42,458 bases of DNA. It comes from Bacteroidota bacterium. Lineage in GTDB: Bacteria; Bacteroidota; Bacteroidia; Cytophagales; UBA9547. The stretch is taken from positions 1 through 42,458 of the forward strand of contig RDZG01000093.1 of the NCBI GenBank assembly GCA_004293915.1, read 5' to 3'. Position 1 is the stretch's first letter. Every line of letters starts with the position of its first letter. Of the stretch, positions 1 through 42,458 are shown piece by piece. The translations under genes and the position numbers were made by a program. The notes beneath the pieces were generated by a model that saw only the letters and a program-made list of their open reading frames with translations, was not told the origin of the DNA and did no database searches.

Positions 1-945
1 ATCTTGCACGGTTTCTGGAAGCGAATATTTAATTGTAGTTTCTTGCGAAAACGGATTAGGAGAGTTTTGATACAAAAAGGCTATCGAAGTAGTTTTTTCA
101 GTACTCGATTTGGTATCATCTGTTCTGGCTCCTGCTTTGGTATTTTTAAGTTTTTTTACTTCGGCTTTCAGGCTTTCAACTTGGATGTTTAATTCTTTTA
201 GTGCTTCAACTAATATTGGCACAACACCAATATAATTTACTCCTTTCATGCCTGATATTGTATTTGTATACACCAATTCGGGTGCAATTTGCTCCATTTC
301 TTGGGCAACAAATCCAACTCTATTTTTAGGACTATCAGTAGCAATTTTAGCTTTTTTAACAACTGTTTTATCGTCAACATTTTCAAATTTCTCGATTTCA
401 ATCGAATCTAATGCATCATATCCCACTCCACGCATTCCTAAAATTTTACTTAATGCATTTGAATATGTGGAAATATTTTTCTTGATTTTTCTATCAGATA
501 AAAGCACTATACCGCCATTGATATACATTTGTCCAGTCAAATCTACTCGTCCGCCATTTTGAACTATAAACAAATCTGCAACATTTAAGGCTCTACTATC
601 ACCTCTCCAATTTACACCATCATGCCAAAGTGATCTTCCTTGTCTGATATGTAATAAACCTGGTCCATATAATCCTTGGTATCCAGACATGCCAAATGTG
701 TTACTTGGGTCAATTGCTTCTAATGTTAAGATAGGTCCATGCGTACCATATTGGTCTCCAACGGATAGAAATCTAACTAAACCAGTATTTAAACTTGGCT
801 TATAACCTGATACATATAGTTTGCAACCATATTCAATAGTTCCTATTCTGACGTCACCATTTGATTTTACCTTCAACTGCCCAAAACTAAACGTGAAAAC
901 AAACGAAAAAAATAAAAATGCGGTTTTTGATTTTTTTGTGAACAT
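1..945 (-). CDS. S74 (intramolecular chaperone) domain protein with T9SS type A sorting tail, 3' end cut off by window edge
   Basis: Minus-strand frame open from an ATG at 945 to the window edge (315 codons, no stop), so the C-terminus is missing. Residues 1-22 form a signal peptide (lysines, Phe-rich core, SFGQ). Residues about 149-250 read as a peptidase S74 / endosialidase chaperone domain: LSDRKIKKNI, with the Ser-Asp-x-x-x-Lys arrangement of the self-cleavage site, then GVGYD and NRVGFVAQEMEQIAPELVY. A short coiled coil follows (LNIQVESLKAEVKKLKN). The last visible residues, YQNSPNPF and TTIKYSLP, open a T9SS type A sorting domain. Proteins of this type usually trimerise through the S74 domain, and this one should be exported by Sec and then T9SS. 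It is the same strand as the surface-protein run that follows, but 127 bp separate it from the next gene. Domain calls are firm; the biological role is not known. Confidence 0.85.
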   Translation of the reverse strand, partial: MFTKKSKTAFLFFSFVFTFSFGQLKVKSNGDVRIGTIEYGCKLYVSGYKPSLNTGLVRFLSVGDQYGTHGPILTLEAIDPSNTFGMSGYQGLYGPGLLHIRQGRSLWHDGVNWRGDSRALNVADLFIVQNGGRVDLTGQMYINGGIVLLSDRKIKKNISTYSNALSKILGMRGVGYDALDSIEIEKFENVDDKTVVKKAKIATDSPKNRVGFVAQEMEQIAPELVYTNTISGMKGVNYIGVVPILVEALKELNIQVESLKAEVKKLKNTKAGARTDDTKSSTEKTTSIAFLYQNSPNPFSQETTIKYSLPETVQD

Positions 946-960
946 GATATCTAAAATTTT

Positions 961-993
961 AAAAGTTTCACAAAAGTTTCACAAAAGTTTCAC
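961..993. repeat. Three perfect tandem 11-bp repeats upstream of the S74 gene
   Basis: The unit aaaagtttcac (plus strand) occurs three times without a mismatch at 961-971, 972-982 and 983-993. The array lies 16 bp upstream of the S74 start codon, in its promoter or leader. An 11-bp period is close to one helical turn, so the copies would face the same side of the DNA. Confidence 0.9.
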
Positions 994-1072
994 ATTTGCA
1001 AATTTTATTTCATTTTTTTTAAAAATATCTAAAATTTATTAATTCATTAACAATATCGTAATAGTATCATAA

Positions 1073-1780
1073 TCACATAAAAAACCGCATTCCTATCGTT
1101 ACATTATGATAAATTAGGTTTTGGGGTTCGTTTTGAGGGTAGAATTTTTGTAATTTTATTACATCAGCTGTGAGGCAAAAATTATAGCTATATTGTACAA
1201 AAAGTCCATAGCCTTCTCTTATTTTGAAATCGAGTCCAGCACCGCCAAATACGCCAACTGTCGGAATAAAAAGTACACTGCTATAATCTCTATTAAAAGT
1301 ACTTTCTTTCAGATAAGTGAGTTGGTCTTTGCGTGGGTCGGGGTTGGTTACCACAGTTTTATATCTGGGTTGTTGGATCGAAACAAAATTTAAACTCACG
1401 CCAGCAAGTATATATGGCGACATAAACCGCTCAACTCTGGTTAGGTTGTATTTCAAAAACGTGTACACCGAGTTTGTGTTGAGATTATAAGATGGGTTAT
1501 TGTTGAGCGAATCGTCTAACCTGCGCATACTATTTGCAAACTCTGCACCAATGCCAATCGAGAGATTATTAGTAAGTTCTCTCAAAATTGTCACACCTAT
1601 TACAGGGCTTGGGCTGTAATCAGCAAAAACATTATTTGGCAATCCTGTTTCAAAATTAAATGTTTCTACCCCTCCAAAAAGCCTTGCTCCGCCATACACA
1701 TGTACATAATCAACAACCTGACTATGAGCAAATAGCGGAAAAAGTAAACTCAAAAAATAGATTTTAAATTTGTGTTTCAT
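1073..1780 (-). CDS. Outer-membrane beta-barrel protein
   Basis: A 235-residue protein with a clear signal peptide (MKHKFKIYFLSLLFPLFAHS). The rest alternates polar and hydrophobic residues with many Tyr/Phe/Gly, for example YVHVYGGARLFGG, YGLFVQYSYNF, and a last strand NVTIGMRFFM ending in aromatics, as expected for a small OmpW/OmpX-like or generic Bacteroidota porin-family barrel. No enzyme motif is visible. Its start lies 6 bp after the stop of the putative lipoprotein gene (1787-2773), so the two are probably co-transcribed and may act together at the outer membrane. The exact barrel family is not recognisable by eye. Confidence 0.7.
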   Translation of the reverse strand: MKHKFKIYFLSLLFPLFAHSQVVDYVHVYGGARLFGGVETFNFETGLPNNVFADYSPSPVIGVTILRELTNNLSIGIGAEFANSMRRLDDSLNNNPSYNLNTNSVYTFLKYNLTRVERFMSPYILAGVSLNFVSIQQPRYKTVVTNPDPRKDQLTYLKESTFNRDYSSVLFIPTVGVFGGAGLDFKIREGYGLFVQYSYNFCLTADVIKLQKFYPQNEPQNLIYHNVTIGMRFFM

Positions 1781-1786
1781 AGGTAT

Positions 1787-2773
1787 TTATTTGATTAAAA
1801 TTTCTTGAAAACGCACTCCAGAAGTAGTATTTACACATGTAGCAGTACTCGAAACTGTAAATGAATTTACAAACGCACCCACAAATCCACTCAAAGTATA
1901 ATTTGCCGCAAATGTATAATTGCCTGGACTTAGCAAAATAGTTTTTGTGATTTGTTGCGAACAAGGTGCATAATTTGTATCCACTTTTATTAGATTTCCT
2001 TTATCAAATCCCGAAATAGTGATTGCAGAAAACACGGGTATGTCTCTAATGTTTCCTCCAACTTTAAAATCATGTACAAAACCAACTCTTGCCAACACAC
2101 AAGGTTGCAAAGTAATAAACGTAACATCGTTTATGATTGTAATATCTCTTTCGGTCCAAGCACACAATCCGTTGTTTGACTCTATTAAATAACTAAATGG
2201 AATGTTTTTACGGACAGTTGTGGGATAAAAATTAGTATATCCAACCGAATTGGGTACAAATGGACCAATTTGTTTATCGTTCAATTTTATTTTGTATGAT
2301 GAATCTAAACCAATGCCCAAATTTTGTCCTAAAAAGCTAAAAACTACAACTCCACTATTTGGCACCAATTTGATTTCTATATTGCTGTCGCTCGATTTTT
2401 TGGGTGTGATGGTAAAAATATCAGAAATGGCAAAGTTATCAGCAATTTTATCTGCGTTTAAAAAAGCTGTTTTTTCTACTTTTTTGAAACAAAATATCCA
2501 ATATTGTTTATCGGATTCGATGTCTGTAAACTCGGCTTTTCCTTTTTTAGAAACGGTGCTTCGATAGGCTTTTGAAATATCATAAGCAGCCAAAGCATTG
2601 TTATATTGTGTAAAATCCGAAAACAAACAAATGGTTGCACTGTCTAATGCTTGATTTTTTTCATCGGTTATACTCATAAAAATATTGGTCGGAAAACTCA
2701 CTGTTTTGTCTTCTTGTTTGCATTCTGCAAAAAATAGCAAACTCAAAATGGCAAATGATAATAGCTTTTTCAT
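1787..2773 (-). CDS. Putative lipoprotein of unknown function
   Basis: A 328-residue protein starting MKKLLSFAILSLLFFAECKQEDK. This is a lysine-rich start, hydrophobic core and a Cys at position 18 that could be a lipidation site. The lipobox is imperfect (FAEC rather than L-A-G-C), but the acidic residues right after the Cys resemble the lipoprotein export signal described in Bacteroidota. The body contains beta-rich segments typical of surface adhesin or carboxypeptidase-like folds (ITDEKNQALDSATICLF resembles the start of a regulatory CarboxypepD-like domain). The gene is 2 bp downstream of the 870-residue T9SS protein and 6 bp upstream of the barrel gene, so it sits in the middle of a three-gene operon. 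Function unknown. Confidence 0.6.
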   Translation of the reverse strand: MKKLLSFAILSLLFFAECKQEDKTVSFPTNIFMSITDEKNQALDSATICLFSDFTQYNNALAAYDISKAYRSTVSKKGKAEFTDIESDKQYWIFCFKKVEKTAFLNADKIADNFAISDIFTITPKKSSDSNIEIKLVPNSGVVVFSFLGQNLGIGLDSSYKIKLNDKQIGPFVPNSVGYTNFYPTTVRKNIPFSYLIESNNGLCAWTERDITIINDVTFITLQPCVLARVGFVHDFKVGGNIRDIPVFSAITISGFDKGNLIKVDTNYAPCSQQITKTILLSPGNYTFAANYTLSGFVGAFVNSFTVSSTATCVNTTSGVRFQEILIK

Positions 2774-2775
2774 AC

Positions 2776-5388
2776 CTAAAATACGACAAGTTTATGTGTA
2801 AAAATACTTTCATTTTCAAAAACTTGCATGATGTAAATACCTGAATTCAAATGAGATATATCGATTTCGTTTTTATGGTTGAGCAACATGATATCTAATT
2901 TTATGTTTCCCAAATTGTCAATTAATTTAACGTTTGATTTCTCAGTAATATTTTCTAAATCGATATGCAAAATATCTTTTACTGGATTAGGATAAACTTG
3001 AAATGTAAATTCGGGTTTAGAAATACTCAACGTAAAATCTCCTCTCCCATTTGGAACATCAAAATAAGCAGGATTATCTAATAGTACACCTTTCGAAATC
3101 GACTTACAACCCGAATTATCTGTAAACTCTACCCTATAATTTCCTTTATAATTTGTTGCCAAACCTGAAGTGGTTTGGTTTATAATTAATCTTTCGTTCA
3201 AATACCAACGATAAGTTCCCGCATTTTTGGGTGCCGAAAACGAAGTATAATTTGCATTATTAATTGTTGTAAAATCAAGTATTTTTTCGATGTTACTGAT
3301 TAAAACTTCATTTGTTTTGCATTTGCCAGACGAAAAACTAAAACGACTATCTTGTGGATACATTATTACTTCCATTTTATATGCCCCAACAACCATAGGT
3401 TTAAAACTACTAGGAATCTCAGGCAAATCTAAGTCTTTAAAAATCATGTTGCCATTGATATATGTATCTCCAAAAATTGCACCAGAAACACTAATATTAC
3501 GAAGTTCTAAAAGCGGTTCGCCACACACTGTAGTTGTTTGAATCAATGTTGGACTATTGAAAACTTCGCCAATTGTAACGTTATCTGTTTTTGATTCTCC
3601 ACAAGAACCTTCAACTGTTAATTTTATGATTTTTGAAATAATATCTGGGTTGGCAGAAGTAAAACCCAATTGCTTGTTTGATATAATTGTAAACCTTGAA
3701 TCGTTTTGAATATTCAAATTTTCTAACATACCTGCCATAGTTGTATTTTCTGTAAAACCTTCCCACAAATAAGTTAAATTGTCGCCAGATGCAGTTGCAT
3801 TTATGTTTAATTTAGTGCCTGTGCATGCAAATTTGGGACAATTGCTATTTCCACAAAAAGACTTATCCAAAATACCAACTTCGGGAGCTGCACAAGATTT
3901 GTTGAGTAAAACCATAAACATACCTAGCGTAGTTGTCTGACCAATAAAATCGGAACCATAAGCAACAATATCGTTTTTTCCATCTGCATTGATATCTGCA
4001 ACTTCTAGCCCCAAAACAGGTTTATCATTAAAAAATGCATCTGTATTATAATCTTGAATTGTACTAAACGAATTTGCAGAAATCGGTAAATTACCTGTTG
4101 GATTTAGCTTAAAATTCGATTTCATAACTCTAATTTTTGAACTTCCGCCTTGCGAATAAGCCACAATAATTTCTTGAATGCCATCGCCATCAACATCGCC
4201 AGTTGTTAAATCTGATATTATTTTGCCTTGTCCCAGCGTAAACAAAATTGGATCCGAAAAACTTGAGCCGCTAAGTGTTTGTCCAAAACTATTATTTTGA
4301 ACAATTGCTAAAGAGTCGAAATTACCATACTTCAAAACCAAATCATGAAAACCATCATCATTCAAATCACAATTTTCGATTTTTGTAATAGCTGAAGAGG
4401 TTGTAATGGTTGCTATTTTAGTAAAAAATGAAGAAGAAGTGGTAAAAACTTCTATGCTAAATGGTGTACTAAACGTTTTATTAACTGAAACAACAATTTC
4501 TTGACGGTTATCATTATCTAAATCTGTAGGAATTAGATTAAATCCTTGTGGATAAAAATTACTTAAAAGTGCTGAACTTGTACCTGCAAATGAATAATTA
4601 GACGCAGTACTAACATTCTTTATTGCAAAAATTTGAACTCCTGAAATATATACCAAATCAAGTTTTTTGTCATCATCTATATCAGAAAACACATAGTCAT
4701 TTGCAAATGTATTTATTAAACTGTATGGAGTAGTAAAATTGTTATCAATTACCGAAATAGTTGCATTGCCATTTGTTGTGTAAGGTACAATATCTAAACT
4801 TCCATTAGCATTGAGTTCTGATACCTTTAATTTATTTGGACTTTGTCCTACACTAATAAAGCTATTATCAGCAAAAAAATTGCTGATTTTGTATGGTTTT
4901 GTGTTTATATCATTGTAAATTACCTTTAACGCAGTGTTTGTGTTTCCAAAATAAATTCCCAAAAATCCTTGGTTATAATAATCTGTTAAAACCATTGCAC
5001 TTGGAGCAAAATCGAGTGGCTTTGTTTGGGTTTCAAATGTATTTGGTGATATGCTGCCTGCCGTGCCACCTGTATAGGTCAATTGTGGGATGTTTTGGTA
5101 GAAAACAGTTTGTCCAAAAGTAATATCTGACAAATAAATTCCATTTTTTGAACTTGACCCAAGTGGTAATTTTGCTGAAAATTGTCCTCCAGATAAAGTG
5201 TTTGGATTTCCTGCATTTACTTTTCCAATATGTAATTTTGTATCGTTTCCAGGAAAAATTGTTCCTGTAAATGTTGCCATTCCACCTATTTTGGAAATTT
5301 TTGGTGCATTTGTCAAAGAAATACTGAGCCCAAAACAAGTTTGAATACTGATAATTAAAAACAGAAATAGAATTTTTGCGTTTTTCAT
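2776..5388 (-). CDS. Secreted FG-GAP/VCBS repeat protein with T9SS type A sorting domain
   Basis: An 870-residue protein with a signal peptide (residues 1-20, FLFLIISIQTCFG). The middle holds FG-GAP/VCBS-like repeats with Ca-binding-type loops: DIDDDKKLDLVYI, DLDNDNRQEIVV, DLNDDGFHDLVL, DVDGDGIQEIIVAY, DINADGKNDIVAYG. These are expected to build an integrin-like propeller. A Cys-rich stretch follows around residues 495-530 (CAAPEVG, CGNSNCPKFAC), then Ig-like sequence. The C-terminus (FQVYPNPVKDILHIDL to the final LVVF) is a type A sorting domain, so the protein should pass through Sec and T9SS to the cell surface or medium. It heads a probable operon with the lipoprotein and barrel genes. 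Ligand unknown. Confidence 0.85.
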   Translation of the reverse strand: MKNAKILFLFLIISIQTCFGLSISLTNAPKISKIGGMATFTGTIFPGNDTKLHIGKVNAGNPNTLSGGQFSAKLPLGSSSKNGIYLSDITFGQTVFYQNIPQLTYTGGTAGSISPNTFETQTKPLDFAPSAMVLTDYYNQGFLGIYFGNTNTALKVIYNDINTKPYKISNFFADNSFISVGQSPNKLKVSELNANGSLDIVPYTTNGNATISVIDNNFTTPYSLINTFANDYVFSDIDDDKKLDLVYISGVQIFAIKNVSTASNYSFAGTSSALLSNFYPQGFNLIPTDLDNDNRQEIVVSVNKTFSTPFSIEVFTTSSSFFTKIATITTSSAITKIENCDLNDDGFHDLVLKYGNFDSLAIVQNNSFGQTLSGSSFSDPILFTLGQGKIISDLTTGDVDGDGIQEIIVAYSQGGSSKIRVMKSNFKLNPTGNLPISANSFSTIQDYNTDAFFNDKPVLGLEVADINADGKNDIVAYGSDFIGQTTTLGMFMVLLNKSCAAPEVGILDKSFCGNSNCPKFACTGTKLNINATASGDNLTYLWEGFTENTTMAGMLENLNIQNDSRFTIISNKQLGFTSANPDIISKIIKLTVEGSCGESKTDNVTIGEVFNSPTLIQTTTVCGEPLLELRNISVSGAIFGDTYINGNMIFKDLDLPEIPSSFKPMVVGAYKMEVIMYPQDSRFSFSSGKCKTNEVLISNIEKILDFTTINNANYTSFSAPKNAGTYRWYLNERLIINQTTSGLATNYKGNYRVEFTDNSGCKSISKGVLLDNPAYFDVPNGRGDFTLSISKPEFTFQVYPNPVKDILHIDLENITEKSNVKLIDNLGNIKLDIMLLNHKNEIDISHLNSGIYIMQVFENESIFTHKLVVF

Positions 5389-5519
5389 TTTATAGAATAA
5401 TTATTGTACAACATCTATACTGTAAATGTAATAAAAGTAATTGAAATGTTAAAAAATAAGATTTATATTCTAGGCTATTTTGAGATTCTTAACATAAAAT
5501 TGAAATTTAATTGCATTTT

Positions 5520-7856
5520 TTAAAAAACAACCAATTTTGAAATATGAATTCCAATTTTTACCAAATATATGCCAGAAGCCAATTTTTCGTTTATCAAAGT
5601 TTTTTCTGAAACTATATTTTGGGTATAAACCAGCAAACCTTGTGCATTAAATATATATAACGATGCTCCAATCTCTCCATTTTCTACTTTCCATTCGTTT
5701 CCATTTACTGGATTTGGATAAATTATAAAATGATTTGAATGTTCTGAATTATATTTTTGTAAATTAGTTGGTGGTTTATGTGCAGCAACTATGTTTATGA
5801 TTTGATATTGATTTGTGGCTGGTTCAAAATTAACATTACCCAATTGCATAGCAGTAACAGTAACAATACCAACCGAAATTGGCAGAAGCTGATTTCCTGA
5901 TATACTTGCCATTACAGAATTAGTACTATTATAATTAATTACCAAGCCAGAACTTGCTACACCAGTAAGTGTAATATTTGCACCGCCAATGGTTGCAATA
6001 GCGTTTGCACCCATTCCAACAATGCTCTGCATTGCTTTGTTTATCACAATTGTACTTGTAACAGTGCCAATATAATTTAAGTCGGCTACAACACCCACAA
6101 CTGTATATGTACCCGCATCTGTTGGTGCAGTTATGCTACCATTGTAAGTATAATTTACACCGAAAGTGCTTGACAAACCCGAAATACTTGCAATTTTCGG
6201 GTTTGCATCATATATATTATTGTTAAAAATTATTGGACTAGAAATTGTAAGCAATGCTTTGGTTATTGTTAAAGTTGCGTTATTAATTATTAACGTATAA
6301 TTAGAAATATTTGAACCCGTTGCTGTTGCCAAAATATTATAATTTCCAACTCCTGATAGACTATTTGCCGAAGTTGTAAAACTCGGATTGATGATGTCAT
6401 TATTTACAACTCCTAAAACAGAACCAGTAAATATTGGATTGATAGAACCATATACACGACTAAAATTATTACCCTGAACTGTTAGGTTTGCTTTTGTGAT
6501 GGTTACCACGCCAGTTAATGTAACCCCATCAAAATTACTGTTGCCATTTTGAAAAGCAGTAACAGTTACAACACCAATACCTGTTGCTGTTGCAGAATTG
6601 CCAAAAACACCTAAAATACTCGAATTTGAGCTTGTAGCATTTACTGTTAACCCTGAAGTTGCAGTAATATTAAAAACTAATCCATAATTTATGGTATTTA
6701 TTAAATTAATTTGTTGTACACCTTTTGCAAGAAATACGCTAACTGTATTATTGCCACTATTAGCAACTGCAATGTCTTGTTTTCCATCATTATTGAGGTC
6801 GCCTATCGCCATTTCTCTTGGCAAATTCAAACTACCAATACTATAGTCAACTTTTAATCCGAAATTTCCATTACCTGTGCTAGTAATTACACTAATAGTA
6901 TTACTGTATTCATTTACAAATGTCAAATCTGGTTTTCCATCACCGCTAAGATCGGTTATCGCAACGCTACGAGGTCTTGTACCGGCAGCAAAATCTACTT
7001 TTGTTGCAAAGCTACCTGTACCTGTTCCTGTAAATACACTAATAGAATTACTTATTTGATTTGCAACTGCTAAATCTGGTTTTCCATCTCCACTAAGATC
7101 GCCTATCGCAACACTAAATGGATTAGAGCCTGTAATATAATCTACTTTTATTCCGAAATTTCCGAAACCTGTGTTTGTTAGGACACTAACAGTATTACTA
7201 AAATAATTGGCTATAGCCAAATCTAGTTTACCATCGTTATTAATATCGCCTATTGCTACACTGCAAGGAGAACTACCTGTGGTATAATCAGTCTTTGTTC
7301 CAAAACTGCCAATACCAGTATTTGTAAGTATGCTAACAGTTCCACTACTCCAATTGACTATTGCCAAATCTGGTTTTCCATCATTATTGAGATCGCCTAT
7401 TGCTACATTTTGAGGGTCATTACCTGTTGTATAATCGACCTTTGTTGCAAACATTCCGTTACCTGTATTAGTAAAAACACTAATTGTATTACTGCCTCTA
7501 TTTACTACGGCTAAATCAAGATTTGAATCTCCATTGAAATCGCCTAACACTATGTTGTACGGTCCACTACCAGTAATATAACTTGCCGTTATAACAAAAC
7601 TACCATTACCTGTATTTGTCATTATAGTAATTGTATTACTATTTGCACTAGAAATTGCCAAATCTGGTTTTCCATCATTATTGAGATCGCCTATTGCAGT
7701 ACCAAATAATTGATCACCACTTCCACCTACTGTATATACTCTTGCAGAGGAAAATATGGTTTGCCCAAATGATAAATTAACAAGAATTACAATTAAAAAT
7801 ACAGTTAAAAAATTACCTTTAAAAAGGGTATCACTTATTGTTACATTTGATTTCAT
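5520..7856 (-). CDS. Secreted FG-GAP/MBG domain protein with T9SS type A sorting domain
   Basis: A 778-residue protein. After a hydrophobic signal segment (about residues 14-31, VFLIVILVNLSFGQ) it carries seven near-identical repeats of about 49 residues with the loop D-x-N-x-D-G-x-x-D, for example AIGDLNNDGKPDLAI and AIGDLSGDGKPDLAV, which are FG-GAP/VCBS repeats with expected calcium sites. Then comes an Ig-like segment with VTVTAFQNGNSNF, two MBG-type domains (VYGSINPIFTGSV; ITAPTDAGTYTVVG), another Ig-like segment (VTVTAMQLGNVNF) and a T9SS type A tail (IIYPNPVNG to LVVF). The repeats are visible in the DNA as about 150-bp units between roughly 6720 and 7740. It is 131 bp upstream of the 870-residue protein on the same strand. 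Likely a surface adhesin-like protein; ligand unknown. Confidence 0.85.
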   Translation of the reverse strand: MKSNVTISDTLFKGNFLTVFLIVILVNLSFGQTIFSSARVYTVGGSGDQLFGTAIGDLNNDGKPDLAISSANSNTITIMTNTGNGSFVITASYITGSGPYNIVLGDFNGDSNLDLAVVNRGSNTISVFTNTGNGMFATKVDYTTGNDPQNVAIGDLNNDGKPDLAIVNWSSGTVSILTNTGIGSFGTKTDYTTGSSPCSVAIGDINNDGKLDLAIANYFSNTVSVLTNTGFGNFGIKVDYITGSNPFSVAIGDLSGDGKPDLAVANQISNSISVFTGTGTGSFATKVDFAAGTRPRSVAITDLSGDGKPDLTFVNEYSNTISVITSTGNGNFGLKVDYSIGSLNLPREMAIGDLNNDGKQDIAVANSGNNTVSVFLAKGVQQINLINTINYGLVFNITATSGLTVNATSSNSSILGVFGNSATATGIGVVTVTAFQNGNSNFDGVTLTGVVTITKANLTVQGNNFSRVYGSINPIFTGSVLGVVNNDIINPSFTTSANSLSGVGNYNILATATGSNISNYTLIINNATLTITKALLTISSPIIFNNNIYDANPKIASISGLSSTFGVNYTYNGSITAPTDAGTYTVVGVVADLNYIGTVTSTIVINKAMQSIVGMGANAIATIGGANITLTGVASSGLVINYNSTNSVMASISGNQLLPISVGIVTVTAMQLGNVNFEPATNQYQIINIVAAHKPPTNLQKYNSEHSNHFIIYPNPVNGNEWKVENGEIGASLYIFNAQGLLVYTQNIVSEKTLINEKLASGIYLVKIGIHISKLVVF

Positions 7857-8086
7857 GTTTATAGAATTAAATTTTGTACTTATTTATAATGTAATATTAC
7901 AACAATATTAGATAAATTATTTATAATTCATGTGATTTATTTTTATAAATGAATTTATAAAAAATAAACATCTTAAAAGTAAATTTTCATCAAATCAACC
8001 TTAATTCCATATTGCTCTCAAACTATTTTTTGCTACCTTTGTAAGCTTTTATAATACAAAATTTTACGAAATAGCACATTTTATCA
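7857..8086. promoter_or_regulatory. Divergent intergenic region with AT-only inverted repeat
   Basis: This 230-bp gap separates two divergent genes. It contains an imperfect AT-only inverted repeat (7936-7950 against 7953-7968, 2-nt loop, one-base length difference in the arms) and the promoter of the ABC-F gene. A weak match to the reversed -7 consensus is present for the minus-strand gene (CAACAATA near 7902). No gene is visible. Confidence 0.4.
8012..8041 (+). promoter_or_regulatory. Bacteroidota-type promoter of the ABC-F gene
   Basis: TTG at 8012-8014 and TACCTTTG at 8034-8041 are separated by 19 bp, matching the Bacteroidota consensus (-33 TTG, -7 TAnnTTTG). Transcription would start about 8047, leaving a leader of about 40 nt before the ATG at 8087. 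This is the best promoter match in the window. Confidence 0.7.
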
Positions 8087-10012
8087 ATGTTAGCCATAAC
8101 CAATTTATCTTATTTATTAGGTGCTCGTGCACTTTACGAAAACGCCAATTTGCATATCAAACCCAAAGATAAAATTGGGTTGATTGGGCAAAATGGAACT
8201 GGAAAATCCACACTTTTGCGATTGATTGTGGGTGAGTACAAACCTGATGTGGGTTCGATTTCTAAAAGCTCGGATTGCACAATTGGATTTTTAAATCAAG
8301 ATTTATTGAGCTATCAAAGCGAAGATAGCATTAGAGATGTGGCTATGCAAGCCTTTGAACGTCAGCTATTTCTGCAAAAAGAAATTGATAAAGTATTGCA
8401 TTTGATGGAAACCAACTATGAGGACAAACTCATTGATAAGTTGGCAATTTTGCAAGAAGAATTTGGTATGCTTGATGGCTATACCATAGAAGCCAAAACC
8501 GAAGAAATTTTAGAAGGATTAGGTTTTTCTACAGCCGATTTGAAAAAACCACTCAAACAATTTTCGGGTGGATGGCGTATGCGAGTGATGTTGGCAAAAA
8601 TATTATTACAAGAGCCTTCGCTTTTGCTTTTAGATGAGCCAACCAATCACTTGGATTTACCTTCGATTGAGTGGGTCGAAAATTATTTAACAAACTACGA
8701 AGGTGCGGTGGTTATTGTATCGCATGATAGGCAGTTTTTAAATAATTGTGTTACAAGCATTGCCGAAATTTCGGGTGGCAGAATCACGCAATATGCTGGA
8801 AATTATGAGTTTTATGTAGAAGAAAAAGCACTTCGTCAAGAAATTCAACAAGGTGCATACGAAAATCAACAGGCACAAATTCGCCAAACGGAGCGATTTA
8901 TAGAACGATTTAAAGCCAAAGCTTCGAAAGCAAATCAGGTGCAATCACGTGTGAAAGCACTGAATAGATTAGATAAAGTGGATGCTGTGGTAGATGAAAA
9001 TGCTCGTGTTTTTTTTAAGTTTAATTTTGGACAACAACCTGGAAGAATAATTTTAAATCTCGAAAACATCTCAAAATCGTATGGCGATTTGCAGATTTTA
9101 AAAAATACTACGGCAAAAATCGAACGTGGCGACAAAATTGCTCTAATTGGTGCCAACGGAAAAGGGAAATCGACTTTGCTTCGAATCATTAGTGGCACAG
9201 AGCCAATTGAAGGTTTAAGAGAAGAAGGATATAATGTAATAAAATCGTTTTTTGCTCAGCATCAGCTTGAAAGTTTAAAGCTTGATAATGAGATACTTCA
9301 AGAATTAAAAGAAGCTGGCAGTGCAAAATTAGAAGTTGAACTTCGTACCATTTTGGGTTGCTTTTTGTTTGCTGGAGAAGAGGTTTTTAAGAAAATAAAA
9401 GTACTCTCGGGTGGCGAAAAATCGCGTGTGGCTTTGGCTAAAACATTGATTTCGGAAGCTAATTTTTTACTTTTAGATGAGCCAACAAATCACTTAGATA
9501 TTATGTCGGTCAATATTTTGATTCAAGCTTTGCAACAGTACGAAGGTTCTTTTGTGGTTGTATCGCATGATAGAGATTTTGTGGCAAATGTGGCTACCAA
9601 AATTTGGTATATCGAAGATCACGAAATCAAAGAATATCCTGGTCCGTATGACGAATATTTGTTTTGGCGAGAAAACGTAAAAACAAATGCAGCAGCAACT
9701 CCATCAACTCCAAAAAAAATAGTTGAAAGCAAACCAAAACCACAAAATTTGGATGAAAATGCTAAAAAAGAGTTGGATAAAAAACTAAAAACGGCTAATC
9801 AAAAATTACAACATATCGAAAATGAAATTGCTGAAATTGAATCAAAAATCAAAAGTTTTGAAATCGAATTAGCAAAACCTGAAACCTATTCTGATGCTGC
9901 AAAAATGGCTTCAGTAAATGCAGAATATAGCAAAAACAAAAAACTACTTACCGAAAAGCAATACGAATGGGATATTTTGGCTGAAGAAATCGGAAGTTTA
10001 GAAAAAGTGTAA
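8087..10012 (+). CDS. ABC-F family ATP-binding protein (Uup/YdiF-like)
   Basis: A 641-residue protein with two ABC domains and no membrane segments. Domain 1 has Walker A GQNGTGKST (residues 34-42), signature FSGGWRMR and Walker B LLLLDEPTNHLD. Domain 2 has Walker A GANGKGKST, signature LSGGEKSR and Walker B LLLDEPTNHLD. Between them is the charged ABC-F linker (FIERFKAKASKANQVQSR), which contacts the ribosomal tRNA site in characterised members. The C-terminal 90 residues form a Lys/Glu-rich coiled coil as in Uup. ABC-F proteins act on ribosomes (translation factors or antibiotic protection) or, for Uup, are linked to DNA and ribosome maintenance; I cannot choose among them. Convergent with the DUF58 gene, 7 bp between the stops. 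Confidence 0.93.
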   Translation: MLAITNLSYLLGARALYENANLHIKPKDKIGLIGQNGTGKSTLLRLIVGEYKPDVGSISKSSDCTIGFLNQDLLSYQSEDSIRDVAMQAFERQLFLQKEIDKVLHLMETNYEDKLIDKLAILQEEFGMLDGYTIEAKTEEILEGLGFSTADLKKPLKQFSGGWRMRVMLAKILLQEPSLLLLDEPTNHLDLPSIEWVENYLTNYEGAVVIVSHDRQFLNNCVTSIAEISGGRITQYAGNYEFYVEEKALRQEIQQGAYENQQAQIRQTERFIERFKAKASKANQVQSRVKALNRLDKVDAVVDENARVFFKFNFGQQPGRIILNLENISKSYGDLQILKNTTAKIERGDKIALIGANGKGKSTLLRIISGTEPIEGLREEGYNVIKSFFAQHQLESLKLDNEILQELKEAGSAKLEVELRTILGCFLFAGEEVFKKIKVLSGGEKSRVALAKTLISEANFLLLDEPTNHLDIMSVNILIQALQQYEGSFVVVSHDRDFVANVATKIWYIEDHEIKEYPGPYDEYLFWRENVKTNAAATPSTPKKIVESKPKPQNLDENAKKELDKKLKTANQKLQHIENEIAEIESKIKSFEIELAKPETYSDAAKMASVNAEYSKNKKLLTEKQYEWDILAEEIGSLEKV

Positions 10013-10019
10013 TGGCTAC

Positions 10020-10901
10020 TTATTTCAAATTCCGAACTTGAAATAATTTTATAAGTTTGTTTACATAATCTTCGTTGTTGAAAATTTGCAAATAACTTGC
10101 ATTTGATTTTTTGCAAACCGTTTCGAGCATTGATTTGTTTTCTTCAAACTTGTTTGTGATTCCATTTCTAAAGTCTGACGATGAGGTATTTATCCAAACC
10201 GTACGTTTACTCTCTTTATCAAAAATAGGAATTATTCCCAATCTTGGCAACTTTGCTTCTCTCCTATCCGACAAATGAATAACCACTAAATCGTGTTTAT
10301 TTGCCAATGCTTGAAAGTTTTTTTGGTAGTTTTCGTCAATAAAATCCGAAATCACAATAATCACACTTCTGCGTTTGATGGCGTTGAGTAAATAAGCCAT
10401 GGCTTTGTTCAAATCTGTTTTGAGCGATTGAGGTACCAATTTATATACAATCGAAATCAATTCGTATGCAAATTTGAGTCCTTTTCCGGGTTTTATATAT
10501 TTTTCTTTTCTATCTGTAAAACAAAATACACCCACATTGTTTTGCTCACGCAATGCCGAAAGTGCCAATACACCCAAAATTTCTTTTGCACGATCAATTT
10601 TTTTAAGTCCCTCTCTACCAATGTCTTGCGAAGCACTGATGTCTAACAAAAAATAAACGGTTTGTTCTTTTTCTTCTTTAAAAGTTTTGATAAATGTGCC
10701 ATGTCCTTTTGCAGTAACGTTCCAATCTATTGTTCGCACATCATCGCCATATTGATACTCTCGCACATCATCAAATTCGATACCAGAGCCTTTGAAAACA
10801 GATTGAAAATCTCCGTGCATTTGCTGGTTTACAGCCTTACGGATGCGTATTTCGTAGCTACGTAGTTTCTTTAAAAGTGCTTTTAAATTCAAGTCCGACA
10901 T
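10020..10901 (-). CDS. DUF58 domain-containing protein
   Basis: A 293-residue cytoplasmic protein with the DUF58 signature GSGIEFDDVREYQYGDDVRTIDW (read in two parts: GSGIEFDDVREY at about residues 38-49, then GDDVRTIDWNVTAKG). A von Willebrand A-like core follows (YFLLDISASQDIG, with a partial MIDAS-like D-x-S-x-S). DUF58 proteins usually sit beside a MoxR AAA ATPase and are thought to work with it in assembly or maturation of other proteins. No MoxR gene is adjacent here, although a related AAA ATPase lies at 32127. The gene is probably monocistronic, being flanked by the convergent ABC-F gene and a divergent reductase gene. Confidence 0.88.
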   Translation of the reverse strand: MSDLNLKALLKKLRSYEIRIRKAVNQQMHGDFQSVFKGSGIEFDDVREYQYGDDVRTIDWNVTAKGHGTFIKTFKEEKEQTVYFLLDISASQDIGREGLKKIDRAKEILGVLALSALREQNNVGVFCFTDRKEKYIKPGKGLKFAYELISIVYKLVPQSLKTDLNKAMAYLLNAIKRRSVIIVISDFIDENYQKNFQALANKHDLVVIHLSDRREAKLPRLGIIPIFDKESKRTVWINTSSSDFRNGITNKFEENKSMLETVCKKSNASYLQIFNNEDYVNKLIKLFQVRNLK

Positions 10902-10923
10902 ATTCTATCTTATATTTTCGACA

Positions 10924-10931
10924 CAAAAATA
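10924..10931 (-). promoter_or_regulatory. -7 promoter element for the DUF58 gene
   Basis: On the minus strand this reads TATTTTTG, a match to TAnnTTTG, 22 bp upstream of the ATG at 10901. No convincing -33 TTG is present at the expected distance. Confidence 0.4.
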
Positions 10932-10991
10932 ATATATTGAACCAAATTATATATCTTAAAGTTGTAATCAAAAAAAATCACACATTTTATT

Positions 10992-11519
10992 ATGTCAATT
11001 CTTATCATTTCTGGCACGAATCGTGCAAATAGTGTATCTCAAAAAATCGCAAAGCTTTACCAATCTAAATTAAAAACACTAAATACAGATAGCGAGATTT
11101 TAAATTTATCCAACCTTCCAAAAGACTTTATTTTTTCGGCATTATACGAAAATGGAGGCAAACATCCCGAGTTTAATCCATTAAGAGAAAAAGTAATGAA
11201 ATACCAAAAATTTGTATTTATAGTTGCCGAATATAATGGTTCGTTTCCAGGTGTATTAAAAGCATTTATTGATGGTTTAAAATACCCAGATAGCTTCAAA
11301 AGCAAAAAAGCAGCTTTGGTTGGACTATCGTCTGGAGTGCAAGGTGGAGCCTTGGCATTGAGCCATTTAACAGATATTTTGAGTTACTTAGGCACCAATG
11401 TTTTGGGAGAAAGAGTAAAAATTTATCGTATAGAAGAAAATTTCAAAAACGATGAATTAATAAACAAAACCTTTGATCAACTTTTAGATGCTCAAGTAAA
11501 AAACTTTGTTGAGTTTTAG
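10992..11519 (+). CDS. NADPH-dependent FMN reductase family protein
   Basis: A 175-residue flavodoxin-like protein. It opens with the FMN phosphate loop ISGTNRANSVSQKIA (residues 5-19). It has AEYNGSFPGVLKAFIDGL (about residues 78-95), a variant of the PEYNxSxPxxLKNxID motif of this family, then LVGLSSGVQGG near 110, the third cofactor loop. Members reduce quinones, azo compounds or iron-flavin substrates with NAD(P)H. The substrate cannot be read from sequence. The upstream gap with the DUF58 gene (90 bp) must hold both divergent promoters; I see no clean plus-strand -7 element. Confidence 0.88.
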   Translation: MSILIISGTNRANSVSQKIAKLYQSKLKTLNTDSEILNLSNLPKDFIFSALYENGGKHPEFNPLREKVMKYQKFVFIVAEYNGSFPGVLKAFIDGLKYPDSFKSKKAALVGLSSGVQGGALALSHLTDILSYLGTNVLGERVKIYRIEENFKNDELINKTFDQLLDAQVKNFVEF

Positions 11520-11553
11520 TAATATTTATAGCATATATTTTATAATTTTTTTA

Positions 11554-11598
11554 GCCACAAATGCGCTAATTTTTAGTTTTATTTCGTGCATTCGTGGC
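11554..11598. repeat. REP-like imperfect inverted repeat
   Basis: The left arm (gccacaaatgcgctaatt) and right arm (atttcgtgcattcgtggc) are imperfect reverse complements. The spacing and arm sequence resemble a short palindromic repeat that I recall as frequent in intergenic regions of many Bacteroidota. It lies 32 bp after the reductase stop and could also act as a terminator. Confidence 0.55.
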
Positions 11599-11705
11599 AA
11601 ATAATCAGTTAGGATTATTTTCAATACATTTATTCTCAAAATATAACCAAAAAAACTTTAGGTTAAACTTCTCGTATTCAATTGTATATTAAATTACAGA
11701 TTGAT

Positions 11706-12998
11706 ATGGCAATAGTTTTTCAATTATTATTTGTGGTTTTGCTAGGCATGGCAAGTTTTTTTGCTTACAAAAGTTTTAGTCGAATTCGCAAAAACATTTT
11801 GTTGGGCAAAGATGAAAAACGAGAAGGAAGTCTCAAAAACATGGTTTTGATGGCTTTGGGACAGAAAAAAATGTTTGACAAACCCATTCCTGCACTCTTA
11901 CACTTAGCCATATATGTTGGTTTTTTGGTTGTCAATCTCGAAATGATTGAAATCGTAATAGATGGAATTTTCGGTACACATCGTGTGTTTTTTGGCTTTT
12001 TAGGTTCGGCATATCCTGTTTTTATTTCGATTTTTGAATTATTTGCAGCTGCTGTAATTTTATCATGTATTGCCTTTTTTGCTCGTAGGCATTTTATGAA
12101 TATCAACAGATTTAAAAGTGCTGATTTAGAAGGTTTTGCACGCAAAGATGCAGACACAATTTTATACATCGAAGTCGTTTTGATGTGTGCATTTTTAAGT
12201 ATGAATGCAGCCGATTTGAATTTGCAAAAACTCGCCTCTGCACATTATCCAACAACAGGCAACTTTTTGATTTCCAATCAATTAACTTTTATTTTTGCTG
12301 GTTTTTCAGAAAGTACATTGATTGCAATTGAGCGATTGAGTTGGTGGTTGCACATTATTGGTGTGATGTTGTTTTTAAACTATTTGCCTTATTCCAAACA
12401 TTTGCACATTATGTTGGCATTTCCGAATACCTATTTTGCAAACCAAGAAGTGTATGGAAAAATGAAAAATATGCCCGAAATTACGAAAGAAGTAAAATCT
12501 ATGCTTTCTATACCGCTATCAGATGCTGAAAACCAGGCAGTTGCTGGTAAATTTGGAGCAAAAGATATTAATGATTTGTCGTGGAAAAATCTGCTCGATG
12601 CCTACACCTGCACAGAATGTGGACGTTGCACAAGTGCCTGCCCTGCAAATATCACGGGCAAAATACTTTCGCCACGAAAAATCATGATGGCAACCAGAGA
12701 CAGAATGGAAGATGTGGCAAAAAACAACTATAAATTAGAAGACGGCAAATCTTTACTAAACGATTATATTTCGCACGAAGCACTTTTGGCTTGCACATCG
12801 TGCAATGCCTGTGCCGATGCATGTCCTGTAAACATCAATCCGTTAGAAATTATTACACAACTAAAGCGTTTTAAAATAATGGAAGAATCTGCCGCTCCAC
12901 AAAGCTGGAATATGGTATTTTCAAACCTTGAAACTAGCTTTGCCCCTTGGAAATTTTCTGCTTCTGATAGATTTAATTGGGCTAAAGATCAAGGGTAA
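11706..12998 (+). CDS. Membrane-anchored (Fe-S)-binding protein with two 4Fe-4S clusters
   Basis: I chose the ATG at 11706 (MAIVFQLLF) because it opens directly into the first membrane helix; the frame extends back to a TTG at 11682. About five hydrophobic helices fill residues 1-260, with conserved-looking His in the fifth (RLSWWLHIIGVMLF). This is followed by two ferredoxin-type motifs: CTECGRCTSACP (about residues 301-312) and CTSCNACADACP (about 363-374). The layout matches heterodisulfide-reductase/glycolate-oxidase-like membrane electron carriers common in Bacteroidota (430 residues is normal). In relatives I recall the next gene encodes a CCG-domain Fe-S partner; here that partner is absent and the gene's 3' end is repeated twice downstream (see 13638 and 17653). 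Confidence 0.88.
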   Translation: MAIVFQLLFVVLLGMASFFAYKSFSRIRKNILLGKDEKREGSLKNMVLMALGQKKMFDKPIPALLHLAIYVGFLVVNLEMIEIVIDGIFGTHRVFFGFLGSAYPVFISIFELFAAAVILSCIAFFARRHFMNINRFKSADLEGFARKDADTILYIEVVLMCAFLSMNAADLNLQKLASAHYPTTGNFLISNQLTFIFAGFSESTLIAIERLSWWLHIIGVMLFLNYLPYSKHLHIMLAFPNTYFANQEVYGKMKNMPEITKEVKSMLSIPLSDAENQAVAGKFGAKDINDLSWKNLLDAYTCTECGRCTSACPANITGKILSPRKIMMATRDRMEDVAKNNYKLEDGKSLLNDYISHEALLACTSCNACADACPVNINPLEIITQLKRFKIMEESAAPQSWNMVFSNLETSFAPWKFSASDRFNWAKDQG

Positions 12999-13013
12999 AT
13001 TGAGGTTTTTTAG

Positions 13014-13046
13014 ATAAAAAAATAGCGTTTATATCGCTTTTTACAA
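13014..13046 (+). terminator. Possible weak terminator after the 4Fe-4S gene
   Basis: A-tract, AGCG, 7-nt loop, CGCT, T-tract. The stem is only 4-5 GC-containing pairs extended by A/T pairing, ending in CTTTTT. It is duplicated with the flanking repeat at about 13769-13801. The stem is short, so termination is only a possibility. Confidence 0.35.
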
Positions 13047-13056
13047 ATAAAAAACT

Positions 13057-13064
13057 TATTTTTG
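13057..13064 (+). promoter_or_regulatory. -7 promoter element of the toxin-antitoxin pair
   Basis: TATTTTTG matches TAnnTTTG, 21 bp before the METIV start codon at 13086. No clear -33 TTG. The predicted transcript start (about 13071) is compatible with either ATG. Confidence 0.45.
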
Positions 13065-13085
13065 GTATAAAATAATATGTTAAAA

Positions 13086-13295
13086 ATGGAAACTATTGTA
13101 ATAGAAGCAAAAACAAAAAAACAAGCGTCTTTATTCAAAGCCATGTCTGATGCTCTTGGTACAAAATATAGAAACTTTGATGATGTAGAAAAAATGGAAG
13201 ATACATCACTTGGTAAACTTATGCAAAAAGTAGAAACTGGAGAAATTTTGGCTGAATCAGCGTTTGATGATTTTAAAAATAGCTTACTAAAGTAG
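13086..13295 (+). CDS. Antitoxin of a RelE/ParE-type toxin-antitoxin pair
   Basis: A 69-residue acidic protein from the ATG at 13086 (METIVIEAKTKKQ). An in-frame ATG at 13077 is also possible, but the duplicated copy has AGG at that position while keeping METIV. The N-terminal beta strand (TIVIEAKT) followed by helices (KKQASLFKAMSDALG) fits small Phd/DUF2683-like antitoxins in Bacteroidota. Its TAG stop overlaps the toxin GTG start (TAGTG), so translation is coupled. It should bind and neutralise the toxin and repress the shared promoter at 13057. A degraded second copy of this gene lies at 13841-14252. Confidence 0.8.
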   Translation: METIVIEAKTKKQASLFKAMSDALGTKYRNFDDVEKMEDTSLGKLMQKVETGEILAESAFDDFKNSLLK

Positions 13296-13555
13296 TGATA
13301 GTACAAGCTGATAAAAGTTTTAGTAAAATGGCAAAAAAACTTTCTCACGATGCTCGAAAGGATATTTATTTTTTAATAGAAAAGATGCAGTATCAAGAAG
13401 ACTTGAGTAACTTAGATGTTAAAAAAATGGCTGGTTTTACTAATTTTTATCGTATAAGAATGGGTAAGTACCGCATTGGATTTCGTTTTGAAAACAACAT
13501 TATAACCCTTATTGCCGTTGCCAAAAGAGATGAAATTTATAAAATTTTCCCATAA
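13295..13555 (+). CDS. RelE/ParE superfamily toxin
   Basis: An 86-residue basic protein with a GTG start that overlaps the antitoxin stop. The C-terminal half has the classic RelE/ParE layout: KKMAGFTNFYRIRMGKYRIG, FRFENN, then LIAVAKRDEIYKIFP. The Arg-Ile-x-x-G-x-Tyr-Arg-Ile strand and the final Lys-Arg-Asp-x-Ile-Tyr segment are typical of ribosome-dependent mRNA interferases, though I cannot exclude a gyrase-type ParE. All core secondary structure appears intact, so it is probably functional. It is the first cargo after the 4Fe-4S gene in the repeat-bounded island. Confidence 0.85.
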   Translation: MIVQADKSFSKMAKKLSHDARKDIYFLIEKMQYQEDLSNLDVKKMAGFTNFYRIRMGKYRIGFRFENNIITLIAVAKRDEIYKIFP

Positions 13556-13637
13556 ATAAGCTACACAATTTTTTGCCTACTTTTTAAATTGCATTTCAAA
13601 CTTTATTCGGTAATGATTTTGTGTTCTTGCTATTCAA

Positions 13638-13865
13638 AAGAATCTGCCGCTCCACCAAGCTGGAATATGGTATTTTCAAACCTTGAAACTAGCATTGCCC
13701 CTTGGAAATTTTCTGCTTCCGATAGATTTAATTGGGCTAAAGAACAAGGGTAAATTGGGGTTTTTTGGATAAAAAAATAGCGTTTATATCGCTTTTTACA
13801 AATAAAAAACTTATTTTTGGTATAAAATAATAGGTTAAAAATGGAAACTATTGTAATAGAAGCAA
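13638..13865 (+). repeat. Direct repeat copy 2: displaced 3' end of the 4Fe-4S gene plus antitoxin start
   Basis: Gapless 228-bp match to 12883-13110. It carries codons for the last 37 or so residues of the 4Fe-4S protein (ending WAKEQG rather than WAKDQG), its stop, the AT hairpin, the TATTTTTG element and the first antitoxin codons, with ATG at the 13077-equivalent position changed to AGG. Upstream sequence (13556-13637) shows no gene. Confidence 0.92.
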
Positions 13866-13870
13866 TATCA

Positions 13871-14059
13871 TTAGGGTAAAGCTTTGAAAGTTGCTTCGTA
13901 TTTCTTGAAATCTTCTTTTACCATTTGGATAAAAGATTCATCATTGTTTGAAAACATTGTTTTTTGCAATTCTTTTTCAACGATTTTTTTATCCCCTATA
14001 CTTAATGTATTCACAATTTCTACGACTTCGGCTACAGTATATTGTTGTTTTAATTCCAT
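13871..14059 (-). CDS. Small hypothetical protein, possibly antitoxin-like
   Basis: A 62-residue protein starting MELKQQYTVAEVVEIVNTL, predicted mostly helical and charged, ending KKYEATFKALP. I do not recognise the family; size, charge and location inside a broken antitoxin copy suggest an addiction or regulatory protein but do not prove it. A promoter-like CAAAATTA (TAATTTTG on the minus strand) lies 28 bp upstream at 14087-14094, which supports real expression. It has no partner on its strand. Confidence 0.5.
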   Translation of the reverse strand: MELKQQYTVAEVVEIVNTLSIGDKKIVEKELQKTMFSNNDESFIQMVKEDFKKYEATFKALP

Positions 14060-14086
14060 GAGTTAGCTTATTTTATTAACAACTTA

Positions 14087-14094
14087 CAAAATTA
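14087..14094 (-). promoter_or_regulatory. -7 promoter element of the small gene at 13871-14059
   Basis: Reads TAATTTTG on the minus strand, matching TAnnTTTG, with a predicted leader of about 20 nt. No -33 TTG at the usual distance. Confidence 0.4.
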
Positions 14095-14281
14095 TAAATA
14101 ATTATCCAATTTTTTGCGGTGGTTTAATTTATGGTTGTTGATTTTGTGGCAAGATGGTGAGATATAACTTATGCAAAAAAGTAGAAACTGGAGAAATTTT
14201 GTATGAATCAGTGTTTGAAGATTTTAAAAATAGCTTACTAAAGTAGTGATAGATTTCAATTCTAAAATAAAACCAGAAAAT

Positions 14282-14893
14282 TTAGATTTGTGTTTTATTT
14301 GTTATAATTAATTCGCCTTCAAATAAAATTTCTTCCAAATAATTTTCTGTTTTTTTTGATTTCCAGTACATATTAGATTGTTTTACTATTTCATCAAAAC
14401 TAACAGCATTAATACTACAACTACCGAAATTGCTATCAAAAAAATTAAGTTTTCCTTTTATTGTTTCAAATTCGTAGAGCACTAAATTATAAGAACCTTT
14501 TGATTGAAAAAAAGTAATCCATTCATTTGGATTCTTTGTTAAATAAAAACATTTTAACCTTGAACATAAATCACGATTTATTTCTATTCTTGTTTTTTCA
14601 TAAAAAAATTCAACTGCTGTTTTTCTCCAAATATTACCAGAGTCAGATTTTTCAATGTTATTTTCAATTAACAATTCTTTAAAATAATTGTGTAAATCAA
14701 TACTGAAAACTCCCTCTTTAAAGTTTTCACACCCTTTTGCTAAACAAGCATTATTTGCTTCATTGAAATATTCAATTAATTTCTTAATGTTTATTTCGTT
14801 TGAAACGTTAATTTTATTACCACATATTAATGTGTCATTGATTGCTAAATTAATTTTATCTTCCCTATCAATGTGAAAATATTTTTCAATCAT
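14282..14893 (-). CDS. Hypothetical protein, second gene of a T9SS cargo operon
   Basis: A 203-residue protein without signal peptide or membrane segment. The C-terminal half (CSRLKCFYLTKNPNEW, VLYEFETIKG, NMYWKSKKTENYLEEILFEG) vaguely resembles DUF2441-type proteins with an ADP-ribosyltransferase-like layout (Ser-Arg, later Tyr-Trp, then Glu-Ile-Leu near the end). This is a weak impression from memory. It starts 12 bp after the stop of the secreted 491-residue protein and is likely co-transcribed. It is very AT-rich, like the neighbouring island genes. A cytoplasmic partner or an immunity-like protein for the upstream product is possible but unsupported. Confidence 0.55.
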   Translation of the reverse strand: MIEKYFHIDREDKINLAINDTLICGNKINVSNEINIKKLIEYFNEANNACLAKGCENFKEGVFSIDLHNYFKELLIENNIEKSDSGNIWRKTAVEFFYEKTRIEINRDLCSRLKCFYLTKNPNEWITFFQSKGSYNLVLYEFETIKGKLNFFDSNFGSCSINAVSFDEIVKQSNMYWKSKKTENYLEEILFEGELIITNKTQI

Positions 14894-14905
14894 TTTTAAA
14901 TTAAT

Positions 14906-16381
14906 TTACTCCACCATCATTTTTACATTTTGTTTATCAGCTCTAAAAAAATACATACCACTAGCTAAATTCAACTCCATTTGTGTTTCTTTAGCATTTA
15001 AAATTCCTGTTTTTATTACTACTCCAAAAATATTTGTTATGCTATATTCTACTGGAAACACTGCCGATTGAACTATAAAACTACTATTGTTTGGATTGGG
15101 AGAAATAGAGAACTCAACTTTTGAAGAAATTTGCTCTGCCGATGCTGTTGGCAAACCCAATTTACCACCTATATCCCAAATATACATCACTTCATCTATT
15201 CTGCTGCCCGAAGTTGTGGTACAAAAAAAGCTGGTTATCGTATTGTTTTCATAATTTTGCAAATAGGTTTCTTTACTAAAAACCAATTTATTTGACTCAT
15301 TTATAAAAAAACCATTGTTGAACTTACTACCGTTGCCCCTTAATGTTAATCGCAACTTTGTATCTACAAACCCAGCACCATTATCTTGATATATTGTTGC
15401 ATAAGATCCTGATAAAACATTATTATTTGGACAAACTCTACTCTCTGTTATCTCAAAATATAGTGATTTATTAAAGATTCCAAATTCATCATTACTTGAT
15501 GGAAGAGAATTGCCATACATTTCGTACTTAGCCCCATTATCTTTTAAAATTACTCTCCCATTATTTATGATAGAAATAAACTTTCCATCGTAGGATAGAC
15601 TTAAAATTTTACCTGACAACATAATAGGGTTACCATATTTTACATATTCTGACCCGTTCCATTTTAATATAAACACTTTGTCTACACCATTACTATAGCA
15701 CAAAGTATTTTTATCTCCCGAAGTAAAATAAGTTCCTGTATATGTTGCTATATCATCAGGATGTTTTGGAGTATAAAGCTTATAGCCATCAGCAGTAATT
15801 CTAACCATTATTTTTCCACTATATGAATTATTGAAATATTTTTTTTCGTCTTCTGTTGCAGTTCTGTAAACCCAAGCATTATCACTTCTGTAATACGCAC
15901 CCAATCCTGTTGTATTGATTCCTGGAGGGGATGTTGGATAACCATCATATTTTAAAAATGGCACAATATTGTTTCCTGATATGGTATATAATATTAAGTT
16001 TATTTCGTTACTTGCGTTTCTCCCTTCAGCCTTTAATACAGAAAAATCTTTGCTTTTATAGATGGAATTATCTGATACTAATTCAAAATCATGAAAAGTA
16101 TTTGTTTTTATGTAATTATTGCCATTAAAAGTAACCACTACATAACGTTCCATTTGCTTAAACTGCCCATCTGGTTGTTGCGCTGTGGCGGCACCAATAC
16201 CTATTAATAATGTGTTTTTATTACCCATAATATGCAAAGATTTTGCAGACTGGAATAACCCATTTTCTAACATGCTAAACGTTGTGTATGGAATATCACA
16301 ATTGGAGTTAATTCCACATTGTGCATTTAGGTTGAATGTAATTGAAGTGTAGATTGTCAATAATAGTATTAAATTTTTCAT
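14906..16381 (-). CDS. Secreted protein with T9SS type A sorting domain
   Basis: A 491-residue protein with a signal peptide (MKNLILLLTIYTSITFNLNAQ). The central 350 residues contain repeated beta-strand patterns around phrases such as VVTFNGNNYIK, FILKWNGSEYVKYGN and YQDNGAGFV, which look like a beta-propeller or WD-like surface domain; I do not recognise a named family. The last 75 residues (SISPNPNNSSFIVQS, then ELNLASGMYFFRADKQ) form a type A sorting domain for T9SS export. It leads a two-gene operon with the 203-residue gene. It lies inside the repeat-bounded island, so it is probably accessory cargo. Confidence 0.8.
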   Translation of the reverse strand: MKNLILLLTIYTSITFNLNAQCGINSNCDIPYTTFSMLENGLFQSAKSLHIMGNKNTLLIGIGAATAQQPDGQFKQMERYVVVTFNGNNYIKTNTFHDFELVSDNSIYKSKDFSVLKAEGRNASNEINLILYTISGNNIVPFLKYDGYPTSPPGINTTGLGAYYRSDNAWVYRTATEDEKKYFNNSYSGKIMVRITADGYKLYTPKHPDDIATYTGTYFTSGDKNTLCYSNGVDKVFILKWNGSEYVKYGNPIMLSGKILSLSYDGKFISIINNGRVILKDNGAKYEMYGNSLPSSNDEFGIFNKSLYFEITESRVCPNNNVLSGSYATIYQDNGAGFVDTKLRLTLRGNGSKFNNGFFINESNKLVFSKETYLQNYENNTITSFFCTTTSGSRIDEVMYIWDIGGKLGLPTASAEQISSKVEFSISPNPNNSSFIVQSAVFPVEYSITNIFGVVIKTGILNAKETQMELNLASGMYFFRADKQNVKMMVE

Positions 16382-16489
16382 ATTTTTTTAATTTCTTACA
16401 AAATTCTACTTTTATTTTTCAAATAAAGATAAAATAATATGCCTTAATAGATTTTTTTGTTTCCCTTTGAGTTACTTAAATTTAAAACC

Positions 16490-16837
16490 ATGAGCGTTGG
16501 CACAAAAATAAAAAGAGTAAGAGAACTCAAAAACATGAAACAAGAAACATTGGCAGAAAAACTAGGTATGACTGCAGGCGGCTATGGAAAAATAGAACGA
16601 GACGAAACCGATGTGCCTTATTCTCGCCTTGCCCAAATTGCCGAAAACCTTGGCATGAAAACCGAAGAACTTATTGCTTTTGACGAAACCAAAGAACTGC
16701 ATATTGTAAACTACTCTACAAACACTATCGAAACTCAAAATATTTATCAAGGCAAAGTTACTGACCCCGAACGAGAATTATACCAAAAAACCATCAAACT
16801 GCTCGAAGAAAAAATAGCATTGCTAGAAAAATTGTAA
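16490..16837 (+). CDS. XRE-family helix-turn-helix regulator
   Basis: A 115-residue protein starting at the ATG at 16490 (MSVGTKIKRVRELKNM). The frame extends to an upstream start at 16457, but the alignment of HTH_3 proteins begins here. Residues 5-60 are a Cro/C1-type domain: KQETLAEKLGMTAGGYGKIERDE and LAQIAENLGMKTEEL. A linker and a short C-terminal leucine-rich coiled coil (LYQKTIKLLEEKIALLEKL) suggest dimerisation. The DUF6934 gene begins 13 bp downstream, so it probably regulates that operon. Confidence 0.88.
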   Translation: MSVGTKIKRVRELKNMKQETLAEKLGMTAGGYGKIERDETDVPYSRLAQIAENLGMKTEELIAFDETKELHIVNYSTNTIETQNIYQGKVTDPERELYQKTIKLLEEKIALLEKL

Positions 16838-16850
16838 AAGTAGTACCAAA

Positions 16851-17294
16851 ATGAAGTTAGAAACTTATGATTTAAGCAGTGATAATTCAAGCCTTGTGTT
16901 TTCGTTTCTCAGTATTGGGTCAAAAGGAGTAATTATAAAGGTAATTGTGTACGAATATATTAAGCAAAATATCTATAATTTAGCATTTGGCGATTATGAT
17001 TTACTTACAAAAACTATTAGTGACACCGCAAATTCTAATAATGGCGATGCAAAATTGGTGCTTTCAACTGTAATAAAATCATTGTATTTGTTTTTCGAAA
17101 AACACAAAGATTCAAAAGTAATTGTTTCGGGAAGTAGTGATATAAGAACCCGTTTATATCAAAGAATAATTAAAGAATATTATAGTGAATTTTCTACAGA
17201 TTTTAAGTTAGAAGCAAAACTAGAAAATGAAAATAAATTCGAAAGGATTGACTTTTCAAAAAAATATGATCAATTTCGTATATCTAAAAAATAA
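16851..17294 (+). CDS. DUF6934 family protein
   Basis: A 147-residue protein with the pattern I associate with DUF6934: SIGSKGVIIKVIVYEYI, YNLAFGDYD, NNGDAKLVLSTV, then VIVSGSSDIRTRLYQRIIKEYY. Members are common in Bacteroidota and frequently sit beside small genes in variable loci; their biochemical role is, as far as I know, undetermined. Here it lies 13 bp after an XRE regulator and 4 bp before a 47-codon gene, a layout resembling toxin-antitoxin operons. The core motifs are intact. Confidence 0.8.
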   Translation: MKLETYDLSSDNSSLVFSFLSIGSKGVIIKVIVYEYIKQNIYNLAFGDYDLLTKTISDTANSNNGDAKLVLSTVIKSLYLFFEKHKDSKVIVSGSSDIRTRLYQRIIKEYYSEFSTDFKLEAKLENENKFERIDFSKKYDQFRISKK

Positions 17295-17298
17295 AAAA

Positions 17299-17442
17299 AT
17301 GAAACTTAATAAACATAAAAACAGCATTATGATTGATTGCAATGCTGTAATTAAAGAAATTAAAATTAAATATGGAGAAGCTCCAATTTTTAGTAACAAA
17401 TACGAAAAAATAAAAAAATCTGTATATAAACTTGAAAACTAG
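17299..17442 (+). CDS. Tiny hypothetical protein paired with DUF6934
   Basis: A 47-codon frame with ATG at 17299, 4 bp after the DUF6934 stop, reading MKLNKHKNSIMIDCNAVI and ending YEKIKKSVYKLEN. It is basic and has no recognisable domain. The close spacing and the conserved-looking habit of DUF6934 genes to have a small downstream partner (from memory) support it as real. Otherwise it could be a chance frame in AT-rich DNA. Confidence 0.45.
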   Translation: MKLNKHKNSIMIDCNAVIKEIKIKYGEAPIFSNKYEKIKKSVYKLEN

Positions 17443-17652
17443 ATTTTAATACGTCAGTAAACTAGATTTTGCTAGCTAAAATAAAGAGAAATCGGATACA
17501 TAAACGATTTGCACAACGGCTATAAATTAGCATATACAAACAGATTAGTAGAAAATAAACATTGCTTTTAATACAAAAACCGTGTATTTGAACTTGTTTT
17601 TATAGAATCTTAAAATTTCCATTTCATTGTTCTGTGGCAGGTGTCTTGCTGG
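17443..17652. other. Gene-free stretch before repeat copy 3
   Basis: An AT-rich 210-bp segment. I see no frame with coding character, no RNA gene and no strong hairpin. It separates the DUF6934 operon from the displaced 4Fe-4S gene end. Confidence 0.4.
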
Positions 17653-17833
17653 GTAAACATCAATCCGCTAGAAATTATTACACAACTAAAGCGTTTTAAA
17701 ATAATGGAAGAATCTGCTGCTCCACAAAGCTGGAATATGGTATTTTCAAACCTTGAAACTAGCTTTGCCCCTTGGAAATTTTCTGCATCCGATAGATTTA
17801 ATTGGGCTAAAGAACAAGGGTAAATTGAGGTTT
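17653..17833 (+). pseudogene. Direct repeat copy 3: orphan 3' end of the 4Fe-4S gene
   Basis: Gapless 181-bp match to 12828-13008 (offset 4825). It retains an open frame for the last 56 residues (NINPLEIITQLKRFK through NWAKEQG and the stop) but lacks the cluster-binding and membrane parts and any start signal. It shares WAKEQG with copy 2, against WAKDQG in the intact gene. It ends 13 bp beyond the stop codon, and the next 250 bp lead into the sensor gene. It is probably the ancestral end of the gene, displaced by insertion. Confidence 0.9.
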
Positions 17834-18056
17834 AATGAACTTACTTTTAAAGTATCAATTTTAAAATAGCAGTATGTTTTTTTACTATTTTATTGGATTA
17901 TAATTTTTGATTTTGTTGATTTTTATCTATTTATAATACAAATTTAGTAAATAAATGTGTATTATAAATTACAAATAATTTTACATATATTTTAAATTTA
18001 GTAATGTATTAATATTATCAATTTGTTATGTTAATCATTCAGTAACAACACGTTAG

Positions 18057-18064
18057 TATTTTTG
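18057..18064 (+). promoter_or_regulatory. -7 promoter element of the GAF sensor gene
   Basis: TATTTTTG matches TAnnTTTG and gives a predicted transcript start near 18071, 15 nt before the ATG at 18086. This argues against the upstream in-frame TTG at 18062. No clear -33 TTG. Confidence 0.45.
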
Positions 18065-18085
18065 TGTATTATAAAAAATGCAAAA

Positions 18086-20149
18086 ATGAAAGTACTAACT
18101 TATAGAAACAAAATTATTGGAATTGGAGTATGTTTGGTATTTGTAGCATGTCTGGTGTTAGCAATCATGATTGGGGCTGTTTATAAAATCAATGTTTCAA
18201 ATCAATTTTCTGAATTTGCTGAAGAATTTTCAAAAAGCATATATAAATGTGATATTGATACCAAGAATTTTTTTCTAGAAATATACATCGACCACAAAAA
18301 ACAAGAAAATAACCAAGCTCAAAAAAACCTAAAAAATGTTTTTAATAGTTTAAAATCGAGATTATCTAAGGCTAATTTGGATGATAATTTTGATACTGAA
18401 AAACAAAAAATCAGGAGTTCGATTTTACAAATTGAAACAGCAATTGAAAAAATTGATACGTGTTATAAACTTAGGGGCTTTAAAGATTCGGGTTATGAAG
18501 GCAAAATGAGAGCCGCCATTCATTCGCTCGAAGACAAATTGCAGCCAGAATTTATGACACTTTTATTGACGCTAAGACGACACGAAAAAGACTTTTTCCT
18601 TCGCAAAGATGTTGCTTATATTGATAAATTCAATAAAACATTTTCTGAATTTAAGTCTAAAATAAATACTGACAAACTATTGTATGCCAACCTGTTAGAC
18701 TATGATTTGTATTTTAAAAAAATAGTAGAAATCGAAACCCAAATTGGTTTAAAACAAAATGCAGGATTGCAACTGCAATTGTTTTCAAATTATGCAATAA
18801 TTGAACAGATATGTGATGAAATTTTGGTTCGTTCTAATACAAAAAAACTACAAGCTTGGGATTTTTTAATCGTTAGTTCGCTAGTTTTGAGTTTATTAAT
18901 TATAGGATTGATTTTGATTTGCTTTTTCTCTTATCGGTTTTTTAATTCTCAAATTGTGGTGCCAAGTATAAAACTAACTGAAATAAGCAAAAATTTGGCA
19001 AATGGAAATTTAGATGTTACCATAAATAAAACAGAAAAACAGTCTTTTTTAGAAGAAATCATAGGTAGTTTTAATATCATATTAACTGATTATAAATCGA
19101 GTTTTGAAACAATGCAAAACTACATAAAAGACGAAAATGCAAAAAAGCGAGAAGTAAGAAGCAATCAAGATTTAGTTACCATTAAACTCAATGATTTGCA
19201 TCAAACATTGGAAAATCAACGAGCAATTCAAAAAAACAGAGTTTGGTTTGACTCTGGTATAAAACAAGTTTCAGAAATGCTTTACCAAGCCGACTTAATG
19301 GACGATTTGCCACAGCATATTGTTACTTTTTTTGTTAAACACCTTAGTGCAAATCAAGCTGCAATTTTTGTAAAAGATTTTGAAAATCAAGAAGTTGAAT
19401 TTATCCAAACTGGAACTTATGCTTATGGTAGAAAAAAATTTGTAACTTCAAATATCAGCCTAAAAGAAGGACTAGTTGGACAATGTGCTGACGAAAAAGA
19501 AACCATTTTTATGACTGATGTACCACAAAATTATATAAAAATAACTTCTGGTTTAGGTGAAGCAACGCCTAGATGTGTTGTTATTGTGCCATTTATTCAA
19601 AACAATGAGGTAGTAGCGGTTCTTGAAATTTGTTCGTTTTCAGTTTTTACATCGCATGAAATTCAGTTTTTGGAAACTGCTGGAAAAAATATTGCATCGG
19701 CATTTTTAAATCAAAATCTGATTCTAAAAACAAAAAAACTGCTTTTAGAATCACAAAATAATATAAATATTATGTCGAGTAGTGAAGAAGAATTGCGTCA
19801 GAATTTAGAAGAAATGAATGCCATTCAGGAAGATTTTAATAGAAAAGAAGCAAAATATATAAGTGAATTAGAAATTACTAAACAAGAATTTAATGCTGAA
19901 AAAGAGCAATTAATAAATTTATTAGAAGAATATAAAACCAAAAACGAGCATCAAAGTTTACAAAATAACCATTTGCATCTGCAATATGAAAAAGAGAAAA
20001 AAGTATTTGTTGCCAAAATTCAAGAAATGCAGCGTGTGATTTACAAAAATCATTTGCATGATGTTAAAAATGCTGTGGATTTAGTAGAAAATATAAAGCC
20101 AATACAAAAAAAATACCCAAGAAGTATTGAATTTTATTTGGATGCTTGA
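18086..20149 (+). CDS. Membrane sensor protein with HAMP-like and GAF domains, no output domain
   Basis: A 687-residue protein from ATG 18086 (MKVLTYRNKIIGIG). Helix 1 is at about residues 9-31. A periplasmic helical domain ends in MRAAIHSLEDKL and LTLRRHEKDFFLRKD, a pattern of HBM-type sensor domains. Helix 2 is at about 257-285, then a HAMP-like stretch (SIKLTEISKNLANGNLDV), a GAF domain (about 387-540, from GIKQVSEMLYQADLMDDLP to ETAGKNIASAFL) and a coiled coil to about 655. No histidine kinase, cyclase or methyl-accepting domain is present. The C-terminus simply ends in SIEFYLDA. It may signal through protein contacts, or the kinase is encoded elsewhere. Probably monocistronic. Confidence 0.8.
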   Translation: MKVLTYRNKIIGIGVCLVFVACLVLAIMIGAVYKINVSNQFSEFAEEFSKSIYKCDIDTKNFFLEIYIDHKKQENNQAQKNLKNVFNSLKSRLSKANLDDNFDTEKQKIRSSILQIETAIEKIDTCYKLRGFKDSGYEGKMRAAIHSLEDKLQPEFMTLLLTLRRHEKDFFLRKDVAYIDKFNKTFSEFKSKINTDKLLYANLLDYDLYFKKIVEIETQIGLKQNAGLQLQLFSNYAIIEQICDEILVRSNTKKLQAWDFLIVSSLVLSLLIIGLILICFFSYRFFNSQIVVPSIKLTEISKNLANGNLDVTINKTEKQSFLEEIIGSFNIILTDYKSSFETMQNYIKDENAKKREVRSNQDLVTIKLNDLHQTLENQRAIQKNRVWFDSGIKQVSEMLYQADLMDDLPQHIVTFFVKHLSANQAAIFVKDFENQEVEFIQTGTYAYGRKKFVTSNISLKEGLVGQCADEKETIFMTDVPQNYIKITSGLGEATPRCVVIVPFIQNNEVVAVLEICSFSVFTSHEIQFLETAGKNIASAFLNQNLILKTKKLLLESQNNINIMSSSEEELRQNLEEMNAIQEDFNRKEAKYISELEITKQEFNAEKEQLINLLEEYKTKNEHQSLQNNHLHLQYEKEKKVFVAKIQEMQRVIYKNHLHDVKNAVDLVENIKPIQKKYPRSIEFYLDA

Positions 20150-20182
20150 AAATAAAATAGCTTTTCTTTTACGCATAATTCC

Positions 20183-20190
20183 TATTTTTG
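20183..20190 (+). promoter_or_regulatory. -7 promoter element of the epimerase gene
   Basis: TATTTTTG matches TAnnTTTG, 16 bp before the ATG at 20207. No -33 TTG at the expected spacing. Confidence 0.4.
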
Positions 20191-20206
20191 AATTCAAATT
20201 TTAGGT

Positions 20207-21307
20207 ATGCAAAAAAAGAAAATAATTATTGTAGTTGGCACACGACCGAATTTTATTAAAATCACACAATTTGAGCGAGTTTTTAATCAATTTCCCGATT
20301 TATTTGATTATAAATTAGTGCATACAGGGCAACATTACGACTACAATATGTCGGATGTGTTTTTTCAACAATTAAAAATAAGAAAACCCGATTATTTTTT
20401 AGGAATCGAGCCAGGCACACCTACATTTCAAATGGGTTCGATAATGATTAAATTTGAGAAAGTTTTAGACGATTTTCAGCCCAATTTAGTAATTGTGGTT
20501 GGAGATGTAAATTCGACTTTTGCAGCTGCTTTTACCGCATATAAAAAATCTATCAAAATTGCACATCTCGAAAGCGGACTGCGAAGCGATGACAGAGATA
20601 TGCCAGAAGAAATAAACCGAATTTTGACAGACGAAATTTCAGATTATTTTTTTATTACAGAAAAAAGCGGTTTAGAAAACTTGCAAAAACGTGGGAAAAA
20701 GCCAAATCAGCTCTTTTTTGTAGGCAATACCATGATTGATACATTGGTGGCTTTTGATGCAGAAATCGACAAATCAGAAATTTTAACTACCTATAATCTT
20801 ACCGACAAATCGTTTTGCATTGTTACCATTCATCGACCAAGCAATGTGGACGAACCCGATAATTTGAAACTTACGATTGAAATTTTAACCCAAGTTTCTA
20901 ATCGCATAAAGGTTGTTTTTCCAATTCATCCTCGCACTTTGGCTAAAGCCGCACAGTTTGGATTAAAAGAAAAATTAACTGAAAATAAAAATATTATTCT
21001 TACCGAACCGCTCGATTATTTGGCATTTCAAAAACTTATAAAATCAGCCGCATTTGTACTTACAGATAGTGGAGGAATTCAAGAAGAAACTACGTTTAGA
21101 AAAGTGCCATGTTTAACACTTCGCAAAAATACTGAACGACCAATTACTGTAGAAATGGGCAGCAACAAATTGCTCGAATTTGAAGTAAATCAGGTTGTTG
21201 CAGAAGTAAATTCCATTTTGGATGGCAAATTCAAAAAAGCAGAAATTCCATCTTTTTGGGACGGAAAATCTACCGAACGCATTGTTGATATTCTCAAAAA
21301 TTTATAA
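20207..21307 (+). CDS. wecB: UDP-N-acetylglucosamine 2-epimerase (non-hydrolysing)
   Basis: A 366-residue cytoplasmic enzyme of the normal family length. Diagnostic motifs: VGTRPNFIK near the N-terminus, HTGQHYDYNMSD (about residue 39), VVGDVNSTFA, HLESGLRSDDRDMPEE (about 119), TIHRPSNVD, FPIHPRT and DSGGIQEE (about 286). It converts UDP-GlcNAc to UDP-ManNAc for surface polysaccharide or lipopolysaccharide synthesis. No other polysaccharide gene is adjacent, so it appears as a stand-alone gene, convergent with the ATPase gene at 21315 (7 bp between stops). Confidence 0.95.
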   Translation: MQKKKIIIVVGTRPNFIKITQFERVFNQFPDLFDYKLVHTGQHYDYNMSDVFFQQLKIRKPDYFLGIEPGTPTFQMGSIMIKFEKVLDDFQPNLVIVVGDVNSTFAAAFTAYKKSIKIAHLESGLRSDDRDMPEEINRILTDEISDYFFITEKSGLENLQKRGKKPNQLFFVGNTMIDTLVAFDAEIDKSEILTTYNLTDKSFCIVTIHRPSNVDEPDNLKLTIEILTQVSNRIKVVFPIHPRTLAKAAQFGLKEKLTENKNIILTEPLDYLAFQKLIKSAAFVLTDSGGIQEETTFRKVPCLTLRKNTERPITVEMGSNKLLEFEVNQVVAEVNSILDGKFKKAEIPSFWDGKSTERIVDILKNL

Positions 21308-21314
21308 AATTTGG

Positions 21315-22532
21315 TTAGCTAAAGTTTACTAAAAAATTTCGCACGTGAACATGTTTCACGCCATTTATGTTGCCCGAAGCTGCTTCATCAAAACTTACCA
21401 CATATTTTGGGTAATTGTCTTTTATAGCTAATAAATTGCCAAATTCACGCTCTTTGGTGCTGTCATTTGTGATTTGATACGCCACTTGAACATATACTTT
21501 TTCTGCCGATTTTTCTGCCACAAAATCAATTTCTTTTGTGGCTAATTTGCCCACAAAAACCGTATAACCGCATATTTTGAGATGCAAATACACTATATTT
21601 TCGAGCATTTTTCCCATATCAGTTTGTTTAAAACCTATCAAGGAATTGCGTAAACCCAAATCTTCAAAATAATATTTCTGACCAATTTCGAGCTGTTTTC
21701 TGCCAACAATTTCTACTCTACTGGCTTTGTTTACAAAAAACGCTTGTTCTAGATAACCCAAATAATTAAGAATCACACTTGGCGAAATTTCCATACGTTG
21801 CGATTTCAAAAAATCGCTTATGCTTTTGGCTGATATCACACTACCGGTGCTGTCTGCCAAAAGTTTTACCATATTTTCGAGCAAAGAAACATTTCGGATT
21901 TCGTGCCTTGCAACTACATCTTTAAATAATATGGCAGAATATATACTTTTTATATATTCAAAAACGATTTCACTTTTTAGTGGCAAATTAACCAAAAATG
22001 GCAATCCACCTAATTCTAAATACAGTAGAAACGAGGTATTTGAATCGTCAAGTTGATGAAATTTCAAAAACTCGGTATACGAAAGTGTGTGCAAATGTAT
22101 GTCTATATATCTGCCACTTAAGTAGGTAGAAAGTTCGCCTGAAAGCAAAAAAGCATTGCTGCCTGTTACATATAAATCATGTATACCTTCTGCTTGCAAA
22201 CTTCGCAGCGATTTTTCAAATCCTGCAATATCTTGTATTTCATCTATAAATATGTAGCTTTTTTCGTTTTTTATGATTTTGCTATCTAAATATTGTGATA
22301 AATCTTGATAATTTTTGATACTATCAAATTCCATCAATTCCATATTGATATAAATGATGTTTGCATTTGCATTATTTGATCTTATTAATGCCATTATTTC
22401 AAACAAAAAAAAGCTTTTGCCAACTCTTCGTTGCCCCAAAACCACTTTTATCACATTTTTATCTATAAATGGAGAAAGTTTTAATAGGTAATTGCTATTT
22501 CGAGCTACATATTTGGGTATTACAAAAGACAT
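21315..22532 (-). CDS. AAA_14 / DUF4143 family ATP-binding protein
   Basis: A 405-residue protein. The N-terminal AAA_14 domain has Walker A LGQRRVGKSFFLFE (about residues 32-45), Walker B YIFIDEIQDI and the sensor-type segment VTGSNAFLLSGELS, then TLSYTEFLKF. The C-terminal DUF4143 domain (about 200-400) includes ARHEIRN, YYFEDLGLRNSL, GKMLENIVYLHL and the nuclease-like EIDFVAE strand. These ATPases are abundant and variable across bacteria; their substrate is unknown and some are found near mobile or defence genes. A promoter-like CAAAAATA lies at 22570-22577. A second member lies at 30761. Confidence 0.88.
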   Translation of the reverse strand: MSFVIPKYVARNSNYLLKLSPFIDKNVIKVVLGQRRVGKSFFLFEIMALIRSNNANANIIYINMELMEFDSIKNYQDLSQYLDSKIIKNEKSYIFIDEIQDIAGFEKSLRSLQAEGIHDLYVTGSNAFLLSGELSTYLSGRYIDIHLHTLSYTEFLKFHQLDDSNTSFLLYLELGGLPFLVNLPLKSEIVFEYIKSIYSAILFKDVVARHEIRNVSLLENMVKLLADSTGSVISAKSISDFLKSQRMEISPSVILNYLGYLEQAFFVNKASRVEIVGRKQLEIGQKYYFEDLGLRNSLIGFKQTDMGKMLENIVYLHLKICGYTVFVGKLATKEIDFVAEKSAEKVYVQVAYQITNDSTKEREFGNLLAIKDNYPKYVVSFDEAASGNINGVKHVHVRNFLVNFS

Positions 22533-22569
22533 TTTAATAAAGTATAAATTTACAAGCTATAATATTTTA

Positions 22570-22577
22570 CAAAAATA
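22570..22577 (-). promoter_or_regulatory. -7 promoter element for the AAA_14 gene at 21315-22532
   Basis: Reads TATTTTTG on the minus strand, 37 bp upstream of the ATG. No -33 match. Confidence 0.35.
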
Positions 22578-22680
22578 TAAACTATAATTATAATATACTA
22601 ACCATATTATAAATAAATTAATTACACTTAATATTAATAATTAAAATTATAAAAGTTTTAAGTATACTTAAAACGTATTA

Positions 22681-23622
22681 TCAATGTAAAGCAAGTTCGA
22701 TAACTTTTTGAGAAGGTTCAAATGGTTTAACATCGTTTAAGCCTAAAAAATTAGCATTTTTAATTACATTATGAAGCGACTTTTTTTCATTTTTTTTTGT
22801 AATAGCAGCTATTGGAATCATTCCAACTAGTTCAGAACCAGTAACTTGGGTATTAAATTGATGGGCAAGTAAAGAAACATTCTGGAAAACAGTAAAAATA
22901 TCTGTAATTAAAAAATCGGTTAAATTCATGGATACTTGAACTTTATCAAACTCTTCGATATACCAGCCGATAGCTTTCACATTTTTGAGTCCATTTGGAG
23001 CAGATTCTCTAATATGTTTTGAAATTTCTTTGGCAATTTTTACATCTTTGGTAGCTAAATTGATATTATAAGCCAATAAAAATTTACGAGCTCCAATGAT
23101 ACAAATTCCTGATTTTGGATTAAAAATAGCATCGCCATAATCTGGGTTAAAATCTTGATTTTTAAGCTTTTGTTCTAAGTTTTCATATTCTCCATTTCGA
23201 ATCCAAGCTAAATTTTTTCGTTCAATAATTTGGGCAGATTCATTATATAAATAGGCAGGAATTTTTAGTTCGTCCCAAACTCTTTTGCCAATATTTTTTG
23301 AAATTTCAATCACCTCATCCATTTCAATGCCAGCAATTGGAACTAGCGGACACACATCTGTTGCTCCAATGCGAGGATGAGTGCCTTTATGTAACGACAT
23401 ATCAATAGTTTCAGATGCTGTTTTAATTGCCTGAAATATAGCCTCTTGCATAGCATTTGGCTCACCAACAAATGTCATAACTGTTCGATTGGCATGAAAA
23501 CCAGCATCAATATCTAGTAGTTTTACACCACTAACATTACGAATTGATTGAGCAATTTTTTCTATAATTTTAGGATTTTGACCTTCTGAAAAATTCGGAA
23601 CACATTCAATAAGCTTTTGCAT
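22681..23622 (-). CDS. ftcD: Glutamate formimidoyltransferase
   Basis: A 313-residue protein with the family start IECVPNFSEGQNP, then LLDIDAGFHANRTVMTFVGEP (shown in parts: LLDIDAGFHANRT, VMTFVGEP), HPRIGATDVCPLVP and VQVSMNLTDF. It transfers the formimino group of N-formimino-glutamate to tetrahydrofolate in histidine breakdown. It contains only the transferase half; the cyclodeaminase domain found in animal and some bacterial fusions is absent, which is usual in Bacteroidota. No other hut gene is adjacent. It starts 3 bp after the DPP4 stop, so it is probably in the same operon. Confidence 0.93.
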   Translation of the reverse strand: MQKLIECVPNFSEGQNPKIIEKIAQSIRNVSGVKLLDIDAGFHANRTVMTFVGEPNAMQEAIFQAIKTASETIDMSLHKGTHPRIGATDVCPLVPIAGIEMDEVIEISKNIGKRVWDELKIPAYLYNESAQIIERKNLAWIRNGEYENLEQKLKNQDFNPDYGDAIFNPKSGICIIGARKFLLAYNINLATKDVKIAKEISKHIRESAPNGLKNVKAIGWYIEEFDKVQVSMNLTDFLITDIFTVFQNVSLLAHQFNTQVTGSELVGMIPIAAITKKNEKKSLHNVIKNANFLGLNDVKPFEPSQKVIELALH

Positions 23623-23625
23623 GGT

Positions 23626-25812
23626 TTATTTTTTCATTTCTAATAAAAAATTGGTCATTTTGGTATATAAATGTAAGCGTGTTTTTGCGCCACCAATTCC
23701 ATGCGATTTATCAGGATAAAACACCGATTCAAATTGTTTTCCAGCGTTTTGCAAAGCTCGTTGCATTTCTATTGTGTTTTGAAAATGCACATTATCATCG
23801 CCTGTTCCATGAACAAGTAAGTACTTGCCTTTCAGTTTATTAGCATGATTCAATGGCGAATAGGCATCATATCCTTTTGCGTTATCAGTTGGATTTTTAA
23901 GATAACGTTCGGTATAAATGGTATCGTAAAACCTCCAACTTGTTACAGGAGCAACTGCAATGGCAGAATGAAAAACATCAGCACCTAAAAGTATGCAAAG
24001 CGAACTCAAATAGCCTCCAAAGCTCCAACCAAAAGTTGCAATATTGGATTTATCTACAAAAGATTGTGATTGCAAAAATTTACCAAATGCAATTTGATCT
24101 TTAACTTCTTTTTCTCCCAATATTCCAGTTGTAATATCTTTGAAATCAGTACCTTGACCACCAGTACCTCTATTATCGCTACAAGCCACTACAAAACCAC
24201 TTTGAGCCAAATATTGAAACCATAAATAGTTTTTTCCTTGCCATTCGTTAATTACTTCTTGCGAACCAGGTCCACCATAAAAATACATCAAAACAGGATA
24301 TTTTTTTGTAGCGTCAAATTCTGGCGGTTTTATCAAATAATAATTCAAATTGTAAGTCTTGTTTGAGGTGCTATCTTTTACATTGAAACTACTAAACTCA
24401 AGCTTTGAAAACGCTAAAGTTTTTAATTTTTTTTTAAGTGCCAAATTGGATTCTAAGTCTTTAATTTTCAGACCATTAGTTTGATATAATGCATAAGAAA
24501 CTCCATTGTCAATCGTTGAATTTAAAACAAGCATATAATCAAAAGTTGGACTAATTTCGGCATTATTTACACCTAAAGTTGTGATAATTTTTTTAAGATT
24601 TTTGCCGTCATAATCAATTGAATAAACAAATTTGTTTAGCGGAGGAAAATCTTTTGCTGTAAAATAAATTCGTTTTTTTACCTCATCAATTGCCAAAATT
24701 TCTTGGATTTCTTGATTTGCGAAACTGATAACTTGATTAGATTTTTTTGTTTTCAAATCAGTAATCATAATATTTCGAAAACCAGTGTGTGATTTGTAAA
24801 TAATTTGATTCGAATTGCTTAGTAGTTTTAAATTATCATCTACTTCAATATATGTTTTATTGGTTTGAAATAATGCAATTTCAGAAATATAATCAACTGT
24901 ATTATAGTATTTTAAGCATAAAGAATCTTGATTTCTATTAAGATGAGTTACCGACAAAATAGTTGGAATATTTGTCCATTTGAGGCGTGGCACATAGCTG
25001 TTTTTATTAGTACCATTATAAATTGTATCTGTTTTTTGAGTTAATAAATCATAAACCAAAACAGAGACATTAGCATTTTTTTCACCAGCTTTTGGATATT
25101 TAAAAGTATAATCTGTAGGATACAAATTTCCTTGCCAAAGTTGCATATTGTACTGTTTCACTTCAGATTCGTCAAAACGTAAAAAGGCAATTTTTTTACT
25201 GTCTGAACTCCAATCAAAACATTTTACAATTTCAAACTCTTCTTCATAAACCCAATCGGATGTGCCATTTATAATAAAATTTGGCTTTCCATCTGTTGTG
25301 ATTTGAGTTGTTTTTTTTGTAATTAAATCTTTGATATACAAGTTATTATTAAAAGTATAAGCAATTTTTTTTGCATCAGGCGAAAGCTCGCATGTGCTTA
25401 GTTTCAACGAATCTGCAACTGGCTCAACTGCGTTTTCTTTTACATCATAAATATAAAAAATGGCTTTTGAAGAACGCCTGTATATTTGCTCCGATTCGGC
25501 TTCTAAAATAATTTTTGATTCATCATTTGAAAATTCAAACGATTGATAATCAATGGTTTTATTGTTGTATTTCCAGTTTTCTGTATTACAAATCGATGCT
25601 ATTTTTTTATCTTTTATATCTTTTAAAATATCCCAAAGCACGAGTTGTTTTTGATCTATTTTATAAATGGTTCCAGATTTTTTTGCCCATTTATAACCAT
25701 CAAAAGTGTTCATTTGAAACGTGTTTTTCGTCCAAATGTCTTCTAAAGTGAAATTTTGAGCTTCAATTTCAAATAGGAAAAAAAATAAGAAATACTGGAA
25801 TATGTATTTCAT
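23626..25812 (-). CDS. S9B family dipeptidyl-peptidase IV
   Basis: A 728-residue exported serine peptidase with a signal peptide (residues 1-19, ending FEIEAQ). The N-terminal beta-propeller contains the DPP4 substrate-anchoring motif DWVYEEEFE, with the Glu pair that holds the peptide N-terminus. The C-terminal alpha/beta hydrolase has GWSFGGY (Ser about 597), HGTGDDNVH (Asp about 672) and PDKSHGIGG (His about 704), so the triad is complete. DPP4 removes X-Pro or X-Ala dipeptides in the periplasm. It sits between the LutA-like gene (36 bp) and ftcD (3 bp); amino-acid breakdown is the shared theme. Confidence 0.93.
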   Translation of the reverse strand: MKYIFQYFLFFFLFEIEAQNFTLEDIWTKNTFQMNTFDGYKWAKKSGTIYKIDQKQLVLWDILKDIKDKKIASICNTENWKYNNKTIDYQSFEFSNDESKIILEAESEQIYRRSSKAIFYIYDVKENAVEPVADSLKLSTCELSPDAKKIAYTFNNNLYIKDLITKKTTQITTDGKPNFIINGTSDWVYEEEFEIVKCFDWSSDSKKIAFLRFDESEVKQYNMQLWQGNLYPTDYTFKYPKAGEKNANVSVLVYDLLTQKTDTIYNGTNKNSYVPRLKWTNIPTILSVTHLNRNQDSLCLKYYNTVDYISEIALFQTNKTYIEVDDNLKLLSNSNQIIYKSHTGFRNIMITDLKTKKSNQVISFANQEIQEILAIDEVKKRIYFTAKDFPPLNKFVYSIDYDGKNLKKIITTLGVNNAEISPTFDYMLVLNSTIDNGVSYALYQTNGLKIKDLESNLALKKKLKTLAFSKLEFSSFNVKDSTSNKTYNLNYYLIKPPEFDATKKYPVLMYFYGGPGSQEVINEWQGKNYLWFQYLAQSGFVVACSDNRGTGGQGTDFKDITTGILGEKEVKDQIAFGKFLQSQSFVDKSNIATFGWSFGGYLSSLCILLGADVFHSAIAVAPVTSWRFYDTIYTERYLKNPTDNAKGYDAYSPLNHANKLKGKYLLVHGTGDDNVHFQNTIEMQRALQNAGKQFESVFYPDKSHGIGGAKTRLHLYTKMTNFLLEMKK

Positions 25813-25848
25813 TATAAGTTTGTTAAAATGTTAAAATTAAAATATTAC

Positions 25849-26580
25849 TTACCCATTCAAAATTTCGGCTAAATGCAAAACTTTTATCGCAGTGTTTTGC
25901 CTTCGAATGATTCCTTCGAGATGCATCAAACACGACACATCGCCACCTGTAAGTACTTCAGCTCCATGTCGCTCGTGGTCTGCAACCCTGTCTTTTCCCA
26001 TTTTGGCAGATACTGCCTCTTCACTCACACAAAATGTGCCTCCAAAACCACAGCACTCATCTTTTCTATCTAATTCAATTAATTCTAACCCTTCGACCAT
26101 CCGAAGCAATTGCTTTTGTTTAGAATAATCTTCGCCAACAATTTCAGAAGATTGAGCCAAACGCATACCTCTCTGCCCATGGCAACTGGTGTGTAAACCA
26201 ACTTTGTGTGGAAATTTGGCATCAATTTTTTCTACTTTCAAAACATCTATCAAAAACTCAGATAAATCATAAATAGATTTTCTAACTTTTTGAACATCGT
26301 CAGTTTGTTCGAGAATATTAAAATGTTTTTTTACAAAATATACACAACTAGCAGCTGGACCAACTATATAATCGTATTCCTTAAAATTTTCGACAAATAA
26401 TTTAGCTGTAGATTCCGACTCCATTTCGCAACCCGAATTTGCCATTGGCTGTCCACAACAGGTTTGATTGAGCGGAAAACCAACTTCGCAACCCAATTTT
26501 TGCAAAAGCTCCATTGTGGCAACAGCCACATTTGGATAAAATTGGTCGATATAACACGGTACAAATAATCCTACTTTCAT
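25849..26580 (-). CDS. LutA/YkgE-like (Fe-S)-binding protein with two CCG domains
   Basis: A 243-residue cytoplasmic protein. It has the two Cys-Cys-Gly motifs of the family: an N-terminal half with VPCYIDQFYP and NQTCCGQPMANSG, and a C-terminal half with HTSCHGQRGMR and DECCGFGGTFC, ending LTGGDVSCLMHLEG. LutA acts with LutB and LutC in L-lactate oxidation to pyruvate; no lutB or lutC is seen here. It is 36 bp upstream of dpp4 on the same strand. It might instead serve as the CCG partner missing from the membrane 4Fe-4S protein at 11706, but it is of the LutA rather than the heterodisulfide-reductase B type. Confidence 0.9.
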   Translation of the reverse strand: MKVGLFVPCYIDQFYPNVAVATMELLQKLGCEVGFPLNQTCCGQPMANSGCEMESESTAKLFVENFKEYDYIVGPAASCVYFVKKHFNILEQTDDVQKVRKSIYDLSEFLIDVLKVEKIDAKFPHKVGLHTSCHGQRGMRLAQSSEIVGEDYSKQKQLLRMVEGLELIELDRKDECCGFGGTFCVSEEAVSAKMGKDRVADHERHGAEVLTGGDVSCLMHLEGIIRRQNTAIKVLHLAEILNG

Positions 26581-26623
26581 TTTATAAATAAAGGTTGTTC
26601 TTCAAGGACTAATTAACATCCAA

Positions 26624-27007
26624 TCAAGAATTGTTATATAAATTAATGTTTTTATCGTTTGTGATAATTTCGATATTATTTTTTAATTATTGGCAAATTA
26701 GCATAAAATCAACAGGATCTTTATGGTTTTTAACAGGTACAATTTTAGAAACCATTTCTAATTCAATCATTCCAAAATCTAAATCTTTAAAACCATGTTT
26801 TTGTTGAATTAAGTAAAATTCATGAAGATTCATTCCTAAATCTATTTTTTTTAATCTTATCAAAGTTGCCATTTCAAAATACGAAATAGTGCTTACATAA
26901 ATTTCAGTATCACTACTCTCAATTGTATCTATTTGCCATTTGGTAAGTTTAGATTTATCTGTAAAATAAAAAATTAAAATGTGTGTATCTATCAGATAAC
27001 TAATCAT
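26624..27007 (-). pseudogene. VapC-like PIN-domain toxin with a premature stop
   Basis: The open part encodes 106 residues: YLIDTHILIFYF (first catalytic Asp), VSTISYFEMA (Glu) and HKDPVDFMLICQ (third Asp), then TAA at 26687-26689. Reading on in the same frame gives LKNNIEIITNDKNINLYN and a TGA at 26624, which is exactly the missing last strand and the Thr-Asn-Asp segment that completes PIN domains of about 126 residues. One point mutation (probably from a Gln, Glu, Lys or Tyr codon) therefore truncated it. It overlaps the antitoxin gene by 8 bp. A stop suppressed by readthrough, or a sequencing error, is also possible. Confidence 0.8.
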
Positions 27008-27143
27008 TAAATTTTACATTAGAATTTTTTGGATTAAAAATATATCCAATTTTTCCAATTTTTTCTTCTTTGAGCCAATCTTTAGAAATAAACGATTTTT
27101 TTGGCTTTTTAATTTCGTTATTGGTTACAAATGTAGGTTTCAT
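27000..27143 (-). CDS. Antitoxin of the PIN-domain pair (VapB-like)
   Basis: A 47-codon gene, MKPTFVTNNEIKKPKKSF and ending FNPKNSNVKFND. It is basic and short; I recognise no fold, but small orphan antitoxins before vapC are usual. Its end overlaps the toxin start as ATGATTAG, which is translation coupling. A promoter-like CAAATATA (TATATTTG on the minus strand) is at 27166-27173, 23 bp upstream. The antitoxin remains intact while the toxin is truncated, the pattern expected if toxicity was lost first. Confidence 0.65.
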   Translation of the reverse strand: MKPTFVTNNEIKKPKKSFISKDWLKEEKIGKIGYIFNPKNSNVKFND

Positions 27144-27165
27144 TTTTTGTGTTGCTTTTCACTAA

Positions 27166-27173
27166 CAAATATA
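27166..27173 (-). promoter_or_regulatory. -7 promoter element of the vapBC-like pair
   Basis: TATATTTG on the minus strand matches TAnnTTTG; predicted leader of about 17 nt. No -33 TTG. Confidence 0.45.
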
Positions 27174-27255
27174 CAAAAACTATCTGAATTATATTTTTGA
27201 TAAGATTTTTTATTGTGCAATGCTGCAAACTTTGAACATTTATCATTTTTCAAAA

Positions 27256-30200
27256 CTATTGCATTACCACACACCTATTACTCAAAATATCGTTTTCAAG
27301 CTTTTTGTATTTATCTTCTTTTATAGAGCCATCCATATATTGAACTTTTACCGTATCGTTTCTGCCATACACTTTTTCGGAACGCACAGGCATTACACGC
27401 TCAACTGGCGGTCTGTCTTGTTGCGATTGCGAACCACCTCCCTGCACATTATATCCTCCCAAACTCGATTCGGTTTCTTGTTTTGTTTCTTTCAATTTTG
27501 GTTCTGATTGTCTGCGATTGTCATACGCCTGAGACATATTTTCTTTCAAAATTTCTGCTTTAAATAAGAAAGAAGTAGTGTCGTTACTCATTTTGCTAAT
27601 CAAGCGATTAAACAAGCCATAGGCTTCGCCTTTATAAATCAAAAGTGGATCTTTTTGTTCGTAAACCGCATTTTGAACCGATTGTTTGAGGTCGTCCATT
27701 TCTCTCAAATGCTCCTTCCACTCTTGATCAATAAATGATAAAACCGAATATTTTTCTACTGCTCTTGGCAATTCTAATCCTTTAGATTCATACGCTTTTT
27801 TGAGCGGAACAATCACATGAATTTGTTTTTTGCTGTCTGTAATTGGTACAACAACATTTTCGATTTTGCTACCATCGGTAATATATAAACGATTAAAAAC
27901 TGATAATGATTCTGAAGCTATTTTTTTTGCATTATTTTCATAATGTTTGCTACATTCTTCATATAAATTTTGAGTTAAAAAATCTTCTTTAAGCTTAAGA
28001 AAATCAGCTTCTTGTAAAGCAGGTGTAAACCCAAAAGTGGCAATAAAATTATATTTAAAATTCTCGAAACTATTTTGAACTTTTGCTCCAGTTACCACAC
28101 TTTGGCACATATCAAATATCATATCTGCAATATCCATTTGCAAACGATCACCATAAAGCGCATTTTTACGTTTCGAATAAATGGCTTTGCGTTGCATATT
28201 CATTACATCATCGTATTCGAGCAAACGTTTACGCATTCCAAAGTTGTTTTCTTCCACTTTCTTTTGAGCACGTTCAACTGAACTTGTAATCATGCTATGC
28301 TGAATCACTTCGCCTTCTTCTAAGCCCATACGATCCATAAGTTTGGCAATTCTGTCGGAACCAAACATACGCATCAGGTTATCCTCTAGGCTCAAATAAA
28401 ATTGCGAAGAACCTGGATCTCCTTGCCTACCCGCACGTCCACGCAACTGCCTATCGACCCTGCGAGATTCGTGACGTTCTGTACCTATAATTGCCAAACC
28501 GCCAGCAGCTTTCGACTCTGGTGTAAGTTTTATATCCGTTCCACGACCAGCCATATTGGTTGCAATCGTAACTGCACCCGGATGACCAGCTTCTGCTACA
28601 ATATCTGCCTCTCGGGCATGTTGTTTAGCATTTAATACATTGTGTTTTATTTTTTTCATATTGAGCATTCGGCTCAATAATTCTGAAATTTCTACTGAGG
28701 TTGTACCAACAAGAACTGGTCTGCCTGCTTTGTTTAATTCTTCGATTTCTATAGCTACAGCATTGAATTTTTCTCGCATGGTTTTATAGACTTTATCGTC
28801 CATATCGTTGCGAACTGGTTTTACGTGTGTAGGAATGGTAACAACATCTAATTTATATATTTCCCAAAACTCGGCTGCTTCTGTGGTAGCAGTACCTGTC
28901 ATCCCCGCCAGTTTGTGATACATACGGAAATAATTTTGAAGCGTAATTGTGGCATAGGTTTGTGTGGCATCCTCCACTTTTACATTTTCTTTTGCCTCCA
29001 AAGCTTGGTGCAAACCATCAGAGTATCTGCGACCTTCCATCACACGACCTGTGTTTTCGTCCACAATTTTTACTTTACCATCCACCAAAATATATTCAGT
29101 ATCTTTCTCAAACATGGTATATGCTTTCAAAAGTTGGTTTACGGTATGTATGCGTTCGGCTTTGTCGCCATATTCTTTTATCAAAGCTTCGGTTCGGGCT
29201 TGACGCTCTTCTACAGAAATTAGCATATTTTTTTCTATGCTGTGCATCTCTATACTCAAATCGGGCAAAACAAAAAAGCTTTGGTCTTCGCCATCGACTG
29301 TCAAAACTTCTATTCCTTTGTCTGTCAAATCAACGGTATTATGTTTTTCGTCAATGGTAAAAAACAGAATTTCATCTGCTTTTTTCATGTCTTTTTGATT
29401 GTCTTGCAAATAAAAATTTTCTGTTTTTTGCAAAACAACTTTTATGCCTTGTTCACTCAAATATTTTACCAAAGGTTTGTATTTTGGCATGGCTCTATGT
29501 GCCCTAAAAAGTGCTAATCCGCCATCTTTTTCATCGGTATTTCCAGCTTCAATTTTCTTTTTGGCTTCATTTAATAAATTATTTACTAATGTTTTTTGTG
29601 CATCATATAATTTTGAAACCCTAGGTTTTAGCTGATAAAATTGTTGTTCATCGCCTCTCGGAACTGGACCAGAAATAATCAAAGGAGTACGGGCATCATC
29701 AATCAAAACCGAATCGACCTCATCAACCATTGCAAAATGATGTTTGCGTTGCACAATTTCTTCGGGGCTACGCACCATATTATCACGCAAATAATCGAAA
29801 CCAAATTCGTTGTTTGTGCCATACGTAATATCAGCCAAATACGCATTTTTGCGGGCTTCGGAATGTGGGTCGTGTTTGTCGATACAATCAACGGTGAGTC
29901 CATGAAACTCAAAAAGTGGAGCATTCCATTCGCTATCACGTTTTGCCAAATAGTCGTTCACTGTAACCAAATGCACACCTTTTCCTGCCAACGCATTTAA
30001 AAACGAAGGCAAAGTCGAAACCAAAGTTTTTCCTTCGCCAGTAGCCATTTCCGAAATTTTGCCTTGATGTAGAGCCACACCACCTATCAATTGTTCGTCA
30101 TAATGTACCATGTTCCAAGTAAGCAGATTACCTGCCACACTCCATTTGTTAAGCCAAGTGATAGAATCGCCATCGAGTTCTAAACCATTACCGTTTTTCT

Positions 30201-30624
30201 GTGCAAAGATTTTGCGGTCATGTTCAGTTGCTTTCACAACTAGTTTGCCATTTTCGGCAAACCTACGAGCAGTTTCTTTTATAATTGCAAATGCACGAGG
30301 AAGGATTTCTAATAATATTTTTTCGAGTTCAACATTGCGTTGTTTTTCGAGTTCGTCAATTTGGTTAAAAATCGTTTCCTTTTCGTTTAATGCCATTTCG
30401 GCATTTTCTGAAACACTTTTTGATAGTTTACTTATTTCGGTATCGATTTCGGATAAATAATCTGCAATTTTGGCTTTTAATTCCGTTGAAGCATCCCTAA
30501 GCTCATTATCACTAAGTTGCTGAAGAGTAGCATATTCGGCTAAAATATCTTCTAATATTGGACGAATAGCTTTGATGTCGCGGTCTGATTTTGTGCCAAA
30601 TACTTTGGCTAAGAAAGAAAACAT
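27256..30624 (-). CDS. secA: Preprotein translocase ATPase SecA
   Basis: A 1122-residue ATPase that drives Sec export, here feeding the many signal-peptide proteins in the window. Motor domain 1 has Walker A MATGEGKT (about residues 193-200), VNDYLAKRD and DEVDSVLIDDARTP. The preprotein-binding and helicase parts show VDENTGRVMEGRRYSDGLHQ and TNMAGRGTDIKL, and RQLRGRAGRQGDPG. An insert of about 120 residues around 345-470 enlarges it compared with E. coli SecA (901 residues), a common Bacteroidota feature. The C-terminus (KKLENDILSNRCVVMQ) lacks the SEC-C zinc motif, which also fits the phylum. Promoter at 30651. Confidence 0.97.
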   Translation of the reverse strand: MFSFLAKVFGTKSDRDIKAIRPILEDILAEYATLQQLSDNELRDASTELKAKIADYLSEIDTEISKLSKSVSENAEMALNEKETIFNQIDELEKQRNVELEKILLEILPRAFAIIKETARRFAENGKLVVKATEHDRKIFAQKNGNGLELDGDSITWLNKWSVAGNLLTWNMVHYDEQLIGGVALHQGKISEMATGEGKTLVSTLPSFLNALAGKGVHLVTVNDYLAKRDSEWNAPLFEFHGLTVDCIDKHDPHSEARKNAYLADITYGTNNEFGFDYLRDNMVRSPEEIVQRKHHFAMVDEVDSVLIDDARTPLIISGPVPRGDEQQFYQLKPRVSKLYDAQKTLVNNLLNEAKKKIEAGNTDEKDGGLALFRAHRAMPKYKPLVKYLSEQGIKVVLQKTENFYLQDNQKDMKKADEILFFTIDEKHNTVDLTDKGIEVLTVDGEDQSFFVLPDLSIEMHSIEKNMLISVEERQARTEALIKEYGDKAERIHTVNQLLKAYTMFEKDTEYILVDGKVKIVDENTGRVMEGRRYSDGLHQALEAKENVKVEDATQTYATITLQNYFRMYHKLAGMTGTATTEAAEFWEIYKLDVVTIPTHVKPVRNDMDDKVYKTMREKFNAVAIEIEELNKAGRPVLVGTTSVEISELLSRMLNMKKIKHNVLNAKQHAREADIVAEAGHPGAVTIATNMAGRGTDIKLTPESKAAGGLAIIGTERHESRRVDRQLRGRAGRQGDPGSSQFYLSLEDNLMRMFGSDRIAKLMDRMGLEEGEVIQHSMITSSVERAQKKVEENNFGMRKRLLEYDDVMNMQRKAIYSKRKNALYGDRLQMDIADMIFDMCQSVVTGAKVQNSFENFKYNFIATFGFTPALQEADFLKLKEDFLTQNLYEECSKHYENNAKKIASESLSVFNRLYITDGSKIENVVVPITDSKKQIHVIVPLKKAYESKGLELPRAVEKYSVLSFIDQEWKEHLREMDDLKQSVQNAVYEQKDPLLIYKGEAYGLFNRLISKMSNDTTSFLFKAEILKENMSQAYDNRRQSEPKLKETKQETESSLGGYNVQGGGSQSQQDRPPVERVMPVRSEKVYGRNDTVKVQYMDGSIKEDKYKKLENDILSNRCVVMQ

Positions 30625-30650
30625 ACGGTTGTGTATGGGTTAATGAAATG

Positions 30651-30658
30651 CAAATGTA
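30651..30658 (-). promoter_or_regulatory. -7 promoter element of secA
   Basis: TACATTTG on the minus strand matches TAnnTTTG. The predicted start is about 30645, 21 nt before the ATG. No -33 TTG at standard spacing. Confidence 0.5.
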
Positions 30659-30760
30659 TAAAATTATTCTACTTCATTTTTAACGAAGTTCAATATTACT
30701 TATCAAAATTTGTTCCAAATCATAATCCAATAAAATCAAAGTGCAATTTGGCTTTCTGTT

Positions 30761-31957
30761 TTATTTCAAAAAGCCAAAAAGCCAAAGCGGAATTTTGTTT
30801 CCATGCCCTGTTTCAATATCGTCTATAGCCAAATAACTTGCAGGCAAATTTTTGATTTGTTTAAAGGTTTTGTTTTTGCCTCCAACTTCAAAAATATAGG
30901 CGTTATCAATCAAGAAATCTCCCGCAGGTGTGTAACTTACATGGTGCGTAGCCCGCAGTTGGTTATAAAAAAATGTTTCTCTCAACATTCCTTTTTCGGG
31001 TTTATCACCACAAAGTGCGTAGGCAAGCGATGTGTTTTCAAGATAAATCATTTCAGGTTTTATTAAAATATTTAAGCCTTTTTCGTCTGATATTAAGGTA
31101 TTTATGAGCCTCGAACGTTCCAAATAAGTTATAAAGTCGTATAAGTGTTTTCTGTCTGTACCAATTTTTGCTGCCAATTCAGAAACATTGGGTTTGAAAG
31201 GCACAGATTCGCTAATTGCCATCAATAGCTTTTTTATTTTTACACCCGTGCTAAAATCTATACCTGCCACAATCATCAAATCATTTTCGATAATTAAATT
31301 TATAGTATTACGAAGTTTTTCATAAAAACTCAATTTGTTTTCTGCCGAAAACGGATATGCACCCATTTTGAGAAAATTATCAAAATATTTATACGGTTTA
31401 AAGCCACTTTCTAGCAAATCGTTGGCGATTTCTACATGTTTAGTGAGCAAATCGTTTATACTTATTGCTGGAAAATTAAGTTTTGTTTCGTAGGCTAAAT
31501 ATTCTCTAAACGACATTGTTTCTAGTTTATAAACCATTGCTCTTCTGCTCAAATCGCCTTGCGTTTTTGCCATTTCTAACACCGAAGAACCAGTAAATAG
31601 TACATGCAATTCAGGATAAGTATCATAAATATTTTTGAGTTCGATTGACCAAGTTTCGTATTTATGTACTTCGTCAAGAAAAATATATTTTCCACCTTTT
31701 TTGAGAAAATCATCTGCCAAATCAACTAATCTATTTTTTGAAAAATAAATATCATCCATCGAAGCATAAAAACCTTCGGTTGGTGGTATGTTTTTTTCTT
31801 TTAATTTTTGTAAAAGTACTGTTGTTTTACCAACTCCACGAGCACCAGTTAAACCAATTAACTTTTCGGTATCGTCTATATGTGTATGCAAATAACGTTT
31901 AAAATCTAACGAAGTATTTCGCAATCTTCTGTTTGATTTTTCATACAATTCTTCCAT
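30761..31957 (-). CDS. AAA_14 / DUF4143 family ATP-binding protein
   Basis: A 398-residue relative of the protein at 21315, but clearly different in sequence. Walker A is LTGARGVGKTTVLLQ (about residues 35-49), Walker B KYIFLDEVHKYETWS, then LFTGSSVLEMAKTQGDLSRR and MSFREYLAYE. The C-terminal DUF4143 half ends with IFEVGGKNKTFKQIKNLP and a short tail LWLFGFLK. A promoter-like CAAAATTA is at 31978-31985. It sits between secA and the chelatase-like ATPase with 137- and 170-bp gaps, so it is probably transcribed alone. Function unknown, as for the family. Confidence 0.88.
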   Translation of the reverse strand: MEELYEKSNRRLRNTSLDFKRYLHTHIDDTEKLIGLTGARGVGKTTVLLQKLKEKNIPPTEGFYASMDDIYFSKNRLVDLADDFLKKGGKYIFLDEVHKYETWSIELKNIYDTYPELHVLFTGSSVLEMAKTQGDLSRRAMVYKLETMSFREYLAYETKLNFPAISINDLLTKHVEIANDLLESGFKPYKYFDNFLKMGAYPFSAENKLSFYEKLRNTINLIIENDLMIVAGIDFSTGVKIKKLLMAISESVPFKPNVSELAAKIGTDRKHLYDFITYLERSRLINTLISDEKGLNILIKPEMIYLENTSLAYALCGDKPEKGMLRETFFYNQLRATHHVSYTPAGDFLIDNAYIFEVGGKNKTFKQIKNLPASYLAIDDIETGHGNKIPLWLFGFLK

Positions 31958-31977
31958 AATTATGTATTTAATAATTA

Positions 31978-31985
31978 CAAAATTA
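31978..31985 (-). promoter_or_regulatory. -7 promoter element for the AAA_14 gene at 30761-31957
   Basis: TAATTTTG on the minus strand matches TAnnTTTG, 20 bp upstream of the ATG. No -33 match. Confidence 0.4.
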
Positions 31986-32126
31986 TATTATGTATTATTA
32001 TAAAACAAATAATTTATAAAAATGTAATTATTTTAATACAATTTTATATTTTGTAATATTTTAAAAATATGTTATAATATACTGATAATCAGATATATAT
32101 AAATAAAAATGCTATTTTTTCAAAAA

Positions 32127-33668
32127 CTAATTATCCCACTCTGTATCATTTCCAGAAAACTTGGAGGAATCAAACATAGAGTTAAAAAGATCTTTAAATT
32201 GCAATCCTCGTTCGAGTTTGGCTTTACTAATAAGTGAAAATTCTGCCAATCCGTGCAATACAAAATCCATTAAAAAGAGCTTTTCTTCGTGCTTGGCATT
32301 TGGATGGTATTGAGCTACAACTTCGGCTAAACCAGGAATTGATTTTAGGGCTTTTTCGTATGCAATATTTGTGTTTTCTGTTAAAACATCCAACACATTT
32401 CCATCGTTAAACCACTGAATAACAGTAGAATATGGATTAACAATTTCTTTTATTGGCAATTCAGGATTTTTGGCTTTGGGCTTCTTTTTAAATTTTTCTG
32501 GATCAGGAAAATAGGTTAAAAACAGGCTTCTAACCGATTTTCCAATTAAACTTTGCGAAACAATAAATGGACCTTCTTGCTCACCTTCATAAACCAATTC
32601 CATTTTTCCAGTTAGTGCTGGAATCACACCCCAAAAATCGGTCATTCTAACATACGTAGCTTTTTCAGCATTGATGAGCATTCTGCGTTCGGCTGCCGAA
32701 ACCAGATTTTCAAAAGCCGAAATGGTAAGTCGAGCCGAAACACCACTTTTTGCATCCACAAACTCGCTATTTCTAGCTTCAATTGCGATTTGCTCAATGA
32801 TATCATAAGCCAATTCGGGAAACGAAACAGCTGATTTTTGAGCTTCTTTGATATTTGCCTCTTGTTTGGTTATTTTTTTTCCTACCTCAATCGATTTTGG
32901 ATAATGCGTAATAATTTGGCTTTCGATTCGGTCTTTTAGTGGCGTAACAATGCTACCTCGGTTGGTATAATCTTCGGGATTTGCCGTAAAAATAAATTGA
33001 ATATCAAGCGGCAAACGCATTTTGAATCCTCTAATTTGAATATCGCCTTCTTGCAAAATATTAAACAACGAAACTTGTATACGAGCCTGTAAATCAGGTA
33101 ATTCGTTGATAACAAATAGTTGGCGGTGCGAACGAGGAATGATACCAAAATGAATTACACGTTCGTCAGAATAAGGCAATTTGAGTGAAGCAGCTTTTAT
33201 AGGATCCACATCGCCAATCAAATCGGCAACAGAAACATCAGGTGTGGCAAGTTTTTCGGTATATCTTTCCGAACGATGCAGCCATGCAATAGGAGTTTGG
33301 TCGCCATGCTTTTCTAAAATATCAAAAGCCGCTCTCGAAAGTGGAGCCAAAGGGTCGTCATTGAGTTCTGTGCCTTCGATGAATGGCACATATTCGTCCA
33401 ATAAATCTGTCATTTGGCGAGCAATTCGGGTTTTTGCTTGTCCACGCAAACCCAATAAAATAAAGTTATGTTGCGAAAGTATGGCTCGTTCTACATCTGG
33501 AATCACCGTATCTTCATAACCCCAAATGCCTTCAAAAACATTTTGTTTTGATTTTAATTTTGAAATTAAATTTTCTCTAAGCTCTTCTTTAATCGATTTT
33601 GATTTATATCCTGCTGATTTTAAATCTTTTAAGGTTTTTATTTTTGTAATTTCTTTTTCTGAAAACAT
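32127..33668 (-). CDS. Magnesium-chelatase subunit I-type AAA+ ATPase
   Basis: A 513-residue AAA+ protein. Residues 44-70 (VFEGIWGYEDTVIPDVERAI) precede Walker A LLGLRGQAKT (about 71-80). The Walker B region reads LFVINELPDLQ, with Asn where most relatives have Asp-Glu. The sensor/Arg-finger region is FTANPEDYTNRGSIVTPLKDR. This is the COG1239/MoxR-like group found in non-photosynthetic bacteria, where a VWA-domain protein is usually encoded next to it and the pair remodels other proteins. No VWA gene follows here. Downstream is the unrelated AAA_14 gene. Orientation and spacing suggest a single-gene transcript. Confidence 0.85.
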   Translation of the reverse strand: MFSEKEITKIKTLKDLKSAGYKSKSIKEELRENLISKLKSKQNVFEGIWGYEDTVIPDVERAILSQHNFILLGLRGQAKTRIARQMTDLLDEYVPFIEGTELNDDPLAPLSRAAFDILEKHGDQTPIAWLHRSERYTEKLATPDVSVADLIGDVDPIKAASLKLPYSDERVIHFGIIPRSHRQLFVINELPDLQARIQVSLFNILQEGDIQIRGFKMRLPLDIQFIFTANPEDYTNRGSIVTPLKDRIESQIITHYPKSIEVGKKITKQEANIKEAQKSAVSFPELAYDIIEQIAIEARNSEFVDAKSGVSARLTISAFENLVSAAERRMLINAEKATYVRMTDFWGVIPALTGKMELVYEGEQEGPFIVSQSLIGKSVRSLFLTYFPDPEKFKKKPKAKNPELPIKEIVNPYSTVIQWFNDGNVLDVLTENTNIAYEKALKSIPGLAEVVAQYHPNAKHEEKLFLMDFVLHGLAEFSLISKAKLERGLQFKDLFNSMFDSSKFSGNDTEWDN

Positions 33669-34258
33669 AAAAAGGGAATAAGTTTAGTTTAGTAATAACT
33701 TTAAAAACAACAGATAGGTTCAATGAATTTTAGAAGAAAAATCTTGAAACCGCCTAACTTATTTTTTATAAAATCTTTCATGTATAAATTTGGATTAGAA
33801 TATAAAAGCTATATGTAGTTATAAAAATACATTTTATACTTTTATAATTATTGGAAATTATTTGGCATTACGCTATTAATATTCGTGCAAGTTAATACTC
33901 CAAAATAGTAATTTCAATTTTAAAAAAAGCAGCTTAGTAATACAAAATTTTTTTAAGACAGTTTACTGCATGTTAGATAAACTTCACGATTTTGTATATA
34001 TTTATTATTTGCATAGCTAAAGTGATATTTTATAAACCTTTATCATCATAATTAAAACGGTTGAAGACAAAAATGCTTACTATTCTAAATTATTAATAAT
34101 CAACGTTTAACAAAATAATTACAAATTTATAGAAATGGAACCAAAAAGAAGCACTTACTTTAAGTGCTTATTTCAATCAAATACAATATATTAATTTAAG
34201 ACACTGTTATGTTGATTTTGAAATATACAAATGAATTTATTAAACTAAAAAAATTAAA
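33669..34258. other. 590-bp non-coding region between divergent genes
   Basis: Very AT-rich. It contains a TAAATTTG -7-like element on the plus strand at 33785-33792, too far (467 bp) from the receptor gene to assign, a 19-codon ATG frame (34135-34194), and the hairpin at 34149-34169. No RNA family recognised. The length is unusual for this window and suggests a regulated leader for the receptor gene. Confidence 0.45.
34149..34169. terminator. Perfect hairpin upstream of the TonB-dependent receptor
   Basis: Arms aagcactta and taagtgctt (9 bp) with a 3-nt loop. It is 90 bp before the receptor start. No U-tract follows, so an attenuator, operator or mRNA-stabilising structure is as likely as a terminator. 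Confidence 0.5.
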
Positions 34259-36439
34259 ATGACTAAATATATTTTGCATTTTTTCATGCTTTTTACTGTA
34301 CAAAAAGCAATATGTCAAAACATGTTTAAAACCATTATAAAAGATAGCATAAAAAACGAAATTATGATAGGTGTATTTGCAGGCATAAAAGGCACTACGC
34401 TTGGAGCAATTTCTAAAGAAAATGGCGAAATCTTGATAAACAATATACCAAATGGAAAGCAAACTGTAATCTTCTCTTTTTTAGGCTATAAAAACTCAGA
34501 GTTAGAACTAGAATTCCCGTTAAAAAAAGAAATTCCTTTTGTTCATTTATATGAAGTATCTGATGAACTTGAAGAAATAATTGTTCAAGGCACAAGAAGC
34601 AATAAAAGCATTTCTACTATTCCAACAAGGGTAGAGGTTTTGACAGAAGAAATAGATGAAGCAGCGACTATGGATCCAAGTAAAATTGCACATTTGCTTA
34701 CACACAGTACTGGAGTTCAGGTACAACAAACATCCGCCACAAGCAACACTTCCAATGTTCGTATACAAGGATTGGATGGAAGATATACTCAAATATTAAA
34801 AGACGGATTTCCGCTATATGGTGGGTTTTCTGGAAGTTTAAGCATTATGCAAATTCCACCTTTAGATTTACGCCAAGTTGAATATATAAAAGGTTCTGCA
34901 TCAACTTTGTATGGTGGTGGTGCTATCTCGGGACTCATAAATTTGATTTCAAAAGAACCAACAAGCGAAGAAACAATTTTGCACTTAAATGGTTCGCATA
35001 TTGGAGCTTTTGATGTAAACATGTTTACTAGCAAGAAATACGAAAAAATAGGATTTACATTATTAGCTCAAAGAAACATACACAGAGCGTTTGATGCCGA
35101 CAAAGACGGATTTTCTGATATGCCACAACTAGAAAAGTACAACGTTAATCCAAAGTTTGTATTCTATATAAACAATAAAACTAATTTAAACATTGGCGGA
35201 ACCTTTACTACAGAAAAAAGACAAGGGGGTGATATGAAATTGTTAAACAGCGAAGCTATTTCTGCAAAAAATTTTTACAAAGAAAGGAATGAAATTAGTA
35301 GAATTACTACACAAACAAAATTGAGTCATAAATTTGCTGAAAATCAAACATTTGAGTTTAGAAATTCATTCAATATTTTTGATAGGACACTTTTGATAGT
35401 TCCTTCGTTTATAGATGGGGATTATAAATTTGCAGGCATGCAATTATCCTCTTTTTCGGAACTTTCATATGTTATTAAACAGAATAAAAATATTTTTATT
35501 ACAGGATTAAACTTTTATACAGATAATTTTAGAGAAATACCTTTATATGGTATAAACCTAAGAAATGAAGACCGAAAAACCTTAGGTGCTTTTGCTAATT
35601 ATACCTTTGATTTAGGAGAAAAAGTATCTATTGAAAGTGGTTTGCGTGGAGATTATGTATTGAGCGACAAATTTTATTTTTTGCCTAGAACATCTGTATT
35701 ATTGAAATGGACGAACCGATTATCCACACGAATTGGTGGAGGAATGGGTTATAGAAATGCAAGCATTTTTAGCCAAGAAGCAGAACTGTTTGGGTTTAAA
35801 AATGTGTTGGCATTAAACCGAAACACTACACAATCCGAACGCTCTTTTGGCGGAAATGCTGATATAGGTTATAAATTGCCATTAGGCGACCGAATGTTTA
35901 TAAATTTCAATCAAATGTTTTTTTATACACACTTAAATAATCCTTTAGTATTACAAAACAATGGAAGTAGTTATGAATTTGTGAATACGTTTGGTTATAC
36001 AAAAAGTATGGGTACAGAAACTTTTTTTAAGTTTGGGTTTTATGATTTTGTTTTGTTTGTAGGTTATACATACACAGACGCAACCAATCATTTTAATAAC
36101 ACAAAATCCAACGTTACACTAACTCCAAAACATAGTTTGAAAGGCGACTTACTGTATGCTTTGCCAGGAAAATGGAGAATTGGGGTTGATTATGAATTTA
36201 AAAGCAGTCAAATATTGAGCAATGGAAACCAAACTCCATCTTTTTGGACTTATGGAGCAGTGATAGAACATTATTACAAAAATTTCACATTTTTTGGAAA
36301 TGTAGAAAACTTTTTTGATTACCGACAAACCAGACAAGAAAGTTTACTTTCTAAACCGAATAATACCCCACAATTTACAGAGGTATGGGCACCTTTAGAC
36401 GGATTTGTGTTTAATTTCGGTGTAAAAATAAAGTTATAG
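34259..36439 (+). CDS. TonB-dependent outer-membrane receptor
   Basis: A 726-residue receptor. Signal peptide at residues 1-20 (FFMLFTVQKAICQ). Residues about 22-95 form a carboxypeptidase-like regulatory domain (GTTLGAISKENGEILINNIP and VIFSFLGYKN). The plug runs from about 105 to 230: EEIIVQGTRSNKSIS, VRIQGLDGRYTQILKDGFPLYGG, RQVEYIKGSASTLYGGGAISGLINL. The remaining sequence is barrel-type to the end (FVFNFGVKIKL). It is not SusC-type by length (about 1000 in that family) and has no SusD neighbour. It resembles siderophore/cobalamin-type receptors; the substrate cannot be read. No TonB-ExbBD genes are nearby. Confidence 0.92.
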   Translation: MTKYILHFFMLFTVQKAICQNMFKTIIKDSIKNEIMIGVFAGIKGTTLGAISKENGEILINNIPNGKQTVIFSFLGYKNSELELEFPLKKEIPFVHLYEVSDELEEIIVQGTRSNKSISTIPTRVEVLTEEIDEAATMDPSKIAHLLTHSTGVQVQQTSATSNTSNVRIQGLDGRYTQILKDGFPLYGGFSGSLSIMQIPPLDLRQVEYIKGSASTLYGGGAISGLINLISKEPTSEETILHLNGSHIGAFDVNMFTSKKYEKIGFTLLAQRNIHRAFDADKDGFSDMPQLEKYNVNPKFVFYINNKTNLNIGGTFTTEKRQGGDMKLLNSEAISAKNFYKERNEISRITTQTKLSHKFAENQTFEFRNSFNIFDRTLLIVPSFIDGDYKFAGMQLSSFSELSYVIKQNKNIFITGLNFYTDNFREIPLYGINLRNEDRKTLGAFANYTFDLGEKVSIESGLRGDYVLSDKFYFLPRTSVLLKWTNRLSTRIGGGMGYRNASIFSQEAELFGFKNVLALNRNTTQSERSFGGNADIGYKLPLGDRMFINFNQMFFYTHLNNPLVLQNNGSSYEFVNTFGYTKSMGTETFFKFGFYDFVLFVGYTYTDATNHFNNTKSNVTLTPKHSLKGDLLYALPGKWRIGVDYEFKSSQILSNGNQTPSFWTYGAVIEHYYKNFTFFGNVENFFDYRQTRQESLLSKPNNTPQFTEVWAPLDGFVFNFGVKIKL

Positions 36440-36546
36440 AATATCAACTTTGTGATGTTTAGCAATATGACTTATTTTTTTGTAAGACACAATGCATCTA
36501 TATGGATTTCGAATATTCTACTTTGTTTATTACCCTTTTTAAAAAC

Positions 36547-37317
36547 CTATTCTGGAAATCCAAAAACTTTATTTGCTGTATGTGTGGTAATTTTTTTGAT
36601 TTCTAATGGCGATGTTTCATAAATATCAGCCAGTTTCTCGACTACAAAAGTTAAATAGCTTGATTCGTTTCTTTTGCCTCTAAATGGATCGGGTGCCAAA
36701 TAAGGTGCATCGGTTTCGAGTACCAATTGTGAAAGCGGTATTTCTTTCAAAATTTTTGCTAATCCTGCGTTTTTAAATGTAACTACACCACCAATTCCCA
36801 AATAAAAATTCATATCTGCCAAACGTTTGGCTTGCTCAATTGTACCCGAAAAACAATGAAAAATGCCAGTTAATGATTTTGAAAAAGGCAATTCTTTTAG
36901 TGTTTTTATGGTTTCGTCATTTGCTTTTCGAGAATGAATATTTATAGAAAGTTTATGCTCAAAAGCCCAACGAGCTTGAATTTTTAAAGCTTCGTATTGC
37001 TCAGCTTCAAATGTTCTATCGTGAAAAAAATCTAGCCCAATTTCGCCAATTGCGGCAAATTTGTGTGTAGGAAGGTATTTTTCGAGTAGTTGTAATTGTG
37101 ATTTATAATTTTCTTTTACATTGCACGGATGCAAACCCAACATAGGGAAACAAAAATCAGGATATTTTTTTGTGATTTCCAACATAGGTTCGATGCTTTC
37201 GGCATCAATATTGGGAATAAATATTTTTGAAACTCCCGTTTGTTTGGCTCTTTTGAGCATGGCATCTCGGTCGGTTTCAAAATCTACATCATATATGTGT
37301 GCGTGAGTGTCTATCAT
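36547..37317 (-). CDS. tatD: TatD family metal-dependent hydrolase/DNase
   Basis: A 256-residue TIM-barrel hydrolase of normal length. Metal ligands: THAHIYD (His5, His7), GEIGLDFFHD (Glu about 92), IHSRKA and IFHCFSG, and LETDAPYLAPDPFRGKRNE (Asp about 206). TatD proteins act as Mg-dependent 3'-5' exonucleases and in some species as D-aminoacyl hydrolases. It is 24 bp after the end of the methyltransferase half at 37342 on the same strand, so it may be read through from that locus. It is convergent with the receptor gene (107 bp between ends). Confidence 0.93.
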   Translation of the reverse strand: MIDTHAHIYDVDFETDRDAMLKRAKQTGVSKIFIPNIDAESIEPMLEITKKYPDFCFPMLGLHPCNVKENYKSQLQLLEKYLPTHKFAAIGEIGLDFFHDRTFEAEQYEALKIQARWAFEHKLSINIHSRKANDETIKTLKELPFSKSLTGIFHCFSGTIEQAKRLADMNFYLGIGGVVTFKNAGLAKILKEIPLSQLVLETDAPYLAPDPFRGKRNESSYLTFVVEKLADIYETSPLEIKKITTHTANKVFGFPE

Positions 37318-37341
37318 ATTGCCAACTGGTTTTAGTGGTTA

Positions 37342-38556
37342 TTATTTTATCTCAATTTTATCAATTTCTTTCATCAATCTATTTGTTTCGGTAAGCGCAA
37401 CGATGATTTTTTGATAATGCAAAATATCATCAAATTCTAGTTTTCTATCTTTACGGTCTTTGAGCCATTTTTGGGCAGGTTGGTAGCCTCCAATGTAAAA
37501 GTTCCAAGCTACTTCGGGTACATTATCAAAATACTGCGTGTCGTTGATGTACACAAGCCCCACCCCAGCCCTCCCCGAAGGGGAGGGAGAAAAACGTGGT
37601 TTTACAACTACATTGTTTCCGTCTTCAGGATATTGTGTGATGTATTTTTCAACTGTAGGGCTTTCCAATAAATGGATTTGGCGGAGTTGGCCGCCTAGAC
37701 TTACCAAGTTTTGAAAACTTGGTAAGTCTTTTGGATATGGCACTCTCGGAAAATCAATTTTTAAAAATTCTTTGTATTGCTCTCTATACGTAGGGGAGTG
37801 TAAAACCGCATAGATATAATCTAAAATGTCTATGGGAGCAAAATAATTATTAATGGTTAATGATGAATTATTAATTTTTTCATTTACAAATTCCAAATTT
37901 AATTTCTCTGCAATTTGCTTTACAATTTTTGTGTTTAGGTTGGGGGTTCTATCTGTTGATTGACCAATGGTTTGTTGGGCTGTGGCTTCGGGATAGAGGT
38001 ATAGAGGAAAAAAATAATTTCCTTCTTGTCCTTTATTTGAAATTAAGCACCTATCACTAATTTTTTTTGAAATGAATAAATGAAAGAATGACTTACTCGA
38101 TAATATTTTTGTTGTAACCAATGCAATATTTTCTTTGAAAAAATGTTTTTGTAAATCAACTCTCAATCTTTGAATTAGTTGATTATTGTATAAAAATTTC
38201 CGTTCATCAAAAACACGATAATTATATGTTATGATTTCATGTTCTAGAAAATCTATTTTGTAATTGGTTAATTGAGACTTTAAGTTTTCCGTATTACTCG
38301 ACACGAAAGTTTCATCTTTTCCCGTTGCAGAACCCATTTTGTAAAAATTAAACAACTCATCAACCTTAAAGCCTTTTTCATATAACCCTGATTGGTCAAA
38401 ATTCTTCTTCACCAAAAAGAAATTAGGAGCTTCTGGTTTCAACTCATTCCAGCTAATGGTACTTAGGGAGTTTTCACTCAAAAAATCATACTTAAATTCT
38501 CGCTTGCCTTGCAAATCAAAATGAAAAACTTGGGCTGGTTTCGTTTCTTTATTCAT
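37342..38556 (-). CDS. Downstream half of a split type ISP methyltransferase (copy B), C-terminal specificity part
   Basis: A 404-residue protein that aligns from VFHFDLQGKREFKYDFL to the C-terminal end with copy A (VFHYDLFGKREFKYDFL). Its start MNKETKPAQ is supplied by the end of the inserted nuclease gene: ATG at 38556 overlaps the nuclease stop by 8 bp. The first 230 residues (target-recognition region) differ from copy A. From FFPLYLYPEATAQQTIGQ on, the two are very similar (PIDILDYIYAVLHSPTY, YPKDLPSFQNLVSLG, AWNFYIGGYQPAQKWLKDRK). It has no catalytic NPPY motif of its own. Residues SPSPSGRAGVGL are an insertion from a GC-rich palindrome. It could work as a separate specificity subunit. 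Confidence 0.85.
   Translation of the reverse strand: MNKETKPAQVFHFDLQGKREFKYDFLSENSLSTISWNELKPEAPNFFLVKKNFDQSGLYEKGFKVDELFNFYKMGSATGKDETFVSSNTENLKSQLTNYKIDFLEHEIITYNYRVFDERKFLYNNQLIQRLRVDLQKHFFKENIALVTTKILSSKSFFHLFISKKISDRCLISNKGQEGNYFFPLYLYPEATAQQTIGQSTDRTPNLNTKIVKQIAEKLNLEFVNEKINNSSLTINNYFAPIDILDYIYAVLHSPTYREQYKEFLKIDFPRVPYPKDLPSFQNLVSLGGQLRQIHLLESPTVEKYITQYPEDGNNVVVKPRFSPSPSGRAGVGLVYINDTQYFDNVPEVAWNFYIGGYQPAQKWLKDRKDRKLEFDDILHYQKIIVALTETNRLMKEIDKIEIK
37557..37597. repeat. GC-rich palindromic element inserted in frame in methyltransferase copy B
   Basis: The core CCCTCCCC (37569-37576), 3-nt loop and GGGGAGGG (37580-37587) form a perfect 8-bp stem with a cTTCg-like loop on the minus strand, with flanking caccccagc. 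It is a C/G island in an AT-rich gene. It replaces four residues of copy A (ENGK) with about 12 (SPSPSGRAGVGL) and keeps the frame. I recall similar short palindromes, giving a GRAGVG peptide, in many Bacteroidota genomes. Confidence 0.8.
37697..37729. repeat. 33-bp palindrome inside methyltransferase copy B coding region
   Basis: Left arm AGACTTACCAAGTTTT, one central base, right arm its exact reverse complement. It encodes the KDLPSFQNLVSL peptide. Copy A has the same element at 40978-41010 with a single change. Confidence 0.92.
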
Positions 38557-39697
38557 GATCAGTTTCTATATTTTTCAATTGTTGGGTAAGTTGCTCCATC
38601 GTTGGCAAGCCCAGTTTGATGTTTTCTGGCAGTTCAGTATAGCGGTATTCGCTTACACCTATGGGTTTATTTATATCTTTCAAGGCAAATTCTACTTCGT
38701 AATTGTCCTTATTTTTACAAAGCAAAATGCCAATGGTAGGATTGTCGGTTGGGTCTTTTACCAATTCGTTGATGGCTGAAATATAAAAGTTGAGTTTGCC
38801 TATAAATTCGGGTTCAAACTCTTGATATTTTAGTTCTATCACGATATAACATTTTAGTTTGGTGTGATAGAATAGTAAATCTGTACGGTATTCTTTCGTG
38901 CCAATTTTGAGTAAATATTGCTGCCCCATGTAGGCAAAACCTTTGCCCAATTCGAGCAAAAACTGCGAAATGTGTTGCACCAGTTTTTGCTCCAAATCTT
39001 TTTCCTTAGCTTTTTCTGAAAGGGTTAAAAATTCAAAATGATATGGGTCTTTGAGTAAGGCATTAGCCAAATCGCCTTGCGTTTCGGGCAATACGTTCTT
39101 AAAATTGGTAATGGCACTTCCTTGTCTTTTAAACAGATTGGTCTCTATTTGGTACTCAAGCACCGCTCTACTCCAATTGTTTTCCACCGTTTTTTCGATA
39201 TAAAAACAGGCTTCCGATTTGTTCTTTATTTTCTGGATAATTAAAATATGGCTTCCCCAAGGAATATTAAAAAATATCTCATTATCAAACAGTTGCAATT
39301 GCGAAACGACCCGTTTCGCAATTGCAAAAATGGGCTCATCTAATTGCGAAACAACTTGTTTCGCAATTGCAGAATTAGGTTCATCCAATTGCGAAGCAGC
39401 TTGCTTCGTATTTGAAAAATAGAATAAAGTCCATTGCCTAACCAATTCCAGATTTCGCTTTGAAAACCCCGTCATTAAGGGAAATTCAGCTTGCAAATCT
39501 TTACTCAGTTGTCCTAAAAAGTTGCTCCCCCAATTGCTTGCTTCTTGCTTTGCAATAATTTGAATGCCCAAATCTAAATAAAGCATAAGCATCTCTTTAT
39601 TAATGGATATAGAGGCTTTTATTTGAGACTTTTTTACATTTTCTTTTATAGTATAAAGCCAGTTTTTATAACCGGAATCGGAAATCAAATTGCTCAT
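38549..39697 (-). CDS. DUF1016 / PDDEXK nuclease-domain protein (YhcG-like) nested in methyltransferase copy B
   Basis: A 382-residue protein. The N-terminal DUF1016 part has MLMLYLDLGIQI, LGQLSKDLQAEFP, GFSKRNLELVRQW and FNIPWGSHI. The C-terminal PDDEXK domain carries GTKEYRTDLLFYH (Asp) and YIVIELK (Glu-x-Lys), then EFIGKLNFYISAINE, as in YhcG proteins of about 350 residues. A 45-bp tandem repeat (QLDEPxxAIAKxVVS) expands residues 102-140. Its ATG lies 1 bp after the stop of the upstream methyltransferase fragment, and its stop overlaps the start of the downstream half, so it interrupts that gene at one point. DUF1016 nucleases often accompany restriction systems; the exact role is not established to my knowledge. 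Confidence 0.88.
   Translation of the reverse strand: MSNLISDSGYKNWLYTIKENVKKSQIKASISINKEMLMLYLDLGIQIIAKQEASNWGSNFLGQLSKDLQAEFPLMTGFSKRNLELVRQWTLFYFSNTKQAASQLDEPNSAIAKQVVSQLDEPIFAIAKRVVSQLQLFDNEIFFNIPWGSHILIIQKIKNKSEACFYIEKTVENNWSRAVLEYQIETNLFKRQGSAITNFKNVLPETQGDLANALLKDPYHFEFLTLSEKAKEKDLEQKLVQHISQFLLELGKGFAYMGQQYLLKIGTKEYRTDLLFYHTKLKCYIVIELKYQEFEPEFIGKLNFYISAINELVKDPTDNPTIGILLCKNKDNYEVEFALKDINKPIGVSEYRYTELPENIKLGLPTMEQLTQQLKNIETDHE
39299..39410. repeat. 45-bp in-frame tandem repeat with internal palindromes in the DUF1016 gene
   Basis: Unit 1 is 39299-39343, unit 2 is 39344-39388, and a partial unit starts at 39389. Each unit begins with an inverted repeat: ttgcgaaac - 5 nt - gtttcgcaa in units 1 and 2, and ttgcgaagc - 4 to 5 nt - gcttcg in the third. 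The units encode 15 residues each and lie between the DUF1016 N-domain and the FNIPWG region. Confidence 0.88.
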
Positions 39698-39698
39698 A

Positions 39699-40013
39699 TT
39701 ATTGCTTTTTTTTCTTTACAAAAATATTAATACTCACCCCTTGCATAATGTCAAATACGTTTTGATCAGGACTGCCATCTAGGCACACTTCCTTTTTCTT
39801 TGCGTTGCCATGTAGGTCTAGTATATATACCTTGTCAAACGTTTTCATCAATTCTTCTCTCATTTTTCGGTGAATAATACCATCTATAAAACTATTATTG
39901 GAAATAAATGCCAAAATACCTTCTCCCGTTTTTTCTACATAATATTGCCCTAAACGCAAAAATTTGATATAATCATCCGAAAGCGGGTTAAATAATTTTT
40001 GAAATTTGGTCAA
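39699..40013 (-). pseudogene. Upstream fragment of the split type ISP methyltransferase (copy B)
   Basis: The 104-codon frame has no ATG start (first possible TTG at 40013) and lacks the SAM-binding and NPPY motifs. From PLSDDYIKFLRLGQYYVEKT to GVSINIFVKKKKQ it matches copy A residues (NDDYVKFLRYGQHFIEK to GVSINIFVK). It stops at TAA (39699-39701), exactly where copy A continues with TGKKKANELGKVFHYD and where the DUF1016 gene starts. Its upstream end overlaps the 204-residue gene by 26 bp, which appears to have replaced the missing N-terminal part. Alone it cannot be an active methyltransferase; it could be untranslated. Confidence 0.82.
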
Positions 40014-40602
40014 TAATCAAAGGAGTCAACGCATTGCCTCCGACTGATTCTAAAATTGTCCTAATGGTTTTTAAAGATTCATTGATAATTATGTTTTTGG
40101 GTTTTGCTGATTTCCTTTGTATTTCTATAGTTTGAAGTTCACTTATTAGTTCGTTTTGTAAGTCATTTGATAGTTGTAAACTGTCCTTTATTTGGTTAAG
40201 AGAATTGATTATTTCATTTAAATCAACGGATGTTTGTTCATTATACACAAAGGAGGTATTTGAATTAGTTGTTCCTTGTTGCAATGAAGAATTATTCATT
40301 GTCCCAATGTTTATGATGTTAAATGGCAAAAAGTGTTCTGTTGGCTTTGTTGGATTTTCAATTGCTTCTTCTACTTCTTTCACTCCCCAATGTGTTAATG
40401 AAATGCCACCCCCTAAAGTTTGTGATTTAACTAAGTTTTCTCCAATGAGAAAATCAACCACTTGACCTGTTTCACTACGGTCTAAATTTAATTCTTTCCC
40501 TACTTCCCACATTATAAATATTAAATTAGTATTTCCATTAGATTCAGTGTATAGGTAATTCAGAAATAAAAATCGATTTTTTTTCTTTTGTTCTAATGAC
40601 AT
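39988..40602 (-). CDS. Winged-helix-like protein between methyltransferase copies
   Basis: A 204-residue protein starting MSLEQKKKNRFLFLNYLY. Residues 10-90 look like a winged helix (IMWEVGKELNLDRSETGQVVDFL, then ENLVKSQTLGGGISLTHWGVKEVEEA). A Ser/Asn-rich linker holds IGTMNNSSLQQGTTNSNTSF. The C-terminal 80 residues are helical (VDLNEIINSLNQIKDSLQL, IRTILESVGGNALTPLIID). I recall the linker pattern N-S-x-x-Q-Q-G-T in uncharacterised proteins near defence genes, but no function for it. It begins 44 bp after copy A ends and its last 26 bp overlap the copy B fragment. It might be a regulator of the locus or an independent defence component. Confidence 0.65.
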   Translation of the reverse strand: MSLEQKKKNRFLFLNYLYTESNGNTNLIFIMWEVGKELNLDRSETGQVVDFLIGENLVKSQTLGGGISLTHWGVKEVEEAIENPTKPTEHFLPFNIINIGTMNNSSLQQGTTNSNTSFVYNEQTSVDLNEIINSLNQIKDSLQLSNDLQNELISELQTIEIQRKSAKPKNIIINESLKTIRTILESVGGNALTPLIIDQISKII

Positions 40603-40646
40603 ACTTTTATAATTTTTCTGCTGTTTTTATATATTGTAGTTGTTCC

Positions 40647-42458
40647 TTATTCTATCTCAATTTTATCAATCTCTTTCATCAATCTATCTGTCTCAGCTAG
40701 GGCAACGATTATTTTCTGATAATGTAAAATGTCGTCAAATTCTAGTTTTCGGTCTTTGCGGTCTTTGAGCCATTTTTGTGCTGGCTGATAGCCACCAATG
40801 TAAAACTCCCAAGCTATTTTTGGCACATTGTCGAAATATTGAGTGTCGTTTATAAATACTTTTCCGTTTTCGTATTTTGGTTTTGTAACTACATTGTTTC
40901 CATCTTCAGGATATTGTGTGATGTATTTCTCAACAGTTGGACTTTCTAATAAATGGATTTGGCGGAGTTGGCTGCCTAGGCTTACCAAGTTTTGAAAACT
41001 TGGTAAGTCTTTTGGATATGGCACTTTTGGGAAATCTATTTTTAAAAACTCCTTGTATTTTTCTCGGTATGTTGGAGAATGCAAAACAGCATAGATATAA
41101 TCCAAAATGTCTATGGGTGCAAATGTATCTTTGGTTGTTTCTTTTTCGTTAGTAAAAGTTAAGCCCAATTTATTAGCAATTTGATTAACCAATTCTAAAT
41201 TAAGATTTGGCTTTTTTTCAAATGTTTGCCCTATAGTTTGTTGACCGTTGTTATCGGGATATAAATAAAGTGGAAATAAATTTACTCCGCCACGTCTGAA
41301 AATATTTGCATCAACTGGATTTTTAGAAACAGTTGTTAAACACCATTCAATATCTCCAATTGCTAATCCTTGTCTACCAATGCCAAGTATTATATTTTCT
41401 TTATTTTTAGAATGAATTAATAGTTCTTTTCTTGGTCTATCAACTACAATTTTATCGAAATAAATATATTTTGTTTCAAATGGTCTATAATTACATTTAA
41501 TTATTTCTTTTTCTATATCAACTTTTGAAAATTCAGTTTGTGCTTTTTGTATATTAAAATCAGTTGAAGATTTAACTCCAAACTCTTTTGAAATTTCATC
41601 TTCTGAATTTTTATTTTGAGAAAATTTATATAGTCTATTTGCTAAATGTGTTTTGCTATCATCAATGCAAAAATCATCTCTATGAGTTTGAAAACCCATT
41701 ACATTTATTTGAAACAAAGTAGTAGGATTTATACCATTATTGTAACTCTTTAACAATGTATCATCAATTTTCTTGAACAGATAATTGTTTTTAAATGGGT
41801 CAAAACTATTAAATGCAATATGTTTAAGAGAGTTGTCGGAAAGGAAGTCATACTTAAATTCACGTTTCCCGAATAAGTCATAGTGAAATACTTTGCCTAA
41901 TTCGTTTGCTTTCTTTTTGCCTGTTTTTACGAAAATATTTATTGAAACTCCTTGCTCAATATCAAATACATTTATGTCTGCACTTCCATCAGGTGAAGTT
42001 TCTTTTTTCTTGGCGTTTCCGTGTAAGTCAATAGTATAAATTTTGTCATACGTTTTAAGCAAGTTCCACCGCATACCACGAAAAGTAGGATTATCTAAAA
42101 AGCCGTGAGGATTAATAAAGGCTAAAATACCACTTCCGTTTTTTTCTATAAAGTGCTGTCCATAACGCAAGAACTTAACATAATCGTCATTTATAAATTT
42201 TGAGTTTTGTTCTTTCAGTTTTTCTTTTCCACCTGGCTCTTTTTTGTAATCTTCCATCAGGCCCATAATCCACTGACCTTTATTAGCACTTTCTCCGCTG
42301 TATGGCGGATTTCCAATTACACACATTACAGGAGTATCTCTTTTTATGTGATTGGCTTCGTTGGCTTCTGTGCTTAACCAATTGGCAAAGAGCGTTCCTG
42401 TGTCGGGGTGGCTTTCTTCTAAACTGTTGGTCAAATAAACTCTGAACCTTTGGTTTGT
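40647..42458 (-). CDS. Type ISP restriction-modification enzyme, methyltransferase and C-terminal specificity region (copy A), 5' end beyond window
   Basis: The minus frame is open to the window edge (604 codons visible), and residues before the first possible start (QRFRVYLTNSLEES) match the family, so the N-terminus lies outside. CVIGNPPYSGES holds the catalytic NPPY of an N6-adenine methylase. NDDYVKFLRYGQHFIEKNGSG, DLHGNAKKKETSPDG and FDIEQGVSINIFVK are conserved ISP segments. Residues about 200-410 form the target-recognition region, and the C-terminus from LFPLYLYPDNNGQQ on is the ISP specificity domain. In LlaBIII-type enzymes one long chain has nuclease, translocase, methylase and recognition parts; whether this one does depends on sequence outside. 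Confidence 0.87.
   Translation of the reverse strand, partial: TNQRFRVYLTNSLEESHPDTGTLFANWLSTEANEANHIKRDTPVMCVIGNPPYSGESANKGQWIMGLMEDYKKEPGGKEKLKEQNSKFINDDYVKFLRYGQHFIEKNGSGILAFINPHGFLDNPTFRGMRWNLLKTYDKIYTIDLHGNAKKKETSPDGSADINVFDIEQGVSINIFVKTGKKKANELGKVFHYDLFGKREFKYDFLSDNSLKHIAFNSFDPFKNNYLFKKIDDTLLKSYNNGINPTTLFQINVMGFQTHRDDFCIDDSKTHLANRLYKFSQNKNSEDEISKEFGVKSSTDFNIQKAQTEFSKVDIEKEIIKCNYRPFETKYIYFDKIVVDRPRKELLIHSKNKENIILGIGRQGLAIGDIEWCLTTVSKNPVDANIFRRGGVNLFPLYLYPDNNGQQTIGQTFEKKPNLNLELVNQIANKLGLTFTNEKETTKDTFAPIDILDYIYAVLHSPTYREKYKEFLKIDFPKVPYPKDLPSFQNLVSLGSQLRQIHLLESPTVEKYITQYPEDGNNVVTKPKYENGKVFINDTQYFDNVPKIAWEFYIGGYQPAQKWLKDRKDRKLEFDDILHYQKIIVALAETDRLMKEIDKIEIE
40978..41010. repeat. 33-bp palindrome inside methyltransferase copy A coding region
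   Basis: Same element as 37697-37729 with one G/T pair instead of A/T. It encodes PKDLPSFQNLVSLG and lies in a stretch nearly identical between the two copies (GATTTGGCGGAGTTGG precedes both), while the surrounding sequence has many synonymous differences. Confidence 0.9.

Follow-up and report, generated by a model that had tools for sequence, protein, structure and literature searches.

The window, by which we mean the whole 42,458-nucleotide stretch of DNA that was analysed, contains a GC-rich palindromic element inside copy B, a fragment of a Type ISP gene, and a paralogue of that gene, copy A, which has no GC element at the corresponding site (Table 1). The initial annotation had placed a GC-rich palindrome in frame in the specificity domain, and such a palindrome is indeed present and translated in copy B, which matches the Type ISP C-terminal specificity domain PF18135. 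Copy B is both split and truncated: its methylase core is missing, helicase and nuclease parts are absent, and it does not have the single-chain Type ISP architecture of nuclease, helicase and methylase. The element had been described as tolerated in frame, and it is translatable, but its host is a C-terminal piece and not an intact methyltransferase. At 38549-40013, the two pieces of copy B are parted precisely by the YhcG/DUF1016 nuclease gene, which was possibly inserted there. This nuclease gene itself contains two in-frame palindromes, at 39293-39327 (TTGCAATTGCGAAAC..) and 39342-39368 (AATTGCGAAACAA..).

Table 1. Features of the window at and around the palindromic element.
Feature	Coordinates	Strand	Remarks
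GC-rich palindromic element TCTCCCTCCCCTTCGGGGAGGGCTGGGGTGGGGCTT	37555..37590	-	hairpin plus GGGGTGGGG tail; encodes SPSPSGRAGVGL; aligned with other genome copies
Perfect hairpin CCCTCCCC-GAA-GGGGAGGG	37569..37587	.	inside the GC element
Copy B (404 aa), which hosts the element; Type ISP C-terminal specificity domain (PF18135)	37342..38556	-	E 1.6e-75
33-nt perfect palindrome AGACTTACCAAGTTTTGAAAACTTGGTAAGTCT in copy B	37697..37729	.	encodes DLPSFQNLVSL; length unchanged
Second variable loop (NEK..FAPID) of the specificity domain	37843..37875	-	DUF559 in L207 and L188; palindromes in other homologues
YhcG/DUF1016 PDDEXK nuclease gene parting the two copy B pieces	38549..39697	-	
N-terminal remnant of copy B, 104 aa	39699..40013	-	
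Copy A, paralogue with short loop ENGK; in-window site without GC element	40647..42434	-	

Read on the minus strand, the element encodes SPSPSGRAGVGL between KPRF and VYINDTQ of copy B, where copy A reads KPKY-ENGK-VFINDTQ. The two copies share 90-95% amino-acid identity on either side of this site. Relative to copy A there is a net gain of eight codons in which ENGK has been replaced, and a clean insertion is not seen; the site and the extra residues are thus as first described, while the peptide is a replacement and not a simple addition. The element is 36 nt long, and its limits of 37555-37590, set by alignment with the genome copies, lie slightly to the left of the 37557-37597 given at first. 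The hairpin 8-mer occurs twice in the window against an expectation of 0.12, and two occurrences were reached in none of 100 shuffles. A search of phage records retrieved no match to the element, and a 101-nt query gave weak plasmid matches (E 0.02-0.8). Most differences between the C-terminal parts of copies A and B are silent (dN/dS 0.03-0.06), so coding constraint applied during most of their separate history, though not necessarily after the insertion. An AlphaFold2 model of copy B has a mean pLDDT of 83, with the loop blocks 321-340 at 91-93, and in this model the insert is the tip of a beta-hairpin. The best Foldseek matches of the predicted fold are DrdV, LlaGI and LlaBIII.

Two further repeat-like stretches were observed in copy B. 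A palindrome around AAGTTTTGAAAACTT is perfect in both copies, at 37697-37729 in copy B and at 40981-41007; it codes for DLPSFQNLVSL where homologues have KDTFWQLVKL, and the equal length indicates replacement and not insertion. Loop 2 of copy B (INNSSLTINNY, 37843-37875) is encoded by AT-rich, repeat-like DNA (aataattcatcattaaccattaataatt).

Searching the source genome for the stem, as had been suggested, found the perfect hairpin form only once, together with about 13 relatives that share the hairpin and the GGGGTGGGG tail (consensus TTCCCCTCCCC-TT-GGGGAGGGG-TTA-GGGGTGGGG); these were located by pattern search only, and the count is therefore a minimum. The predicted resemblance to dispersed palindromes is borne out by these relatives, as is the suggestion that the repeat remains translatable after insertion, since 7 of the approximately 13 are in frame, spread over four genes: one in Type ISP copy B, three in LeuRS (two of them around a DUF559 domain), two in ValRS, and one in an N6-methylase-like gene, where the element peptide IAPSPSGRAGEGL is nearly identical to SPSPSGRAGVGL. 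The remaining copies are apparently intergenic or upstream of a start codon. One of the two in-frame GC elements of ValRS (L108 1192-3999) lies directly before the ITIATTRPET segment.

The same loop was then compared across 85 Type ISP homologues, as the initial annotation had also proposed. Copy A and most homologues have a four-residue loop at the element site, and 73 of the 85 have no recognisable element there; the other 12 carry differing repeats from five unrelated families. The GC-rich repeat occupies the loop in copy B and in L207, a GTCATTGCGA..GAAGCAATC repeat in L024, L081 and L093, a TTCGACTNCGCTC-type repeat in L025, L070, L071 and L188, a GGTTTTNAAAACC-type repeat in L045 and L077, and a TTTGTCAAAGT palindrome in L026, the last of which was left out of the counts of repeats in own genomes. 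The GTCATTGCGA type occurs in 9, 15 and 23 copies in the genomes that carry it (reversed control 0), and AGGTTTTNAAAACCT in 4-10 copies at palindromic sites in its own genomes, as compared to 0-1. TTCGACTNCGCTCA has six copies in the L025 genome and only 1-2 in those of L070 and L071, and the repeat status of these two is weaker than that of L025, L081, L093, L024, L045 and L077. On the homologue tree the repeat label changes at least eight times on supported branches, which indicates that the loop was filled repeatedly. The second loop (NEK..FAPID) is also occupied by inserts in homologues. A literature search for the odd peptide strings and the GTCATTGCGA repeat returned no match. Separately, the Type ISP protein L037 contains a 44-bp perfect in-frame palindrome of yet another repeat family in its N-terminal part, at about residue -863 from the FYIGGY anchor.

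A second kind of insertion was found to be bounded by such palindromes. In the source genome, two copies of the window's GC element flank a DUF559 domain inside LeuRS, and copies of a different GC palindrome flank one inside MetH. Within the loop of the right-hand GC element of the LeuRS unit (L107 2540-2620) lies a further short palindrome. Genomes of the same family have DUF559 inside LeuRS, IleRS, MetH and a Type ISP protein; in the last, from genome G017, loop 2 is filled by DUF559 with inverted GC palindromes at its ends, and loop 1 holds this palindrome without the nuclease. At LeuRS site 1, DUF559 is present in four genomes, and three same-genus genomes have only short repeat-encoded stretches, of which the one in G000 is a clear GC element.

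Across a sample of 296 Bacteroidota genomes, 126 encode DUF559, and the domain with both palindromes is often embedded in frame and unspliced in conserved proteins, including LeuRS (two sites), IleRS, MetH, RecG, methylmalonyl-CoA mutase, HsdR, HsdM and Type ISP proteins. Pfam confirmed IleRS, MetH, RecG, methylmalonyl-CoA mutase, HemF (N-terminal), HsdR, Type ISP, HsdM and HisF (N-terminal) as hosts. Among the 150 DUF559 matches listed, 44 lie in open frames of at least 300 residues. Some of the hosts come from complete single-contig genomes, which makes misassembly unlikely. Each insert consists of a linker, a nuclease of about 110 aa and a second linker. The AlphaFold2 model of L207 has a pTM of 0.45 and was used only for the DUF559 part (residues 400-510), where pLDDT is 74-96 by block and mostly above 90, and for the flanking linkers, which are predicted to be disordered. 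In a single HsdR open frame (L165 175-3315), DUF559 is accompanied by a GIY-YIG domain.

The ends of these units are inverted copies of each other far more often than in controls. An inverted-end match score of at least 14 was reached at 40 of 74 DUF559 loci, versus 5 of 296 mismatched pairs and 1 of 296 random places, and a GC hairpin was present on both sides of 41 of the 74, versus 2 of 296. Some of the 74 loci had been selected because their frames are long, a choice that bears on the proportion embedded and not on the flank test; taken alone, the embedded loci, which have coding DNA on both sides as the control does, reached the same score in 27 of 51 cases. About 45% of DUF559 loci have no strong inverted match, many of them having decayed ends. 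Inverted GC ends were also found at 14 of 47 DUF559 loci on viral contigs and at 7 of 10 plasmid loci (up to 53 and 56 nt), the latter sampled from Deinococcus, Sphingomonas, Sphingobium, Azospirillum and Picosynechococcus. Two Deinococcus plasmid DUF559 genes (L210 and L217) have terminal inverted repeats of 53 and 56 nt and are apparently complete units of roughly 0.5 kb. When different host genes are compared, the more similar two DUF559 proteins are, the more similar their ends tend to be (Mantel r 0.34, p 0.001), a correlation carried in part by pairs from the same genome or genus.

DUF559 is already assigned to the EDxHD homing family (PMC9403480), and DNA damage in Caulobacter has been traced to a DUF559 protein (PMC12907096). 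In line with the family assignment, at least eight residues (E20, W24, Q39, D48, E59, G62, H65 and D74) are invariant in all 73 DUF559 domains compared, embedded or free, and these include the E-D-x-H-D catalytic residues (E20, D48, E59, H65, D74); a DUF559 profile matches PDB 3hrl at 8.5e-33 and 3r3p, the protein of a mobile intron, at 4e-6. Embedded domains are under strong constraint (dN/dS ~0.06). In one RecG pair from two species (L197 and L198, insert ~1780-2230), dS is 0.03 in DUF559 versus 0.45 and 0.40 in the host, and an insert so much more alike than its host points to its recent lateral transfer between equivalent sites. The same host sites are occupied by DUF559 in distant genomes. 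In the DUF559 tree, inserts from one host site cluster together in part; those of LeuRS site 2 arose separately several times, and HsdR and Type ISP inserts that share ends are mixed in one group with good support. For several hosts, however, the grouping by host gene fits long vertical inheritance as well as it fits homing.

Taken together, we think that the window element is probably a solo, non-autonomous end of a mobile unit coding for a DUF559 nuclease. A full unit would comprise a palindrome, the DUF559 open frame and an inverted palindrome, and would insert with or without the nuclease. In Bacteroidota, copies would often be retained in frame in exposed loops or linkers of conserved proteins and be translated without splicing; in the window, a solo copy would have replaced the four-residue hairpin turn of the Type ISP specificity domain. 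We infer that DUF559 cuts at or near the palindromes and mobilises them, with spread possibly proceeding by homing-like repair at allelic sites and by occasional jumps into new genes. No excision, target duplication or movement of units was observed, and the window copy may never have carried, or been moved by, DUF559.

In the alternative that survives best, which we consider unlikely, a RAYT (Y1) transposase or some unknown factor moves the element as a conventional REP-type palindrome, with DUF559 as a passenger also using loops. GTAG and CGTC REPs have been described within genes, tRNA synthetases included (PMC3733652), and the source genome has two weak Y1_Tnp matches. Inspection of the window element, however, found neither a GTAG nor a CGTC tag, and the ends at DUF559 loci match each other far above chance. 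Additionally, we scanned the 296 genomes for one GC subfamily with the pattern CACCCCN{2,4}CCCTCYCC. At least two copies were found in 40 of 126 DUF559-positive genomes versus 14 of 170 negative ones (p 2.8e-7), one of these 14 having 22 matches, and the association held when labels were shuffled within families (p 1e-4). DUF559 predicted the number of GC elements within Y1-positive genomes too, whereas Y1_Tnp had no effect across the 296 genomes (p 0.44); RAYT-type mobilisation is thus not supported.

Somewhat less likely again is a protein-coding palindromic element like those of Rickettsia, unlinked to DUF559, in which selfish repeats survive where loops tolerate them. The presence of five unrelated repeat families in one Type ISP loop indicates that the loop is permissive whatever the mover, as this explanation would have it, but the inverted palindromes flanking DUF559 in LeuRS, IleRS, MetH and Type ISP proteins are left unexplained. 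It is very improbable that template switching created the palindrome at its present position by correcting a quasi-palindrome as the pseudogene decayed. Copy B is fragmented, ENGK is replaced, and the nearby 33-nt palindrome changed sequence at constant length, but a matching tail and hairpin recur in a dispersed family at sites unrelated to this one, which correction in place would not yield, and in view of the multi-copy consensus such an origin is rejected for the GC element. The palindrome at 37697-37729 may have formed in place. An ancestral loop can be dismissed with near certainty, for although loop length varies across homologues, most of the 85 compared have four residues and the residues of the element, looked for in distant homologues, are conserved in no other.

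Having preferred a solo end of a DUF559 unit for the window element, we regard it as an evenly balanced question whether palindrome-bounded DUF559 units are a widespread, undescribed mobile class, in which a homing-type nuclease acts on its own ends and either the whole unit or a palindrome by itself enters conserved proteins in frame and is maintained as a translated domain and not as an intron or intein, and whether this class is the missing mobiliser of GC-rich palindromes in Bacteroidota, Deinococcota, Pseudomonadota and Cyanobacteriota. No link between DUF559 and palindromes was found in the literature searched, subscription journals and preprints being outside the search, and an earlier description elsewhere is possible. 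The proposal would give the many dispersed GC-rich palindromes without GTAG or CGTC tags a named enzyme that can be tested, and would account for unusual peptides such as SPSPSGRAG seen in annotated proteins. It would also mean that a mobile nuclease survives unspliced inside essential enzymes (for instance LeuRS, IleRS, MetH and RecG) and that short repeats keep diversifying one loop of a DNA-specificity domain.

Several known systems resemble parts of this arrangement. The specificity-domain fold of copy B is that of the Type ISP enzymes LlaGI and LlaBIII, although copy B is a fragment without their helicase and nuclease parts. Similar to the Rickettsia palindromic elements (RPEs), the window element belongs to short in-frame palindromes in unrelated, often essential genes (here Type ISP, LeuRS, ValRS and the N6-methylase-like gene), and to that extent the analogy drawn in the initial annotation is apt; it misses the role of palindromes as ends of a DUF559 nuclease element. 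RPEs, which were compared by description and not by consensus, occur in another phylum, while here a GC-rich hairpin has a tail and the palindrome bounds an embedded nuclease gene. The GTCATTGCGA repeats of L024, L081 and L093 resemble CGTC-tagged REPs. The REPtrons formed by GTAG/CGTC REPs and RAYTs (PMC3733652) likewise have palindrome pairs flanking an enzyme gene and dispersed solo copies, some of them intragenic; DUF559 units differ in having no GTAG/CGTC tag and in that the enzyme is an EDxHD/Vsr-like nuclease and not a Y1 transposase. Inteins with homing endonucleases also place an endonuclease in frame within conserved proteins, but in nine embedded DUF559 examples Pfam detected only DUF559 and host domains and no splicing (Hint) domain, and a reading of the units as inteins is rejected. 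A related enzyme is found in the EDxHD homing endonucleases (I-Bth0305I, PDB 3r3p) and VsrA (PMC12907096), which by profile and invariant residues share a nuclease superfamily with DUF559 and have site-conserved insertions. In DUF559 units, in contrast, there is no intron or intein and host and nuclease are translated as one protein, and the palindromic ends that these units carry are undescribed for EDxHD endonucleases and VsrA in the literature examined.
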